Source of the DNA: Allorhodopirellula heiligendammensis
Lineage (GTDB): Bacteria > Planctomycetota > Planctomycetia > Pirellulales > Pirellulaceae
Direction of reading: 5' to 3'
Length of the DNA: 64,000 nt
NCBI RefSeq assembly: GCF_007860105.1
Contig: NZ_SJPU01000002.1
Span: 1,725,739 to 1,789,738, forward strand
Below, one piece after another: positions 1 to 64,000 of the stretch. The notes under the pieces were generated by a model, which did no database searches, was not told the DNA's origin, and was given only the letters and a program-made list of their open reading frames with translations. A program made the position numbers and the translations under genes. Positions within the stretch are counted from its first letter, which is position 1, and each line of letters opens with the position of its first letter.

Positions 1-1
1 C

Positions 2-400
2 CCTGTTGCGATCCGCTGCGACGACTCATCGCGTGAATTGCTCGAGCCCATGAAAGCGTATTTTGCTGGTTTGGCATCGGCTGACGTGGTTGCGATCGGC
101 AGCGATGTCAAGCCGTTCGAAACCGATGCTCACCTGGGGCTGCCCGAGGTCGACGTTGATGTGCATGTGGATTTGGAAAAATTCATTGACGTTGACGCGG
201 AACTCGGCCGCTTGGAGAAACTGCTCGGCCAGATCACCGGCCAGATTTCCGGGAAAGAGAATAAGCTCAACAACGAGAGTTTCGTCAGCCGAGCCCCGGC
301 CGCGATTGTGGAAAAAGAACGCGAGTCGTTAACTGGCCTGCGTGAGCAATATGCCAGTGTCCAAGGCGACATCACTCGACTGAAGGCCAAGAAGGGCTAG
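2..400 (+). CDS. valS: Valyl-tRNA synthetase, C-terminal end (5' truncated by window)
   Basis: The reading frame is already open at the window edge and ends with TAG at 398-400, so only about 132 C-terminal residues are visible. They show the ValS pattern after the anticodon domain: a short beta-rich stretch ending in VDVDVHVDLEKFIDVDAE, then a charged helical segment (LGRLEKLLGQITG through VEKERESLTGLREQYASV) that forms the C-terminal coiled-coil arm binding tRNA-Val. The motif FVSRAPAAIVEKER is typical of the end of ValS. The catalytic HIGH and KMSKS domains lie upstream of the window. The enzyme charges tRNA-Val in the cytoplasm. The assignment rests on the tail only but is distinctive. 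Confidence 0.9.
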   Translation, partial: PVAIRCDDSSRELLEPMKAYFAGLASADVVAIGSDVKPFETDAHLGLPEVDVDVHVDLEKFIDVDAELGRLEKLLGQITGQISGKENKLNNESFVSRAPAAIVEKERESLTGLREQYASVQGDITRLKAKKG

Positions 401-421
401 TTCCGATCGCGTGGCTTTGAG

Positions 422-448
422 GGTTCGCGATGGGAAGCATCGCAAACC
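422..448. terminator. Imperfect hairpin between convergent valS and SGNH gene
   Basis: A stem of about 12 pairs with one C/A mismatch (GTTCGCGATG against CATCGCAAAC, extended by GG/CC) closes a GGAAG loop 22 bases after the valS stop. No T-run follows, so intrinsic termination is uncertain. The position between convergent genes suits a bidirectional transcription end. Confidence 0.4.
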
Positions 449-523
449 TGACGTCTCGCTCTTGTTGATGCAGCACCTTCATCGCCGCACACCGCGAGTC
501 GGTCCTGCTCGATGGATCTACCG

Positions 524-1510
524 TCATTGTTCGTGAGGCTTTCGATCGTCCCGAAGTGTCGGATTAAGAGCATCGGGCGGTCGTTCCCAGGTTTTCAAGA
601 TCCTTTTCAGGAACACGCGGCGGATCGCGTCGTGGCCGCGATCATTCGGGTCTTCGATATTATCGTAGAACCAATAGTGCGGATCGGCAGCATCGTAGTG
701 AGCTCGCCAGAATTGGCGGCAATGTGAACCGTGACCCAAGAACGTTTCATAGAGATCGACGACATGCACATGATCACGGTGCGCGGCCACCTCTCGAATC
801 ACAGCATTGTATTTCGCATGGATCGCCAGACCATCGGGCCAGTCGGGTAGGAAGATGCTCGGCGCATCTCCGACTCCATCGGTCGGGTCGTAGATGTCAC
901 CCACATAGATCACGCACCCGCCGGGAAACCGTGACTGTATCTCGTCGAAAATTGTCCGTAGACGCGCGCGGAAGTTCTCTATCCAAGGTCCTGCTTGTTC
1001 GATCGTGGCACCGTACATGGCACCTTCAGCAGGTGGGCGGCGACCATAGGAGTGGATCAAGTCGTTGCCGCCCGTGGTCATGACGACCAGGCCAAACACG
1101 TCGTCGGGATACGTAGGGACTTGAGTTTGGAGTGTTTGCAGATGGTCGATTGAAGTCGACCCGGAAACTGCAAAGTTTTCTGCCGTTAGGTTGGGCAGCA
1201 CCACTGACAAGCACTTACCTTGCATGTCGGCAAATTCGTCAACGGGATTGTGTTGCAATCTCGCGAAATAGGTGTGGCTCTGTGATTGGGCTCCCAAGCC
1301 TCGTGTGACACTGTCGCCCAGTCCCAACAGCACGACTGGACGCTCGGTCCAAATGCGATCAAAATCGGTTGCGGGGATCATCGGCCCGGCAGGACCCTCA
1401 CCCACCGGACGGCGTAAAAAGAACTCGATGTACGCTGGGACTGAGGCGACGATGATCACACCGAGCAGCAACAACCAGCGCCGAGTTCGAGAAGGCGGTT
1501 GGGAGCTCAT
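524..1510 (-). CDS. SGNH/GDSL-type hydrolase, membrane-anchored or secreted
   Basis: A 328-residue protein with an N-terminal hydrophobic segment (about residues 11-30) that would act as a signal anchor. The SGNH blocks are visible: GDSVTRG with nucleophile Ser67, a Gly region, TGGND near residue 148 for the oxyanion Asn, and DRGH near the C terminus supplying the Asp-x-x-His pair. These enzymes hydrolyse ester bonds of lipids, acetylated sugars or peptidoglycan; the substrate here cannot be read. The gene starts 39 bases after fliJ on the same strand and may be its transcriptional neighbour, but no flagellar role is implied by the sequence. Start chosen at ATG 1510; no clear Shine-Dalgarno. 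Confidence 0.85.
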   Translation of the reverse strand: MSSQPPSRTRRWLLLLGVIIVASVPAYIEFFLRRPVGEGPAGPMIPATDFDRIWTERPVVLLGLGDSVTRGLGAQSQSHTYFARLQHNPVDEFADMQGKCLSVVLPNLTAENFAVSGSTSIDHLQTLQTQVPTYPDDVFGLVVMTTGGNDLIHSYGRRPPAEGAMYGATIEQAGPWIENFRARLRTIFDEIQSRFPGGCVIYVGDIYDPTDGVGDAPSIFLPDWPDGLAIHAKYNAVIREVAAHRDHVHVVDLYETFLGHGSHCRQFWRAHYDAADPHYWFYDNIEDPNDRGHDAIRRVFLKRILKTWERPPDALNPTLRDDRKPHEQ

Positions 1511-1549
1511 GGTGATTGCAATCCAAGTTGGCGTTTTTCTCCAGTATAC

Positions 1550-2002
1550 TCAGCGCCGCGAATGGATCATCCTCGCAATCGTCCGCTCATCGGCGGTGGC
1601 CTGCTCACGCTGTAGCTGCAGTTGATTGTAAGCCACAGACTGTTTTTCACGCAGTCGTTCGAGCCGTTTGACTTCCGCTTCGGCTTCAATCAGGCGTTCC
1701 CGTCGTTGTTCGAGTTCAGCTTCGAGTTGTTTTCGAGTCGATCCAAGCGTGTCTTGATCATCGGCAAGTTGCCGATCGTAGCGGGCCTCGTGGCGTAGGC
1801 GGTCGACAGAAATATGAACATCGGTCGCGAACCGACCAGCTGCGGCAGATCGGAGTTCATCTCGCTGTTGTTGCAAGTGATCGATCTTTTCCTGAGTATC
1901 GTTGATCGCGGTGTGAGTTTCGGTGAGTTCGCGGATCAGCTCGTTGCGCTGCTGACGCTGGAGGACGAGTAGCGATTCAAAACGAAAGTGAAAGGACGTC
2001 AC
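1550..2002 (-). CDS. fliJ: FliJ-like flagellar export chaperone
   Basis: A 150-residue, almost wholly helical protein beginning with the FliJ signature F-x-F-R-F-E-S-L-L-x-L and continuing as a long charged coiled coil (QRQQRNELIRELTETHT onward) to the C terminus. FliJ is the central stalk of the flagellar type III export ATPase and escorts export chaperones. Length matches the usual 140-150 residues. It is the last gene of the fliG-fliH-fliI-fliJ order, which supports the call more than sequence identity does, since FliJ is poorly conserved. It is separated from fliI by 117 bases that contain a palindrome. Confidence 0.8.
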   Translation of the reverse strand: MTSFHFRFESLLVLQRQQRNELIRELTETHTAINDTQEKIDHLQQQRDELRSAAAGRFATDVHISVDRLRHEARYDRQLADDQDTLGSTRKQLEAELEQRRERLIEAEAEVKRLERLREKQSVAYNQLQLQREQATADERTIARMIHSRR

Positions 2003-2043
2003 GAAGGTTCAGTTTGGGATGGAAGGTTGGTAGCCCGTAGGAT

Positions 2044-2057
2044 GGGACCCTGGTCCC
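2044..2057. repeat. Perfect GGGACC/GGTCCC palindrome in fliI-fliJ gap
   Basis: GGGACC-CT-GGTCCC sits in the 117-base gap between fliI and fliJ. The fold would need a four-base loop (GGGAC, CCTG, GTCCC). There is no T-tract. It could attenuate transcription inside the operon or be one copy of a dispersed intergenic palindrome; the window contains no second copy. Confidence 0.4.
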
Positions 2058-2119
2058 GTCAGAGCAAGTTGGAAACGGTTTATCTCCATGAAGCCTCGAG
2101 GGGGGACAATGGTTCCAGC

Positions 2120-3520
2120 CTACGTTTCGTTTTCCAGGGGCTGACGCCGCTGAGTATGCGCAGCCGTCGCTGTTTGACTACTTTCCGAAGCGAGTCTCAC
2201 GATGGATTGTTGAGCTTCGATCAGCGGGGTTTGCTCATCGCTGGCTTGACGCAGCAGTTCACCGATGGGGTCGCGCATCGCGATCGCAGCGTCGATGCGG
2301 GGGTCCGTGCCGCTGCGGTAGGCGCCAATCGAAATGAGGTCCTCGCTGTTCTCGTACTGCACCATGTGTTCGCGGATCTTCAAGACGGCCGCATTGACTT
2401 CGGGGCTGACCAAATGGTTTTGCAGACGGCTGACGCTTTGCGGGATATCAATCGGTGGGAAATGGCCGCCCTGCGCCAGTCGACGATTCAGTACGATGTG
2501 ACCGTCGAGCAATCCGCGAATCGCGTCGGCGATCGGTTCATTATGGTCGTCGCCCTCGACGAGAACCGTGTAGAACGCGGTGATGGATCCTTTTTCGGTG
2601 CGTCCGGCGCGTTCTACCAATTGGGGGAGTAGATTGAAAACGCTTGGCGGATACCCTCGCGTCGTCGGTGGTTCGCCGGCCGCCAGACCGAGTTCACGTT
2701 GTGCCATGGCGAATCGAGTGACGCTATCAACCAATAGCAGCACATTGTGGCCCTCGTCACGGAACTGTTCCGCGATGCTGGTTGCCGTCCATGCGGCCGA
2801 GAGTCGCTGCGCCGCAGGCTTATCGCTGGTGGCTACCACGACCACGCTTTTTTTCATGCCCTCGCTACCGAGCGTTCGTTGGATAAACTCGCTGACTTCA
2901 CGACCCCGCTCGCCTACCATCGCGATCACGATGCGATCGGCATTGGTGCCGCGCGTGAGCATGCCGAGTAGGGTGCTTTTGCCGACACCCGAACCCGAAA
3001 AGATCCCAAGTCGTTGGCCAATACCGCAGGTCAGCAGTGCATCGATCGCCCGCACGCCGGTTTGCAGGGGTTGGTCAATTGGAGGTCGATTGAGTGAATC
3101 AGGCGCGGAATGGTCCGCGTCCACTCGCCTCAGATCGGCCGCTAACGGGCGTCCGTCCATGGGACGACCGAACGCGTCGATGACACGTCCACAGAGTGCC
3201 GGTCCGACGCGCAGCGGCATCGCATGAGCGAGCAATTGCACTCGATCACCTGCGGTCAAACGGGTGATAGTTTCCAGCGGTGCGAGGATCGGTCGGCTTT
3301 GATCGAATCCGATCACGCGGGCCAGCGTAGGTGACGCATCGGTGGGTTGAAGTTCGCAGATGGCGCCGAGCGGTGCGATCAAGCCTTGCACTGTCACCGC
3401 GTCGCCGGTCACGGCAGCAACGCGACCGCGAACCTGGAATGGGACCATTGTCCGCAGCGCCGCCTTGGTGGCATCGGCATCGGGGAGACGTGGTGGCGAC
3501 AGCCTGGGAACGTTCATCAT
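2120..3520 (-). CDS. fliI: Flagellum-specific ATPase FliI
   Basis: A 466-residue F1-ATPase-like protein. Residues about 28-100 form the N-terminal beta barrel; Walker A is GSGVGKST at 176-183; Walker B is VLLLVDSVTRFA near 265; the export-ATPase stretch RELGLAAGEPPTTRGYPPSVF follows. FliI hydrolyses ATP to energise unfolding and entry of substrates into the flagellar export gate. FliI rather than an F1 subunit or virulence homologue is favoured by the neighbours fliH and fliJ and by the usual length. Its ATG (3520) overlaps the end of fliH by four bases, so the two are probably translationally coupled. Confidence 0.95.
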   Translation of the reverse strand: MMNVPRLSPPRLPDADATKAALRTMVPFQVRGRVAAVTGDAVTVQGLIAPLGAICELQPTDASPTLARVIGFDQSRPILAPLETITRLTAGDRVQLLAHAMPLRVGPALCGRVIDAFGRPMDGRPLAADLRRVDADHSAPDSLNRPPIDQPLQTGVRAIDALLTCGIGQRLGIFSGSGVGKSTLLGMLTRGTNADRIVIAMVGERGREVSEFIQRTLGSEGMKKSVVVVATSDKPAAQRLSAAWTATSIAEQFRDEGHNVLLLVDSVTRFAMAQRELGLAAGEPPTTRGYPPSVFNLLPQLVERAGRTEKGSITAFYTVLVEGDDHNEPIADAIRGLLDGHIVLNRRLAQGGHFPPIDIPQSVSRLQNHLVSPEVNAAVLKIREHMVQYENSEDLISIGAYRSGTDPRIDAAIAMRDPIGELLRQASDEQTPLIEAQQSIVRLASESSQTATAAHTQRRQPLENET

Positions 3521-4278
3521 CGCAATTGCTCTCCCAAGCGTTGCAGTTGAGCCTCCAGACCTGCGTGGATCTCCCCGCTGTTTTGCCGGAGGACGACATC
3601 ACCAACGTCGAGTGTCGCATCGCCGATGACCTCCGAGTCTTCGGGCAGATCGGAATGGGCGAGTAACGCGCGCAGCGCCGGGCCAAGCTGCGCAAGCGTA
3701 GTGGGATGGACCGCGAGCGTCAGTCGGTTTTCAGACCGCGTGCCGTGCAAGGCTTCTCGGGCCCATCGAACTAACAGGTGTTCTGACGTCGCCGGCTTCG
3801 CCGTTTTGTTGTCCGCGAGATCGGCGGGCAATGTCAACTGTGATCGTGTGAGTTGTCCCGCCGCAGTGATCGCTGTCGTTGTCAGCGCGTCAACGTAGTG
3901 TTGCATCCAATCGTCGTATTGCTGCGTCATCTGCACGACAGCAGTGTGCAGTGACTCAACATGCGTTTTCGCTTTTTGTTCAGCTCGGCAATCAATGTGT
4001 GATTCGATCTCGGCCTGGGCGGCTTGCCATCCCTCGGCGTACCCAGCATCGTGGGCTCGCGATTTTATCTGCTCGGCCTGTTGGTGTGCCTCCTCGAGCA
4101 TCGCGTTGACCTGGAGTTGGCATTTCTGCAGTTGCTCGCGTCCCTGTTCAGCTAGATCCGATAGATTGAACTCGGTCAGGTTTGCATCGGCTGCGGCGTG
4201 GTCGGTTTCGCCACGGCGAGAAACTGTCTTGATGATCCTCGGTGCAGTCGATTTCGATGATTTGAGGATTCCAGCCAT
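3517..4278 (-). CDS. fliH: FliH-like flagellar export stator protein
   Basis: A 253-residue protein: a variable N terminus, a helical charged stretch (about residues 40-110, LAEQGREQLQKCQLQVNAMLEEAHQQAEQIKSRA) and a C-terminal domain like the V/A-ATPase E subunit. The phrase HDAGYAEGWQAAQAEIESH matches the G-x-x-x-G-x-x-x-A part that follows the FliH coiled coil. FliH forms the peripheral stalk holding and restraining the FliI ATPase. The weak conservation of the family is offset by its place between fliG and fliI. ATG at 4278. Confidence 0.85.
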   Translation of the reverse strand: MAGILKSSKSTAPRIIKTVSRRGETDHAAADANLTEFNLSDLAEQGREQLQKCQLQVNAMLEEAHQQAEQIKSRAHDAGYAEGWQAAQAEIESHIDCRAEQKAKTHVESLHTAVVQMTQQYDDWMQHYVDALTTTAITAAGQLTRSQLTLPADLADNKTAKPATSEHLLVRWAREALHGTRSENRLTLAVHPTTLAQLGPALRALLAHSDLPEDSEVIGDATLDVGDVVLRQNSGEIHAGLEAQLQRLGEQLR

Positions 4279-4316
4279 ACGGTGTTATTTAAAGAGTAAA
4301 CGAGGACAGTGTGGGA

Positions 4317-5477
4317 TCACATCGCGACGGCGACGTGACCATGACTCGATCCCGTCGCGGCACCTGTGGGCCTGCTAGCGCTCGCTGCGCTCGCCTCAGG
4401 AGGAGCCTGCCCCGCAACCCGTGCGGCCGCTAACACGGCAGCTTTCGCCTGGTCGATTTCACGTATTTCGATGCTGCCCACGGACATCAAGTGCTGGCGG
4501 ACCTGGTTCGCTTGCGAACGCGGGAGGCAGGCGATGGCGGCGTCGGCGACTTTGTTCGGCAACCCGCACAGCGCCAGGATCGCCGTCCGCGTATCAACTC
4601 GTCCCAGCAGTTCACAGAGTTTGCTGGGGGACAGCTGCATGAGCTCACGATGGGTTTGCTCGACCGACATCGCAGGTGCCGGGATTTTATTTGTTGGGGC
4701 GTGCGCAGGCGCGGCGTGGAGATGTCGCTCTGTGGTTGCCCGCGATTGAGCCTCAGGAGAGGCGTCTGGCTGATTTGTCGCCAGCGGCATTTCGGCAAGG
4801 ATGGCTTGGAGACGTGGCGAGACGTCGTGGGCGGAACCGTTGAGGTGCTCCGCCGCCGCCACGGGGTCATAGCGATCGTCATGACGATCACGGCCGCCAT
4901 GGCGAGACGATCGAGATGGGTGTTCTGCCGTCAACCGCTCCAGACGCTGGCGGAAGCTGCGGGCCAACTCACTGAGCATTTCTTCGGGAACGTCGGGCAG
5001 GCGACCAATTCGTGCCAACAAGTCTTGTCGCTGAGCTGCGCCGAGACGTGGTAAAATCGCTGCGGCGCGGTCGGGGGGAATCTCCGCGAGGACGACGGCC
5101 TTGGTCTGGGGATGTTCGTCGCGGAGGAGGCTGAGCAAAAGATCGTCACTGAGCTCGCCGAGAAAATCGAGACAGGAGGAAGTTGCTTGCGATTGCTGAG
5201 CAGCATGATGACGCAGCGAGACGGCGAACGATTCGAGAGCCCGGCGCTGTTCCATCGGATCAACGTCCACGAGAGCGGCGATCTCGCCCTGCACTCTTTG
5301 ACGGATCTCCGGCGGCATTTCCGCAATCAATTTGGCTGCGGTCGTGTCCGGCAGGTCACGCAGCACGATCGCAATCCGCCTAAGCGACGCAGCACGTCGT
5401 GATTCCTGTTCGGCGTGGGCAGCGATCGACGACAAGGTTGACAGGTCCCGCAGAATGATGGATGGCGAGGAAATCAA
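4317..5477 (-). CDS. fliG: Divergent FliG, flagellar motor switch protein
   Basis: 386 residues, longer than the usual 330-340. Residues about 30-90 match the FliF-binding N domain; 105-180 match the middle ARM domain with the EHPQT motif at 121-125; 183-270 is a Ser/Ala/His/Pro-rich linker not seen in ordinary FliG; 278-352 align without gaps to the C-terminal torque domain. In that alignment the five charged residues known from E. coli (Lys264, Arg281, Asp288, Asp289, Arg297) are Cys304, Ser321, Gln328, His329 and Glu337, and no MFxF motif is visible. An in-frame stop just upstream makes TTG 5477 the first usable start. First gene of the flagellar cluster; fliF is not adjacent. Confidence 0.85.
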   Translation of the reverse strand: MISSPSIILRDLSTLSSIAAHAEQESRRAASLRRIAIVLRDLPDTTAAKLIAEMPPEIRQRVQGEIAALVDVDPMEQRRALESFAVSLRHHAAQQSQATSSCLDFLGELSDDLLLSLLRDEHPQTKAVVLAEIPPDRAAAILPRLGAAQRQDLLARIGRLPDVPEEMLSELARSFRQRLERLTAEHPSRSSRHGGRDRHDDRYDPVAAAEHLNGSAHDVSPRLQAILAEMPLATNQPDASPEAQSRATTERHLHAAPAHAPTNKIPAPAMSVEQTHRELMQLSPSKLCELLGRVDTRTAILALCGLPNKVADAAIACLPRSQANQVRQHLMSVGSIEIREIDQAKAAVLAAARVAGQAPPEASAASASRPTGAATGSSHGHVAVAM

Positions 5478-5677
5478 ATAATTGTGGATTCTTCGTTACT
5501 TCTACTAAAGTTCCGTCGACGGCGCGAAGGCTGAAACAAAACGTTGTTCCATTCAGACGGTCGGGCGGCGGAGCCAGCGTGGTCAGATTTGTATGCTCGT
5601 GTGGTATGGGGATTGCACGTGGAATTGATGACGCCTCTCGTTCAGTAACCCGTTTTTCACGCAGAAAGTTAGCAGCC

Positions 5678-6193
5678 ATGCCATTTGTGTCCCCACTCAA
5701 ACAAGCCGACGCACCTGCCGATTCCCAGCCACTTCTCAAAGCGATCGAGAAAAAGTTCGGTCAACCGTTGAATCTATTCAGCACGCTGGCCTACCAGCCG
5801 GATGTGCTGGGTGGAACAACCCAAATTAACGATGGGATTCAAAAGGATTTGCCCGCCAAGTTGCGGGAATTCGCCTACTACAAGGCTTCGACGCTGAACG
5901 GTTGCGAGTATTGTTCGCACTACCACAATGGGGCTGCCAAGAAAGCGGGGGCGACCGACGCTCAACTCGCGGCAATCGATGACTACGCTGGGAGTGATGC
6001 CTTCAGTGACGAGGAAAAGGCGGTGTTGGCCTATGCTGAGCAACTGACAACCACGGCCAAGGTCGAGGCTGATACGGTGGCGAAGGTCAAGCAGACTCTC
6101 AGCGACACACAGCTCGTCACGCTGGCGGCTACAGTCGCACTGGCGAATTTCACCAACCGAGTCAATCACGGTTTGGACATCGAACTGCCCTGA
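5678..6193 (+). CDS. AhpD/carboxymuconolactone decarboxylase-like protein
   Basis: 171 residues from ATG 5678 (MPFVSPLKQ); the longer open frame upstream has no family similarity. The all-helical AhpD core is clear, with the redox motif C-E-Y-C-S-H-Y-H in the stretch ASTLNGCEYCSHYHNGAAK, followed by EEKAVLAYAEQLT typical of peroxidase-related CMD proteins. Proteins with this CxxC-x-x-x-H motif are generally alkylhydroperoxidase-like thiol antioxidants. It is transcribed divergently from fliG, 200 bases away, and is followed 50 bases later by msrA, so the two may share an oxidative-stress role. The substrate and electron donor cannot be read. Confidence 0.85.
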   Translation: MPFVSPLKQADAPADSQPLLKAIEKKFGQPLNLFSTLAYQPDVLGGTTQINDGIQKDLPAKLREFAYYKASTLNGCEYCSHYHNGAAKKAGATDAQLAAIDDYAGSDAFSDEEKAVLAYAEQLTTTAKVEADTVAKVKQTLSDTQLVTLAATVALANFTNRVNHGLDIELP

Positions 6194-6243
6194 TTGCTTT
6201 ACCGCAGGCCAGCGACGTTTCCATATCAAGAGAGGGTATTCAG

Positions 6244-6987
6244 ATGCAGGCTTTCCGGTGGTGGATGGTTCTGTCGATGCTAGCAACCTGCTCGGCGGGC
6301 TGCCACCGAGGCTCTGCAGTCGTTGATGGGCCAGTCGAATCGAAGCGTGCTCGCGGGGACTCGCTGAGCTCAGAAGCTGCGCCGGCATACGCCACTGCCA
6401 TGCTTGGCGGGGGGTGTTTCTGGTGTGTGGAGTCTGACTTTGAGAAGTGCCCAGGTGTCGAGGATGTGGTTTCGGGCTATAGCGGTGGTGCCTCGAAAGC
6501 ACCGACCTATGAAACCTATGCCGCCGGCGGGCATGTGGAAGTCGTGGAAGTGACCTACGATCCAACTGTGGTGACATTTGCCGGGTTGGTCGAGTGGCTA
6601 ATCAAGCACAGCGATCCGACTGACCCGTCTGGATCATTTGCCGACCGTGGTTCCCAGTACCGCCCTGTCGTCTTCTATGACAACGAGCAACAGCAGCAGG
6701 CCGCCCAAGAAGTTATCGCCAAAATCGATCAGATGGGCATCTACGAAAAATCAATTGCGATTGATCTCGAGCCCAGGGAGAAATTCTGGCCAGCGGAGGA
6801 TTACCACCAAGACTACCATCGAAAGAGCTTGGTCAAGTACGATTACTATCGCTATCAATCAGGCCGTGATGCATTCATCACTGAGCACTGGGGGGACCGT
6901 GCCGGCAAGTTGGAGTTGCCCGAGTCAAAACCCAGCTCAAGCGATGTCATGGGAACACCGGACGCCGAGCAGTCGTCGACTCCCTAG
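6244..6987 (+). CDS. msrA: Peptide methionine-S-sulfoxide reductase MsrA, exported form
   Basis: 247 residues. The MsrA core begins at about residue 50 with MLGGGCFWCVESDF; Cys58 in GCFW is the nucleophile, and the Y-x-G-G, EVVEVTYDP and DRGSQYR motifs follow. MsrA reduces methionine-S-sulfoxide in proteins with thioredoxin-type donors. An N-terminal hydrophobic segment ends in CSAGC at residue 20, which looks like a lipoprotein signal, though position -3 is Ser instead of Leu. An envelope location is therefore likely but unproven. A good Shine-Dalgarno (AGAGAGGG) lies 7 bases before the ATG. No MsrB domain is fused. It follows the AhpD-like gene by 50 bases. Confidence 0.95.
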   Translation: MQAFRWWMVLSMLATCSAGCHRGSAVVDGPVESKRARGDSLSSEAAPAYATAMLGGGCFWCVESDFEKCPGVEDVVSGYSGGASKAPTYETYAAGGHVEVVEVTYDPTVVTFAGLVEWLIKHSDPTDPSGSFADRGSQYRPVVFYDNEQQQQAAQEVIAKIDQMGIYEKSIAIDLEPREKFWPAEDYHQDYHRKSLVKYDYYRYQSGRDAFITEHWGDRAGKLELPESKPSSSDVMGTPDAEQSSTP

Positions 6988-7001
6988 TGCTGTGGTGCGT
7001 C

Positions 7002-8135
7002 TCATGTTACCGGGGTCGTACTCTGACCGGAGGCAGTCCGTTGTCCACGGTGGCGACGGAGTTGGCCACAAGCAGCGTCGATTTCATCACCTTTGCGTTG
7101 ACGAAACATCACGTTGACACCGTCGGCTTCGAGGATTTGGCGAAATCTTGCAATCGATTCTTTACTGGGCGTGACGTAGGGCAACCCGGCCACGGGATTG
7201 TAAGGGATCACATTCATCATCACGGATCGTCCGCGCAGCACCCGGGTGAGTTCGTGAGCACAGGCTTCGGAGTCGTTAATGCCACCGAGCAAGACATACT
7301 CAAACGTAAGTCGACGTCCCGATGCGTTGAAATAACGGTCCGCGGCAGCCAAGACCGGCTCGATGCCAATCTTCTTATTGACGGGTACCAGTTCGCTGCG
7401 AAGTTCGTCATTGGGTGCATGGAGGCTGACGGCGAGATTGTAAGGCACACCGCCGGCTGCCAATTTATCGATCGCAGGCGGCAAGCCCACTGTGCTGATC
7501 GTGATCCGTCGGGGGCTGATGCCGAGTCCCTCGGGGCTGCGGGCGACGTCCAGTGCCGCGAGCACACCTGGCAAATTCGCCAGTGGTTCGCCCATCCCCA
7601 TCATGACAATGTGACTGAGACGCTCGGATTCGGGTAAGCGGTGTTGCAGGCGCAGCATCTGTTCGAGAATCTCACCGCCGGTGAGGTTGCGGTCCACGCC
7701 ATCGAGACCGCTGGCGCAGAACACGCACCCCATGGCACAGCCTACTTGGCTGCTCACGCAGATGCTCCGCCGGTCACCATCTCGCAGCAGCACGCACTCG
7801 ACCTCACCGCCATCGCTCAGGCGGACGAGGATTTTTTCGGTGCCGTCGCGCGAAGTCGATACATGCGCTTCGGACGCATTGAAGAGTTCAAAATGATCCG
7901 CCAGTTCTGCTCGGAGCTTGGCAGGTAGGTCCGACATGGTATCGAACGATTTTGCTCGGCCAGCATAGATCCAGCGGCGAATTTGCTTGGCTCGGAAGGC
8001 CGGATACCCTCGCCCTGCCAACCATGTTTTGAGTTGATCGTCCGATGTGTTGAGAAGGTGCTCTTTACGGGGCCGAGGGGACTCTTCGCTAGCGGTCGCG
8101 GATGGATTTTGTGGAAGAACAGGCAACGAAGACAT
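7002..8135 (-). CDS. rlmN: RlmN, 23S rRNA A2503 / tRNA A37 C2-methyltransferase
   Basis: 377 residues from ATG 8135 (MSSLPVLPQN); the frame stays open to 8234 but the extra residues resemble no RlmN. The helical N domain (LKTWLAGRGYPAFRAKQIRRWIY) precedes the radical-SAM cluster motif C133-x3-C137-x2-C140 in VGCAMGCVFCASG. GMGEPLAN, HAPNDELR and the C-terminal GDEIDAACGQL, which holds the methyl-carrying Cys, are all present. The enzyme makes 2-methyladenosine in 23S rRNA and some tRNAs. It is convergent with msrA, the two stops lying only 14 bases apart. Confidence 0.95.
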   Translation of the reverse strand: MSSLPVLPQNPSATASEESPRPRKEHLLNTSDDQLKTWLAGRGYPAFRAKQIRRWIYAGRAKSFDTMSDLPAKLRAELADHFELFNASEAHVSTSRDGTEKILVRLSDGGEVECVLLRDGDRRSICVSSQVGCAMGCVFCASGLDGVDRNLTGGEILEQMLRLQHRLPESERLSHIVMMGMGEPLANLPGVLAALDVARSPEGLGISPRRITISTVGLPPAIDKLAAGGVPYNLAVSLHAPNDELRSELVPVNKKIGIEPVLAAADRYFNASGRRLTFEYVLLGGINDSEACAHELTRVLRGRSVMMNVIPYNPVAGLPYVTPSKESIARFRQILEADGVNVMFRQRKGDEIDAACGQLRRHRGQRTASGQSTTPVT

Positions 8136-8305
8136 GGCAGTAGAGCGAGTGGCGGAAAAAGGCCGTAAAATCCAATCAATGGGGACACTCAACGATAAGC
8201 GAGCGGGGCGGGATGCACCAGCCAAAAAAGGCATTGCGACGTGAAACGGACCGCCGTTCGGGCCGGGCGGCTACCGAGGATTGATGAAAGCGTTAAGATT
8301 TCCCC

Positions 8306-8863
8306 ATGGCTCAACCTCGTTTAATTGAACCGGTGGTACGGTTTTGCGCTGTGATTTCACGGCACGCCGAAGCCCGTCAATGGGCGCAGGAACGGCTGCG
8401 CGAGCACTGGGGGGCCGCCGCGGAAGTCTCGGCTCCTGCGGCATTCACCGCCGGCGGGTTTTACGATGCCGAAATGGGTGTGGGGCTGGCCAAAGTTCTG
8501 ATGGCCTTCGAGAATTTCGCCGATCCAGGGGGCTTGGCTGATTGGAAACTTCTCACCAACGAATGGGAACGCGAATACGCGCAGTCGAGCGACCATGCGG
8601 AGCAGCGACCCCTGAACCTGGATCCAGGGTACATCACTCAGGCTAAGTTGGTATTGGCGACGATCAAGGATCGCGACCATCGTTTATACTTACACGACGG
8701 TATTTTTGCTGAAGTGACGCTCAATTACATGGGTGGTCGCTGGATCCATCATCGCTGGAGCTATCCAGATTATCGAACGGACCAGGTGGCGGAGTTCGCG
8801 ATGACATGCCGCGAACGGTTGCGAGCGCATTTGTTGCAGACCGGTGGCTTCCGCCGCGTTTGA
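8306..8863 (+). CDS. DUF4416 family protein
   Basis: 185 residues matching DUF4416 as I know it: an N-terminal segment on a ferredoxin-like pattern, then RPLNLDPGYITQAKLVLATIKDRDHRLYLHDGIFAEVTLNYMGGRW and the W-x-Y-P-D-Y-R block near residue 152. No function is established for the family, and no catalytic motif is obvious. The conserved acidic, Lys and His residues would suit a small binding protein, which is a guess. It stands alone between divergent rlmN and the lipoprotein pair; ATG 8306. Confidence 0.75.
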   Translation: MAQPRLIEPVVRFCAVISRHAEARQWAQERLREHWGAAAEVSAPAAFTAGGFYDAEMGVGLAKVLMAFENFADPGGLADWKLLTNEWEREYAQSSDHAEQRPLNLDPGYITQAKLVLATIKDRDHRLYLHDGIFAEVTLNYMGGRWIHHRWSYPDYRTDQVAEFAMTCRERLRAHLLQTGGFRRV

Positions 8864-9059
8864 GGCCCAACCTCCAATTGCGGTATATTCGCTCACGTAA
8901 TGGGCCTCTGTCGATCCAGAGGCCACCGTGGTTCGTAATAATCGCTTGTCAGTTCCATTCCAGCCACCGTGTTCGATGCCTGATCTCAAATTCCGCTCGC
9001 CGCCCAGGACCGCCGGAACGATCAGTGTCGTGGATCGCTCCGCGATCCGGTGGTCAAGG

Positions 9060-12000
9060 ATGCCGTATTCTGATCGCAGAGTAAACGGCGAACCTCCCCT
9101 ACCGATTGTTCTTGCGATCCCCTTCGTTTTGCTGATCTGGGTGCTGCCTCTGATGGGCTGTACCGGGTCATCAGTTGATGCAGAACCGAGCAGGCTTGCT
9201 GACTCGCAGGCGTCTGCTGCCGCGGACTCTTCGCTCTCGGCTGAGCAACCGACGGATTCAGACCTGCCCGATCAGAAGTTGACTGTAGAAGAAATCAGTG
9301 CGTTGATCGCGCAGGGTGATTACGAGCAGGCAGACGCGGTGATTCGCTCGATGTTGTCGGGCGACCCAGGCAGCGCGTCCTTATTGTTCATGGCTGCGCG
9401 TTCTGCGCACGATCAAGGCCGACTCGATGAGGCGATCGAGTCGCTGAGATTGATCCCGCCGGGCCACGCAGAGGCTGGGTTTCCGGCGATGGGGCAGACG
9501 GCCGATTGGTTGCTCGAAGCCGACCGGTTAGCTGAGGCCGAGGCGGCATTTGACGCAATGCTCAAGCAGTACGGGGATCTTGTGCCCGTCCATCGAAGGT
9601 TGGCGGATGTGCTGAATTCGCAATCCCGCCGCGTCGAGGCTGCGGAACATATCAACGCATTGATTCGCCTAGGAGACGTCACCGAGAAGGAATTGCTCAG
9701 CCTGACCACATTGAGTGTGCCCTATCACGATGAACTGCGAGACGACGCGTATTCGACGGTGTCGAACGAAAGCCCGCAGCGGCAGACGGTTAACATGCGT
9801 GACCTCGCTGCTGCGAAAGAGAAGTTGGTTCAGGGCGATCTCGGGTCTGCAAAGGCACTCGTCGCGAGATTGCGCCAGGAGTTCCCACAATCCGCTCCGG
9901 TGGCGGCATTGGAGGGCCGAGTCTATGAAGCTTTGCAAAGCGATGAGGAACTGCAACGGTGGAGCACTACGTTGCCAGCGGGTATCAGGCAGGAGGCGGA
10001 GTATTGGACGGCGATCGGTGCGTGGATGTTGCGATCGGGCAAACCGGAGGCCGCAATCCGCTCATTCTGCGAAGCGATCAAGCTCGATGGGACCGACCGC
10101 GTGGCCTATCAGCGACTGTCCGAAGCACTTGCAGGAGTGGGAGAAATCGAATCAGCCGAGCGAATCGCAGCTAGGAAATCACTACTCGATGACGCCTGGC
10201 AACTGGCGCTCAACGTGGGACTGGACCGAACGACGCGAATTGCTGACATGGAGGCACTGGCAGAAAAACTCGACCTATTGGGGCGTCCCTGGGAAGCAGT
10301 GTCCTGGCGAATGGTGCTCGCTCACGAATCGGGGCGTCTGGAAGAGGCCCTGCCCAGTTTAATGCAGACGCGTCAAACGCTCGCGCAGTCGGACGCTGGC
10401 GCGACGACGCCAGACCTGCTGTGTGGCATTGATCCTGCTCGATGGCCATTGCCGGAGGAGCCCGGGACGTTGGTTGAGGCACCAGCGAATCGGGTCGCTG
10501 GCAAGGAGATCCGTCTCCCATCGCGGAAACACTCCATCGTGATGGTCGATGTTGCCGCTGCGATTGGCATTCACTTTCGCTATCACAACAACCGTGAGCT
10601 TGACCCCAAGCGGGTGCGCATGTCACAGGTCAACGGCGGCGGTATCGCGGCACTGGATTATGATCGGGATGGTTGGTGCGATCTCTATTTCTGTGATGCG
10701 GGCGGACGACCGCAGGATAGCAACGATTCCTATCCCAACCAGCTGTATCGTAATCTTGAAGGTGGCGAGATGGTGGAAGTTGCACCGGAGTCGGCAACGG
10801 ATGACCGTTCATACGGCGCCGGCGTGACCACGGCAGATTTGAATCAAGACGGATTTGCAGATCTCATTGTCGCGAACATTGGCGAGAATATTATATTTGT
10901 CAACAACGGCGATGGGACGTTCGCTCGTCAGGTAATCGAGGGTTCAGAGGGTTGGACGAGCGGATGCGTGTGTGGTGATCTCGATGGCGACGGCTTGCCG
11001 GAGATGGTCGAAATCAACTACATCGAAGATGCTTCTGCGTTCACCACGGAGTGCTGGGGAGAGGGTTTTGATTGCTCCCCCAGAATCTTTGGCTGCGGCC
11101 AAGATCGATTTCTCAAGCGAGATGATCAGGGGCGATGGGGGCGGATGGAAAGTGTGAACTCGGACCACCAAAAGCCGAACTATGGTTTCGCGGGGATGAT
11201 TGCTAACTTTGATCGCCAACACTGCAATGACCTCTTCATCGCCAATGACACGACGGACAATCATTTCTGGGTCAGCCGTGAGGACAACCGGACAGGCGGC
11301 TTTCTGCTCGACAATCTCGCGGAGATGCGAGGGTGCGCCGCCGGTGATCTGGCGCAGACTCAGGGGTGCATGGGGATCGCGGGTGGGGACTTCAATCACG
11401 ACGGATTGCTCGATTTGTGCGTTACCAACTATTGGCAGCAACCCTCTAATTTGTTCTTGCAGCGATCACCAGGGTTTTTCACCGACAGCGCATCCCAGTT
11501 TGGGATCGCTGACGCCAGTCGACCGACAGTGGGGTTTGGGATTCAAGCAGCGGATTTGGATCGGGACGGCTGGCTGGACCTGACTGTCCTGAACGGTCAC
11601 GTCTTTGATCCTGCAGAGAATGGAACTCCGCAGATCCCGTTTCAAATGTTGCCGCAGCTATTCCAGGGAGGGCCTGCAGGTTTTGAATGGGTAGAACACC
11701 CGGAAACTGAGCATGCTGCGCTGCCAAGTCCTGACTTCTGGACCCAACCGACTCTGGGACGCACGCTGGTGCGAATGGATTGGAATGGTGATGGGAGACC
11801 GGATTTGGTCGCCAATTCGCTTGATGCATCCGTGGCAGTTCTGGAAAATCGGACCCAGACGGGACACTGGCTGCGACTGGATCTCGTGGGGACAACGAGC
11901 GAACGCGATGCGATCGGTGCGGAGGTTATCGTCCACTGCGGCGATGATGAATTCCATAGCTGGGTGGTAGCGGGTGGGTTCATGGGCGCGAACGAGTCCA

Positions 12001-12146
12001 CGATCGATATGGGGTTGGGCGCTTATGGCCACATCGACCAAGTTCAGGTTCACTGGCCATCGGGTACGATACAATCGTTTGCAAATGTTGCAGCGGATGC
12101 GAGTTATTTGGTGATTGAAAGCGAAGAGCGCCTGCATGTGCGGTAG
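9060..12146 (+). CDS. CRTAC1-like lipoprotein A: TPR, FG-GAP repeats, ASPIC/UnbV
   Basis: About 1028 residues. From ATG 9060 a signal sequence runs to the lipobox LMGC; an upstream GTG at 8928 with AGAGG five bases before it is an alternative, but would put about 70 residues before the hydrophobic core. Residues up to about 450 are TPR-like helical pairs. Then come FG-GAP/VCBS blades with calcium loops: LDYDRDGWCDLYF, ADLNQDGFADLIV, GDLDGDGLPEMV, GDFNHDGLLDLCV, ADLDRDGWLDLTV, MDWNGDGRPDLV. The end is an ASPIC/UnbV domain (AIGAEVIVHC through VQVHWPSGTIQSF). Such proteins are envelope or extracellular beta-propellers of unknown partner. It overlaps its paralogue by 11 bases. Confidence 0.85.
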   Translation: MPYSDRRVNGEPPLPIVLAIPFVLLIWVLPLMGCTGSSVDAEPSRLADSQASAAADSSLSAEQPTDSDLPDQKLTVEEISALIAQGDYEQADAVIRSMLSGDPGSASLLFMAARSAHDQGRLDEAIESLRLIPPGHAEAGFPAMGQTADWLLEADRLAEAEAAFDAMLKQYGDLVPVHRRLADVLNSQSRRVEAAEHINALIRLGDVTEKELLSLTTLSVPYHDELRDDAYSTVSNESPQRQTVNMRDLAAAKEKLVQGDLGSAKALVARLRQEFPQSAPVAALEGRVYEALQSDEELQRWSTTLPAGIRQEAEYWTAIGAWMLRSGKPEAAIRSFCEAIKLDGTDRVAYQRLSEALAGVGEIESAERIAARKSLLDDAWQLALNVGLDRTTRIADMEALAEKLDLLGRPWEAVSWRMVLAHESGRLEEALPSLMQTRQTLAQSDAGATTPDLLCGIDPARWPLPEEPGTLVEAPANRVAGKEIRLPSRKHSIVMVDVAAAIGIHFRYHNNRELDPKRVRMSQVNGGGIAALDYDRDGWCDLYFCDAGGRPQDSNDSYPNQLYRNLEGGEMVEVAPESATDDRSYGAGVTTADLNQDGFADLIVANIGENIIFVNNGDGTFARQVIEGSEGWTSGCVCGDLDGDGLPEMVEINYIEDASAFTTECWGEGFDCSPRIFGCGQDRFLKRDDQGRWGRMESVNSDHQKPNYGFAGMIANFDRQHCNDLFIANDTTDNHFWVSREDNRTGGFLLDNLAEMRGCAAGDLAQTQGCMGIAGGDFNHDGLLDLCVTNYWQQPSNLFLQRSPGFFTDSASQFGIADASRPTVGFGIQAADLDRDGWLDLTVLNGHVFDPAENGTPQIPFQMLPQLFQGGPAGFEWVEHPETEHAALPSPDFWTQPTLGRTLVRMDWNGDGRPDLVANSLDASVAVLENRTQTGHWLRLDLVGTTSERDAIGAEVIVHCGDDEFHSWVVAGGFMGANESTIDMGLGAYGHIDQVQVHWPSGTIQSFANVAADASYLVIESEERLHVR

Positions 12147-15100
12147 TAGAATTGACAACTCGAGATCAGCAGCTTCTGTCGCGTTGCGGATGCTGGCGTT
12201 GGCAATGGTCGGCTGGCTTGCGGCGGGTTGTGAGTCGCGCAGTCCCGCTCCTTCGTCGACCGCCGTGCCCCATGCTGAGGATGGCGGTCGGAACGACAGC
12301 GTCGACAAACTCGCGGTCGCGACGCGGCACCTGAGGCGCGGTGCCGCTGCTGCAGCTTTTCCGCTGGTGCAAGAGTGTTTGGTTGCCAATCCCCATGATC
12401 CAGTCGCTCTGGAACTCGCTGGGGATGTCAACGCGGCGATGAATCGACCGTCGCAAATGATGGAGATGTATCAAGCTGCAATCGCGCACTCATCGCCGCC
12501 ATCAACGGCACTGCTCGATAAAGCAGGGCAAGCATGGATGCGAATTGGTCGACCGTTTGAAGCCTTGGCTGTCTTGCAAACTGCGGTCGAGCTGTACCCG
12601 AACGACCGCAAAATCCATACTGACCTGGCCGGACTATTGGCGGCGCTGGGCTTAGAACAGGAGGCTGGCGTTCACCTTCGATGGTTGATCATGCGCGGCT
12701 TTGGAGGGTTGAATGAGCTCGTGATGGTCTCGGATCTGACCCGCCCGCAAAACGACAAGGCAATTTCCCAGTACGCTGCCGAACACGCTCCCGAGGATCT
12801 CCGCTCGCAATTCCCAGTGGCCCGTGAAGAGGCCTACAGAGGAAACTGGAAGTCAGTCGTCGGGACGTTGGAACCGATCGTGGAAAAATACCCCGATTTC
12901 GCGCCTGCGGCGGCCTATTACGGGCGAGGGCTCGTTGAATTAGGTGACGAAGCGGGCGCCCAGCGGTGGGTAGCTCATTTGCCTGCAGGCATCGAAAATC
13001 AACCTCAGTACTGGCTGGCGACCGCAGCGATGGCGAGCCGACGCCGCGAGCCCGAACAAGCGATCTCAGCCTACTGGCGAGCCTATCAACTCGACCCGAA
13101 CGATGGTGAGGTGCTCGGCAAACTTGCCACCGTGTTGGCTCAGGCTGGGTACGTGGATGAAGCCAAGGCTGTCGTGGTCGAGGCGGGTAAGATCGGCCAG
13201 GTGATTGAACGTGTTGACCAGTTACGCACCAACCATAACCAGTCTCAACGGGATGCGGTCCGGTTGGCGGAGACACTGCGCAGCCTGGGCCGATTATGGG
13301 AAGGAGCGTCGTGGTTACGTGTAGGTGCATCGATGCCAAAAGACGCCGATCCACGCCTGAAAGATCTCTATCTGGCCATCCGTGAACAATTGACGGCGCG
13401 CACGCCCTGGCAGGCCGACGAGTCACTATTGTCGGCATCGATGGATTTTGCTGAGCTGCCCGAGTTTGATTGGAACGCCAATGCCGCCGAGCCGAAGTTG
13501 GCCACCTCCTCACCGTCAGGCCTTGCCGATCGCATGTCACCCGTTCGATTTGTCGACGAAGCGGCAGCTCGGAATTTAAATCACATTTGCAAGGTGAAAC
13601 CGCCGGCTGGAGGAGGTGAAGCTGGATTGTGGGTTTACCAAACCGGCGCAGGCGGCGCCGCGACCTTGGACTTTGATCGCGACGGTTGGCCCGATGTGTA
13701 CTTGACTGTCGTCGATGGGACACCTCGGCAACGCGACTCGGCGCCGAACGCTCTGTTTCAGAATCATTTCGGTCAGTTCCGCGACGTCACAGCCGCGTCG
13801 GGGACTGGAGACGTCGGTTTTTCCCAAGGACTCGCAGTCGGTGACTTCAATAGCGATGGCTTTGATGATCTGTACGTGGCGAACATCGGTAGCAACCGCT
13901 TGTACCAGAACAACGGTGATGGCACGTTTGCCGACGTGACTGATAGTGTTGGGATCGACGACGTCGGCTGGACTAGCTCGGTGGCGATGGTCGACATCGA
14001 TCAAGACGGTGTGCTCGACATATTCGATGTGGGTTACTGCGCGGGCGACCGTGTGTTTACGCTGCCCTGTGAGCAGGATGGTGTGGTCGTCGCGTGTCTA
14101 CCCAAGTCCTTTGCGGCTGAGCCGGACCAAGTGTGGAGGGGACAAGCCGATGGAACTTTTGTAGACAACACGAAAGCTTGGTTGGGGCCGCACTCGATCG
14201 CCCATGGACTCGGGATCGTGGCGGGATTTTTTGATCAGAACGAAGGTCTCGATTTATACGTCGCCAATGACATGTCGGGAAATCATTTCTGGTCGACCAG
14301 CATCGACAAAGACAAACCTTTTCAATTGGACGAGCAAGCCAAGATGCGCGGGCTCGCGGTGGATAACCGCTCGTTGCCACAGGCATCAATGGGGATCGCT
14401 GTGGGCGACCCCGATGCCGATGGCGATACGGATTTTTACCTGACGCACTTCGAAGGCGAGTACAACACCTACTACGAGCAGATCCGGCCGGGAATGTGGG
14501 CTGATCTGACCTCGCAAGTGAAGTTGGCCGGACCGACGAACTCGATGCTCGCGTTTGGGACGGCTTGGCTGGATGCCGACAACGATGGAGTGCCAGAACT
14601 GATCGTCGCCAATGGGCACCTCAATGACATCCGCAGGCAGGGGCAGTCCTATCGGATGCCGATGCAGTTGTTTCGTCGTCAGTCCGATGGGACCTGGATT
14701 TCACCGGATCCGGCATCGGTGGGAGAGTATTTCCAAACGGCGAGGCTCGGTCGCAGTTTGATCACGTTGGATGCCGATCGTGATGGCCGTGTCGATACTC
14801 TGGTCACGCACCTCTTTGATCCGGTGTCATTATTGATGAATCGTAGCGAGACCGATGCTCGAGCAATCACATTCTTCCTGGAGGGAACCTCGGGGCATCC
14901 CAGCGCGATTGGTGCCCGGGTCACGATCGAGGCGGAGCGGGGCGAGCGGTCCCAGCAGCTGACGACCGGTAGCGGCTATCAGGCAGCCTCGCAACGCTGC
15001 GTGTCTTTTGGAATTGCCCCCGGTGAAACGGTCCAGCAATTACGTGTACGCTGGCCGTCGGGAGAGACCCAAAGCTACACGATCGATCCAGCCCAGCCGC

Positions 15101-15180
15101 TTGTTGGCGGCGCGGAATACTTGCTCGTCGAGGGCGACGAACACCCATTTCGCTATCAGTCAGTTGAACCAAGTTCATGA
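12136..15180 (+). CDS. CRTAC1-like lipoprotein B: paralogue of the preceding gene
   Basis: 1014 residues from ATG 12136, inside the end of the previous gene; the preceding GAAGAG can act as ribosome-binding site, implying translational coupling. A clean signal peptide ends in the lipobox LAAGC. TPR-like helices fill roughly residues 55-430, followed by FG-GAP blades (LDFDRDGWPDVYL, GDFNSDGFDDLYV, VDIDQDGVLDIF, GDPDADGDTDFYL, LDADNDGVPELIV, LDADRDGRVDTLV) and ASPIC/UnbV (AIGARVTIEAERGERSQQL, RVRWPSGETQSY). Domain order and many phrases match lipoprotein A, so the pair is a diverged tandem duplication. Its stop overlaps the start of the dihydrouridine synthase gene by four bases. Confidence 0.85.
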   Translation: MCGSRIDNSRSAASVALRMLALAMVGWLAAGCESRSPAPSSTAVPHAEDGGRNDSVDKLAVATRHLRRGAAAAAFPLVQECLVANPHDPVALELAGDVNAAMNRPSQMMEMYQAAIAHSSPPSTALLDKAGQAWMRIGRPFEALAVLQTAVELYPNDRKIHTDLAGLLAALGLEQEAGVHLRWLIMRGFGGLNELVMVSDLTRPQNDKAISQYAAEHAPEDLRSQFPVAREEAYRGNWKSVVGTLEPIVEKYPDFAPAAAYYGRGLVELGDEAGAQRWVAHLPAGIENQPQYWLATAAMASRRREPEQAISAYWRAYQLDPNDGEVLGKLATVLAQAGYVDEAKAVVVEAGKIGQVIERVDQLRTNHNQSQRDAVRLAETLRSLGRLWEGASWLRVGASMPKDADPRLKDLYLAIREQLTARTPWQADESLLSASMDFAELPEFDWNANAAEPKLATSSPSGLADRMSPVRFVDEAAARNLNHICKVKPPAGGGEAGLWVYQTGAGGAATLDFDRDGWPDVYLTVVDGTPRQRDSAPNALFQNHFGQFRDVTAASGTGDVGFSQGLAVGDFNSDGFDDLYVANIGSNRLYQNNGDGTFADVTDSVGIDDVGWTSSVAMVDIDQDGVLDIFDVGYCAGDRVFTLPCEQDGVVVACLPKSFAAEPDQVWRGQADGTFVDNTKAWLGPHSIAHGLGIVAGFFDQNEGLDLYVANDMSGNHFWSTSIDKDKPFQLDEQAKMRGLAVDNRSLPQASMGIAVGDPDADGDTDFYLTHFEGEYNTYYEQIRPGMWADLTSQVKLAGPTNSMLAFGTAWLDADNDGVPELIVANGHLNDIRRQGQSYRMPMQLFRRQSDGTWISPDPASVGEYFQTARLGRSLITLDADRDGRVDTLVTHLFDPVSLLMNRSETDARAITFFLEGTSGHPSAIGARVTIEAERGERSQQLTTGSGYQAASQRCVSFGIAPGETVQQLRVRWPSGETQSYTIDPAQPLVGGAEYLLVEGDEHPFRYQSVEPSS

Positions 15181-16274
15181 ATCAAATCCTTCCTATCGAT
15201 ACTGCGGGCAAACCGCAACTCCAGCTTCAGCCCCTGAAAATCGGCAATGTGGAGATTGGATTTCCGGTTGTCCAGGCGGCATTGTCAGGATATAGCGATC
15301 TCCCGATGCGCGTGATCGCGAGGCGGCATGGCGCCAGCTACAGCGTGTGCGAGGTCATGCTCGACCAGTTCCTATTGTCGTTGACGAAGCGTCAGAAAAC
15401 GAAGCATTTTCTAGACATCGCTGACGAAGAGCACCCTGTCGGCGGCCAATTGATGGGGGCTGAACCGGAGCAGTTCTCGCTCGGTGCGATGAAGTTGGTC
15501 GAAGCTGGATTCGACATCATTGATGTGAATTTTGGTTGTCCGGTCAAGAAAGTTCTCGGCCGGTGCCGAGGTGGATTTCATTTGTCTCAGCCTGCAGTGG
15601 CGATCGATATTCTCAAACGAACACGAGACATCGTGCCGCCGGAGATACCCGTTACGGTCAAAATGCGGCGTGGCATTGATGACAGCGCCGAGGCTCGCGA
15701 TCAGTTCTTTGAGATACTCGACGGTGCGATTGCTGCTGGATTGGCCGCCGCGACGGTCCATGGCCGGACGGTCGCGCAGCGATACATCGGCCCGAGTCGC
15801 TGGGGGTTCCTCCGAGATGTAACGCAGCACGTCGGGGATGATTTCAAAATACTCGGCAGTGGTGACCTGTTCACGGCAGAGGATTGTTTGCGGATGATCG
15901 AGGAGACTGGTGTGGACGGCGTCACGGTTGCGCGGGGCGCGATCGGGAACCCGTGGGTGTTTAATCAGGCCCGTAGACTCGCCGAGGGTGAGCCCCTGCT
16001 GCCGCCTCCGACATTGGCCGAGCAAGCTGCCGTGATGCGAGAACATTTTGATCTGTGTGAGCAAACCTATTCAGTGGAGCGAGCACCGCTGTTGATGCGC
16101 AAGTTTTGCATTAAGTACTCTCAGAATCATCCCGACTACGAAGTCGTGCGATTGGCTTTTCCAAGGCTGAAAACTCGTGATGATTTTGAGCAAGCCTTGG
16201 CACGGCACTACGGCGACGACGGTCCCGGACGCTTCATTCCGCGCGAACTGCATGGTTCCCAAGAGGAGTGCTAA
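15177..16274 (+). CDS. tRNA-dihydrouridine synthase (Dus family)
   Basis: 365 residues forming an FMN-binding TIM barrel: PVVQAALSGYSDLPMRVIARRHGA at the first strand, NFGCPVKKV with catalytic Cys121, PVTVKMRRGIDD, ATVHGRTVAQRY, and the phosphate-binding KILGSGDLFTAEDCLRMIEETGVDGVTVARGAIGNPWVF. The family reduces uridines of the tRNA D-loop with NADPH. It is DusB-like by length and motif order, but the exact subgroup is not certain. The C-terminal helical tRNA-binding region (about 285-365) is present. Its ATG overlaps the stop of lipoprotein B (ATGA), an odd operon partner for a tRNA modification enzyme. Confidence 0.9.
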   Translation: MNQILPIDTAGKPQLQLQPLKIGNVEIGFPVVQAALSGYSDLPMRVIARRHGASYSVCEVMLDQFLLSLTKRQKTKHFLDIADEEHPVGGQLMGAEPEQFSLGAMKLVEAGFDIIDVNFGCPVKKVLGRCRGGFHLSQPAVAIDILKRTRDIVPPEIPVTVKMRRGIDDSAEARDQFFEILDGAIAAGLAAATVHGRTVAQRYIGPSRWGFLRDVTQHVGDDFKILGSGDLFTAEDCLRMIEETGVDGVTVARGAIGNPWVFNQARRLAEGEPLLPPPTLAEQAAVMREHFDLCEQTYSVERAPLLMRKFCIKYSQNHPDYEVVRLAFPRLKTRDDFEQALARHYGDDGPGRFIPRELHGSQEEC

Positions 16275-16596
16275 ACCTAGCAATTCCAAATTGGCGTGGG
16301 CTGGTTAACAACCCTGGTCGGTCGACGTCTTCCCCGGTCGCGTGAGTCCCGCCTGCAGCGCTGATTGGGGCACGTCATTTTCCTTTAGGTCCGGCGAACG
16401 CTGGTGATGAAGACACGGCGTGACGTATTCGCTGCAATCGAGAACGCGGCGGTTGCCGGATTGATACGATGCCTTGTCGCTGACGCTTCGCTGCAGGAGA
16501 GGCGCCCGCAGGGATGAATTCGTTTTTTCGAGCCCTCTTCCATTGTCGCGATCGGCTCTGTCTGCACTTTAATCTCGTTTGGTATCGCAGCTTATC
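16275..16596. other. 322-base intergenic region upstream of pyk
   Basis: No convincing gene, RNA or repeat is seen. A minus-strand open frame that covers part of it runs through the start of pyk and looks like antisense noise. The region presumably carries the pyk promoter and leader, but no confident promoter boxes stand out. Confidence 0.5.
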
Positions 16597-18069
16597 ATGA
16601 TGACTCCTCCAACAACGAACGCGTCGGCCGACATCGCGATTCCGGAAGCCCATCCCAACTATCGGCATACCAAGATTATCGCCACGATCGGACCGGCAAC
16701 GGATTCTGAAGAGATGCTGGGGCGATTGATTCAGAGTGGCGTCGACGTGATGCGATTGAACATGGCCCATGGAACCGGCCAGTGGGTCCAGGAGATTGTG
16801 GCCCGTGTGCGACGCGTTTCGAAACAAGTGGGACGTGATGTCGCGATGATGATTGATGTCAAAGGTCCTGAAATCCGTACTGGGCCGGTCGACGCGCCTA
16901 TCACGCTTGCTGTCGGTGACACATTGCGACTTTGCGTTCGTGAAGCTGACGTGTCAGCGGATGCAAGTGTCGGAGTGACGGTCAATTATCCGGATCTGCC
17001 CCGGGATGTGGGGGTGGGCGCAACTGTCTTGGTCGACAGTGGTTTGATGAGATTGAGGGTGCTTGAAATCGATGAGTTCACCGTCCACTGCGAAGTCCTG
17101 ACGGCAGGTACGTTAGGCTCGCGGCGACATATCAATTTGCCCGGCGTGGAAGTGAAACTACCGAGTCTGACGGAGAAAGACAAGGACGATCTGCGGGCCG
17201 GAGTCGAGGCTGGTATCGACTTTGTCGCATTGTCGTTCGTCCGCCGGGCGGCGGATGTTGACGCTCTGCGTGATTTTCTGCGAGAGCTCGGTTCACCAGC
17301 TCGAATCATCGCCAAAATTGAGGAGCAGGCGGGGGTTCGGAATATGAAGAACATCATCCGTTGCTCCGACGCGATCATGGTCGCCCGCGGGGACCTCGGT
17401 ATCGAAATCGATTTCCACCGCTTGCCGCTGGTGCAGACTGAGCTCGTGCAGGCGTGTCAGGCAGAGGGCAAGCCGGTCATCATCGCGACCCATCTGCTCG
17501 AGTCAATGATCAGCTCACCGATTCCCACCCGGGCAGAAATTTCCGACGTGTGCAATGCCGTTCGTGAGCAAGCCGATGCGGTGATGCTATCAGGCGAAAC
17601 AACGACCGGCAGTTATCCCGTCGAATCGGTGGAAGTCCTCAAGCATATCTTGCGGAGCACCGAGCCGTCGGTCAGCAGTCAGCTCAACGATCGGATCAAG
17701 CTGATTGAGCCGAAAGACAAAATGCTGCGTTCGTCTGCGATTCTCGCGCAAGACCTTGGTCAATCGGGTATTCTCGTGTTTACGCGCAGCGGCTTTCTGG
17801 CCTACACGCTCGGTGCCCTGCGTCCCCGGGGCGTGCCGATTTTTGCCTTCACAGATATCGAACCCATCTATCGACAAATGTTATTGCCCTGGGGCGTCGA
17901 GCCATTCTTGATGGAGTTTTCCGATGATCCCGAGGTTACCATTCGCAACGCGCTGGAGCGGTTGCGGAACAACAAGTGGTGCCCCTCCGGCGCTTGGTTG
18001 GGCGTGATCACGAATGCCCTCGCCCACGAAAAAATTATCGACACGTTACAGCTCCGACGAGTCCCCTAA
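16597..18069 (+). CDS. pyk: Pyruvate kinase with unusual monovalent-cation site
   Basis: 490 residues from ATG 16597 (MTPPTTNASA is one codon later; a TTG six codons upstream is less likely). Family motifs in order: KIIATIGPAT, VMRLNMAHG, MIDVKGPEIRTG, the B domain at about 85-180, VALSFVR, IIAKIEEQAGVRNM with the catalytic Lys, VARGDLGIEI with the Mg ligands, THLLESM, and DAVMLSGETTTGSYPVESV. It converts phosphoenolpyruvate and ADP to pyruvate and ATP. The usual N-F-S-H is N-M-A-H and the usual D-T-K-G-P-E is D-V-K-G-P-E, so two potassium ligands are replaced while the Glu is kept. It is followed 3 bases later by the next gene. Confidence 0.95.
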   Translation: MMTPPTTNASADIAIPEAHPNYRHTKIIATIGPATDSEEMLGRLIQSGVDVMRLNMAHGTGQWVQEIVARVRRVSKQVGRDVAMMIDVKGPEIRTGPVDAPITLAVGDTLRLCVREADVSADASVGVTVNYPDLPRDVGVGATVLVDSGLMRLRVLEIDEFTVHCEVLTAGTLGSRRHINLPGVEVKLPSLTEKDKDDLRAGVEAGIDFVALSFVRRAADVDALRDFLRELGSPARIIAKIEEQAGVRNMKNIIRCSDAIMVARGDLGIEIDFHRLPLVQTELVQACQAEGKPVIIATHLLESMISSPIPTRAEISDVCNAVREQADAVMLSGETTTGSYPVESVEVLKHILRSTEPSVSSQLNDRIKLIEPKDKMLRSSAILAQDLGQSGILVFTRSGFLAYTLGALRPRGVPIFAFTDIEPIYRQMLLPWGVEPFLMEFSDDPEVTIRNALERLRNNKWCPSGAWLGVITNALAHEKIIDTLQLRRVP

Positions 18070-18072
18070 GGT

Positions 18073-18471
18073 ATGTCGCGCACCGTTGTCCGCATCATCG
18101 GCTATCTTTGGGCAGGACCGAATACCGTGCTCGGCATCGCGATCGGGTTGCTGCTGGGTGGGCGATTCAAATGCGTTGATGGTGTGTTGGAGATCCATGG
18201 ACGACACGTGTCGCGGGCATTGGCACGTCTGATTATCCCCGCCAGTGCGCTCACGATGGGGCACGTCGTCTTTGGTCGTGATCCCGAATCGTTGGCGGTC
18301 ACGCGGTTGCACGAACGCGTGCATGTGCGGCAGTACGAAATCTGGGGGCCGTTTTTCTTACCTGCCTACCTGGGCATCTCACTCTGGTTGTATGCCCGCC
18401 GCCGCGATGGCTACCGCGAAAATCCGTTTGAAATCGAGGCATATGCGGTTGAAGAGCAAGATGGTCACTGA
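18073..18471 (+). CDS. Small membrane protein with HERVH metal-binding-like motif
   Basis: 132 residues starting 3 bases after pyk. Hydrophobic segments lie at about 10-30, 55-75 and 95-115. Between the last two sits HERVHVRQYEIWGPFFLPAYL, in which HExxH is followed by a conserved-looking Gln-Tyr-Glu-x-Trp-Gly-Pro. That could be a zinc site on the membrane surface, but no protease family is recognised with confidence. The nearly zero spacing to pyk suggests co-transcription, without telling the function. Confidence 0.65.
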   Translation: MSRTVVRIIGYLWAGPNTVLGIAIGLLLGGRFKCVDGVLEIHGRHVSRALARLIIPASALTMGHVVFGRDPESLAVTRLHERVHVRQYEIWGPFFLPAYLGISLWLYARRRDGYRENPFEIEAYAVEEQDGH

Positions 18472-18788
18472 TCACTGGGCGATCAGAATCTTGCTAACGT
18501 CCAGAATCTTGCTAACGTCCTGCCGACTCTCGTAACATGCTCTCTGATTCCCACGCAACGACGCACGTGAAAACATCTGGAGACGGGGCACGGCCGAGTC
18601 TCAAGACAATCAGTCGATCATCGGGTGACCTCATCCACAACGCGGAGGATTACGCACTACAATCGACGGTCAGGCGATCTGTGGCAATAATAAGTTCAGC
18701 GGATCATGGCGGCGATCGAAATGCTGAGCTATCGAATCGCTCGAGCGGATTTTCCCATCAACCCTGCGGCCTTCCCAAGACATCACCC
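18472..18788. other. 317-base intergenic region with an 18-bp tandem duplication
   Basis: Apart from the duplicated 18-mer near its start, nothing is supported here. The frame of the next gene stays open back to 18537, but those residues are low in hydrophobic order and resemble no protein, so I treat them as non-coding. Confidence 0.45.
18484..18519. repeat. Perfect 18-bp tandem duplication
   Basis: The unit CAGAATCTTGCTAACGTC occurs twice with no spacer, 13 bases after the stop of the HERVH-motif gene. With only two copies, a recent slippage duplication is the simplest reading. Confidence 0.8.
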
Positions 18789-19172
18789 ATGAGCATGCCC
18801 CCCGCCAATCCGTATGGCAGCCCTACCGTTTCGACGAGCGACATTACCTACGTCGGTAGCCAGCGACGCTCGCGAAAACTCAAGCGGATCGAGCCCATTT
18901 CGCTCGGATTGATGCAGGGGGCACTGTTTGCCTTGATGGGATTGATCCCTGTGATTCTGTTTGTTTTTATGGCAATCGTCAGTGGCGTGGGGGGAGCCAT
19001 GGGCGGACCTGGCAATCCAATGTCCGCCACCTTGGTCGGCGGAGTGATTGGATCCATCCTGGCACCTCTCATTTACGGCGTGATGGGTTTTATAGGCGGC
19101 TTCATTTTGGCACTGCTGTATAACTTTTGCGCGTCGTTCCTCGGGGGGATCGAGTTCGAGTTTGAGGAGTAG
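18789..19172 (+). CDS. Small membrane protein, DUF3566-like layout
   Basis: 127 residues from ATG 18789 (MSMPPANPYGSP). A polar N terminus leads to SRKLKRIEPISLGLMQGALFALMGLIPVILFVFMAIV, then a glycine-rich loop (GVGGAMGGPGNP) and a second long hydrophobic region ending in an acidic tail (GGIEFEFEE). The I-x-P-x-S-x-G-x-x-x-G-A-L motif before the first helix recalls DUF3566-like small membrane proteins; that family link is tentative. No function is known. It precedes leuB by 108 bases. Confidence 0.65.
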   Translation: MSMPPANPYGSPTVSTSDITYVGSQRRSRKLKRIEPISLGLMQGALFALMGLIPVILFVFMAIVSGVGGAMGGPGNPMSATLVGGVIGSILAPLIYGVMGFIGGFILALLYNFCASFLGGIEFEFEE

Positions 19173-19280
19173 GGCACGGGGGCCACGATCCGGTTGGCAC
19201 CCTGGGGCTGCGGCTTAGATTCCGCTAATCTGTGAGGCGAAATCGTTCCCTCGTTAGTCAAATCCTCACATCTTTCGACC

Positions 19281-20357
19281 ATGAAACACTCCATCGTATT
19301 GCTGCCCGGTGACGGGATCGGACCTGAAATCGTCACCCAAGCCCGCGGTGTACTCGAGGCGGTGGCGAGCCGCTTCGGTCATGAATTTGCCTTTAGCACG
19401 CATCGCATCGGCGGCATCGCAATCGACGAGACCGGCGATCCGCTACCTGCCGAGACGGTGGAAGCATGCCGCGCCGCCGCAGCAATTCTGTTGGGCGCGG
19501 TCGGCGGTCCGAAGTGGGATGATCCGTCTGCCAAGACGCGTCCCGAAGCGGGGTTGCTGCGTATTCGCAAGGAACTCGGGCTGTTCGCGAATTTGCGTCC
19601 GATTAAATTGTTTGACGAACTTGCTGATGCCTCCCCACTGCGTGCTGAAATCGTCACCGGCACGGATATCTTGTTCTTTCGTGAACTGACCGGTGGGGTG
19701 TATTTTGGTGAGTCTGGTAGCAGCGGCGAGGGTGACGATGAAACAGCATATCAGTCGATGACCTATTCACGCCGGGAAATCAAACGGATCGTTCGCATGG
19801 CTGCTGCGGCCGCTCGGGAGCGATCCAATCGCCTGACGAGTGTGGATAAAGCCAACGTGCTCGAGCCGAGTCGACTGTGGAGAAGGGTCGCAGCCGAAGT
19901 CATGCAGGAGGAATTCCCGGACGTGAATTACGATGTCGTGCTCGTCGATGCGATGGCCATGCACCTGATCAACCGCCCTGCCGATTTTGACGTCGTGGTG
20001 ACGGGCAACCTATTCGGCGACATTTTGACTGATGAAGCATCCATGTTGCCGGGATCGCTGGGGATGCTGCCCAGTGCCTCATTGGGTGCTTCTGGGCCGG
20101 GGCTGTATGAACCGATCCATGGCAGCGCTCCCGATATTGCGGGCAAGGGCATCGCCAATCCGCTTGCGACAATTCTTGCGGCGGCGATGATGCTACGGCA
20201 TTCGCTCTCCTTGAACACCGAGGCCGAGGCGATTGAATCTGCGGTGGCGGGCGTTTTGGCCGATGGGCTGCGGACGGCGGATTTAGCCCGCGGCGGCGTC
20301 GCGGCGGTTTCGTGCGAAGCGATGGGTGCAGCCGTTGTGAAGAAAATTGTTGGCTGA
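19281..20357 (+). CDS. leuB: 3-isopropylmalate dehydrogenase
   Basis: 358 residues, the usual LeuB length. [12 protein letters not shown] opens the fold; [30 protein letters not shown] and LTGGVYFG are LeuB-specific; [61 protein letters not shown] carry the substrate and metal-binding Asp residues; [18 protein letters not shown] binds NAD. The enzyme oxidatively decarboxylates 3-isopropylmalate in leucine synthesis. No other leu gene is adjacent. ATG 19281; no clear Shine-Dalgarno. Confidence 0.97.
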
Positions 20358-20405
20358 GGGGTGACCTCCCAACCACATTCCTGCTGATGAGGTAGACGAT
20401 TCCGC

Positions 20406-21362
20406 GTGCCCGACTTCACCACCTATATTTTGATCGGCGTCATTCTGACGGCGTTGTCGATCGCGACCCTGATTGGGGCCGTCATGGGACGAGGCAACTC
20501 GCCCGGCACGGACGCGGCGTTGGTCAAGCGATTCCAGGCCAAATTGCGGGTCTGGTGGACGATGGTGGGCGTGTTTGTGATTGGCACGCTCGCCGGGCCA
20601 ACCACGCTGGTGGTGATCTTTGCGGCCGCCTCGTTTTGGGCATTGCGTGAGTTCATCTCCATGACGCCAACGCGGCGTGGGGACCACCGCACGCTGTTCT
20701 GGGTGTTTTTCATCTTTCACCCACTGCAGTTCATTCTGATCGGTTTGGGCAGCGCTTACTACGAATTCTACAGCATCATGATCCCCGTCTACGCGAGTCT
20801 GTTCATTCCCGCGCGGGCGGCAATCGCAGGCGATGCCAAGCGATTTCTCGAACGCTGTGCAAAAATTCAGTACGGATTGATGATCTGCGTGTATTGTTTG
20901 TCGCACGCCCCCGCCCTGTTGCACCTCGACCTGGTTCGCACCGATGGCACCCCATGGCACGGCAATACCAATTTGCTGATGTTTTTCGTGTTGATTTCAC
21001 AGCTCTCACTAACGCTCGAGCGTGTTTGGAGTCGCTGGATTGGGATCCATGTCATCGCTCCCAATATCAACGCTTCACGCACTTGGGAGGGCGTCGTCGG
21101 CTCTGTCATGACGACGGGATTGATCGCGGCGATGCTGCGGTGGGCAACGCCGTTTTTCTGGTGGGAAGCATTGCTGATGGGCGTCGTCGTGACGATCATG
21201 GCGAGCGTCGGAACGCTGACGATGAGTGCCATCAAACGCGATCGGGGTGTGATGGACACGGGCACGCTTGTGGAAGGTCATGCTGGCATCCTGGATCAAA
21301 TTGACAATATCTGCTTCGCTGCGCCCATCTTCTATCACGTGACCCGCTTTTTCTTCACCTAG
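20406..21362 (+). CDS. cdsA: Phosphatidate cytidylyltransferase-like membrane protein
   Basis: 318 residues with about eight hydrophobic segments and the CDP-alcohol precursor signature near the C terminus. The stretch SRTWEG and then SAIKRDRGVMDTGTLVEGHAGILDQID aligns to the CdsA consensus S-x-x-K-R-x4-K-D-x-G-x-x-x-P-G-H-G-G-x-x-D-R-x-D, but with K to M, P-G to E-G, G-G to A-G and D-R to D-Q. CdsA makes CDP-diacylglycerol from phosphatidate and CTP at the membrane. It resembles the YnbB branch. The GTG start at 20406 lies 48 bases after leuB. Whether it keeps full activity is open. Confidence 0.8.
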   Translation: MPDFTTYILIGVILTALSIATLIGAVMGRGNSPGTDAALVKRFQAKLRVWWTMVGVFVIGTLAGPTTLVVIFAAASFWALREFISMTPTRRGDHRTLFWVFFIFHPLQFILIGLGSAYYEFYSIMIPVYASLFIPARAAIAGDAKRFLERCAKIQYGLMICVYCLSHAPALLHLDLVRTDGTPWHGNTNLLMFFVLISQLSLTLERVWSRWIGIHVIAPNINASRTWEGVVGSVMTTGLIAAMLRWATPFFWWEALLMGVVVTIMASVGTLTMSAIKRDRGVMDTGTLVEGHAGILDQIDNICFAAPIFYHVTRFFFT

Positions 21363-21402
21363 CCATTCCTTTCGACCACCGGCCCTGCAGCCGATTGACC
21401 AT

Positions 21403-21927
21403 ATGCATTTGATTCTCAGTTCGTCGCTTCACCCGAACAGCCGCAGTCGCATTCTGGCCCGCGAGGTCGCCCAGCGATTGCAGATTCAGGGCCGCGAGGT
21501 GGAGGTGTTTGATCTGTCCCAACGCGTGCTGCCACCCTGCGATGGAGCGACGGCGTATGGGGACCCCGAAGTCAAGGCATTGGCTGAATTGATCCGCGAA
21601 GCAGAATCCATTTTCGTTGCCTCACCGGTCTACAACTATGATGTCAACGCAGCGATTAAAAACGCCGTTGAGCTGACTGGGAAAGCTTGGACAGGGAAAA
21701 TCGTGGCTCTGCTGCTGGCTGCCGGCGGACATGGCAGTTACATGTCTGGAATGGGATTGGCTAATAGCCTAATGCTGGATTTTCGCTGCCTGATCGTCCC
21801 CCGATTTGTCTATTCCACGGGAGTGGATTTTGAAGGCGATCAATTAGCCGATGAGGATATCACGCGACGAGTGGATGAATTGGTCGCAGAATCAATGCGG
21901 ATCTCTGGGGCGCTCCATGCGACTTAG
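21403..21927 (+). CDS. NADPH-dependent FMN reductase family protein
   Basis: 174 residues with a flavodoxin-like fold. ILSSSLHPNSRSRILAREVAQRL is the FMN phosphate loop, SIFVASPVYNYDVNAAIKNAVELTGKAWTGKIVALLLAAGGHG holds the P-x-Y-N-x-x-x-x-x-x-x-K-N motif of the NADPH_FMN_red/ArsH/SsuE group. Such enzymes supply reduced flavin or reduce quinones, chromate or azo compounds; the acceptor is not evident. A glycosyltransferase gene follows after two bases, so the two are probably co-transcribed. Confidence 0.85.
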   Translation: MHLILSSSLHPNSRSRILAREVAQRLQIQGREVEVFDLSQRVLPPCDGATAYGDPEVKALAELIREAESIFVASPVYNYDVNAAIKNAVELTGKAWTGKIVALLLAAGGHGSYMSGMGLANSLMLDFRCLIVPRFVYSTGVDFEGDQLADEDITRRVDELVAESMRISGALHAT

Positions 21928-21929
21928 CA

Positions 21930-23033
21930 TTGCAAGTTGATCTGGTCATTACCGAACTCGACGTGGGCGGCGCCGAGCGCACCTTGACTCGCCTGGCGAG
22001 CGGTCTGCAGGCATATGGTGACGAGGTTCGCGTGTTCTCGTTGGGGGCACTTCCCTCGGCCGGGTTTGATTCTCTCGTCAATGAACTGCGCGGTGACGGT
22101 ATCGAGATTAGCAGTGGCGAAGGGACTGGAATGGTCAATCTCGCGGCGGTCTACAGCAAATTGCGTGGCTGGCTGAAGCGGCGACCGACCGCGGTTCGTC
22201 AAAGCTTTTTGTTTCATGCCAACGTGTTGACGAGGCATGCCACACCCCGGAATTGCCGTGGATCATGGATTGCCGGTGTTCGTGTCGCGGATCCCAATCG
22301 CTTTCGTATCACCCTCGAAGGACGGTCACTTCGCCACGCCGACCACGTCGTCTGTGTCAGTTCCGCGGTCGAGTCCTTTGCGAGGCAGCGCTACCGAATC
22401 CCTCAGAACCGACTCGCTGTGATTGGCAACGCGGTCGAGACGGAGCGGTTCGCCAACGCGGTGCCGTTCGATTGGCGGAGTCTCGATTGGCCAGCAGATG
22501 CGAACGTGGTGCTGTTTATAGGACGGTTGCATCCGCAGAAGAATATCGAGTTACTCCAACGGACGCTCGATCAATTCGCCGCCCAGGGATCCGGACGCAA
22601 ACTTGTGATTGTCGGACGTGGGCCACTCGCCTCTGATCTGCGGGAGTGGGCCGCCCGCGTGCCGGGCGACCGCGTGCGGGTACTGGATTGGCGACCCGAT
22701 GTAGCGTCCCTGATCGCCGCTTGCCGTGTGGTCGTACTGGCGAGTCTTTATGAGGGCATGCCCAACGTGGTGCTCGAAGCCATGGCGGGCGGAAAGCCGG
22801 TTGTATGCAGTCGTGTCGAAGGCAGCAGAGAATTGATCGGCGATGACGCCGAGCAAGGCTTCGATCTCGAAAGGAGTGATCAGTTCGCTGTAAAAGTCAA
22901 TCGATTCTTGGATGATGCCGACTACGCTGCGCAGATTGGCATGGCGAATCAGAGACGTATGATGGAAGAGTTTTCGGTGCAACGAATGGTGCGAGCGTAC
23001 CGCGAGTTGTACATGAAATTGAATTCGCTGTAG
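21930..23033 (+). CDS. Group 1 (GT4-type) glycosyltransferase
   Basis: 367 residues, GT-B fold. The N terminus VITELDVGGAERTLTRLASGL is typical of GT4 enzymes; the C domain shows VVLFIGRLHPQKNIELL, a hinge, and the donor-binding EGMPNVVLEAMAGGKPVVCSRVEGSRELI with the E-x7-E motif. It should transfer a sugar from a nucleotide sugar to a lipid, polysaccharide or protein acceptor; neither is identifiable. A stop in frame at 21876 and the lack of ATG or GTG before the core make TTG 21930 the likely start, two bases after the flavin reductase stop. Confidence 0.9.
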   Translation: MQVDLVITELDVGGAERTLTRLASGLQAYGDEVRVFSLGALPSAGFDSLVNELRGDGIEISSGEGTGMVNLAAVYSKLRGWLKRRPTAVRQSFLFHANVLTRHATPRNCRGSWIAGVRVADPNRFRITLEGRSLRHADHVVCVSSAVESFARQRYRIPQNRLAVIGNAVETERFANAVPFDWRSLDWPADANVVLFIGRLHPQKNIELLQRTLDQFAAQGSGRKLVIVGRGPLASDLREWAARVPGDRVRVLDWRPDVASLIAACRVVVLASLYEGMPNVVLEAMAGGKPVVCSRVEGSRELIGDDAEQGFDLERSDQFAVKVNRFLDDADYAAQIGMANQRRMMEEFSVQRMVRAYRELYMKLNSL

Positions 23034-23207
23034 TACCACGAGACGGTGTGAAAATGGATTTCGTGATAATCGCCAACTGTCCGTTGATTTACTCACCCGA
23101 CACATCAGCGAGACAGGCCATTTCGTTCCTCGCTGGCGATTCAGATTTGGAGTGGTGTATGCAGACAGCGAAAGCAACTAACTCAACTGGCTGCTAGATC
23201 CAACGCC

Positions 23208-23906
23208 TCATTTTTTGCGTGATCGGCGCTGGCGTTCCATCCGAATTCGACAGCCGATTGGGACGGTTTCGGTCACGGCAATCTCTTGCCCGGCGAGCAA
23301 TCCATCGATGGCCTTCTGAACATGCCTCTGCGTCACGTTCTGACCGTTGGGGCTATCGTCAAGCGATCCCATGTACGCGACACGCCGCTGTTGGTCGAGC
23401 ACGAAGAATTCGGGCGTGTACTTCGCACCGTAGTCACGTGCGATCTGCTGCGTCTCGTCAAATGCGTAAATGAATGGAAACGACTTGGACTTCGCTTTTG
23501 CTTGCATGGCGGGCATCGCGTCCTCTTCGATCGTATTGACGTTGATGGCCACGACGACGACGGACGAGTCGGCGTACTTGTTCGTCAGTTCGATCAGTCG
23601 CTCTTCGACGTCAGTGGCATACGGGCAACTATTGCAAGTGAAGACGACTACGATCAGTTTGGCATCTTGCAAACTCTTGAGCGACGTTGTTTTGCCGTCC
23701 GTCGTCGGCAAATCAGTCCACGGGGGAGCGGGATCCCCAATGTCGAGAACGGAATTAAATTCCCCGGCGATGGTGGGGCGATGGAGACTGCTCCACATAC
23801 AAACAGTCACGAGGCAGGCGACGAAGTAATGAAAACGTTTCAAGGGGAATCTCCCGAACGAGGCGAAGTAACCGAGCCCGGACAGTCTAACTGATTGCGC
23901 CAGCAT
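23208..23906 (-). CDS. Exported thioredoxin-fold redoxin
   Basis: 232 residues from ATG 23906; the frame is open to 24149, but that part lies in the divergent promoter region and looks non-coding. An N-terminal hydrophobic segment (about 24-46) ends near TIAGEF, suggesting export. The redoxin core starts with IGDPAPPWTDLPTTDGK; VVVFTCNSCPYATDV holds the redox pair Cys91/Cys94; PFIYAFDETQQIARDYGAKYTPEFFVLD has the cis-proline of the thioredoxin fold. It is an AhpC/TSA-like protein of the type common in planctomycetes, with a basic tail (RRSRKK). Transcribed divergently from the sialidase-like gene. Confidence 0.85.
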   Translation of the reverse strand: MLAQSVRLSGLGYFASFGRFPLKRFHYFVACLVTVCMWSSLHRPTIAGEFNSVLDIGDPAPPWTDLPTTDGKTTSLKSLQDAKLIVVVFTCNSCPYATDVEERLIELTNKYADSSVVVVAINVNTIEEDAMPAMQAKAKSKSFPFIYAFDETQQIARDYGAKYTPEFFVLDQQRRVAYMGSLDDSPNGQNVTQRHVQKAIDGLLAGQEIAVTETVPIGCRIRMERQRRSRKK

Positions 23907-24041
23907 CCGATGAGGTGTCTCTGTTAAACTTCTCCGGGGGTGAATCAGCTGTTCGAAGTTGCCAGTGGGCCAATAACGACGGCGTTCGCCCTCGTTCACC
24001 CAACCACACCCATTACCATTCACCCAGAAAATACTACCGAT

Positions 24042-25259
24042 ATGCATGTTCGCTACTCCCCGGTGGATCGAATGACCACCCTGGTATCGTCGCTTGTGGT
24101 CTTGCTCTCGAGTGCATTCTCCGTCGTGAGCGTGAGCGGGCAGGAGCACAGGCAGGTACCGCTGTGGGAGAGTTCAGCTGTGCTCGAAGAAGCAGGTGAA
24201 CTGCCGGTCATTGACGATGCTGAGTTTCACGTCATCAAAAAGTGGGATCAGGCGGCAGATGGGTTTACATTCCTGCATGGGGTGAGTCTCGCCTGGCACC
24301 AGGGAAAACTGTATGCCTCGTTCGGTCATAATACGGGCGCGGAAAACACCGTTTCCGAAGAGGCTCATTACCGGGTCAGTGGTGATGGGGGCGAGTCATG
24401 GGGGCCGCTGCGCACGATCGATGCTGGAGACGAAGACAATCTGGCCGTCAGTCATGGGGTATTCCTCTCGCACGAGGGAAGTCTGTGGGCCTTTCAGGGC
24501 GCCTACTATGGGAAGATGAACGATGTTCATACGCGTGCCTATCAACTCGATGAGGCGAGTGGCCGATGGCAACGTCATGGTGTGGTCGTCAAGAATGGTT
24601 TTTGGCCGATGAACCAACCGGTAAAGATGGCCGATGGGAACTGGATCATGCCGGGCTTTGCCGCTGGGCCTTACTCGGGCGATGGTGTCTTTCCGGCGGC
24701 GGTAGCGATCAGTCATGGCGACAACTTGACCGCATGGGATTTTATCGAGATACCAGTTGCCGATGAAATCACGAGAATGTGGGGTGAGTCCGCCATTTGG
24801 GTGGACGGAAAAACGGTCTACAACATCGCGAGGTACGGCCAGGGTGCAGTGGCCCTCGTCGCTGTGAGCAGCGACTTCGGGCGTAGTTGGTCACCGTCCG
24901 CGGTGAGTAATCTGCCAATGGCAACGTCAAAGCCCGCCGCTGGCGTCCTTTCCACAGGCCAGCGATACCTCGTTTGCACGACCGCCAAGAACAATGGTGG
25001 CAAGCGAGCTCCACTGACGATCGCCGTGTCGACGCCTGGCGACAATCATTTCAGTAAGATTTTCGTTATTCGCCGATCATTACACGAGGGTCTGTCCGGG
25101 GAATCCGCGAGGCAATTGAGCCTATCTTATCCCTGTGCTCTCGAGCACGAGGGTAAACTCTATATCGGCTATTCCAACAATAGAGGTCGACGCAGCAACC
25201 TCAATAGTGCCGAGCTGGCGATCGTGCCAATCGAGTCTCTTGAATTGACGATCGAGTGA
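24042..25259 (+). CDS. Exported sialidase/BNR-repeat-like protein
   Basis: 405 residues from ATG 24042, with ATG 24072 as an alternative; both keep a signal peptide ending near SVSGQE. The body is a six-bladed propeller pattern with Asp-box-like turns SGDGGESWG and SSDFGRSWS. YASFGHNTGAENT, WALQG-like WAFQGAYYGK and YPCALEHEGKLYIGYSNNRGR fit the BNR-repeat exo-sialidase-like family common in planctomycetes. The classic sialidase Arg triad cannot be assigned, so glycosidase activity is unproven. It may act on environmental polysaccharides in the periplasm or outside. Confidence 0.8.
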   Translation: MHVRYSPVDRMTTLVSSLVVLLSSAFSVVSVSGQEHRQVPLWESSAVLEEAGELPVIDDAEFHVIKKWDQAADGFTFLHGVSLAWHQGKLYASFGHNTGAENTVSEEAHYRVSGDGGESWGPLRTIDAGDEDNLAVSHGVFLSHEGSLWAFQGAYYGKMNDVHTRAYQLDEASGRWQRHGVVVKNGFWPMNQPVKMADGNWIMPGFAAGPYSGDGVFPAAVAISHGDNLTAWDFIEIPVADEITRMWGESAIWVDGKTVYNIARYGQGAVALVAVSSDFGRSWSPSAVSNLPMATSKPAAGVLSTGQRYLVCTTAKNNGGKRAPLTIAVSTPGDNHFSKIFVIRRSLHEGLSGESARQLSLSYPCALEHEGKLYIGYSNNRGRRSNLNSAELAIVPIESLELTIE

Positions 25260-25447
25260 GTTTGTTGCTTTCTGCAGCGAACGCTCGCAGAGTCCGCATC
25301 ATCGATACGATTGGCGAAGATCGCTGCCGATCGGCGAACGCCCCAGCGGGTCTCATCGAGCTGGCATGTCAGTCAAGCCGACCTTGTTTATGAGGTCGTT
25401 GTGACAGACGTTGCCATCATCTACGCAGAACCCAGGGATGAATTGAG

Positions 25448-26152
25448 ATGTCCAAGGTCAGAGTCATATTAATCGCGATCTGGGTGGTTCTCGTCTGCCA
25501 AGCGGGGAGGACTAGCGCTCAAACGCTCGACGATACGGGACTTTGGTTCGCCGCGTTCGGAAATGGCGAGATGAAAACGCTGGCGGGAAATGATAGCCGG
25601 CTGCGTTGGTGGTTCGACACGCACTATCGCTTGCGAGATGACACGAGCGGCTTCAACCAAAGCATTGTTCGACCTGGACTAGGCCTGACGATTACGGACG
25701 ACCAAGCTCTTTGGGCAGGCTACGCGTGGATCCGCACTTCTCCCATCCAAGGAAATGATTTCGACGAGCATCGATTTTGGCAGCAATGGACGGCCGCACC
25801 TTCTGCAGGTGATTTCCGATTCTTGCACCGGAGCCGATTTGAACAACGTTGGTTGGAAACGGGCGAAGATGTTGGTCTGCGATGGAGACAGTTGCACCGT
25901 GTCCAGCGAATCCTGAGCGACAGCCCGCAATGGTCCCTGATCGTTTGGGACGAAATTTTCTTTAACCTGAATGATACCGACTGGGGGGCGCGGGCCGGAT
26001 TGGATCAGAACCGTGCTTTTTTCGGTGTTGGTTATCAGCGATGCTCGCAGGCACCTGTGCGAACGGAGATTGGGTACCTCAATCAATTCGTCAACAATCA
26101 AGGTGGCACCGACGGAATGAACCACATTCTGTCGATCAATTTCTATTTCTAG
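25448..26152 (+). CDS. DUF2490 outer-membrane-like protein
   Basis: 234 residues with a signal peptide ending at RTSAQ. The mature protein consists of alternating beta strands ending in an aromatic (HILSINFYF), as in outer-membrane barrels. The motif set W-A-G-Y-A-W near 90, EHRFWQQW, RSRFEQRW, WDEIFFNLNDTDWG and DQNRAFFGVGYQ matches DUF2490. Function unknown for the family. RBS-like AGGGAT lies upstream of ATG 25448. Convergent with the TIGR03790-type gene, stop to stop 16 bases. Confidence 0.8.
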   Translation: MSKVRVILIAIWVVLVCQAGRTSAQTLDDTGLWFAAFGNGEMKTLAGNDSRLRWWFDTHYRLRDDTSGFNQSIVRPGLGLTITDDQALWAGYAWIRTSPIQGNDFDEHRFWQQWTAAPSAGDFRFLHRSRFEQRWLETGEDVGLRWRQLHRVQRILSDSPQWSLIVWDEIFFNLNDTDWGARAGLDQNRAFFGVGYQRCSQAPVRTEIGYLNQFVNNQGGTDGMNHILSINFYF

Positions 26153-26168
26153 CGAAGTGCACCGCTCA

Positions 26169-28292
26169 CTACCAGTCGATTTTGAGACTGCGGCTGAGAA
26201 CGGCACGACCTGATTGGGTGGCAATGGCTTGCAGGTGCACAGGGCCGCGACCGATCTGTTGAGAAGTCAGTGTGATCCGACCCGATGAATTCTGGATCGT
26301 CCCGACCACACGTCCGAGATGCATCACATCCACGCGCTCAGCGTTCTCACTGTCAATCGAAATCGCAATGTCGTCCGGATTGTCTGCGGCCACCTGTTTG
26401 AGCTGGGGTAATTGTGATTCCTCGCCCACGACAATCTCGGCACGGGTACTGATCCGTGGTTGGGTGGGGTGGGCGCCGATGAGTACAACGCGGGTGTCAA
26501 CCACACCGTGCGTTTCCGGCGGGAGATTAATCTGAATGTTCGGCGTCGGTCGAAGGCGGCCTGCGAGTTTGCCATTGAGATAGAGTTCCATCGCGGTGGT
26601 CGCTGTGCTGACGGGCGTATCCGGCAGCGGTTGCCACGTGATCTGCAGGCTGCTGGGATGGGTCGATGTCGCGGCGATCGCCTCACAACGGACGAAATCG
26701 TTGGACGCCCGCGCGAATGGTTGGCAGAGCGGATCACCGACGACGAGCAGCTGAAACGGTGACTGCACGGTCAGATAAATCGCTTCGATGGCTGTCACGC
26801 CTTCGGCGTAATAGGGGTATGTCATCGCGGTAGGGAATTTTGGTGGCAGCGCGTAGGGTTCGGTGACCGTCCCACTGCTGATCGCAGCGCCTGCATCGAG
26901 GAGGGCGGTGAGTTTCGTCTGCGATGCGTTTTGGAAGACGGCACCGAAACTGGTTAAATTCTCGGCGATTGCTCCTGGCGCGAACGACCACTTGCGACCG
27001 CTCAGCGGTAGCGTTGCGGCTCCTAGCATTAAGCCGATGTAAGGCTTTGCTGAGGTAGGCAAAGTCGACGCGAAGATCTCAACTTTCTGGTCGCGAGCCA
27101 GTAGCCAAGCGAGTGCATCGGGGGTGACAGGAAATCGGGTGGTGGAGCGGACGTCCTTTGTTTTTGAGAAACCGAACGTCGCGTCGGGGTACGTGCGGTC
27201 GGATGTGGCAGCGCGGTCGAGCGACGCGGTAGCGTGTTGGAGCGAGCTGCCGTGTTCATGAACGACAGCCAGCATGCAGGAGAGAAGATACGGCATGCCG
27301 CCCTGGTCTTGGGACACAGCATGTCCGTCACTTGTCCAGCCGTTGATAGCGGAGAAGGCAATCGGACCCTGCATGGCGCAGGGGACGTCCTGCAGACGAT
27401 CGAGTAAGCCGCGGCGATCCGCAGGCATGTCAACGTCCGCGCCGAAAAGTTGCGACAGGGGTTCGGTCTCGATGAGGTATCGGCGATTGATCCATCCATT
27501 TCGAATCGCAAGCCGAATTTGTGTCAGGGACTTTTCCTCGTCGCCGCTGCGTAGCCAGTTTTCGGCGGCCAGAATAGGTAGCGGGCACAGCGTTGGGAAT
27601 TCGTTGGCAAGCGTCTCAAAGCCCTCGGCGGCTTCCTTAAATCGCTCCGCTCTGCTTGCCTGGGCAGCGGCGTCAAATTGGTTTCCCTTCTCACCCGCGA
27701 ATGGGTTGGTAAAGTGGCGATCGAAGGTTCCACGTGCGTACAGGTTGGCGCCCCACCCCAGACAGTCAGGCGAATCGCTCAACACCCAGCGATAAAAAAA
27801 CGTTAATGAGTTAATTGACGCCGTCGGCCGACGGTACTTCTCCTGTTCGTTGTCCTCGAGGCGTTTGGTGAGCGAGGTGATGTCCACCGACGTCGGAAAT
27901 CCTGCGGAGTAAGCGATGACACTGATCTGCGGGGCAATTCGGCGTGAGTTGATCGATTCCAGGACCGGTTTCAAAATGCGGTCGCGGAACGCGTCCAGCG
28001 AAACACTTAAGCCGCCTGGGACATCGTCGAGAAAGATGATGTTGTGGGACGGAATGTGTCGAAGGGCAGCGTAATGATTGGCGATCGTGAGTGAATCGAT
28101 GGAGGACGCATTGACGATCAGGGCGACATTCTCGCCTGTCAATCCAGCGTGCAATCGAGGTGGTGCCAGCCACAGGCAGCCGGTGATGAAAACGAAAATC
28201 GCTGCGGCAACTCTCCATCGCGCACAACGAGGAACAGGGAGCTCGGTGGTCACGCGCGTTACTCGGGCGATAGGTGGGGAGCGGTTGGTCAT
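26169..28292 (-). CDS. TIGR03790 family secreted protein
   Basis: About 707 residues from ATG 28292; the open frame upstream to 28358 lies in the divergent promoter area. A hydrophobic segment (AAAIFVFITGCLWLAPPRLHA) gives export. NVALIVNASSIDSLTIANHYAALRHIPSHNIIFLD and VIAYSAGFPTSVDI are hallmark phrases of the TIGR03790 family, an uncharacterised caspase-like-fold group of planctomycetes and others. The middle has a TPR-like patch (AEGFETLANEFPTLCPLPILAAENWL) and the C-terminal 200 residues are Ig-like beta strands. No catalytic Cys or His is assignable. Confidence 0.75.
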   Translation of the reverse strand: MTNRSPPIARVTRVTTELPVPRCARWRVAAAIFVFITGCLWLAPPRLHAGLTGENVALIVNASSIDSLTIANHYAALRHIPSHNIIFLDDVPGGLSVSLDAFRDRILKPVLESINSRRIAPQISVIAYSAGFPTSVDITSLTKRLEDNEQEKYRRPTASINSLTFFYRWVLSDSPDCLGWGANLYARGTFDRHFTNPFAGEKGNQFDAAAQASRAERFKEAAEGFETLANEFPTLCPLPILAAENWLRSGDEEKSLTQIRLAIRNGWINRRYLIETEPLSQLFGADVDMPADRRGLLDRLQDVPCAMQGPIAFSAINGWTSDGHAVSQDQGGMPYLLSCMLAVVHEHGSSLQHATASLDRAATSDRTYPDATFGFSKTKDVRSTTRFPVTPDALAWLLARDQKVEIFASTLPTSAKPYIGLMLGAATLPLSGRKWSFAPGAIAENLTSFGAVFQNASQTKLTALLDAGAAISSGTVTEPYALPPKFPTAMTYPYYAEGVTAIEAIYLTVQSPFQLLVVGDPLCQPFARASNDFVRCEAIAATSTHPSSLQITWQPLPDTPVSTATTAMELYLNGKLAGRLRPTPNIQINLPPETHGVVDTRVVLIGAHPTQPRISTRAEIVVGEESQLPQLKQVAADNPDDIAISIDSENAERVDVMHLGRVVGTIQNSSGRITLTSQQIGRGPVHLQAIATQSGRAVLSRSLKIDW

Positions 28293-28448
28293 CACGATGG
28301 CGACAGTATACACCGTCGCTAAGCGGCTTATTCGATGGGGTTGTGTTTCCGGCATCAAGGCGTCCGACCAACCTGCAAACTGCCCCTCTCGTCACGAGGG
28401 TGCGAATGCTCTTGACGGTCATCGCAATGTTACGGACCTTTAAAGGAT

Positions 28449-29792
28449 ATGAAACTTGCTATCTCATCTCCTCCTGGCTCAGTCGAACGTAAAATCGCTC
28501 GTCCCCGCCAATCGAGTGCCTCCTCGCCATCTCCCGTGACAGCATCGGAAGATGTTGTATCGCCAGCAGTTCCCACTGCGCTGCGTCCGGAACCGTTCTG
28601 GGAACCGCTCCGGTTGCGACTATTTCGCTTTTTTTGGATGGCATCGCTGGCGTCAAATCTCGGCACCTGGATTCATGAGGTGGGGGCGGGTTGGCTGATG
28701 ACGACGCTCGAGGGCAGCCCGGAGATGGTAGCGGCGGTGCGTACCTCGATGGCACTGCCAATCGTCTTCCTCGCCATTCCTGCGGGCGTGCTGGCGGACC
28801 GGTTTGACAAGCGACGTCTGTTGATGATGACGCAGTCGCTGCTACTACTCGTGACGGCAACCCTCGCGGTGCTCACCTGGAGCGGGCACATCACGGCGTG
28901 GGGGCTGCTCATGCTGACATTCGTGATGGGATTGGGCATGGTCGTGCATGTGCCGACGTGGCAATCAGCGATTCCGGAACTCGTGCCGCGAAACCAGATC
29001 TCGCGTGCCGTGGGTCTAGGCAGCATCAGCTTCAACCTCGCCCGTACCATGGGGCCCGCGATCGGTGGGGTGCTGATCGCAGTGTTGGGAATCTGGAGCA
29101 CCTTTGCGATCAATGCGTGTACGTTTGCGGGGGTGGTGGTCGTGTTGTTTTTATGGAAGCGGACCGCCCGTGAGAGCAGCCGTGGCCGTTCCTTCGCCGC
29201 CTCGCTGCGACAGGGGGTTCGCTACGTCGCCATGCACCGCGTGATGCGGAACGTCATGATTGGCGTCGTTTTCTTTGTGCTGCCGGGCAGTTCGCTGTGG
29301 TCTCTGTTGCCATTGTTTGCCAAAACGGAATTGGGTTGGGGGTCGAGCGGATTCGGAGTGATGGTGGCCTGCGTGGGCGCGGGGGCTGTCATGGGGGCGG
29401 CACTGCTACCGCGCCTGCGTCATCGTTTCGGCTCGGATCGATTGGTCGCGGTGGCTATGGGGATGTTTGCCTCCGGGCTATTCGTGATGAGTTGGTCGCC
29501 GCGGTGGGAAATACTCCTGCCCGCGATCCTGGTGATGGGTGCGGGTTGGATGGCGACCCTGACGACACTCAACGCGACCGCGCAGATCACCCTGCCACCG
29601 CGTCTGCGGGCCCGCGGCATGGGCTGCTACCTGACCATGATGGCCGGTTCGATGGCAACGGGCTCGTTTTTATGGGGACAAATTGCTGGCCGCATCGGTT
29701 TGGGCGGGGCGTTTCAAGTCGCCGCCACTGCGATGGTCGCCACCGCGTTCGCCGGGCTGGCTTTCCCACTGGCCACTCGCCTCGACGACTAG
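28449..29792 (+). CDS. MFS transporter, EntS/MFS_3-like
   Basis: 447 residues, twelve hydrophobic segments after a polar 55-residue N terminus. LASNLGTWIHEVGAGWLMTTL, AGVLADRFDKRRLLMMTQ (MFS motif A), VPTWQSAIPELVPRNQISRAVGLGSISFNLARTMGPAIGG and the long central loop are characteristic of the EntS-like exporter subfamily. Substrates of this group include siderophores and drugs; none can be named here. AAAGG lies two bases before the ATG. Divergent from the TIGR03790-type gene across 156 bases. Confidence 0.9.
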   Translation: MKLAISSPPGSVERKIARPRQSSASSPSPVTASEDVVSPAVPTALRPEPFWEPLRLRLFRFFWMASLASNLGTWIHEVGAGWLMTTLEGSPEMVAAVRTSMALPIVFLAIPAGVLADRFDKRRLLMMTQSLLLLVTATLAVLTWSGHITAWGLLMLTFVMGLGMVVHVPTWQSAIPELVPRNQISRAVGLGSISFNLARTMGPAIGGVLIAVLGIWSTFAINACTFAGVVVVLFLWKRTARESSRGRSFAASLRQGVRYVAMHRVMRNVMIGVVFFVLPGSSLWSLLPLFAKTELGWGSSGFGVMVACVGAGAVMGAALLPRLRHRFGSDRLVAVAMGMFASGLFVMSWSPRWEILLPAILVMGAGWMATLTTLNATAQITLPPRLRARGMGCYLTMMAGSMATGSFLWGQIAGRIGLGGAFQVAATAMVATAFAGLAFPLATRLDD

Positions 29793-29830
29793 CGGCAGAG
29801 CGACGCCGGACGCGGATGGCAGATCACGCT

Positions 29831-29867
29831 ACGTGTCCAGCGGGGATGCGATCCCCGCTAGACACGT
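29831..29867. terminator. Long inverted repeat between convergent genes
   Basis: ACGTGTC-C-AGCGGGGA, loop TGCGA, then TCCCCGCT-A-GACACGT: 15 pairs with one mismatch. It lies 38 bases after the MFS stop and 25 bases before the stop of the convergent gene. No T-run flanks it, so it may stop transcription both ways by structure or be a dispersed palindromic element. Confidence 0.6.
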
Positions 29868-29892
29868 GCTTCAGCGTTCCGTTGAGTTCGCT

Positions 29893-30315
29893 TTACTGTT
29901 CGGAATCACCGAGCAGGGGTTTGAGCATGGGGAGTTTGGCCAAAATTTGGTTGACGACATCGTCACCGAGTTTCTCGCGGAGAAAGTCGAAGACCATTTT
30001 GAGCATGGGGCCGATTTTATCGGCATCGACGCCGGTGCTGGCCAATGCCGTGGCCATTTCCACGCCTGCCCCCGACTTGCCACCGAGCATGGACGAAACC
30101 GAGCTAGCGAGTTTTCCGAGTAGGCCGTCCCCGGCAGCGGGTTCGGGAGCCGCTTGGGCGGCTTGATCAGCCCCCGAGATAGCCCCGGCGACGTGGCCGA
30201 AGAGTTCGGAACCCACCTGGCTTTTGAGTAACGCCATCACTCGGCTGACGGCAGCGTTGGCAGTTGCGGGATCGATGCCAAGTTGGCTACTGATGAGTTT
30301 GATCAATTCGTCCAT
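29893..30315 (-). CDS. Small helical protein, DUF2780-like
   Basis: 140 residues. MDELIKLISSQLGIDPATANAAVSRVMALLKSQVG, an Ala/Pro/Gly-rich hinge (AAQAAPEPAAGDG), then GLLGKLASSVSSMLGG and a C-terminal helical part ending PMLKPLLGDSEQ. This order resembles DUF2780 (VcgC/VcgE-like) proteins, which have no known role; the match is by eye. No signal peptide or catalytic motif is visible. It faces a long inverted repeat downstream and the RRM gene divergently upstream. Confidence 0.65.
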   Translation of the reverse strand: MDELIKLISSQLGIDPATANAAVSRVMALLKSQVGSELFGHVAGAISGADQAAQAAPEPAAGDGLLGKLASSVSSMLGGKSGAGVEMATALASTGVDADKIGPMLKMVFDFLREKLGDDVVNQILAKLPMLKPLLGDSEQ

Positions 30316-30638
30316 GGTTTCGCTCGGGGCAGATGAGGTAAATGAGTGTCATCCTTGACACGAAGAGGTTGCCTCCCTGCTGCACGGACGAACACGAGTG
30401 TTAGCCGAAACCCGATTGTGAGGTGGCCATCGCCCACATTCAATCCTCCATCGGCGTCTAAAGGGCTGGAAATTGCAGAATCCGGCATTGACTGACGCTC
30501 GCGTTTGGTTCACGCTTGCTTGCTAGTGGAGCACCACACTCTCGGCGGGGTGTTACTTTTGGAAGTGTTTTCCAGTAATTCCGCCCTGAATGCGAGAGGC
30601 ATTTTGTCTCGTTGGTGACGATTCGTAAGGTTAGTTTT
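30316..30638. other. 323-base divergent promoter region
   Basis: It separates the DUF2780-like gene from the RRM gene and must hold both promoters. A TTGACA occurs at 30355-30360, but no good -10 box lies 17 bases on, so I do not call it a promoter. No RNA gene or repeat is seen. Confidence 0.45.
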
Positions 30639-31052
30639 GTGACGAATATTTATGTAGGGAACCTGTCGTTCTCGGCAACCGAAGATGACCTTCGGGGAGC
30701 ATTTGAGCAGTACGGCGAAGTGTCGGCTGTGAACATCATCATGGATCGGGAAACGGGCCGCAGTCGTGGTTTTGCGTTTGTCGAAATGGCGGAAGCCGAT
30801 GGTGCAAAAGAAGCGATTGAACACCTCGACGGTCAATCGATTGCCGGTCGCAATGTGACCGTCAATGAAGCTCGTCCCCGAGCTCCCCGCACCGGCGGCG
30901 GTGGTGGTGGTGGCGGACGCGGCGGCTACGGTGGTGGTGGCGGCGGTGGACGCGGCGGCTACGGTGGCGGTGGCGGTGGACGCGGCGGCTACGGTGGCGG
31001 CGGCGGCGGTGGCGGCGGCTACGGTGGCGGTGGTGGAGGCGACCGCTACTAA
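30639..31052 (+). CDS. Glycine-rich RRM RNA-binding protein
   Basis: 137 residues from GTG 30639, eight bases after AAGG; a TTG at 30612 is the alternative. One RRM at about 1-80: RNP2 is IYVGNL, RNP1 is SRGFAFVEM, separated as usual by FSATEDDLRGAFEQYGEVSAVNIIMDRETG. The last 50 residues are Gly-rich with Arg-Gly-Gly-Tyr repeats. Bacterial single-RRM proteins of this Rbp type bind single-stranded RNA and are often cold-induced in cyanobacteria; that regulation is not visible here. A strong intrinsic terminator follows, so the gene is a single unit. Confidence 0.93.
   Translation: MTNIYVGNLSFSATEDDLRGAFEQYGEVSAVNIIMDRETGRSRGFAFVEMAEADGAKEAIEHLDGQSIAGRNVTVNEARPRAPRTGGGGGGGGRGGYGGGGGGGRGGYGGGGGGRGGYGGGGGGGGGYGGGGGGDRY
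30894..31043 (+). repeat. Glycine codon-rich internal repeat of the RRM gene
   Basis: The 20-mer GGACGCGGCGGCTACGGTGG is repeated exactly at 30915, 30948 and 30978 inside an imperfect GGY tract. The spacing of 33 and 30 bases keeps the frame. It encodes the RGGYGGGG units and can expand or shrink by slippage without frameshift. Confidence 0.8.
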
Positions 31053-31090
31053 GACACCCTGCTTAAACATTCATTTTCGATGAATACGTT

Positions 31091-31124
31091 AACGGGACGA
31101 GCTGACCAAGCTTGTCCCGTTTTT
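31091..31124 (+). terminator. Rho-independent terminator of the RRM gene
   Basis: Stem AACGGGACGAGCT, loop GACCA, stem AGCTTGTCCCGTT with one G-U pair among 13, followed by TTT. It begins 38 bases after the RRM stop and is the best intrinsic terminator in the window. Confidence 0.88.
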
Positions 31125-31223
31125 CGTTATGTGGTGATTTGTTGACGTGTCTTATCAGCATGATTTGATTAGGATGGAGGCATAGGTCCCCCCCGCATCT
31201 CCTTCTCGCTGAACACTTGCGTC

Positions 31224-31421
31224 ATGAACCGATCGATTGTTGTCACCTGGAATACATTGGCTGTCGCCGTCATCCTGGGTATCACGGGTTGTGGTGGGTC
31301 GACCGAGAACAGCGTTGCCGCCCCGCCGGCAAACCCTCCTACCGCCGAGGAAATAGCTGCTCAATCCCAAGCCTACGCCGCCCAGGAGAAAGAGATGCGA
31401 GAACGTGACCGGCGTGACTGA
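31224..31421 (+). CDS. Small lipoprotein preceding a DUF1559 gene
   Basis: 65 residues. Signal peptide with the lipobox ITGC at about residue 23, then a short Pro/Ala-rich stretch (SVAAPPANPPTAEEIAAQ) and a charged helical tail (YAAQEKEMRERDRRD). Tiny lipoproteins of this build often neighbour DUF1559 genes in planctomycetes, and here one follows after 80 bases. No function is known. Confidence 0.8.
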   Translation: MNRSIVVTWNTLAVAVILGITGCGGSTENSVAAPPANPPTAEEIAAQSQAYAAQEKEMRERDRRD

Positions 31422-31501
31422 GGAACTACTTGGCATTTCTTGCGTAGTTACGTTGCAAAAACTTGGTTTTGCAGGCTTGTTGTCTATTTCAGGTGTTGAA
31501 T

Positions 31502-32656
31502 ATGAATAGTCGTCGAGGCGGTCGAGGCGGTCGAGGCGGTCGAGGCGGCTTTACCCTCGTTGAGCTGTTGGTTGTGATTGCGATCATCGGGGTGCTCGTG
31601 GGGCTGCTGCTACCGGCGGTCCAAGCGGCTCGAGAGGCGGCCCGACGCATGAGTTGCAGCAACAACTTTAAGCAGATTGGGCTGTCCCTGCATAATTACC
31701 ATTCGGCCTACGACCAATTCCCTCAGGAATCCACGGGGACCTACTATTTTTCGCCCACGAGCAACCAGAACTCCCTGAGTTGGATCGTCGGCACTTTGCC
31801 ATTCATCGAGCAGCAGGCTTTGTGGCAGCAAATCAGCAACCCGCTGGCACAGAATTCAGACGGGTCGGTTAGGACCCCGCCATTTCCAGCGATGGGGCCG
31901 GTGCCCTGGGACACGAACTACACGCCCTGGCTGACTACCGTGGGGGCGTTCCGTTGTCCCAGCGACCCGACGGTGGGAACGGCAGGGCAAACGGGGCTGT
32001 CGAATTACGCCTGCTGTATCGGGGATGCGATTCAAACAACGCATGACGGCGGCGTCAACACGCTTGGCGTTGTGACCGATCCGGCCGTCAAGTCTCGCCT
32101 GCGGGGAGTCTTCGAGCCACGCCACGTGACCCATTTCAGAGATATCCTCGACGGGACATCCAATACTCTGATGTGCGGTGAGATTGTTACGGACGCGGGT
32201 AATCTTGAGATCAATGGTCAACCGAAGTTCAATCAGCAGGATCCGTTCTTTTTCGACCCTCAGATTTGCTACAGCGACAATGTCGACCCCCAACGGCCGC
32301 AGTTTTGGACAGACGCCACTGATACCGGTGGGGCCGATCAGCGTCGTGGCAAACGATGGGCTGACGGACGGCCGATGTACAGTAGCGTCAATACCGTTCG
32401 CCCACCCAATAAAGAAAGCTGCCTGTGGGGCGGCGACGGTGCTGATGGGACGCTCACGATGGGGAGTCGCCATCAGGGTGGATGTCACATCCTGATGGCT
32501 GATGGTGCGATCCGGTTCGTCACCGAGAGCATTGAGGCAGGCGATCAGAGTCGGGCAACGCTTCCGAAGGCTGGCGTTCCAGGAGAACAGAGTCCGTATG
32601 GATTATGGGGGGCACTCGGTACGAAGGCCGGTCACGAAGTCAAGTCGCTGCCCTAG
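31502..32656 (+). CDS. DUF1559 prepilin-like protein with RGG-expanded leader
   Basis: 384 residues from ATG 31502, preceded by AGGTG. A type IV prepilin leader ends in G-FTLVELLVVIAIIGVLVGLLLPAVQAAREAARRMSCSNN, the planctomycete H-x9-DG/DUF1559 pattern; the C terminus has GSRHQGGCHILMADGAIRFV, the conserved His and D-G block. After cleavage before Phe it should be a pseudopilin or envelope surface protein. Planctomycetes carry many paralogues of unknown role. Odd feature: the leader has four Arg-Gly-Gly repeats before the cleavage site instead of the usual few basic residues. Confidence 0.93.
   Translation: MNSRRGGRGGRGGRGGFTLVELLVVIAIIGVLVGLLLPAVQAAREAARRMSCSNNFKQIGLSLHNYHSAYDQFPQESTGTYYFSPTSNQNSLSWIVGTLPFIEQQALWQQISNPLAQNSDGSVRTPPFPAMGPVPWDTNYTPWLTTVGAFRCPSDPTVGTAGQTGLSNYACCIGDAIQTTHDGGVNTLGVVTDPAVKSRLRGVFEPRHVTHFRDILDGTSNTLMCGEIVTDAGNLEINGQPKFNQQDPFFFDPQICYSDNVDPQRPQFWTDATDTGGADQRRGKRWADGRPMYSSVNTVRPPNKESCLWGGDGADGTLTMGSRHQGGCHILMADGAIRFVTESIEAGDQSRATLPKAGVPGEQSPYGLWGALGTKAGHEVKSLP
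31514..31549 (+). repeat. 9-bp tandem repeat in prepilin leader
   Basis: CGAGGCGGT occurs three times followed by CGAGGCGGC. It encodes (Arg-Gly-Gly)4 in the leader of the DUF1559 protein. The period is a multiple of three, so copy changes leave the frame intact. Confidence 0.9.
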
Positions 32657-32925
32657 CGTTCGACTTAGCAGTTCGAAGGATCGCCAGGAAAATAATCCTC
32701 GCCGTTCGCCCCGTGAGAATCGCGGAGAGTGCCTCTTCGGCGCAGCGAACGACGCCACTGAACAACCGCTCGGTCCCCGCACCATGGCGCACCTCCGCAG
32801 ACGGATCCGGGGGCGTTTTCGGTTGGACTGGGCGACTCTATCGATGCAAGCTACCCTAGTTGTCGCTTCCGCTGTCCCTCATCTCCCCTCACACTTCATT
32901 TTTGTTGAGTTTATCCGCATCCATC

Positions 32926-34086
32926 ATGTCGACCGGTGGCCCCTTGATCGATTTGCGGAGATACGCTGATCGGGAGCATTTGCTACTGGCGTCCTATGCG
33001 ATGCACAGCAGCGACTCGGCGGGGCGCGGTCATCATGAGCAGCCTCATGCCTACCGCGGTCCGTACGGGCGCGACCGAGACCGGATCTTGCACAGCAGTG
33101 CCTTTCGGCGATTGTCGGGAAAGATGCAGGTATTCACCGGTGAAATGGGGACGTATCACCGGACACGGTTGACCCACACATTCGAAGTCGCCTCGGTCGC
33201 CAGGACGCTCGCTCGAGTCCTCCGACTGAATGAAGATTTGACCGAGGCACTTGCATTGATGCACGACATCGGGCATCCGCCCTATGGTCATTGCGGCGAG
33301 GACGTGCTGAGCGCGTGCATGTCCGACGTGGGCGGGTTTTCGCACAATCAATTTGCATTGACGATTGTCGAGCAACTCGAACAACGTTATCACGCATTTG
33401 CGGGGTTGAACCTATCAGCGGAGACGCTGGCCGGGCAGGACACTCGGGCACATAAATCCGAAGCCGCCGTCGGCCGCGCACCGCTGTTGGAGGTCCAGAT
33501 CGTCGATGCAGCCGATTCCATCGCCTACGATGCTCACGATGTCGATGACGCATTGCAGATGGGATTATTATCGATCGACGGGCTGTCGGAGCTCGCCATC
33601 ATTCGCCGTGCCCTGCAGCGGGTGCGAGACAAAGCGGGAGATTTGCCGATTGGTCCCACTCGGCAATTGCTCGTTCATGAGCTGATCGACTTGCAGGTCA
33701 GCGATTTGCTGCAGATTTCGGTCGAACTGCTGCAATCCGCCCAAGGGATGTCGGCCGACCATGTCCAAGACGCCGGTTTTCGTATCCATCACAGCGAGGT
33801 GTTGGCGGTTGAGCGGAGGGAATTAGAGACCTATCTGTTTAATGCTGTGTACCGGCACCCGCGTTTGATTCCAGTGCGAGAATCAGCCGCCCACCGGGTC
33901 CGGGTCTTGTTCGATACCCTGACTCAAAATCCGGCTCGACTACCCCTGCGGTTTCGCCGACGGACAGAGTCGATCCCACTAGCTCGCGTGGTAGGTGAGT
34001 ACATCGCAGGGATGACCGACCATTTTTGTGACCAGCAATTCGTGAATCTTGGCCATTCCGCAGCCGGTCCTCTGGCTGATTGGTGA
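32926..34086 (+). CDS. dgt: Deoxyguanosinetriphosphate triphosphohydrolase-like protein
   Basis: 386 residues from ATG 32926; 22 upstream residues of the open frame are hydrophobic but unlike the family. The N-terminal signature RGPYGRDRDRILHSSAFRRLSGKMQVF is followed by the HD site: His84 in HRTRLTHTFEV, His113-Asp114 in ALMHDIGHPPYGHCGED, and a distal Asp in VDAADSIAYDAHDVDDA. The family cleaves dNTPs to deoxynucleosides and triphosphate, limiting dNTP pools. It is of the short dGTPase type. Confidence 0.9.
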   Translation: MSTGGPLIDLRRYADREHLLLASYAMHSSDSAGRGHHEQPHAYRGPYGRDRDRILHSSAFRRLSGKMQVFTGEMGTYHRTRLTHTFEVASVARTLARVLRLNEDLTEALALMHDIGHPPYGHCGEDVLSACMSDVGGFSHNQFALTIVEQLEQRYHAFAGLNLSAETLAGQDTRAHKSEAAVGRAPLLEVQIVDAADSIAYDAHDVDDALQMGLLSIDGLSELAIIRRALQRVRDKAGDLPIGPTRQLLVHELIDLQVSDLLQISVELLQSAQGMSADHVQDAGFRIHHSEVLAVERRELETYLFNAVYRHPRLIPVRESAAHRVRVLFDTLTQNPARLPLRFRRRTESIPLARVVGEYIAGMTDHFCDQQFVNLGHSAAGPLADW

Positions 34087-34234
34087 AGTTTTTTACATTG
34101 TCGAGTGCCAACTGCGGATAAACCCCTGGGCGTTTCGGCGTGAGCATTTACACTAGGCCAGTGCTCGTCATACCGTTCCCCTTCACTTTCCGCTTCAGGT
34201 TGGTCCGCGTCTTGCGCGTGGGCTGCAGGCATCT

Positions 34235-35236
34235 ATGGCATTGATCGTTCTGCGACTGTTCTTTTTATTGTGCGCCGGCGGCGTTTCAGCAATCATCAAT
34301 TCCTCGCTGCCCAGCGGCGGGCCTGCGGTCCTGCCGTGGCTGAACTTCATTGCCATCATGGGCCTGTCAGTCATTATGGTCGTGGTCGATATTTATCTGC
34401 CACGGAAACGCATCGACACGATCACATCGGTTTATTTCGGCGTGTTAATCGGCGTGCTGTTGACCTATATCTTGAGTATCGCGGCGGCTCCCCTGTTGGA
34501 GTATTTGGGAGGTGTCGACCAGGCTCGCTTGGTGCTGGGGATCTGTCTGTGTTACCTCTGTACCTCGGTGCTGCTGCAGACCAAGGATGATTTTCGGTTT
34601 CTCATTCCCTACGTCGAGTTCGTCCGTGAGGTCAAAGGCTTTAAGCCGCTGATTCTCGACACCAGTGTCGTGATCGACGGTCGAATCGCCGATCTCGTGG
34701 CCACGGGCGTATTTGACAATCAGTTGATCATGCCGCGATTTGCCTTGAGTGAACTGCAGGCGATTGCCGATAGCAGCGATAAACTCCGCCGTACCCGCGG
34801 GCGTCGGGGGCTCGATGTGCTCAACCGTCTACGGGCGGACGAAAACGTGGACCTGCAAATATTTGATCGCGAGCTTCCTGAACTCGCTGGTCAGACGGTG
34901 GACCTCAAACTCGTTCTGCTGGCCAAGCATCTCGAGGGAAAAGTCGTCACCGGCGATTTTAATTTGAATAAGGTCGCCAAGGTGCAGGGTGTTCCCGTGA
35001 TCAATTTGAATGAGATCAGCAACGCACTCCGCCCGGTATTCCTACCTGACGAAACATTTCGGTTGCGAGTCATTAAGCCGGGCGAAGGGCCCGAGCAGGG
35101 TATCGGATACCTCGATGACGGCACGATGGTCGTGGTCGAAGGCGGGCGTAATAAGATCGGCCAAGAGCTTGACGTGCGTGTGACAAGCACCTTGCAAACA
35201 AACGCTGGCAAGATGATTTTCGCGAAGGTCGACTGA
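34235..35236 (+). CDS. Membrane PIN-TRAM domain protein (YacL-like)
   Basis: 333 residues: four hydrophobic segments within about 1-115, a PIN domain from about 137 (LILDTSVVIDGRIADLV with Asp142 and Asp148; LRRTRGRRGLDVLNRL; VVTGDFNLNKVA), and a TRAM domain at about 270-333 (GEGPEQGIGYLDDGTMVVVEGG, ELDVRVTSTLQTNAGKMIFAKV). This matches B. subtilis YacL, a putative membrane RNase; the substrate is unknown. CAGG lies five bases before ATG 34235. A GroES-like gene follows after 106 bases. Confidence 0.9.
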   Translation: MALIVLRLFFLLCAGGVSAIINSSLPSGGPAVLPWLNFIAIMGLSVIMVVVDIYLPRKRIDTITSVYFGVLIGVLLTYILSIAAAPLLEYLGGVDQARLVLGICLCYLCTSVLLQTKDDFRFLIPYVEFVREVKGFKPLILDTSVVIDGRIADLVATGVFDNQLIMPRFALSELQAIADSSDKLRRTRGRRGLDVLNRLRADENVDLQIFDRELPELAGQTVDLKLVLLAKHLEGKVVTGDFNLNKVAKVQGVPVINLNEISNALRPVFLPDETFRLRVIKPGEGPEQGIGYLDDGTMVVVEGGRNKIGQELDVRVTSTLQTNAGKMIFAKVD

Positions 35237-35342
35237 CTGTCGCCCTCGAGAGGGAACTGGTTCGTTCGCCGGTCCGCGTGTTGCCTCTCTTCAGACGATT
35301 GCCGTATTCGGTCAAACCCCATTTCGGATAGGTTTTGAATCC

Positions 35343-35675
35343 ATGACCAAGAAAAAAGTAGCCCCTACGACATTTGAGTATGTCGAACCCATCGGTGACC
35401 GAGTGCTCGTCCGCAAGGACGAACCCAAACGTGAAACCCGCGGTGGGATTGCCCTGCCCGATGCCGCCGAGATCCCCACCATCACCGGGCGGATTGTAAC
35501 GATCAGCGCGGTCGTGGAGCACGACGATGAACTACCGCTGCGCCAATACGACAAGATCCTATTCCATCCGAAGAATGCGATCCCTGTGGACTTGGAACAC
35601 GATAATCAATTGTTCGTTGTGCCGGTCGATGACATTGTTGCGGTATTCCGCCGCAATGCGCCTGAGGAGACTTGA
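35343..35675 (+). CDS. Diverged GroES-like co-chaperonin
   Basis: 110 residues: VEPIGDRVLVRKDEPKRETRGGIALPDAAEIPTITGRIVTI is the GroES first strand and mobile loop, ending with VPVDDIVAVF. GroES caps GroEL during protein folding. No groEL is next to it, and the mobile loop IALPDAAEIPT departs from the common form, so this may be one of several co-chaperonin paralogues, as seen in planctomycetes. ATG 35343. Confidence 0.85.
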   Translation: MTKKKVAPTTFEYVEPIGDRVLVRKDEPKRETRGGIALPDAAEIPTITGRIVTISAVVEHDDELPLRQYDKILFHPKNAIPVDLEHDNQLFVVPVDDIVAVFRRNAPEET

Positions 35676-35725
35676 GGCAGGTTCACCGACTGTGATGGCA
35701 CCGTGGGCAGGCCTGGACGCCTATC

Positions 35726-36115
35726 TTAGGTTGCTTCGTCTTGCCACAGGACGACGTATGCGATGGCTTGCGTGCGACATCCGCCCAAACTGAGATGGAT
35801 CGTATCGACACCGGCATCGATGGCTCGCTCGTGGGCGGTCCCTGATAGCGAGATCAGCGGTCCGCAAGGCGGGCGGGTCTGAATTTCAATCTCTGTCCAG
35901 CGGACGCCTTTGCGGTGGCAGTGCAACGCCTTGTATACCGCCTGCTTGGCAGCCCAGCGGCGGGCGAAGTGACTGGTCGCGTCCGGCAGTTGGGCACAGT
36001 GATCGATTTCAGACGGAGTGTAGACGCGTTCGAGAAATTGCTCGCCATGCTGTTGGATCATCTGTGCGATCCGAGCACACTGCACGATTTCCGTTCCGAC
36101 CGCCACGATCGCCAT
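35726..36115 (-). CDS. acpS: Holo-[acyl-carrier-protein] synthase with altered Mg ligands
   Basis: 129 residues in the AcpS family: MAIVAVGTEIVQCARI at the start, VYTPSEIDHC, FARRWAAKQAVYKAL, and the C-terminal HLSLGGCRTQAIAYVV. AcpS moves 4'-phosphopantetheine from CoA to a serine of apo-ACP. By direct numbering with E. coli AcpS, the two Mg ligands Asp9 and Glu58 are Glu9 and Gln58 here. It is the last gene of purF-trpS-acpS, starting 4 bases after the trpS stop. Confidence 0.88.
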   Translation of the reverse strand: MAIVAVGTEIVQCARIAQMIQQHGEQFLERVYTPSEIDHCAQLPDATSHFARRWAAKQAVYKALHCHRKGVRWTEIEIQTRPPCGPLISLSGTAHERAIDAGVDTIHLSLGGCRTQAIAYVVLWQDEAT

Positions 36116-36119
36116 GACG

Positions 36120-37082
36120 CTACCTTAATCCGCACGCCGAACGCGCTCGATCGAGTACGCCACTGGCAACTTCGCGGGCTCGTCCCGCACCCGCAGCGAG
36201 GATATCCCGCACGGTATCGAGGTCCTGGCTGAGTTCCTCGCGGCGCTCACGAGCTTCAGCGAAATATGCTTCGCTGACGTCAGCAACCGCTTTTTTGACC
36301 TCTCCATAACCAAACCCGCCAGCCCGATACTTGGCCGACATCGCGGCAATTTCATCGGGAGATGCGAACAGTCGATAAAGGTCAAACAGGTGATCGCCTG
36401 CAGGCTCTTTGGGCTCCTCCACCGGACGGCTGTCGGTCACGATTCGCATGATCTGTTTACGGATCTTCTTCACATCCCCAAACAGAGGCAGCGTGTTGTC
36501 GTAGCTCTTGCTCATCTTCTGGCCGTCGGTGCCGGGCACCCGGGCGCCCACGTCCAAGGTTTTCGCTTTGGGGACGACGAACGTCTCACCAAAGGTGTGG
36601 TGGAAACTTCCCACCAGATCTCGGCAGACTTCGATGTGTTGAATTTGATCAGCGCCGACCGGTACAATCTGCGAGTCGTATGCAAGGATATCTGCGGCCA
36701 TCAGCACGGGATAGTTGAACAGCCCGGCGTCCGCATTCAAGCCCTTTTCCTTCTTGTCCTTGTACGCGTGGCAGCGTTCCAGCAGGCCCATCGGCGTGCC
36801 CGTCATCAGTAACCACGTCAGTTCGGTGACCTCGGGAACATGCGATTGCACGAACAGCGTCGCCTGATTGGGGTCGAGACCGAGGGCCAACATATCCAGG
36901 GCGATGCCGAGCGTGTTGCTGCGAAGTTCATCGGGGTTACGAACTGTCGTCAGTGCGTGCAGGTCGGCGATGAAATAAAATCCATCGTTGTCCTCTTGCA
37001 AGTCGATGTATTGGCGGATGGCACCAAAGTAATTCCCCCAGTGAAGTTGGCCGGTAGGTTGGATGCCCGAAAGTACACGCAT
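36120..37082 (-). CDS. trpS: Tryptophanyl-tRNA synthetase
   Basis: 320 residues, class [19 protein letters not shown] has the HIGH-equivalent [22 protein letters not shown] and [33 protein letters not shown] are TrpS-specific; KMSKS occurs in [15 protein letters not shown] near residue 192. It charges tRNA-Trp. The 30 bases before the ATG are nearly pure pyrimidine on the coding strand with no Shine-Dalgarno. It lies between purF and acpS on the same strand. Confidence 0.97.
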
Positions 37083-37112
37083 GGAGTGAGAGAGTGGGAG
37101 AGTGGGAGAGAA
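37083..37112 (-). promoter_or_regulatory. Pyrimidine-tract leader before trpS
   Basis: The whole purF-trpS gap reads on the coding strand as C/T broken by a few A residues, with CTCCCACT repeated. There is no purine-rich ribosome-binding site, so initiation may rely on ribosomal protein S1 or coupling with purF. Confidence 0.45.
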
Positions 37113-38726
37113 TTAGGTCACGCCGACGGCGTGGGCGAGTTGTTCGTAGGTGCGTCGGTTGTCAATTCGCGATCCGCGATTGTCGCAAGCGATCTGGTAG
37201 AGATGCTGACCGATCGGAGTGGGGTACTTGCCCGTCACGCATGCTTGGCAAAGTTGGCTTTGCGGCAGGTTGATTGCCCGGGAGAGCGCTTCGACGGGAA
37301 GGTATTGTAGCGAATCAGCACCGAGGTCGTCGGCGAGTCGCTGCTGAGCTTCTTCGGTCAACTCACCGGTAAGAGAGAAGTATTTCGGCGCGATCAATTG
37401 GTCGATCGTGCTCATGTCGATACCGTAAAAACACGGTGCCACGATGGGCGGACACGCCACACGGACATGGATTTCCTTCGCACCGCCCACATCACGAATG
37501 CGATCGAGCAATGCATTCATGGTCGTGCTGCGGACGATCGAATCTTCGACGAGGATGACGCGTTTGCCCTTGAGTACTTCGCGTAGCGGTGTGTACTTGG
37601 CCGCTGCTTTGGCCTTCCGTGCCCGTCCGCCCTCGATGAAGGTCCGCCCCGCATAACGGTTGCGGATCAGGCCCTCGCGGCAAGGAATCGATAGCTCATA
37701 CGCCATCGAATCGGCTGCGGCTTTGCTCGTGTCGGGCACCGGTACGATGATTGTATCGGGATCGTCCAGGGGGACTCGGCCGAGCGCGCGTTCGGCGGTG
37801 GCAAGTTCGCGTCCGAGGTTTGTGCGTGTGAGATAGACGCTACGGTCATCGAGTGTGCTCGCTACGTTGGCAAAGTACACCCATTCAAAGAAGCAGTGTT
37901 TGGGCTCCTGAGGTGGCGCGAATTGTTCCATTCGGAACCCCGTTTCCGGGTCGATAATGATGGCATGGCCCGGTGGCAATGATTTGATTTGATCGGCTTC
38001 GAACCCCAGGTTCAACAACGCCACGCTCTCACTCGCGGCGGCGAACAAGGGCCCTTCGTGGATATAGCACATTGGTTTATTGCCCATCGGGTCGCGGGCC
38101 ACGATCATCTCGCCCTCGGCCGTTAGGAGTGCGAGCGAGTAGGCGCCGTCAAAGCCCGCAGTCGCTTGCCGGAGCACATCGATCCACTCCAATCGCCCGT
38201 GGTTGGCCGATAATAATCGGGCAAACTCGTGCAAGAAGATCTCTGTGTCGGTGTCGAGTGTCAGGTGATGGTCACCATCGGCCAACAGTTTTTGTTTGAG
38301 CAACGAGTAATTCGCCAGCTGACCGTTGAAACAAAAACTAAACCATTTGCGTTTGTGGATGTGCCGGCGTTCAAATGGTTGGGCGTAGTTGCGGTCATCC
38401 TTGCCGCAGGTGGCGTAGCGAACGTGTCCAATCGCTGCGCGACCGGCCAAAGATTTCATTAGATTTTCGGCTTTGGCCCGGTGGTTCAGGCGGAATACCT
38501 CGGTGACGGTGCCGACGTCGCGACGGGTCTTGATCAGCCCTGGGCGATCCGGGTCATACGTGCTCATCCCCGCAGCGAGTTGGCCGCGATTTTGGATGTC
38601 GAGCAACATCCGCGGCAGGAGACGCGAGATGTGTCGTGGGCCGTCGTCGGTGCAGATCGGGCTGCGACCGCGACCGGACAGGTGATAAATCGCGGCGACG
38701 CCACATTCGTGGTTCAGTTCGGCCAT
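37113..38726 (-). CDS. purF: Amidophosphoribosyltransferase
   Basis: 537 residues. MAELNHECGVAAIYHL places the N-terminal nucleophile Cys8 after a seven-residue propeptide; AIGHVRYATCGKDDRNYAQPF and FCFNGQLANY belong to the class II glutaminase domain (1-240); the phosphoribosyltransferase domain shows VILVEDSIVRSTTMNALL near 385, the PRPP loop. PurF makes phosphoribosylamine from PRPP and glutamine, the first step of purine synthesis. It has an insertion near ICTDDGPRHISRLLPR not typical of E. coli PurF. First gene of a run with trpS and acpS. Confidence 0.93.
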   Translation of the reverse strand: MAELNHECGVAAIYHLSGRGRSPICTDDGPRHISRLLPRMLLDIQNRGQLAAGMSTYDPDRPGLIKTRRDVGTVTEVFRLNHRAKAENLMKSLAGRAAIGHVRYATCGKDDRNYAQPFERRHIHKRKWFSFCFNGQLANYSLLKQKLLADGDHHLTLDTDTEIFLHEFARLLSANHGRLEWIDVLRQATAGFDGAYSLALLTAEGEMIVARDPMGNKPMCYIHEGPLFAAASESVALLNLGFEADQIKSLPPGHAIIIDPETGFRMEQFAPPQEPKHCFFEWVYFANVASTLDDRSVYLTRTNLGRELATAERALGRVPLDDPDTIIVPVPDTSKAAADSMAYELSIPCREGLIRNRYAGRTFIEGGRARKAKAAAKYTPLREVLKGKRVILVEDSIVRSTTMNALLDRIRDVGGAKEIHVRVACPPIVAPCFYGIDMSTIDQLIAPKYFSLTGELTEEAQQRLADDLGADSLQYLPVEALSRAINLPQSQLCQACVTGKYPTPIGQHLYQIACDNRGSRIDNRRTYEQLAHAVGVT

Positions 38727-38828
38727 GAAACTAGTGTTCGCAAAAAAAGCGGATGGCTGACAGTTCGGTAACAGCCCATTGAGTTTACCGGCATCGCGAT
38801 AGAACGCAATTCAATGTCACCTTCCAGG

Positions 38829-40406
38829 CTACCTATTTTCGGTCACGGTCTCTTTTGGCGACCGGGTTTTAGCGTTTGCGGATGTGGCAGTAGCTGTGAG
38901 TCTCGATTTCCAGCCCACCCCCCATGCCACCAGAACACCCACAATGACCGTCATGCCGACAGCCGAAACGCCGATCGGGATTCGCTCCAGCAGTAGCAGC
39001 GGCAGCCCCACGGTGATCATGCCGCCACCAATAAAGGGTGCCGACAGGGGTGCCGCCAACGCATACTGTTTGGCCGCTGATGTTTCTAAGTCGGGATCGA
39101 CGACCCTCAATAACACAAACCCGGTGGCCGTCGTGCCCGTAGACATCCCAAAATTGATCAACCCCAGCTCGAACCAGTGGCTCTCCGGCAGGATTTTTCG
39201 AGACAACACCAGTAAACAGATCGTGGACCAGATTGCGCCGCCTAAAAAAAGTCCCAGCATCGGCACCCACAACGACGCCACCACGGCCAAATTCAGTGTC
39301 GCCACCGCAGCGACGACTAGTAAATCCATGCTCGAACCGACCAGTCGCTGAATTCTCTCATGGTCGATCCAGTGTTCCCCCGCAGTGCGCACCACGCAGA
39401 ATCGCACAATTGCCCCGCCAAAGAGTGTGTAGATGAATAAGGGGAACGAGCCCACCACGGAGGCCGCGCGAAGCCGATCTGTCAGCACCGCATCGCCGGC
39501 CGTGCCCGCTTGGTCATTTCCGAACGAACCCGCAGCATCCACCATCATGGCCACCTGATCGACGGCATACTGCAGTCCCACCCCGACGGCAAAGGCGAGC
39601 GTCAACCACAGCAATTGCAGCAGCAATGGGTCGATAGCATCGGCCGGCGGCAGCGGACGAAGCGGTCCGCCCACCTGGTCATGCGGCGTCGACGGCACTC
39701 CGATCTGTCTGTGTTCGGTAGTTGTCGACGCGGATCCATTGGGAGGCAATCCGGTGGCAACCCAGCCACGGCGCACGCCGAGCTCAATCCATAGAATCCC
39801 TGAAACGAGTCCATAGATCAAACCCGAAGTCGCCATCAGGATTCCCAGGTCCAAGCCGTTGTTCATCCCGATGCTGGGGTGCGCCAGCACGGTGCCCATG
39901 GCAGCGGCGGTACCATGACCGCCCGCAAAACCGGTTTCAATCAACATTCCCGCCGAGGCTGGCAGTGAGAATTGGGGACCGATCCACCACCACACCAACA
40001 CCAATCCGATCGCCGTTTGACCGAGCACGATGATCCACACCATCAACGCTTCACGGGCAACAGGGGAAAATCCCTCCCGGTCGCCGTGCCGGTCAGTCGC
40101 CAGACGCTCGGGTGATTTGGTCAACAGCATCCCTGCGAACACGACCGCGATCAACCAGGTCGGCCAAGCCCGCAGATTTGTCACCGCATCACGAATGAAG
40201 GACTCGAGTGCTGCATGCCATGTGCTCGCCAGGAGTTGGCCGTCGAACGACCAGCAGAACCACGTCAGGAATTGCAGACCGGCCAAACCAATTGCCCCCG
40301 CGATGAGTGACGCGGGAATGCGGGCGGTTGCGAAAATACGGAATCTGGAGCGTATTCCTACCCCGAGGCACAGCAACGCGGCGGTGAGAATGACAGCGCC
40401 TAGCAT
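38829..40406 (-). CDS. GltS-type sodium/glutamate symporter family protein
   Basis: 525 residues with about twelve hydrophobic segments in two halves. TGFAGGHGTAAAMGTVL near 175-190 is the pore-loop motif of the GltS family, and the second half has LGLINFGMSTGTTATGFVLLRVVDP and SAPFIGGGMITVGLPLLL, fitting an inverted repeat. A hydrophilic insert of about 50 residues separates the halves, which makes it longer than the roughly 400-residue E. coli GltS. Sodium-coupled glutamate uptake is expected from the family, but the substrate may differ. Confidence 0.8.
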   Translation of the reverse strand: MLGAVILTAALLCLGVGIRSRFRIFATARIPASLIAGAIGLAGLQFLTWFCWSFDGQLLASTWHAALESFIRDAVTNLRAWPTWLIAVVFAGMLLTKSPERLATDRHGDREGFSPVAREALMVWIIVLGQTAIGLVLVWWWIGPQFSLPASAGMLIETGFAGGHGTAAAMGTVLAHPSIGMNNGLDLGILMATSGLIYGLVSGILWIELGVRRGWVATGLPPNGSASTTTEHRQIGVPSTPHDQVGGPLRPLPPADAIDPLLLQLLWLTLAFAVGVGLQYAVDQVAMMVDAAGSFGNDQAGTAGDAVLTDRLRAASVVGSFPLFIYTLFGGAIVRFCVVRTAGEHWIDHERIQRLVGSSMDLLVVAAVATLNLAVVASLWVPMLGLFLGGAIWSTICLLVLSRKILPESHWFELGLINFGMSTGTTATGFVLLRVVDPDLETSAAKQYALAAPLSAPFIGGGMITVGLPLLLLERIPIGVSAVGMTVIVGVLVAWGVGWKSRLTATATSANAKTRSPKETVTENR

Positions 40407-40692
40407 GGCTCCGGTACGAAAAAAAGTTCGGGGGCGTTGAAGTCATGTCAGTTTAACGTTTCGTCAGTTCCGCACAGGGGGTGGCCGAGATGGTCCTCCC
40501 CGCTCCGCGAGGCCGCACGTCGACACACTGTATCGGCGTTGGGCATAGGATCGCTATCTCCCTCCTAAACGGAACTACTCAGCGATGACATGCGTCCGTA
40601 TCATCGAGGGATAATTCGTCTCCTGCCGTTCAGTTGCCTACATTAAAGTAGGTTGTTGTCGACCTCGAGGGCAACGAAAACGATCCACCGCC

Positions 40693-43600
40693 ATGCTTGA
40701 TCCCCTTAATAATCGTCTGAATCTCATGTTCCGAAGTTTCACTGTCCTGCTGCTGACGTGGACGATCTTGATCATCGCTAGTCTCGCGTCAAGCCCGTCG
40801 GTGGCCCAGGTAGGATTAGGAACTGATCCGATGATCACCTACTACCAAGCGTTGCAGGCGTATCGTGACGGCGACATCGAGAACGCGATACGTGGCTTTG
40901 AGGCCGCTGAGCGAGGCACCCGTACCGACCCCAGCGGCAAGTGGATTGATGCCATTCCCGCTCGCGTGATGCTTGCCGAGTGCTACTGGCAACTTGGTCA
41001 CCTGCCCGCCTGTCAGGCTAATCTCGATGCCGCCACTGGGATTGCGATCCGCCACCAGGGCTGGATCGGTAGCCTCGATTTCTCGGTGCTCAATACCGCT
41101 CCGCAGGTTGCCGCCCCAGGGAATCTATGGCCGGAGGTGGCCGCAGTGCAGATTCTGTCGGTGCCCAGCAGGATACCTGTGCATATTGGTCAAGCCGTCA
41201 CGGAGCAATCGCTCGCTGCCGGCGGTGTAATCACGCCGCCGAATATCAAGAACCTCGATGCCATTGAAATCATGCGTTGTCTCGCGGTGGCATCGCATCG
41301 TCGCCGGGTTTTGCTCGGGCCACTCGCTGTGGACAGCACGATGGGGAGCGAGCTTCTCGAAGCGACGAAGCGGCCCACAGCTTTGAACCAGCCGTTGGCC
41401 AAGAGTCTGCTAAACGCCATGCGCGGTTGTGAATACTACGCGACTGGCGAAGACAAAACTGCGGTGGATCGAGCGAATAATTACGCGTCTCCAGGCGGGG
41501 TTCATCCGCTCACGCCATTGTCGATGTTATGTGCCCTGAAGGTTTCCACAGGAGGTAACGACCTTGGTGAACTGAATGGTGACAGTCGTCGATCACTCGT
41601 TAATACCGCACAACAGATTGTCAACGCCGCCGCCGCATTGGAACAATACGAGTGGATTGGCGAAGCGTTGCAGGTCGCCATGGGAGTCGCCGACGAAGCC
41701 CAGCTTAGTCGCGTTGAGCAGACGGCCCTGATGGCGGGGCGAACGTTGGTCCAGCGATCACGCTTGGCCTCGCTGCACTGCTATCTGGTTGCCGCCGATG
41801 CAGCCGTTTCAGCGGGCCGCGTCGAACCGGCGACCGAGCACTTGCAGACAGCATTGGCCTTGACGGGACGACGGGACATCCAGTTGCCACGACTACAAGC
41901 CTACGCTGCTTATGTTGCTGCGAGAATCGCGGCCAAGAATGGGCAGTCGATTGGCATCTCGATGGGTAGTGAGATGACTTCCGCTCTCACCACCATGAAC
42001 GATTTTATCCTCCATGGACGCAATCAGCGTCGACCGATCATGGCGATGCCGTTTCTCCATCAGGTCGACATCGTGATGGCGAGTATGAGTGGCAATGTCG
42101 GCAACCAATCAGCCAAACGAATTCTCAGTGCCTATGCGAGTCCCGCCGGCATCGGACTGTGGCGTCAAGATCCGCTCAACGCGCTTGCCGCCATCAATTT
42201 CGACGACTCTGCGTTGCACGCAGCGTTATTGAGACTCGCATCGCTAGAGAATGATGGGATCGGCGTCTTGAAGCAAACTGACCGGTTGCTCGCCAAGCGA
42301 TTCACCAGCCAGCTGCCCCTGCAGGGGCGTCTGTTGCAATTGCGGACGCTCGCTTCGGCATCGACGGATTCGATGTGGCCATCGGTCCGCCAGTCCATGG
42401 AGTCGCCTGTGCCCGCTCTTAAACGTGTGCGGGAGCTAACACAGGCGGCGATCATTCCACCGGCGCCAGCGCCGAGAGATCCCGCCGCCGCGGCGGCCAG
42501 TTGGGGAGCCGCACGCTCACTCGCCGACGCGCACGTGATGGAGGCCCTGTTGAGCGACCTATCGCTCGCGCGCATCGCGGTGCCCGAAGTCAACCCGCCG
42601 CGGGTCGCGACGACGGATGTGGATGAAATCCCCGATGGCACGGTCTTGTTGACGTTTTTGGTGGACTCCGGCCGCATCATCGCGTCGGCTTCCCGCGACG
42701 GCGTCACGCGGACCTGGGTAGTGCCGGGCGCGAATCGATTGCCCGCCATGGTGAGCCGCCTGCTGCAAGACATGGGCGCATCGCAATCGCGAGGAAAGCG
42801 TTTGCCCGATGACGACACCCAATGGAAAGCGGCGGCAACGAAAATACGTAGTTACTTGTTTCCAGCGGATTCAGGATGGTCCGAAGACGGCTTGGAGAGA
42901 GTGATTGTGGTCCCCGACGGCCCCCTCTGGTATCTCCCATTTGAGCTCCTTCCACTCGCCGACATCGCAGCGAGCAACGGTGAGGAGAACGCTGAGCCGA
43001 AGCCTGAGTCGCGCTGGGCCGATGCGCTGGAGGTGCAGTACGCACCGACCCCAGGGTTGGCCCTGCGGAATGCAGAGGGCGCAACGTCTGCGGACCAAAT
43101 CGCCATGGTCGCAGGGAACTTTTTTGCCGTCCGAGATGCGCAGGCCAACGAGGCGATGGTGCGAGATGTTATGCAGACCGCTGACAACGCCATCATCAGT
43201 TCACTAGTGGCGTCCCCTGCCACGAGTAACATGGGGCTGAATGTTGGCCATCTCATCGTCGCTGCGCCCATCACGCCAAACCTGAAAAGCCCTCTCTCCA
43301 CACAAATTATTCCGCTCGACAGCACGAGCGGGCAGGCAGCAGGTCGCTCCGATACTCTTCGCGACTGGGTGCGGTTGCCAGCAAGTGGTCCCCGGACCGT
43401 TTTCCTACCAGGACTGCGCACCAGTGCTGCCACGTCGAAACTCGGTGACGGCAGCGAGCTGTTTTACCCAATGATCTCATTGCAAGCCTCGGGAGTTCGG
43501 GAGGTTGGCTTAAGTCGCTGGGCTACCGGTGGCGCCTCGGCAGCTGCGGTCTTGTCCGAGGTCGTCAACGAGGTCCCATACACCTCCCTTGCTGCCGCCA

Positions 43601-43773
43601 TCCGGCGCGGCACCATGATGCTGCGACAGACCGAGTTATCCCTTTCCCGGGAACCTCTGCTCGGTAAAGCCGACAGCGAAGCGACTGAGATCAGTGGTGA
43701 TGAACCGCTATTTTGGGCGACGTACTTGAGCAGCGGATCGCTCCAGCTCGCCCCCCCGACGAAAGAGGATTGA
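40693..43773 (+). CDS. Exported TPR protein with degenerate CHAT domain
   Basis: 1026 residues; ATG 40726 (MFRSFTVLLL) is an alternative start with a shorter signal peptide ending at SPSVAQ. Residues about 45-640 are TPR-like helical repeats beginning ALQAYRDGDIENAIRGFEAAE. The C-terminal 380 residues align to CHAT peptidases: VIVVPDGPLWYLPFELLP at 737-754, a block near HLIVAAP at 853-859, VFLPGLRTSAAT at 904-915, and PLFWATYLSSG at the end. The catalytic His and Cys positions carry Ala857 and Leu908, so proteolysis is unlikely. A scaffold or binding role is inferred. Confidence 0.7.
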   Translation: MLDPLNNRLNLMFRSFTVLLLTWTILIIASLASSPSVAQVGLGTDPMITYYQALQAYRDGDIENAIRGFEAAERGTRTDPSGKWIDAIPARVMLAECYWQLGHLPACQANLDAATGIAIRHQGWIGSLDFSVLNTAPQVAAPGNLWPEVAAVQILSVPSRIPVHIGQAVTEQSLAAGGVITPPNIKNLDAIEIMRCLAVASHRRRVLLGPLAVDSTMGSELLEATKRPTALNQPLAKSLLNAMRGCEYYATGEDKTAVDRANNYASPGGVHPLTPLSMLCALKVSTGGNDLGELNGDSRRSLVNTAQQIVNAAAALEQYEWIGEALQVAMGVADEAQLSRVEQTALMAGRTLVQRSRLASLHCYLVAADAAVSAGRVEPATEHLQTALALTGRRDIQLPRLQAYAAYVAARIAAKNGQSIGISMGSEMTSALTTMNDFILHGRNQRRPIMAMPFLHQVDIVMASMSGNVGNQSAKRILSAYASPAGIGLWRQDPLNALAAINFDDSALHAALLRLASLENDGIGVLKQTDRLLAKRFTSQLPLQGRLLQLRTLASASTDSMWPSVRQSMESPVPALKRVRELTQAAIIPPAPAPRDPAAAAASWGAARSLADAHVMEALLSDLSLARIAVPEVNPPRVATTDVDEIPDGTVLLTFLVDSGRIIASASRDGVTRTWVVPGANRLPAMVSRLLQDMGASQSRGKRLPDDDTQWKAAATKIRSYLFPADSGWSEDGLERVIVVPDGPLWYLPFELLPLADIAASNGEENAEPKPESRWADALEVQYAPTPGLALRNAEGATSADQIAMVAGNFFAVRDAQANEAMVRDVMQTADNAIISSLVASPATSNMGLNVGHLIVAAPITPNLKSPLSTQIIPLDSTSGQAAGRSDTLRDWVRLPASGPRTVFLPGLRTSAATSKLGDGSELFYPMISLQASGVREVGLSRWATGGASAAAVLSEVVNEVPYTSLAAAIRRGTMMLRQTELSLSREPLLGKADSEATEISGDEPLFWATYLSSGSLQLAPPTKED

Positions 43774-43862
43774 GCGTCACGACCCCACGTCCGATCCACT
43801 GTATGGATGGCCAGGCGACGTCTAACTGTCCGACGCAAAATCGCCGGCATCGTCCAGTTGAA

Positions 43863-44501
43863 TTAGCGTTCGGCGGGCGGGCGACGCTGACCACGTCCAC
43901 CTGCACGTTGTTCCTGACCTTGGTTGAGCTCTTGCGGGCCTCCGGGGCCTCCCGGACCTCGCTGCATTTGCTGTTGCTGTTGGGCAGTCAAAATTCGTGA
44001 TAGTTGGGCGTCGACTTCTGCTTGGAGTTGCGCGATTGCCGCTCGTTGATCGGTCGTCAATTCCAGTTGGTCTTGGATGAATGGGGGCAAGATCTGGCCG
44101 ACCTGCGGTGGGCCGAATTCGCCAGGGCCACCGGGCATGCCGCCAGGAGGCGGTCCGCCGGGTCCACGCTGTCCGCCGCCGAATCCCTGTTCACGACCCT
44201 GGGCGGCGTTGTCGGGCTGTCCCCCCGTGATCGCCGACAGCTCGGCCCTCGTAACGATTCCATCTTGATTCGCATCGGCTCGGTTAAGCATGGCCCGCAG
44301 ACGCATGTCGGTGACCTCATCTGCTGTCAGTTGCCCATCACCGTTCGTGTCCATCATCATCAAACGATCGACTGGAGACACGCCAGTCCGGCCGTTGTTG
44401 AATCCGCCCTGGCCGCGCCCGCCCCCCGGGGGCTGCGCGATTGCATATGTCGTGAATGTCAAAACGGTGACAGAACCGAGCAGTCTGGAGAGTTTGTTCA
44501 T
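43863..44501 (-). CDS. Exported EF-hand protein, Gly/Pro/Gln-rich
   Basis: 212 residues from ATG 44501, preceded by AGGAAC; the longer frame to 44624 is not supported. A signal peptide ends at YAIAQ. Two EF-hand loops lie at about 52-90: DTNGDGQLTADEV and DANQDGIVTRAEL, both with the acidic ligand positions intact. The rest is low complexity (GGPPPGGMPGGPGEFGPP, QQQQQMQRGPGGPGG) around a helical LELTTDQRAAIAQLQAEVDAQLSRIL stretch. A calcium-binding envelope protein of the EF-hand type frequent in planctomycetes. Confidence 0.8.
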   Translation of the reverse strand: MNKLSRLLGSVTVLTFTTYAIAQPPGGGRGQGGFNNGRTGVSPVDRLMMMDTNGDGQLTADEVTDMRLRAMLNRADANQDGIVTRAELSAITGGQPDNAAQGREQGFGGGQRGPGGPPPGGMPGGPGEFGPPQVGQILPPFIQDQLELTTDQRAAIAQLQAEVDAQLSRILTAQQQQQMQRGPGGPGGPQELNQGQEQRAGGRGQRRPPAER

Positions 44502-44687
44502 GGATTGTTCCTGACGAGAGTGAAAAGAAGAGCACCGACAAGCCGCATGGCAACGCCCGCTTTCAACAGGGTTGCGACGCGGAGCGAAAACCGCCACAGA
44601 ATCTCGCGGGAATTCCCAGGACAAAACATGCTCAGCTCGAACAGCTGAATCGTTTTGGGGCTGGCGGCTACGACACCGTCCAGAGGC

Positions 44688-46091
44688 TCATTCCTCTTCG
44701 GCGCTAGCCAGAATTGGGGCGACGACGCTGCCTGCACCCGGGCGAATCGACAGGAACCGCATCCGGATCTGTCGCAGGGAGTGATGTGGCAGTGCAATTC
44801 CCGCAAGCAATCCTAGGCAGAACAATCGTCCACTCGACGAGATGCCGAAGAGCGTGTGATAGCCCTCTGCCGAGTATCCGATCCAACCCATAATCGCGGC
44901 GCCCGTCGTCGCGCCGACACACACCGCGAGGGTGTTGGCAAAGTTGTAATAAGTCAGCAATTGGGTTCGCTGAGCGGGCGGCATGGTTTCAAAGAACATT
45001 AAAAAGAAACCGAGTTCATATGCCGCCCAAAAAACGCCGCTGAGCAATTGGACCACCAGCAGCCAAGCGACTTGGTCAGAAATGATCCACAGCGCCGACA
45101 GCGGCACCAAGCCGACGCCGCCGATCCACAGCACACGGGTTGCTCCCGAGCGTTCCGCAATTCGGCCCCAGAACGACATCGATAGCACCTTGCTGATGAA
45201 CGCCACTGAGATCAACATCACGAATGTGCCATAGCCAAATGACAGTTGTTTGAGCATGTACGGCGTGAAGAAGGGGCCGCTGATTTGCACAAACACTTGC
45301 ATCAAAACTAAATAGGTCAGCAGTTGTCGCGCACCGCTGCTAACGGTCTGCGATGAATTGCCGATTGGCGTGGAGCGTACTCCGGAGGCTACCTCGGCAC
45401 CTGTTTCAGGCACGCCACACGAGGCTGGTGTCACCCCCGTGGAGTTGGTGCGGTGCAGGAACACGGCGGATACGAGACGGCAGACTCCTGCGACAAAGAA
45501 TAACGCGGCAAAACCCAGGAGCGTTCGCTCATTCTGGCTTGTCCACTGCAAAAAAAGTCCCGCTGATATCAGCGAGACGAACGTGCAGATCTGTTGCAGC
45601 CGAGATCGGCGAGCAAAGAAGCGAGTCCGGCGGGGGGCCGGTACGACATGTTCGATCCAGGTATTCCATGCTGGACCGATCGCCAGTCCAGCGGCCCAGT
45701 AAACCGATGCGATTAACAGCATCATCGCTAGGGAGAGCGAACCCGACCACGCCGCCCAGGCAAGAGGAAGAAATGCCGCTGCTTGCAACACCGCCCCGGT
45801 GACGATCCATCGATGAAAGCTGCCCAGCCATTTAATCGCCAGTGGAGAGATCAGTTGCAGCGTTCCCCCAACCAACAAAGGAATGCTGGCGACTAACCCA
45901 GAGGCAGTCTCACCCAGTCCGATGGCTAACGCGAAGGCGGAAAAATAGGTTTCACCACAGCCGACCATGCCCCCGAAGAACGCGGCGTCAGCCATGCTTC
46001 GTGTCAGATTGCGATTTTCCCCTGCGGGGGGAGGTGACGCCTGTCGGTCAAGGACGAGGGGAGCGTGGGCAAGAGACGAGGCAAGAACCAT
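44688..46091 (-). CDS. MFS transporter near sulfatase genes
   Basis: 467 residues, twelve hydrophobic segments with a polar central loop (NSTGVTPASCGVPETGAEVA). LTRSMADAAFFGGMVGCGETYFSAFALAIGLGETASGLVASIP and GRIAERSGATRVLWIGG (motif A-like) identify the major facilitator superfamily. No substrate can be read. The gene lies downstream of the deaminase-sulfatase run, but 257 bases and a strong palindrome separate them, so it may be transcribed alone. Confidence 0.88.
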   Translation of the reverse strand: MVLASSLAHAPLVLDRQASPPPAGENRNLTRSMADAAFFGGMVGCGETYFSAFALAIGLGETASGLVASIPLLVGGTLQLISPLAIKWLGSFHRWIVTGAVLQAAAFLPLAWAAWSGSLSLAMMLLIASVYWAAGLAIGPAWNTWIEHVVPAPRRTRFFARRSRLQQICTFVSLISAGLFLQWTSQNERTLLGFAALFFVAGVCRLVSAVFLHRTNSTGVTPASCGVPETGAEVASGVRSTPIGNSSQTVSSGARQLLTYLVLMQVFVQISGPFFTPYMLKQLSFGYGTFVMLISVAFISKVLSMSFWGRIAERSGATRVLWIGGVGLVPLSALWIISDQVAWLLVVQLLSGVFWAAYELGFFLMFFETMPPAQRTQLLTYYNFANTLAVCVGATTGAAIMGWIGYSAEGYHTLFGISSSGRLFCLGLLAGIALPHHSLRQIRMRFLSIRPGAGSVVAPILASAEEE

Positions 46092-46283
46092 CGACGCAGC
46101 GGTGTGGGATGTGAGTGGGTGATCGGAATCAGAGGCGAGCGCAAGAGCGTCAACTGTAATCCCAACCTGCCCTCAACAGCGAGGCCACTTTCCAGGCATC
46201 GCGATGTGCCCAAAACATACCGACGACAGCCAGACGACTCCGTCCGTCTGAGTAGATACGTGCTGGCGCCTGAGCTGGCACAC

Positions 46284-46305
46284 GCTGGTTTCTCGCTGGT
46301 TTCTC
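46284..46305. repeat. 11-bp tandem duplication
   Basis: GCTGGTTTCTC occurs twice without spacer immediately before a 22-bp palindrome in the gap between the MFS gene and the 73-residue gene. Confidence 0.75.
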
Positions 46306-46306
46306 G

Positions 46307-46328
46307 CGACGGGCGGATCCGCCCGTCG
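46307..46328. terminator. Perfect 22-bp palindrome
   Basis: CGACGGGCGGA is followed directly by its reverse complement TCCGCCCGTCG, 21 bases after the stop of the 73-residue gene on the minus strand. As RNA it would fold with a small central loop. No T-tract follows, so it is a possible terminator or a repeat element. Confidence 0.5.
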
Positions 46329-46348
46329 ACCAATTTCAGTGTGTCCCG

Positions 46349-46570
46349 TTAGCGCCTTTCCACTCGGGTCGCGTGCTCTTCCATCAGCTGGGCGAATTTC
46401 TTCCAACTCATTTTGAGGCCCTCCTGCGTGTAGGGAGGGAACCAGACAATGGAACCGTTTGAAATTTCGAGCGTGCCGAATTTCTTTCCATCACGCTCGA
46501 CATCGAACGTGGCATCTGCCCGTTTGATCTCACGCGGTGGGAGCGTCATTTTGACTTTGTGGGTTGCCAT
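46349..46570 (-). CDS. 73-residue conserved-looking protein
   Basis: MATHKVKMTLPPREIKRAD then FDVERDGKKFGTLEISNGSIVWFPPY and SWKKFAQLMEEHATR. It reads as a small beta sheet followed by a helix, cytoplasmic, with no signal. I recognise similar short proteins in other bacteria without a named function. It starts two bases after the sulfatase stop, so it is translated with it; a role in binding or regulation is only a guess. Confidence 0.7.
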   Translation of the reverse strand: MATHKVKMTLPPREIKRADATFDVERDGKKFGTLEISNGSIVWFPPYTQEGLKMSWKKFAQLMEEHATRVERR

Positions 46571-46572
46571 CT

Positions 46573-48117
46573 CTATTTGCCTTTGGCACGTTCGGGATTG
46601 TTGGAATCGAGGCGGGGGGCCGAGTAGCCCTGGTCTCGTATTGCTTGTAAGCGTCTCTGCATTTCTTGGACGCGCTTAGGATATTCGCGGGCGAGATTCG
46701 CTCGCTGGCCGGGGTCATCGTGCAGATTATACAACTCCACCGCTTGGCCATCGTCAGGCTGGTATCCGCGTTTGGCTTCCCAGCCGCGATTGCGGCCGCT
46801 GACATACCCTGTCTTCGCGTCGACGAGCAACCAATCACCATGCCGGATCGCGTACTGGTCCGGTTTCGTATTGTGAACGTGCGATGTCCGGACACCCTCG
46901 GTTTGTCCCTTCAACAAAGGCATCAAGTCGTGGGAGTCTTCGGCGGCGTTAGCGGGCAGGTCAAATTGCAACATGTCTGCGAACGTAGCGAATAAATCAA
47001 TTTGTGATACCAAAGCGTCACATACGCGGCCGGGTGTCGTGATACCGGGCCAGCGAACAATCAGGGGCACATGATGACCACCTTCGTAGAGATCGCGTTT
47101 AAGGCCCCGGAATGGTTCGGCCGACCAGTGGTCGAATTCAGCGTCCCGTGCGTAGGCGTATTTTTCAGGGCCGTTATCCGCGGAGAAAACCACGATCGTG
47201 TTCTCGCTCACGCCCGCATCGTCGAGGGCCCGGAGTAGTTGACCGCAGGCGTCATCGGTCTCAAACACGAAATCGCCGTAGGGGCCCGCTGCGGATTTGC
47301 CATCGAACGAATCGTTAGGGATGATGGGCGCATGAGGGCAGGGAAACGCAAAGTACAGAAAGAAGGGCTGGTTCGCGGCTGCGTGCGACTTGATGTAGTC
47401 CACGCCTCTCGCCGTAATCGTCGGGAGGTTCTGATAGGGATCCCAGTCCGAACACATCGGCCCCGGCCGGCATTCCCAGCGTCCTTCCTTGATCGATTTC
47501 CACTTCGATGTATCCAGGACAGTATCCGGTGCCTTCACGAGCTTGTCATTCTCAATCCAACCATAAGGGGGAAAGTTGATGACGGTATCGCCAAAGTAGC
47601 TGTCAAAACCATGGTCCAGCGGTCCATCGGGGATCGGACGATCCCAATGATAGGAGCTTGGTAGTATCCAGTCTTGCTTGGCAATTCCCGGTTTGCGGAT
47701 TGCTCCCCAGTCCCAGCCGAGATGCCACTTTCCGATACAGCCTGTGTGGTAGCCATGGCGTTGGAACATCGCAGCCATCGTCAGTCGGTCGGGTTGGATG
47801 ACCGATTCACCCAAGGCATTGACGATGCCGTGGAAATCCCGCCAGTGATGTCGACCAGTCAACAGCGCATACCGACTCGGTGTGCAGATCCCGGAGGATG
47901 AATGCGCATCGCTAAATCGCATCCCGTGCCGCGCCAATTCGTCAAGGTTGGGTGTGGGGATCTTCGAGTGAGGATTCTCGATCGCCACGTCACCGTACCC
48001 AAGGTCGTCGGCGTATAGGATCAGTACGTTCGGCTTTTCAGCTGCTGTCGCGGCAAAGCCGGCAATGCAATTTAGCAGCGCCAGCGAGACTGTGAGGAGG
48101 GATTTCATGAGGTGCAT
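46573..48117 (-). CDS. Exported formylglycine-dependent sulfatase
   Basis: 514 residues from ATG 48117; a signal peptide ends at [17 protein letters not shown] at 35-44 supplies the calcium Asp pair; C78-T-P-S-R with LLTGR is the sulfatase signature whose Cys is converted to formylglycine; [10 protein letters not shown] and [10 protein letters not shown] are later family motifs. The C terminus PERAKGK follows the usual [18 protein letters not shown] helix. Type I arylsulfatases remove sulfate esters from sugars; planctomycetes hold many for marine polysaccharides. It lies between a NagB-like gene and the 73-residue gene, suggesting action on a sulfated amino sugar, which is inference. Confidence 0.95.
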
Positions 48118-48151
48118 ATTCCAATGATAAGTGGCTTTCGATGGCTGCAGA

Positions 48152-49084
48152 TCAATGCATTTCGACCGAGCAGGTGCCGATGCCGCCACGGTAGTAGTTG
48201 AACTGAACGTTGGGGTGGTCTGCTAGCAGTGACATAGGAACCGCGGAGTTCGCGATGCCTTTGGCAACCATCAGGCAGGTCAATCGTTGGCCGAATGGAT
48301 TGTCGTGGGCCCCCGCATGCCAAATCGATACCTTTTCGGCCTGCCACGTCTCAACGGGACCGACCGTGACGGCAGCAGTGGGCACCAAGGATATGTTGCC
48401 CCCGCCGCTCGTGCGAGCGTTTTGAGCGATCGTCAGGGGATGCAGTTCGACGACACGGGTCGCTAACTTGCGATATCCTTCGGGTGGCGGGGGGGCGTCT
48501 TTCCATTCGCCTTCGCGACGTACCGGATCGTTGAAGGCCCAGTGCTTGACGTCGCCCTGCCCGCCCTGCATGACCGCGCAGCGTACACCAGTATCCCAGC
48601 TCTCGCGGTACGGCTTCACGTCAGCTTTAGGGAAATGCAAATTCGTATCAGGCATTCGCAGCTTCGCATCGATGCGGTCCAGCAGCATCTCGCGATCGCA
48701 CTTTTCGAACGACAATGGATGGTTTGCTGGGACTTCGGTCCCATCGACGATCCACTCGTCCATGCCCCAGAAATGACCGCTACGCACATCGAGTCCGAGC
48801 GAGTTGATCATGCGTGCAACGAGTGGTAACTGTTCGGTCGGGCCAATCGGGCCACACACTCCCACCGGATTGTCGTCGGTCGATTGCTTCCACGCTTCGA
48901 GATACTCAAGCGCTTCGGCGAGGTAAAAGTCTTCCAAGGTGTCGTAAAAAACAACCTGGAATCCGGGGCGAGAGAGGGCGAGCATCTCCGCCGGCGAGAG
49001 CGCCGCTGCCTCGTCGATGAGCTCTTGGTCAAGTGTCGTGTAATCCCACCAATCCGACGCGATTACGCTTTGTTTTGCAGTCAT
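48152..49084 (-). CDS. Glucosamine-6-phosphate deaminase-like protein (NagB superfamily)
   Basis: 310 residues. [20 protein letters not shown] is the phosphate-binding loop, [11 protein letters not shown] with Asp109-Glu110 matches the NagB N-M-D-E-Y motif, [18 protein letters not shown] follows as in NagB, and [11 protein letters not shown] matches the catalytic D-G-H-I-A-F-N-E-P with one extra residue between Asp178 and His181 and Glu replaced by Asp. NagB converts glucosamine-6-phosphate to fructose-6-phosphate and ammonia. It is longer than the usual 240-266. The sulfatase starts 34 bases on, supporting an amino-sugar context. Confidence 0.8.
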
Positions 49085-49300
49085 TCATAAAACCTTGTGT
49101 GTCAAGCAATGAGGGGCGTAGCATACCATGGATCGGTGTCGCATTGGTTGAGCCGAGTGCCTAGTCGGGCGGGCGGTATACGATCTCGCGGGGCAATGCC
49201 TCGATGCGTATACGAAGCGAATCAGGCGTTTCCCACGAGACATCAATCGGCCCATGCGGAAGAACGAGGCCCTGGTGTTGGAATGGGGCCGATGTGAGGC

Positions 49301-49338
49301 GGGTGGGGATGGGTGGGGTTGGGTGGGGTTGGGTGGTT
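49301..49338 (+). repeat. G-rich decamer repeat with quadruplex potential
   Basis: GGGTGGGGAT, GGGTGGGGTT, GGGTGGGGTT and GGGTGGTT follow in tandem. At least seven runs of three or more G lie within 36 bases, fitting the intramolecular G-quadruplex pattern. It sits in the 285-base gap between two minus-strand genes. Confidence 0.8.
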
Positions 49339-49344
49339 GCTCGT

Positions 49345-49365
49345 CTGAGTCTCGGAGAGACTCAG
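49345..49365. terminator. Perfect 9-bp hairpin after the fused membrane protein gene
   Basis: CTGAGTCTC, loop GGA, GAGACTCAG, located 4 bases past the stop of the minus-strand membrane protein gene and 7 bases from the G-rich repeat. No T-run is present on either strand. Confidence 0.5.
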
Positions 49366-49369
49366 CTAC

Positions 49370-51913
49370 TCATTTGGCTCGGCGGTCGCCGCGACGCGTG
49401 ACGATACCGAATATGATGACCGCGATGATGGCCGTCACGACGCCAAATGCGGCAATGTTGCCAATCACCTGCACGCCGAGTGGATCCGTCGAACCGGAAC
49501 GCTGGTCCGCGATCACACCCGCAATGATCAAGGGGGCGAACTGTTTTCCTCCATGGGATCGCATGAAATCGGATTCGTAGCTCCATAGCCGGTAAAAGAA
49601 ACCTTCCACTCGAATCGGCACGTTGCGTGTGACGACGAGTTCCTCTTCATTGTCAGCGGAGGGCTGGAGAAAATCAGGGACGTGAGCTGTGACGATGGTG
49701 ACGGGGTAACGGTTTTCCATTGTGACGGGATCGCCACCAGGCACCTCAATCCTCAGTTCCACCTTGCCAAGGTCACCGATCGCATCAATCTCGTAGTAAT
49801 ACTCTCCGCCGATTTCACGCCGTCGTAGCTCTGACTCGACCGCAACGCGCGTGATCCGCACCGTTTCAACATCGAGCTCAATCCAGTCGCCAGTGAATTG
49901 ATGTGGGTTCTGTAATAGCTCCACCGGGGATACCGCGACGGCGGATTCTCGCATCGAGCGGAAGGCTGTGTTTAATTGGCCGTCGTCCAACGGCATCTCG
50001 TCGCCGTGGTGCTGCCCCGCCATGCTAGCGGCGCCCATCATCGGATAGAACAGTGAGGAATCTGAGTCAGACAACGGTTGCCGGTCGAGCTTGTCGATAT
50101 CCGCCAGACGGCTTAGGTCCACGCCTGACATCGCCAGCACCGCCTCGGCGGGAGACCGCGGGTGGGCGGGCGCCCAGTTTAATCTTCCCGCGACATCGAC
50201 GATTAAATTTGGAGGTGCTTGATTGTCACTGCCCTGAATTTGAATCTCGGTCGGATTCGGGGAGGAGGTGCGAATCCGCACGGCGACGCCCGATACACGA
50301 TCACCGGTATCAGCTTCGGTGGGTAACCGTTTTGAGAACAGTATATGGGGCACGCCCGCGACGTCAGCGAGCTGAGTCATATCGATCTGTTGAAGGTCGA
50401 GATATTCTTGGAGCTCTGGGCTGATGTTGAGGGATGTGCTCGCCACGATGGCTCCGTCGATTGGGACAGCGTCGCCGACGACCGGTGGTGCCCCAGATTG
50501 GGCTGCACGTGTCTGCAGTGCGGTCTGGCTGAGTCGATTGATGCGAAAGACAATCTTGGCGATCTCGTCGACATTGACGCGCGGATTGTCAAGAGTTGGA
50601 TCCGCCTGCTGAGCAAGTTCTTGCAATCGCGTCGGATCGTACCCCGGCAATAAGTCCATCATCGTTTGAGCCGATACAGGAGACGGGGCTGCGACGCAAC
50701 ACAATAGCCACGCCAGTCCTAGCTTGACGTGGTGCCGATTTCGTCTCGCTCGCAACTGCCGGTTCTGCGCCGCAGTCTGCCACATCACCCACATCGCGAT
50801 CAGCAATCCAACGCTGGCGGAGCCAACAGCGATCCAGAGAAGCGGCACGTCATGATTCGTCGCGTCATTCAGCGGCGCGTCAGTCGATGCAGATTCACCA
50901 ATCGCTGCTGCCACAACCGGGTTGCCGTTGGCGCGGATCGTCGCGATGTGACCGGCAACGACGGGAGTCAGTTCCACGCCTGCCTCGGATGGGTAGGATA
51001 GTCGCTTCAGAAATTCACCATCGATTTCGAGTTTGGGACGTGGCGATTTCACCGACCACGATTGCTTGGCGCTCACGCCTTCCTCGGTTGATGAGGCAAG
51101 CGGGTGTTCGTTGTCCTGACTGTCCGTCAGCGACGCTATTTCCTGTGGCAATTCAGGTACGACAACGAGCCACGGCCGATTGCTGGCGTCATTGGGCAGG
51201 AGCCACAGGTTCCAGTACGACGTGATCCCAAAGGAGTTAGCACTCGCCACGACGCGTTCGATCTGTACTAGTTCGCCGCTCGCGACCATCGTATGTCCGC
51301 GATAGACCTCCGGTTGCTGGAGTAGGGGGAGCACACCTGTCGGTACTGCTCGGGGCCGGGATTGATTGAGTTCTTCGAATCGAGCGTTTGCTCTGGCGTG
51401 GAGGGCAAGCGTGGCGGTCAGGCCAGGGCCGTCGGCGGCGCGCCAGACGGTGCCGTCCAACATTTCCGCGATCAGTTGCTGCTGAATCGCCAGGGCCAGG
51501 TGAGCTGGGTCGCTGGCCGTGGGGGGGATGGGATCCCCGTTGCCCTCAGGCAGTGAGGGGTCGGCATGTAGCCAAGTCGCGAGCACCGCCGAAAGTTCTG
51601 CTGTCGATTGAGCATCCACCCATGCGCCGGACGACTGCTGGAGAGGCTGCATTTCAGCGGAGCGGTGTTGGCTCGTGAGCGTTCGCTGCACATCTGCGGG
51701 GGGACGGCGGTGAGTGAGTTGTTTCCGTTGGGCGGTTGGAAACAAGATTTGATACACCCCCGAATGGGCCGCCTGTCGCATCACAACCAGGATAAGCGTC
51801 ATGACGACGAGCAGGCGAATGACCCGCCGCCATGATTGACCAGGGGCCGCCGCCGCACGCCCCAGTTTTCGACCGTAGAGTGATTCGCCATGTAGTTCGC
51901 TGGGGATTCGCAT
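49370..51913 (-). CDS. Large membrane protein, likely fusion of two paralogous halves
   Basis: 847 residues from ATG 51913. Half one: hydrophobic segment VIRLLVVMTLILVVM, a soluble part with LLQQPEVYRGHTMVASGELVQIERV, and a membrane segment VPLLWIAVGSASVGLLIAMWVMW. Directly after it comes HHVKLGLAWLLCCVAAPSPVSAQ, which looks like a signal peptide in the middle of the protein. Half two has LLQNPHQFTGDWIELDVETVRITRV and ends in the membrane segment NIAAFGVVTAIIAVIIFGIVTRR. No start codon lies at the internal signal. I recognise no named family; function unknown. Divergent from the TPR operon by 181 bases. Confidence 0.75.
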   Translation of the reverse strand: MRIPSELHGESLYGRKLGRAAAAPGQSWRRVIRLLVVMTLILVVMRQAAHSGVYQILFPTAQRKQLTHRRPPADVQRTLTSQHRSAEMQPLQQSSGAWVDAQSTAELSAVLATWLHADPSLPEGNGDPIPPTASDPAHLALAIQQQLIAEMLDGTVWRAADGPGLTATLALHARANARFEELNQSRPRAVPTGVLPLLQQPEVYRGHTMVASGELVQIERVVASANSFGITSYWNLWLLPNDASNRPWLVVVPELPQEIASLTDSQDNEHPLASSTEEGVSAKQSWSVKSPRPKLEIDGEFLKRLSYPSEAGVELTPVVAGHIATIRANGNPVVAAAIGESASTDAPLNDATNHDVPLLWIAVGSASVGLLIAMWVMWQTAAQNRQLRARRNRHHVKLGLAWLLCCVAAPSPVSAQTMMDLLPGYDPTRLQELAQQADPTLDNPRVNVDEIAKIVFRINRLSQTALQTRAAQSGAPPVVGDAVPIDGAIVASTSLNISPELQEYLDLQQIDMTQLADVAGVPHILFSKRLPTEADTGDRVSGVAVRIRTSSPNPTEIQIQGSDNQAPPNLIVDVAGRLNWAPAHPRSPAEAVLAMSGVDLSRLADIDKLDRQPLSDSDSSLFYPMMGAASMAGQHHGDEMPLDDGQLNTAFRSMRESAVAVSPVELLQNPHQFTGDWIELDVETVRITRVAVESELRRREIGGEYYYEIDAIGDLGKVELRIEVPGGDPVTMENRYPVTIVTAHVPDFLQPSADNEEELVVTRNVPIRVEGFFYRLWSYESDFMRSHGGKQFAPLIIAGVIADQRSGSTDPLGVQVIGNIAAFGVVTAIIAVIIFGIVTRRGDRRAK

Positions 51914-52094
51914 CGGGCGCAGGTATGATGAGTAGTGAAACGATGCAGACTCTCGAATCGAGGGACAACCTCGCTGCATTGGAATTGAAAAGGTTGCTAG
52001 TCCGCTACTGGCACTTTAACCTAGTGTAGTGCTGCTCAACATGCCGAACTCCCCCGACACGTCCGTCGAATTCGTCTCTCGCTCGATATTTCCC

Positions 52095-55000
52095 ATGCCG
52101 CGATCGCCTCACGTTGTTCAGTCTCTCTTGCCTCGCCGGTCCGGACATCATGTTGGATCGTTGATCAGTCGTCTCGCGGTGAGCGTACTCACACTCGGGT
52201 TCGTTGGAGCGATGGGTAGCTCGCCGGTGCTCGCCCAAGGCGAACCGGCCGCCGACTTTGTCAAACGGCTGCGAGCAGCTGAGTACTATGATCTCGCGAT
52301 CAAGTATTTGGATCGATTGGATCAGTATCCAGGTGTCGATTCGGCGTTCATGACGACCGTGCCTCTGGAAAAGGCACAGACTTACATTGAGTCCGCCGGG
52401 GTGGCTCGTTCCGTCGAGCGCCGTGACGAAGCTTTTGCCGAGGCCGAGGTGCAGTTGCAAGCATTCTTGAAAAACCATCCGGACAATCCGCGAGCCTCCG
52501 AAGCTCACGCCCAGTTGGGGAAACTGAGGCTGTTTCGCGGCTCGCAGCTCATGATTGGAGAGCTTGATCAGGGCAAACGCAAACAGGCTCGCGAACAGTT
52601 CGAGGCTGCTGCGGAGACCTTCAACGATATTATCGCAACTCTGAAGGGTAAGCTCGAGCAGATGAAAGTTGCCGATATCGATCGCGACAAAGAGCCGGAA
52701 AAGGCGGCTCTGCGGGATCGATATCGTGGTGAGTTTTTGATGGCACTTCAGAATGCGGGCGAAGCAAAAATGCTCGCGGCCGAAACATACAAAGACCCAG
52801 CCAAGGAAGCCCCCAAGCTGCTGGAGCAAGCCCTGGAAAGTTACACAGATCTCAGTGAAAAGTACGACAACTACGTGCTGGGAGCGGGGGCATTCTATGC
52901 CCGTGGCAAAGTCGAGCAATTACTGGGCAAACGCGATCAAGCGTTCGAGAGTTACACCCGCATGCTAGAGCAAGACGATGCACCGGAGTTTCGCGATGCG
53001 AAAGTCGGTGCAACCGCAGGCTTAATCAGTTTGATGCTCTCAGGAGAGAAAAAAGACTACGCCGCTGCGATTGAAGCGGGTGAGCCGATGGAAACCTCGC
53101 TTCGTCCTAACGAACAACGCACGCAAATTGCCCAAGACCTTCGCGTCGAACTTGCCCGCGCCTACCTCGCAAAGAATGCGGATGAGAAGAACAATAAACC
53201 GAACGAACGGAAGCGGGCGCTCTCGGAGGCCAGGAAGCTGTTGATGCAGGCTAAGAAGATTCCTGGGACGCACGATGAGTCGACCATGAAACTGCTCGCT
53301 GATATTGGCATCGATGCGACCTCGACCGAAGCGGTCACTGAACTGCCGACCGCCGATGACCCGTTGGACTTTGCCGCCGCGCTGGCGTCGGCGCGGGAGC
53401 TCTTTCAAACCCAGCAACTACTTTCCGATCAGCTGGAATCACTCAAGAAGCAGGAGGGCAGTGACAAACAGATTGAGGATTTAAGTGCTTCGTTGAACTC
53501 CATGCGTGAGACTGGGATTGTGATCCTGCGACGCGGATTGTCGATGATCAACGCAGATACCGAGGCAGCTGAGATCAACGAGGCACGCCAGTTTCTCGCG
53601 TTTTTGCTGTTACAAGAAGAGTACTACCGCGATAGTTTTGTGATGGGAAGCTCGCTCGCTCGCTTTGCCCCTGGTACGGATATCGGGCTCAGTGGTGGAT
53701 TGATCGCGTTGAACTCGGCTCAACAGATTATCTCGGCCGAGGGGACGGGGAGCAATTTTTGGGTGGGCCAAATCAAAGAGCTTGGCGATTTTCTCGTACA
53801 GAAATGGCCCGATAATCCGAAAGCGGCATCTGCCCAAGGCATCTCCATTGCGATGGCGCTGAAAAAAGGCGATTTGGCCGACGCCAAGGCGATGATCGAC
53901 GCGATGCCAGCGAGCCCTGGAAAAGCACAGTATCAACGCACACTCGGTTTGTTTTTTTGGAATGAATCGCTGCGATTGCTAAGCGAAGAAAAAGAGCAAC
54001 CAGCCAATGAACAGTTAACACAGGCCGCCAAGGAACTCACCACGGGGCTGAACCAGATTCAAGGGGGCCTGGTTGATGCCGATGCGATGAATGCGGCCCT
54101 GATACTCGCCAAGATCCGTTTGCGGCAAGACAAACCGGATGATGCGGTCAAGGTGCTCGACCATCCAAAGTATGGTCCGATCAAGCTGTTGTCCAAGCTC
54201 GAAGCGCCGTCACAGGATTTTCTGTTTGATCTCTATCGCACTGAGTTGCAGGCGGTCGCTGGACAGATGACAGCATCGGGTGGCGACCAAGAGAAACTTC
54301 TGGCCCGCGCCTCCCAAGCAATCGATCAACTTCAGAAGACGGCCCAAGGGGGCGAGGGTAAGAAAAAGTTGGTGGCTACGTTCCGCGCCCTCGCAGTTGA
54401 CATTCAGGCGCAGATTGAGAATGCGCCGCCCGCTCGTCAGGAAAAACTGATCGATGCGTTCAACGTATTTCTGTCGCGGATCGCTGGCATTTCGCAAGAT
54501 GACACGACGTTGCTGTGGGTCGGCCAAACCATGTTGGGGATGGCTGAGTCCGCCATGCCCGAGGGTCAGGTAAAAGCTGCCGGCCAAACGGCGGACCTGT
54601 TGAAGACCTCGATCACTACCTTCCAGGCACTAAAAAAGAAGCCCAATGCATCCGATACGATTCCATACATGCTTGGGAAAGCCATGCGTTTGCAAGGCGA
54701 TTACTCGGGGGCATTGAAAGAATTTCGCGAGATCCTGAAGGCCAAGCCGACCATGATCGATGCTCAAGAGGAAGCTGCCTTGACGTATCAACAGTGGGCG
54801 GCAGTTTTGCCGGCAAAGTACAAAGCCGACGCCTACGAGGCGGCCGTGGCTGGCGGTAAAAACGGAACCATTTGGGGCTGGGGAAAAATCAGTGTGATGA
54901 CGCAACGAAGCCCTGCGTTTCGCGAACGCTTTTTCAATGCTCGCTACCATCTTGCGGAGTGTCGTTTTCTGCAGGGCCAGGCTGCTGGGGATCCTAAACT

Positions 55001-55151
55001 TTCCAAGAGTGCAGCAGGCGTGATTACCGGATTGGTGGGGTTGTATCCGGATATGGGTGGACCTGATCAGTTCAAGAAATTCGATTCCCTGCTCAAGAAA
55101 ATTCAAGCTGCCCTGGGCGAACCTTCAGTCGGGCTGGCAAAACCATCATGA
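52095..55151 (+). CDS. Large exported TPR-like protein
   Basis: 1018 residues from ATG 52095 (MPRSPHVVQ); the frame is open to 52029. A signal peptide ends at SPVLAQ. The rest is made of helical pairs of TPR/Sel1 type, for example FVKRLRAAEYYDLAIKYLDRL, AEVQLQAFLKNHPDNPRASEAHAQLGKL and YMLGKAMRLQGDYSGALKEFREILKAKPTMIDAQEEAA. High Lys/Glu content and no catalytic motif suggest a periplasmic scaffold. Its stop overlaps the start of the next TPR gene by four bases. Such TPR pairs in planctomycetes often accompany ExbB/ExbD-like genes, which are absent here. Confidence 0.85.
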   Translation: MPRSPHVVQSLLPRRSGHHVGSLISRLAVSVLTLGFVGAMGSSPVLAQGEPAADFVKRLRAAEYYDLAIKYLDRLDQYPGVDSAFMTTVPLEKAQTYIESAGVARSVERRDEAFAEAEVQLQAFLKNHPDNPRASEAHAQLGKLRLFRGSQLMIGELDQGKRKQAREQFEAAAETFNDIIATLKGKLEQMKVADIDRDKEPEKAALRDRYRGEFLMALQNAGEAKMLAAETYKDPAKEAPKLLEQALESYTDLSEKYDNYVLGAGAFYARGKVEQLLGKRDQAFESYTRMLEQDDAPEFRDAKVGATAGLISLMLSGEKKDYAAAIEAGEPMETSLRPNEQRTQIAQDLRVELARAYLAKNADEKNNKPNERKRALSEARKLLMQAKKIPGTHDESTMKLLADIGIDATSTEAVTELPTADDPLDFAAALASARELFQTQQLLSDQLESLKKQEGSDKQIEDLSASLNSMRETGIVILRRGLSMINADTEAAEINEARQFLAFLLLQEEYYRDSFVMGSSLARFAPGTDIGLSGGLIALNSAQQIISAEGTGSNFWVGQIKELGDFLVQKWPDNPKAASAQGISIAMALKKGDLADAKAMIDAMPASPGKAQYQRTLGLFFWNESLRLLSEEKEQPANEQLTQAAKELTTGLNQIQGGLVDADAMNAALILAKIRLRQDKPDDAVKVLDHPKYGPIKLLSKLEAPSQDFLFDLYRTELQAVAGQMTASGGDQEKLLARASQAIDQLQKTAQGGEGKKKLVATFRALAVDIQAQIENAPPARQEKLIDAFNVFLSRIAGISQDDTTLLWVGQTMLGMAESAMPEGQVKAAGQTADLLKTSITTFQALKKKPNASDTIPYMLGKAMRLQGDYSGALKEFREILKAKPTMIDAQEEAALTYQQWAAVLPAKYKADAYEAAVAGGKNGTIWGWGKISVMTQRSPAFRERFFNARYHLAECRFLQGQAAGDPKLSKSAAGVITGLVGLYPDMGGPDQFKKFDSLLKKIQAALGEPSVGLAKPS

Positions 55152-56215
55152 TCCATCCACTAACGGAACTCTATTCTGTCATGAACCTCCTATCACCAAT
55201 GCGTTGTATTTGTTTCACGTTGCTGCTCGTTTGCGTGGGGGCCGGAACGGTCCAGGGGCAAACCGATCGCCTCTATCCGACTGAGGGAGAGGCCGTGATC
55301 GGCAGAACCAAATCACTTGGTAAAAACGAAATCGTGATGAGCGTCGGTGGCAAGGATCAAACGTTCACACCCAGCGACGTGACGCGCATTCTCTTCCAAG
55401 GCGATCCGGCCGAACTCACGCGCGGCCGAGAACTCGTGCTGGAGGGGCAGTACCAACAGGCCTTCGATGAATTGAAGAAAATCGATGTCGCGAAACTGTC
55501 GCGTGAGATGATCAAGGCGGATGCGGAGTTTTACCTTGCTGACGTGCAGGGCCAGTTGGCTCTTTCGGGCCAGGGAGACCTAGGTGCCGCGACCAAAAAC
55601 GTGATCGGATTCGTCCAAGCCCACCCAGACTCTTGGCATTTCTATGCTGCCACCCGTTTGCTCGGCGATTTGGCGAAAGCAATCGGGAACTATGACAAGG
55701 CGGCCCAATTCTACGGGTACTTAGGCAAGTCTCCGTCACGGGAACTGCAGATTGAGTCGGTTTACCAAATCGGCATGATCAAGTTGCTTCAAAACGAACT
55801 CGACCCGGCTCTGGAGGCACTGTCGAAAGTTGCTGGTCTGAAGCCGAGTTCCGCCGGCGAGCGGCGGTTGCAAACGTTTGCGAAGGCCGGCATCGCTGTG
55901 ATCACAGCAAAACAGGGGCAAGGTAAAGAGGCGCTCGACATGGTTAACGACCTGATCGTGCAGCTCAACCCGACCGACACGCAAGCTGCCGCTGCTATCT
56001 ATAACGCGCAGGGAGCCAGTTACCAGGCGCTCGGCGACGATGAAGGTGCGTTGCTCGCTTATTTGCATACTCAGCTGTCCTATTCCACCCACGCAGCCGA
56101 GCACGTCGAAGCCCTGAAGCAATTAGTCGAACTCTGGAATAAGGTTGGCAAGCCAGATCGGGCCGCGCAAGCCCGCGGGGAACTGCAGCAGCGCTACCCC
56201 GGTTTGAGTGGCTAA
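55148..56215 (+). CDS. Exported TPR protein coupled to the preceding gene
   Basis: 355 residues, ATG overlapping the previous stop (ATGA). A signal peptide ends near TVQGQ. Residues about 40-90 are beta-rich (GEAVIGRTKSLGKNEIVMSVGGKDQTFTPSDVTRILFQGDP), a pattern resembling a small SH3-like or Sm-like fold that reads as a conserved module; TPR helices then follow (GRELVLEGQYQQAFDELKKID, AATRLLGDLAKAIGNYDKAAQFYGYLGK, AIYNAQGASYQALGDDEGALLAYLHTQL). It is probably a partner of the larger TPR protein in the same compartment. Function unknown. Confidence 0.85.
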   Translation: MIHPLTELYSVMNLLSPMRCICFTLLLVCVGAGTVQGQTDRLYPTEGEAVIGRTKSLGKNEIVMSVGGKDQTFTPSDVTRILFQGDPAELTRGRELVLEGQYQQAFDELKKIDVAKLSREMIKADAEFYLADVQGQLALSGQGDLGAATKNVIGFVQAHPDSWHFYAATRLLGDLAKAIGNYDKAAQFYGYLGKSPSRELQIESVYQIGMIKLLQNELDPALEALSKVAGLKPSSAGERRLQTFAKAGIAVITAKQGQGKEALDMVNDLIVQLNPTDTQAAAAIYNAQGASYQALGDDEGALLAYLHTQLSYSTHAAEHVEALKQLVELWNKVGKPDRAAQARGELQQRYPGLSG

Positions 56216-56424
56216 TGTCGGCGACGCAAATCTTGAATCAAAATATTTCCACACGCACCTTTTGTCTGTGCTGCGGGATGTAACCCTCCGCGAGAAAAGC
56301 AAACGGAAAAGCTCAAGGTCGACGCGAGAACGGTCGGCTCGGCCTCCGATAGCTAGCATTGATCGATGGTGCAGAGGGTGTCTCTTGCGCCCGAAACTCT
56401 GCCCACCGTGGACCTCCTCCCCCC

Positions 56425-57120
56425 ATGCGTTGCAATCAATTTTTCCGGAGCCTCAGCGTGGCCGTCTGCATGACCCTCGCTCTGGGCATGTCCCCGGCAT
56501 CCGCGATAGACGGCTCAGAACTGAATACCTCCGTGGGAGTTTGGGCGCCTCTGCTGCCCAGTCTCGGGAGCAGTTCGGGTGACTCCCTCGGCACGATCGT
56601 AGGTCTTGGGGGGCATCATCGCTTCGAAGGCTATCGAACGAGCGTGGAGTCGAATATTAAATACGGTGTGACCAATACCACCGAAATGATCAACTTTGAC
56701 GCGATCATGCGAGATACGTGGGACTTTGGTGATCATCACCTGTCCGCAGGCTTCGGCTACAGCATGATGAACTGGGACCAGGATGCGGGTAATCAGTCGA
56801 TTGATTCTGATTACGAGGGTGCCAAAGTCGTTGCCGGTTGGCAGTCCACGTTCGGACGCACCCCGGTTTGGCTTGACCTGTCCCTGGGGCTCTACAACCT
56901 GGATGGAAGCTATACCAGTGGCGCGGTTTCGGATCATTTCAGTGATTTCGCAACCACATATGGGGTCGACTTGAAAACCGACTTTGTTGCGTTTGGGATT
57001 CCCTCCCGCGCCGTTTTCGGGGTGAATTACCTGTATGACTTTGCTGCCTTTCAGGACGGCCAGCTCGGCACCGACGACGCTGTCGTCCTGACGGGAGCTG
57101 TTGAGTTTCTGTTGTATTGA
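56425..57120 (+). CDS. Exported beta-barrel-like protein
   Basis: 231 residues from ATG 56425; a signal peptide ends at SPASA. The mature part alternates strands of small and aromatic residues (GLGGHHRFEGYRTSVESNIKYGV, HHLSAGFGYSMMNWDQ, PVWLDLSLGLYNLDGSY, RAVFGVNYLYDFAAF) and ends in VEFLLY with a terminal aromatic, as outer-membrane barrels do. No family is recognised. It follows the TPR pair by 209 bases without a visible terminator and may belong to the same transcript. Confidence 0.7.
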   Translation: MRCNQFFRSLSVAVCMTLALGMSPASAIDGSELNTSVGVWAPLLPSLGSSSGDSLGTIVGLGGHHRFEGYRTSVESNIKYGVTNTTEMINFDAIMRDTWDFGDHHLSAGFGYSMMNWDQDAGNQSIDSDYEGAKVVAGWQSTFGRTPVWLDLSLGLYNLDGSYTSGAVSDHFSDFATTYGVDLKTDFVAFGIPSRAVFGVNYLYDFAAFQDGQLGTDDAVVLTGAVEFLLY

Positions 57121-57177
57121 TACCGATTTGCACGACGAATCACGGCGCTGGCTAGGAAAGAAACCGCAGCGTCGATG

Positions 57178-58740
57178 CTATGAAATCGGCCCAGTCGCAT
57201 GAGACCAGTCACCGGTGGCGGTGAGCTGGTCGGATGGCCAGTTTTGATAGCAGACGGGGCGCAGGAATCGCCGCAGACTGGCGTATCCGACCGAGGTACT
57301 GTTGCCGTCCAAGCTCGCTGGGTAGGGACCGCCGTGCTGCGTCGCGGGCCCAATCTCCATCCCGGTTGGCCAGCCGTTGTATACGATGCGGCCGGCAAAC
57401 TGCTCTGCGATGGGCAGCCATCGCGAGGTGAAGTCGGCGTCTCCTGAGTCCGCATGGAGGGTGGTAGTGAGCGACCCAGTGAATTGCTGGGCGACTGCGA
57501 GCATCTCCTGTTCGTCATGGCATCGAACCAGCAGCGAGACCGGGCCGAAGGTCTCGCAGTGCAATAGCCCGTCCTGGCGCAACTGCTGGTTGCCGATGGC
57601 GGTCGCCGAGTCGATCGCAAACCATTGCGGGCCGCGATGCCAGGGGCCATCTTCTGGGCCGCCCCGGCCACCATCGAAGAGCGTATGGACGTCCGGTGCT
57701 GCATGAAACCGCGCGATGCTCTGGTCAAAGGCATCGGCAATCGAACCGCTGAGCAGCGGCAGTGGGCGCTGCTGTGACATCAACCGCACCACGCGCTCAA
57801 TAAATGGCCCGCTCTGCCGATCGAGCATGACCAGCACTCCCGGCTTAGTACACATGTGGCCGTTGCCGAAACGCAGCGACTCAGCAAATCCAGTCGCAAT
57901 CGACTGACCGCGGTTTTCGATTGCACGGGTGGCTAAAAAGACGGGGTTGGTGCTGCCCAGTTCAGCGAAAATCGGAATCGGTTGCGGACGGTTCAGAACC
58001 GCGTTAGCGAGCGCGCGGCCACCGCCGGGACTGCCGGTGAAACCTACTGCCGCGATTGCCGGATGCTCGACAAGTCTCCGGGACGTCTCGGGACGACGAC
58101 AATGCAGGAGGGCAAAGGTGCCTATAGGAAAGTCCAGTTCCCTCACGGCATCGGTGGCGACCCGGCCAAGCAATTCACACGTGCCGGGATGCGACGGGTG
58201 CGACTTAACGATTACAGGGCAACCCACCGCAATCGCGGCGACGAAATCGTTGCCGAGAACAGAGATGGCGAGCGGAAAGTTACAGGCGCCGAATACCGCG
58301 ACCGGACCCACCGGGACGAGTCTCCGTCGCATCTCTGGTCGCGGCAGGGTGATTCCCGGAGCGGGTGAGCGGTTCGGATTGGCGGGATCGATCTGCCGTT
58401 GATCCCACCAGGATTGCCGCGCCAGTTCAGCGAAGAGTCGCAGTTGCCCATGGGCGCGTTGGAACTCGCCGATGACCCGCTCCGGCAGGTAGCCCGTTTC
58501 GAGCACACAGCGATCGACAATCTCCTGTTTCCGTTCGGCCAGAAGCTTAGCGACTCGCTCGAGCAAATCACCTCGCTGCACCGGCGGACAATCGGCGAGC
58601 CATGCCGCTGCGCCGGTGGCATCGTCGGCAGCGGTATTGATTTCATGCTCGCTGGCTTCGGAGAATCCGGGGGAAACCCGCTGGCCTGTGGAGGGGTTAA
58701 AGGCGTAGATGAGGTCCGTATCGTTGGGTTTTTCGATCAT
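57178..58740 (-). CDS. Aldehyde dehydrogenase, ketoglutarate-semialdehyde type
   Basis: 520 residues from ATG 58740, with AGGA upstream; a longer frame to 58803 is less likely. FGACNFPLAISVLGNDFVAAIAVGCPVIVKSHPSHPGT, GFTGSPGGGRALANAVLNRPQPIPIFAELGSTNPVF (general base Glu260) and GNGHMCTKPGVLVML (nucleophile Cys297) match the 2,5-dioxovalerate/alpha-ketoglutarate semialdehyde dehydrogenase subgroup. It would oxidise the semialdehyde made from sugar acids or hydroxyproline to 2-oxoglutarate. No pathway partner is adjacent, though aconitase of the TCA cycle is divergent next to it. Confidence 0.88.
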   Translation of the reverse strand: MIEKPNDTDLIYAFNPSTGQRVSPGFSEASEHEINTAADDATGAAAWLADCPPVQRGDLLERVAKLLAERKQEIVDRCVLETGYLPERVIGEFQRAHGQLRLFAELARQSWWDQRQIDPANPNRSPAPGITLPRPEMRRRLVPVGPVAVFGACNFPLAISVLGNDFVAAIAVGCPVIVKSHPSHPGTCELLGRVATDAVRELDFPIGTFALLHCRRPETSRRLVEHPAIAAVGFTGSPGGGRALANAVLNRPQPIPIFAELGSTNPVFLATRAIENRGQSIATGFAESLRFGNGHMCTKPGVLVMLDRQSGPFIERVVRLMSQQRPLPLLSGSIADAFDQSIARFHAAPDVHTLFDGGRGGPEDGPWHRGPQWFAIDSATAIGNQQLRQDGLLHCETFGPVSLLVRCHDEQEMLAVAQQFTGSLTTTLHADSGDADFTSRWLPIAEQFAGRIVYNGWPTGMEIGPATQHGGPYPASLDGNSTSVGYASLRRFLRPVCYQNWPSDQLTATGDWSHATGPIS

Positions 58741-58845
58741 CGTTTGCTCGTTCCTGAGGGAAAACGCACTGCGAGGAGCATGGCTAGAAGACATTTCCAC
58801 CAATCGCTGTTAAACTCAAGCCAACACGCTAGCTTTTGTCATTCT

Positions 58846-58866
58846 ATGAAGGAAACCAACCAGTGA
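58846..58866 (+). other. Six-codon reading frame overlapping the acnA start
   Basis: ATG at 58846 begins MKETNQ and stops with TGA at 58864-58866, one base off the acnA GTG (58863), giving a GTGA overlap. The same bases hold the AAGGA ribosome-binding site of acnA. It may be chance. Confidence 0.25.
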
Positions 58867-61568
58867 CTGCGGATTTATTCGGTGCACGCGAACAGTTCGA
58901 AACCGGCTCAGGCAAGGCTGCCCTGTATCGACTCGAGACATTGCAGAAACAAGGTTTGGGCCAGATCGATCGTTTACCGTTTTCGATTCGGGTGCTGTTG
59001 GAAGCCGTGCTGCGAAATTGCGATGATTTCCAGATTTCGCAGGATGACGTCAGAAATTTAGCGGGTTGGCAGGCCACCGCAGTGGCCCCGCACGAGGTGC
59101 CCTTCAAGCCATATCGTGTTGTGTTGCAGGATTTTACCGGCGTCCCTGCAGTCGTGGACCTCGCCGCGATGCGGTCGGCGATGCAGCGAATTGGTGGCGA
59201 CCCAAACAAAATTAACCCGCTGATCCCTGTCGATCTTGTCATCGACCACTCCGTTCAAGTTGACTTTTTCGGTAGCGAGGGCGCGCTGATCCGGAATGTC
59301 GAGATGGAATTCGAACGGAATAAGGAGCGTTACGAGTTCCTGCGGTGGGGCCAGAACGCCTTTGATAATTTTACTGTCGTGCCGCCCAACGTGGGGATCG
59401 TGCACCAGGTCAACCTGGAGTATCTCGCCCGCGTCGTCGCGATGTCGAAGGATGAGCACGGCCCCGTCGCCGTTCCGGATACCTTGGTGGGCACCGACTC
59501 GCACACGACCATGATTAACGGCCTCGGTGTTTTGGGCTGGGGCGTCGGCGGCATCGAAGCCGAAGCGAACATGCTCGGCCAGCCACTCTACATGTTGATG
59601 CCCGAAGTCATCGGTTTCGAATTGACGGGCGAAATTCCCGCCGGGGCGACGGCGACAGATATGGTTTTACGGGTCGTGGAGATCCTCCGCAACGAAGGCG
59701 TGGTCGGTAAGTTCGTTGAGTTCTTCGGAACGGGGATGAACGCCATGAGCGTCGCCGACCGGGCTACGATTGCAAACATGGCGCCTGAATACGGAGCCAC
59801 GATGGGATTCTTTCCCGTCGATGATGTCACGTTGCAATACCTGCGGCAGACCGGACGGAGCAAACAGAACGTCGAACTCGTCGAGCGGTACTGCAAAGAA
59901 CAGGGATTGTTCCGCGTCGATGATGGGCCCAAACTCAACTACACCAAGACTCTGTCACTCGATCTGTCGACCGTGGTACCGAGCATGGCGGGGCCCAAAC
60001 GTCCGCAAGATCGTATCGCATTGTCGGACATGAAACGCGAGTTCGAGAAATCGCTGACAGCCCCGGTTGGCAAGTCAGGATTCGGGTTAGAGCCAGCGGC
60101 GCTGAAACAGGTTGGCACGGTGTCTGACAACGGAAGCACGAGCGAGATCACCCACGGTGCAGTCGTTATTGCCGCGATCACGTCCTGCACGAATACGTCC
60201 AACCCGTCGGTGATGATCGGAGCCGGCTTGGTTGCCAAGCGGGCCGCCGAGCGAGGATTGAAGGTTGCCTCGCATGTGAAAACATCGCTGGCACCGGGGT
60301 CCCGCGTGGTGACAGATTATCTCAATCGCGCCGGTTTGACCGAATCGCTTGACCAACTCGGTTTCAATACCGTTGGATATGGTTGCACGACATGCATTGG
60401 TAACTCCGGCCCCCTGCCTGAGGCGGTAGCCAGCGCGATCAAGGAAGGCGACTTGGTCGCATCGGCCGTGCTCAGCGGCAACCGCAACTTTGAAGGTCGA
60501 GTCAATCCGTTGACGCGAGCCAACTATTTGGCCAGCCCACCATTGGTGGTCGCCTACGCACTGGCAGGGACGACGGACATTGATCTCGTCACCGAACCGC
60601 TCGGCCAAGACACTGCCGGAAAGGACGTGTTTCTCAGTGATATCTGGCCGACGGCGGATGAGATACGTGAAACCATCGCCGCCTGTATCAAGCCGGAAAT
60701 GTTCACCCAAGAATACGACGCGGCCGTCAAGGGCAACGAATTGTGGAACGCGATCGATATCGCCGGCGGCGCTTTGTACCCCTGGCGTGAAGAGAGCACG
60801 TACATCCACCATCCGCCGTTCCTCGACCGAGTCACCGGCGACGCAGTACCCGATATCGGGCCGATCACCGGTGCCCGGGTACTGGCGCTGTTGAACGATT
60901 CCGTCACGACCGACCATATTTCTCCCGCCGGTGCGATCGCCACCGATGGACCTGCGGGACACTATTTGCAACAGAATGGTGTGCCGGTGCGAGAGTTCAA
61001 TTCGTTCGGTTCACGGCGTGGCAACGACCGCGTGATGGTGCGTGGTACGTTTGCCAATATTCGAATCCGCAATCAACTCGCCCCTGGCACCGAAGGCGGT
61101 GTGACCCGTTATTTGCCGACCGACGAGGTCATGAGTATTTACGACGCGTCGATGAAGTACCAAGCCGACAACGTGCCATTGGTTGTTTTGGCGGGGACCG
61201 AGTACGGCACCGGCAGTAGTCGTGACTGGGCCGCTAAGGGCACCATGATGCTGGGCGTGAAAGTCGTCATCGCTGCCAGTTTTGAGCGGATCCACCGCAG
61301 TAATCTGGTCGGGATGGGTGTGTTGCCACTGGAGTTTGCCAACGATGCAACTTGGGAATCACTGGGGATAACCGGTGAGGAAACCTTCGACATCGTCGAT
61401 CTGTCAAACGATCTCGAGCCGCGATCATTGATCAATGTGACCGCCACCAAGCCTGATGGTGAGACGCTCGAGTTCGCTTGCCGCGTCCGCATCGATACGC
61501 CGGTGGAACTGCAGTACTACCGCAATGGCGGCATCCTGCCAACGGTTCTGCGGAACCTGCGGGGCTAG
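58863..61568 (+). CDS. acnA: Aconitate hydratase A
   Basis: 901 residues, the AcnA/IRP length. GTG 58863 has GAAGGA nine bases upstream and is preferred to TTG 58836. Cluster ligands are Cys442 in [11 protein letters not shown] and Cys508/Cys511 in [12 protein letters not shown]. Other family blocks: [67 protein letters not shown], and in the swivel domain [15 protein letters not shown] and [19 protein letters not shown]. It interconverts citrate and isocitrate. Single gene, divergent from the aldehyde dehydrogenase gene. Confidence 0.97.
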
Positions 61569-61613
61569 TGCACCCTCCCCAGTCGCTCGATCCCCAACGG
61601 CAGCATTAATCTC

Positions 61614-63038
61614 ATGAATGGACTTTCGATCCGAGCTTGGCTCGTTCCATTGTCCGAGCAAGTTCGCAACAGCTATTGGTTTGTGCCGTCGCTGATGGCA
61701 ATCGGCTCGATCATCCTGTCCTTAGTGACGACTTCCATCGACAGCCGCATTGGTGCGGACTGGATGAACGACATCGATTGGCTCAACGCGAACCAGCCCG
61801 CGGGGGCGAGAGCGGTATTGTCGACGGTGGCAGGTTCGATGATTACCGTCGCCGGTGTCACGTTCTCGATGACGATTCTCTCGATCTCGTCCGCGACGAC
61901 GCAGGTCGGGCCTCGGCTGCTCAATAATTTCATGGCCGACAAGGCCAATCAATTCACGTTGGGCGTTTTCATCGCCACCTTTCTCTACTGCCTGATGGTG
62001 CTGCGGACGGTTCGCAATGCCGAGTCGCTGCCACCAGGGGCCGACAGCGGAATGGATTTGGCATCCGCATTCGTGCCACATCTGTCGGTGATGGTGGGCG
62101 TGCTGATGGCGATCGCAAGTGTCGGCGTGCTGATTTTCTATATTCATCACATTCCAGAAACGATTCACGTCTCGAATATCATCGCGAATGTTGGTCGGCA
62201 GCTGGACGTCCAGATTGACGGGCAGTTCCCCGCCCGGGTTGGTCAGGTCAATGACGAGGGCTCGGTGGTCGAACGTGTCGCTTTGCTTCCGCCGATGTTC
62301 GATGAATCGGCCGCCCGCGTGCTGGCGGGGAAAACTGGGTATCTGCAGTACATTGATGGCGGTGGGCTGATTGAAATTGCGAGAGAGCATGACCTTGTAT
62401 TGCATGTACAACCTAGTCCCGGTGACTTCGTCACGTCGTTGACCGTCCTCGTGCTCGCATCACCTCGCGAGCGCATTACCAACGACATCGAACGCGAGCT
62501 GGCGTCGATGTTCGTCAGCGGTGCGCAGCGCTCGGCAAATCAGGATTTGCGATTCCTGATCAACCAACTCGTCGAGGTCGCCATGCGGGCATTGTCGCCC
62601 GGCGTGAATGATCCATTTACGGCAATCAGTTGTATGCAGTGGTTGCAATCGGGATTGGAATCCCTCGCCGATCGCGAGCTGCCCGCATCGGCTCGTTACG
62701 ACGAGGAGGGCGAGTTGCGGATGGTCGCCGCACCGGTAACCTTTGCGGCATTCGCCTCGCTGGTCTTTGATCAGCTTCGCCCTTACGTGGCGGCCGACCG
62801 CAACGCCTCGGTCAGCATGATGGAAATGCTCGGTAATCTGACCGTCCAGGTGCCCAGTCCAAGCGATCGTCGGTTGATCGCCCGGCACGCATGCGCACTC
62901 CGTCGCGCCTGTGAGCAGGCGCAGTCGGACACGCGGACCCTCGCGCTGATCTCGAGCCTGTACCGTGAGGTGTTGTGTTTGTTGGTGGATACCGACCGCC
63001 GCACGCGAGCTCGGCAGACAGGTCAGTGGATTCGGTGA
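61614..63038 (+). CDS. DUF2254 membrane protein
   Basis: 474 residues. Four hydrophobic segments in the first 190: WFVPSLMAIGSIILSLVT, STVAGSMITVAGVTFSMTILSISSATTQVGPRLLNNFM, TLGVFIATFLYCLMVLRTV and LSVMVGVLMAIASVGVLIFYIHH. The G-V-x-F-S-x-T-x-x-x-x-x-x-x-x-S-x-Q-x-x-P-R-x-L block is the DUF2254 hallmark, and INQLVEVAMRALSPGVNDPFTAISCMQWLQ follows in the soluble half. No function is established. ATG 61614 lies 45 bases after acnA. Confidence 0.9.
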   Translation: MNGLSIRAWLVPLSEQVRNSYWFVPSLMAIGSIILSLVTTSIDSRIGADWMNDIDWLNANQPAGARAVLSTVAGSMITVAGVTFSMTILSISSATTQVGPRLLNNFMADKANQFTLGVFIATFLYCLMVLRTVRNAESLPPGADSGMDLASAFVPHLSVMVGVLMAIASVGVLIFYIHHIPETIHVSNIIANVGRQLDVQIDGQFPARVGQVNDEGSVVERVALLPPMFDESAARVLAGKTGYLQYIDGGGLIEIAREHDLVLHVQPSPGDFVTSLTVLVLASPRERITNDIERELASMFVSGAQRSANQDLRFLINQLVEVAMRALSPGVNDPFTAISCMQWLQSGLESLADRELPASARYDEEGELRMVAAPVTFAAFASLVFDQLRPYVAADRNASVSMMEMLGNLTVQVPSPSDRRLIARHACALRRACEQAQSDTRTLALISSLYREVLCLLVDTDRRTRARQTGQWIR

Positions 63039-63112
63039 CGAAGTTTGTCGCATTGGTGCGGTGATTGCACTAAACTGAGCCTATCCAGTTCACCATCATG
63101 CGGAGAGTTTCG

Positions 63113-64000
63113 ATGAGTCCAAAGCGTTGCCTGTTACTGAGTACCTGTCTTGCGGCCCTGACGGCTGCTCCTATGCCGCTCGCGTTCGGTCAGGACACGT
63201 CGGGTCCCGGGGCACCTCCGGCGAACCCAACTCAGCTCAGTGACTCCAGTCCCAGCGGAATTAGCGACTGGGCATTGGCTGGAGTCGTGTGGAGTGACGC
63301 GAGTCTGACCCGCAAACTCGCCGCCGATGCTCTCGGCCAAGCCCAGAGCGACGGCGCTGCCTCACCCACCCAGGAATCGCTGCAGCAACTTGCTCAGCAA
63401 TCTCAGCAAATCATAAAAGCATTGGAGCAATTCGGTTGGTCGCACAAGAAGAGCGGCGCTCAAGACGCAGCCCCGACTGCGGATCCAACCCCGGCTCCCA
63501 GCGTGGCCGCCGAGGCGAGCCCCGTGGCTGACACGCCATCGACCCAAGAGATCATGGCTGAAAAAATGAGGGCTGCTCGGGCGCGCGGCGAGGCCGAAGC
63601 GGCGGCCGCGAGTCCACTCAAACCACTCCCGACCCTGTCCAATCGGGTGAGCGAGCGAGATGGGCAAACTCTTTCGGATACGCTGCCCTACAGCGCTGGT
63701 TCGATCTATGACCATGGGGACTATCGACCCGGCGGCAGTTATCTCTCCGACGCTCCCGTGCCCGTAGATGCTTCCAAAGTCTACACGGGCGAGCTCGACG
63801 ATATTGAACGTGAGGTTGATCGCGAAAAATCCGCCGCACGGGCTCAGGCGGAGCGTGAACAGGACAAGCAGCCCAAGGTGGATCCACGCGTCACAGCAGG
63901 GTTGCTCCGCCGTATTCAGATGGACGATTACACGACCGCGCCCCAGTCCGACACCGGCGACTCGGGTGACCACGCCGATTCGCGGTGGGTCCAGTTTCGT
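63113..64000 (+). CDS. Exported Ala/Pro-rich protein, 3' truncated by window
   Basis: At least 296 codons, open to the edge. ATG 63113 has GGAGAG five bases upstream; ATG 63098 is an in-frame alternative. A signal peptide MSPKRCLLLSTCLAALTAAP ends near AFGQ. A Gln-rich helical patch (ESLQQLAQQSQQIIKALEQFG) is followed by low-complexity Ala/Pro and then a charged helical region (ELDDIEREVDREKSAARAQAEREQDKQ). No domain is recognised in the visible part. The stretch DTLPYSAGSIYDHGDYRPGG is tyrosine/glycine-rich. Function unknown. Confidence 0.8.
   Translation, partial: MSPKRCLLLSTCLAALTAAPMPLAFGQDTSGPGAPPANPTQLSDSSPSGISDWALAGVVWSDASLTRKLAADALGQAQSDGAASPTQESLQQLAQQSQQIIKALEQFGWSHKKSGAQDAAPTADPTPAPSVAAEASPVADTPSTQEIMAEKMRAARARGEAEAAAASPLKPLPTLSNRVSERDGQTLSDTLPYSAGSIYDHGDYRPGGSYLSDAPVPVDASKVYTGELDDIEREVDREKSAARAQAEREQDKQPKVDPRVTAGLLRRIQMDDYTTAPQSDTGDSGDHADSRWVQFR

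Follow-up and report, generated by a model that had tools for sequence, protein, structure and literature searches.

The flagellar cluster and its fliG gene

Near the beginning of the window (the whole stretch of DNA analysed, 64,000 nucleotides from the planctomycete Allorhodopirellula heiligendammensis) lies a cluster of flagellar genes headed by fliG and continuing with fliH, fliI and fliJ. The gene fliF is on another contig of the A. heiligendammensis assembly, and is nearby in many relatives. The genes of the cluster, and the parts of the FliG protein that matter for what follows, are these:

524..1510, minus strand: gene next after fliJ, at the end of the cluster, which we take to encode an SGNH hydrolase; same neighbour in the sister species Rhodopirellula solitaria
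1550..2002, minus strand: fliJ (TIGR02473, 64.9 bits, above cut-off)
2120..3520, minus strand: fliI, export ATPase, GSGVGKS present (TIGR01026, 538 bits, above cut-off)
3517..4278, minus strand: fliH (Pfam FliH, 25.5 bits, cut-off 24.1)
4317..5477, minus strand: fliG, of the type called FliG-B below, 386 aa, TTG start (Pfam FliG_N, FliG_M and FliG_C)
5178..5384, minus strand: FliG_N domain, residues 32-100, expected partner FliF (Pfam)
4929..5141, minus strand: FliG_M domain, residues 113-183, with EHPQT (Pfam; motif)
4668..4922, minus strand: spacer, residues 186-270, replacing ARM_C and MFxF (model pLDDT; identity to R. solitaria)
4407..4667, minus strand: FliG_C core, residues 271-357 (Pfam; structure model)
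4467..4568, minus strand: stretch matching E. coli FliG 264-297 in the alignment, without any of the five torque charges (MAFFT)

The putative hydrolase gene also follows fliJ in R. solitaria (L119 5728-6660), where it is 80% identical. All three Pfam domains of the window FliG score above cut-off (FliG_N 53.5, FliG_M 82 and FliG_C 47 bits); with the NCBI equivalog model TIGR00207 the protein gives 59.3 bits, so far under the cut-off of 226.7 that we regard it as a homologue of FliG and not as an ordinary FliG. It is the sole one of its organism: a search of the A. heiligendammensis genome for FliG_C gave no second match, and hence no pair of FliG genes of the Borrelia type is present. The possibility, named in an earlier note on this DNA as one that would refute its reading, that the gene might be a degenerate spare beside a second, canonical fliG is contradicted by this result, and also by the C domain being the best-conserved part of the protein (see below).

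Two side observations may be recorded here. A 186-aa ORF in the window (30510-31070, minus strand) starts with a long low-complexity stretch of Ala, Thr and Val, and elsewhere in the genome (contig C1 93600-113500) there is a CRISPR-like array at L114 11783-13286, with 21 copies of a constant 36-nt core every 71-74 nt (counted within 2 kb, the array running to the edge of that stretch).

A FliG without the torque charges

A single FliG chain normally has two functions, linking the MS ring with the C ring and receiving torque from the stator. The earlier note had claimed that the second of these was compromised in the window FliG, and on most points of sequence it was right. Residues 304-337 do lie at 4467-4568, on the minus-strand ORF 5477-4317; the E. 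coli FliG numbering used there agrees with the E. coli MG1655 gene; and in a MAFFT alignment with MG1655 FliG, Cys304, Ser321, Gln328, His329 and Glu337 stand where E. coli has K264, R281, D288, D289 and R297. When residues 275-350 and 278-353 are aligned pairwise, without gaps, with 3hjl (Aquifex aeolicus) and 1lkv, the register is the same, though each alignment is weak by itself (i-Evalue 0.32 and 2). The torque-residue segment is still charged in part (7/37 residues), and arginines are found at E. coli positions 280, 287 and 299 (Arg320, Arg327 and Arg339) in 13/13 FliG-B copies of the genus, Arg320, likewise conserved in 13/13, being one residue ahead of the R281 column. The five charges are not universal even in canonical FliG: A. 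aeolicus has Leu in the K264 column, and 7/30 canonical planctomycete rows have four of the five.

The middle domain keeps EHPQT, so that the motif for assembly of the switch is retained, as the earlier note had said. Also as it had said, MFxF is absent; it occurs as MFVF in 36/36 rows of the canonical type (FliG-A, below). ARM_C likewise seems to be missing along with the MFxF hinge, Pfam FliG_C being aligned only from its position 23. What separates the M and C domains had been described as a low-complexity linker, and this stood in part: it is a spacer, with pLDDT mostly <50 in a structure model and a single short helix (221-228), but it is not purely low-complexity, as a SPRLQAILAEM-like stretch recurs in 13/13 genus copies. 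The M-to-C spacer has 112-167 residues in the 13 genus FliG-B copies, against 69-70 in canonical rows.

The structure model was built from two sequences only and is of modest quality (mean pLDDT 61.5, pTM 0.31). It has six helices within residues 272-354, and its C domain resembles both the T. maritima C domain 1qc7 (Z 10.8, rmsd 3.2) and the stator-bound FliG 8ucs (Z 10.2, rmsd 3.0). The FliG_N part of the model matches FliG_N of FliF-FliG complexes (5tdy, Z 8.2, rmsd 4.8; 5wuj, Z 7.1, rmsd 4.5; Z middling for a helical domain). As the Z-scores are middling for helical domains, we use them to supplement the sequence matches and not as stand-alone proof. With this reservation, the fold of the C domain appears to be kept while the charges that would face the stator are gone.

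Two types of FliG in the Pirellulaceae

The loss of charges is conserved among relatives. None of the five canonical charges is present in any of the FliG-B copies of the genus (13/13 genomes have one), and among 28 further FliG-B rows from the family (G091 being counted in both sets, and L101 having no residues at the five positions) nine have no charge, 14 have one and five have two; Lys or Arg at position 264 is found in no FliG-B row. The 41 FliG-B rows form a single clade (support 1.0), with a root-to-tip length of 4.93, about twice that of canonical rows (2.3).

Beside FliG-B, 11/13 genus genomes have a second protein, FliG-A. In the canonical FliG-A rows the five positions are occupied by K, R, E, E and R/K without exception (36/36 rows, which represent 35 genes as G192 is counted twice; these rows, like those from outside the family, are best-scoring loci and not a random sample). 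About half of the family carries such a canonical FliG (100/199 genomes, taking FliG_C matches of 1e-35 or better), with at least two FliG_C matches in 98 of those 100. A further 39/199 genomes have as their best match an intermediate FliG_C class (E-value 1e-20 to 1e-34); two members of this class (G036:C1:2793655-2793975 and G179:C1:7458350-7458670) each lie some 4 kb away from a lower-scoring kind of MotA.

The two types differ in gene place. At the best-scoring (not random) loci, a few of them cut by contig ends, fliF or fliH lies within 1.5 kb of canonical FliG outside the family at 29/30 loci, of FliG-B at 29/29 and of FliG-A at 0/30. By these counts it is the torque-less FliG-B that stands in the operon, and FliG-A, with its charges, that stands alone. 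The outside-family exception from the same order (L061) groups with FliG-A in the tree.

FliG-A and the stator

The Pfam model MotA_N (PF20560) is a poor detector of MotA in this family (116 genomes matched, 61 of them above cut-off), and we therefore used our own MotA alignment (A1); for co-occurrence, MotA was taken to be present where there was an A1 match, or a PF20560 match at 1e-14 or better (22 genomes), and FliG of the canonical and intermediate classes was counted together, the latter being the E-value class defined above. Across all 199 family genomes both proteins are present in 128 and neither in 51, while 11 have the FliG only and nine MotA only; when only the 115 genomes of 95% completeness or more are counted, the corresponding figures are 92, 18, 4 and 1. 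Put differently, MotA is missing from 11/139 genomes with such a FliG, and such a FliG from 9/137 with MotA, and 15 of these 20 mismatched genomes are less than 95% complete. Fisher P-values for this association are too small because the genomes share ancestry. In the genus, FliG-A is present or absent along with MotA, rod/hook proteins and flagellin, which ties FliG-A to the whole flagellum and not to torque specifically; the link with torque that we suggest comes solely from co-occurrence taken together with the charges that FliG-A carries.

Does MotA itself bear signs of having met a charge-less rotor? Residue pairs R90-D289 and E98-R281 are described as linking MotA and FliG (PMC7564593). 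MotA of six relatives has kept R90, E98, P173 and P222 (6/6), so there is no sign in these proteins of a stator adapted to such a rotor, and the compensating changes in MotA envisaged by the earlier note are not seen. That note had left the choice between an altered stator interface and some other role for this FliG; with MotA so conserved, and with a charged FliG-A present in 11/13 genus members, the other role fits better.

What A. heiligendammensis and R. solitaria have lost and kept

MotA, FliG-A, flagellin and rod/hook proteins are each found in 11/13 genus members, and it is the same two, A. heiligendammensis (G000) and R. solitaria (G045), that are without all four. In A. heiligendammensis MotA gave 0 matches at 1e-20 with alignment A1 and 0 at 1e-3 with PF20560; Flg_bbr_C of the rod and hook gave 0, against five in each of the 11 relatives, and Flagellin_N 0, against 3-5 in each. 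We considered whether one of the genome's nine MotA_ExbB matches might be a MotA after all; by eye they resemble proteins of the ExbB/TolQ type, several of them beside ExbD-like genes, and a true MotA query gave only a partial hit (33% identity). An assembly gap is an unlikely cause of the missing genes, as two assemblies (97.6% and 99% complete) are without the same ones.

Both species keep FliF (one match per genome in 13/13 genus members), FliG-B, FliH, FliI and FliJ. In A. heiligendammensis Pfam and NCBIfam models also find FliE, FliM, FliN, a second FliN-like protein and FliO; the nine retained flagellar genes that were read are all open frames, and FliF has a C-terminal end SW(I/V)GEAA, as in the MotA-bearing G115. 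The second FliN-like (FliMN_C) protein (147 aa, L106 9720-10163) has no flagellar neighbour that we could recognise in a 20-kb stretch. For the export gate, E. coli FlhA, FlhB, FliP, FliQ and FliR and relatives' FliP and FliR were used as queries, and no match to FlhA, FlhB or FliPQR was seen in the 1.08 Mb read of the 7.18-Mb genome; this was a weak search, in that it failed, with FliM of E. coli as query, to pick up the FliM present there.

At three loci the genes seem to have been removed cleanly. At the fliF locus, MotA-bearing G115 has a HATPase-like gene followed by flgB, flgC, fliE and fliF. At that of A. heiligendammensis only the HATPase-like gene, fliE (L206 9095-9730, by Pfam) and fliF were found, with no flgB or flgC, and at that of R. 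solitaria only the HATPase-like gene and fliF, with no flgB, flgC or fliE. At the fliN locus, motA-motB-fliL of G091 (L169) was not found in A. heiligendammensis, where fliN-fliO stay. After fliJ, other genus members have, where readable, a 216-aa gene and fliK (Pfam-supported in G115), neither of which follows fliJ in A. heiligendammensis or R. solitaria. Pfam supports the naming of FlgC, FliE, FliK, MotB and FlgE in the relatives, while the ORFs that we take to be flgB and fliL have no Pfam match; these names, with flgD and similar ones, are partly by recognition and are presumptive.

The small HATPase_c-like protein (about 140 aa) is encoded upstream of fliF whether or not the genome has MotA (L206 8905-9327 in A. 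heiligendammensis, L208 9007-9426, L210 7614-8036, L238 11899-12339 and L237 11580-11966), and is possibly a regulator of the flagellar base; the label is from Pfam scores below cut-off in the two that were tested, and from similarity in the rest.

A comparable state is found in a second lineage of the family, the genus g39. Neither MotA nor FliG-A was found in two of its members, G038 and G088 (99% and 95% complete), whereas MotA is present in two others (G128 and G139). In G088, fliF, FliG-B, fliH, fliI and fliJ stand together behind a HATPase-like gene; in G038, FliF is fused to FliG_M-FliG_C in one 827-aa ORF (L237 9131-11614) without a FliG_N match.

Selection on the retained genes

In the trees, A. 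heiligendammensis and R. solitaria pair as sister species (support 0.973 for FliI and 0.997 for FliG) in the midst of relatives that have MotA, and the loss is therefore derived, most simply having occurred once in their ancestor. Between the two, fliF, fliG, fliH, fliI and fliJ are under purifying selection (dN/dS 0.10, 0.15, 0.13, 0.09 and 0.18, respectively, at a dS of about 1.4-2.2, which is near saturation). Identity between their FliG proteins is 87% in the C domain, 73% in M, 66% in N and 31% in the linker. The C domain is thus constrained even where there is no stator, and, being the best-kept part of the protein with no stator to meet, it should have another partner.

Comparison with two MotA-bearing pairs gives a mixed picture. 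For fliG, dN/dS (0.154) is below both pairs (0.18 and 0.19), but for fliI it is higher than in either (0.091, against 0.056 and 0.040), and fliH (0.132, against 0.129 and 0.055) and fliJ (0.177, against 0.099) exceed one pair; selection may have relaxed to some extent. Loss may even be ongoing, as no fliE is found at the R. solitaria fliF locus.

A scaffold without rotation?

We consider it rather probable that FliG-B is a ring scaffold with no role in torque, and that in A. heiligendammensis part of the flagellar base has been kept without a flagellum. FliG-B retains what would be needed for building rings: FliG_N to face FliF, FliG_M with EHPQT to face FliM, and a C domain. It is without the stator-facing charges, ARM_C and the MFxF hinge, and is encoded between fliF and fliH-fliI. 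It would therefore most likely scaffold the MS ring, the C ring and the export ATPase, tying FliF to FliM/FliN and to the ATPase complex. FliG-A, the lone gene with all the charges, would be the one that most likely takes torque from MotA, and in relatives that have both, the two FliG proteins would presumably serve in one motor. This assignment of roles is based on which domains each protein has, where its gene lies and what it occurs with. The ancestor of A. heiligendammensis and R. solitaria would then have lost the stator, FliG-A, rod, hook and filament while keeping FliF, FliG-B, FliH, FliI and FliJ (and, in A. heiligendammensis, FliE, FliM, FliN and FliO). The result would be a non-rotating basal machine without a flagellum (the flagellum-less state of both species being our reading of their gene content), most likely an export complex or a membrane-anchored ring complex.

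The readings that compete with this one overlap with it and with each other, so that their likelihoods are not to be added up to one. One of them, which coincides with our own in part, is that the flagellum has gone and that FliG-B and its neighbours are a remnant drifting towards loss. The absence of matches to the stator, FliG-A, rod/hook and flagellin would suit such decay, as would the R. solitaria fliF locus without fliE and a dN/dS above that of the MotA-bearing pairs for fliI and above that of one pair for fliH and fliJ. Even so, we think it unlikely: the five charges are gone also in 11 genus members that have MotA, so that charge loss most simply precedes loss of the stator; all nine genes are open, with dN/dS of 0.09-0.18 (at dS 1.4-2.2) and a C domain that is better conserved than the rest of FliG; and genus g39 has a similar compact set with no match to MotA or FliG-A.

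It seems still more doubtful that the relatives have two machines, a flagellum using FliG-A and an independent, flagellum-derived secretion apparatus using FliG-B, of which only the latter was left here. FliG-B does occur without FliG-A in A. heiligendammensis, R. solitaria, G038 and G088, and in A. heiligendammensis it is only the FliG-B set that is left. However, each of the 13 genus members has a single FliF match, and in G003, G018 and G043 fliF, FliG-B and fliI are clustered with flgE, motA and motB, which places FliG-B in the flagellar gene set (the gene names in these clusters being, for the most part, those that we presume by recognition). Least probable of all is that the MotA-bearing relatives use FliG-B as their rotor, with Arg320, Arg327 and Arg339 making the contact with MotA, for in spite of its place in a fliF-fliG operon, the conservation of these arginines in 13/13 genus copies and a modelled C domain like that of stator-bound 8ucs, the MotA residues for a canonical FliG are kept (6/6), a fully charged FliG-A coexists with it and occurs with MotA, and FliG-B is constrained where no MotA was found.

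Returning to a scaffold role for FliG-B, we put forward more tentatively, and with somewhat less than an even chance of being right, a further idea: that in A. heiligendammensis and R. solitaria (with G038 and G088) a pared-down flagellar machine serves not motility but some other end, for instance export or a polar membrane scaffold, and that this separation became possible because FliG had already split into one copy for torque and one for scaffolding. The parts of such a machine would be the FliF ring, the torque-less FliG, FliM/FliN (in A. heiligendammensis) and FliH-FliI-FliJ, with no rod, hook, filament or stator (rod, hook and flagellin having been searched for in the genomes of the genus).

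Comparison with known systems

We found no earlier report of a split FliG in planctomycetes in the open-licence literature. The nearest parallel is in Borrelia burgdorferi, where FliG1 is said to serve torque and FliG2 synthesis of the flagellum (PMC7225975, a review citing Li et al. 2010). There, too, one species has two FliG proteins, one for torque and one for building the flagellum; going by that description of Borrelia, the difference is that in the Pirellulaceae it is the operon copy that is without the five charges, ARM_C and MFxF, and the charged copy that is a lone gene.

Retention of flagellar base genes outside a flagellum has a precedent in Chlamydia pneumoniae, for which at least three flagellar orthologues of unknown role (FliI, FlhA and FliF) are described, others being absent; FliI has ATPase activity, and contacts were reported between FliI and FlhA and between FlhA and FliF (PMC2830194). 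Compared with what is described there, A. heiligendammensis keeps in addition FliE, G, H, J, M, N and O. Lysobacter enzymogenes, likewise to judge from its description, is non-flagellated and has kept many flagellar genes, motA, motB and fliE being among those lost; a split of FliG does not figure in that description (PMC9927559). Non-flagellar type III secretion systems (NF-T3SS) offer a likeness of another kind, as flagellum-derived export machines that do not rotate. In the survey of PMC3459982, as far as its account goes, NF-T3SS were found only in Chlamydiae, Proteobacteria and Verrucomicrobia, and FliG, FliE, FlgB, FlgC, MotA and MotB were treated as specific to flagella; A. heiligendammensis differs in keeping FliG and FliE, though it has no match to MotA or the rod/hook proteins.

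Biological meaning

The two functions of FliG, then, apparently reside in two genes in these planctomycetes, and the charged copy has gone together with the stator, whereas the other has stayed under constraint: a natural separation of function. The split would provide a clean test of the roles that FliG has besides rotation, and the reduced gene set of A. heiligendammensis may give a lead on how flagellar bases turn into machines for purposes other than motility.
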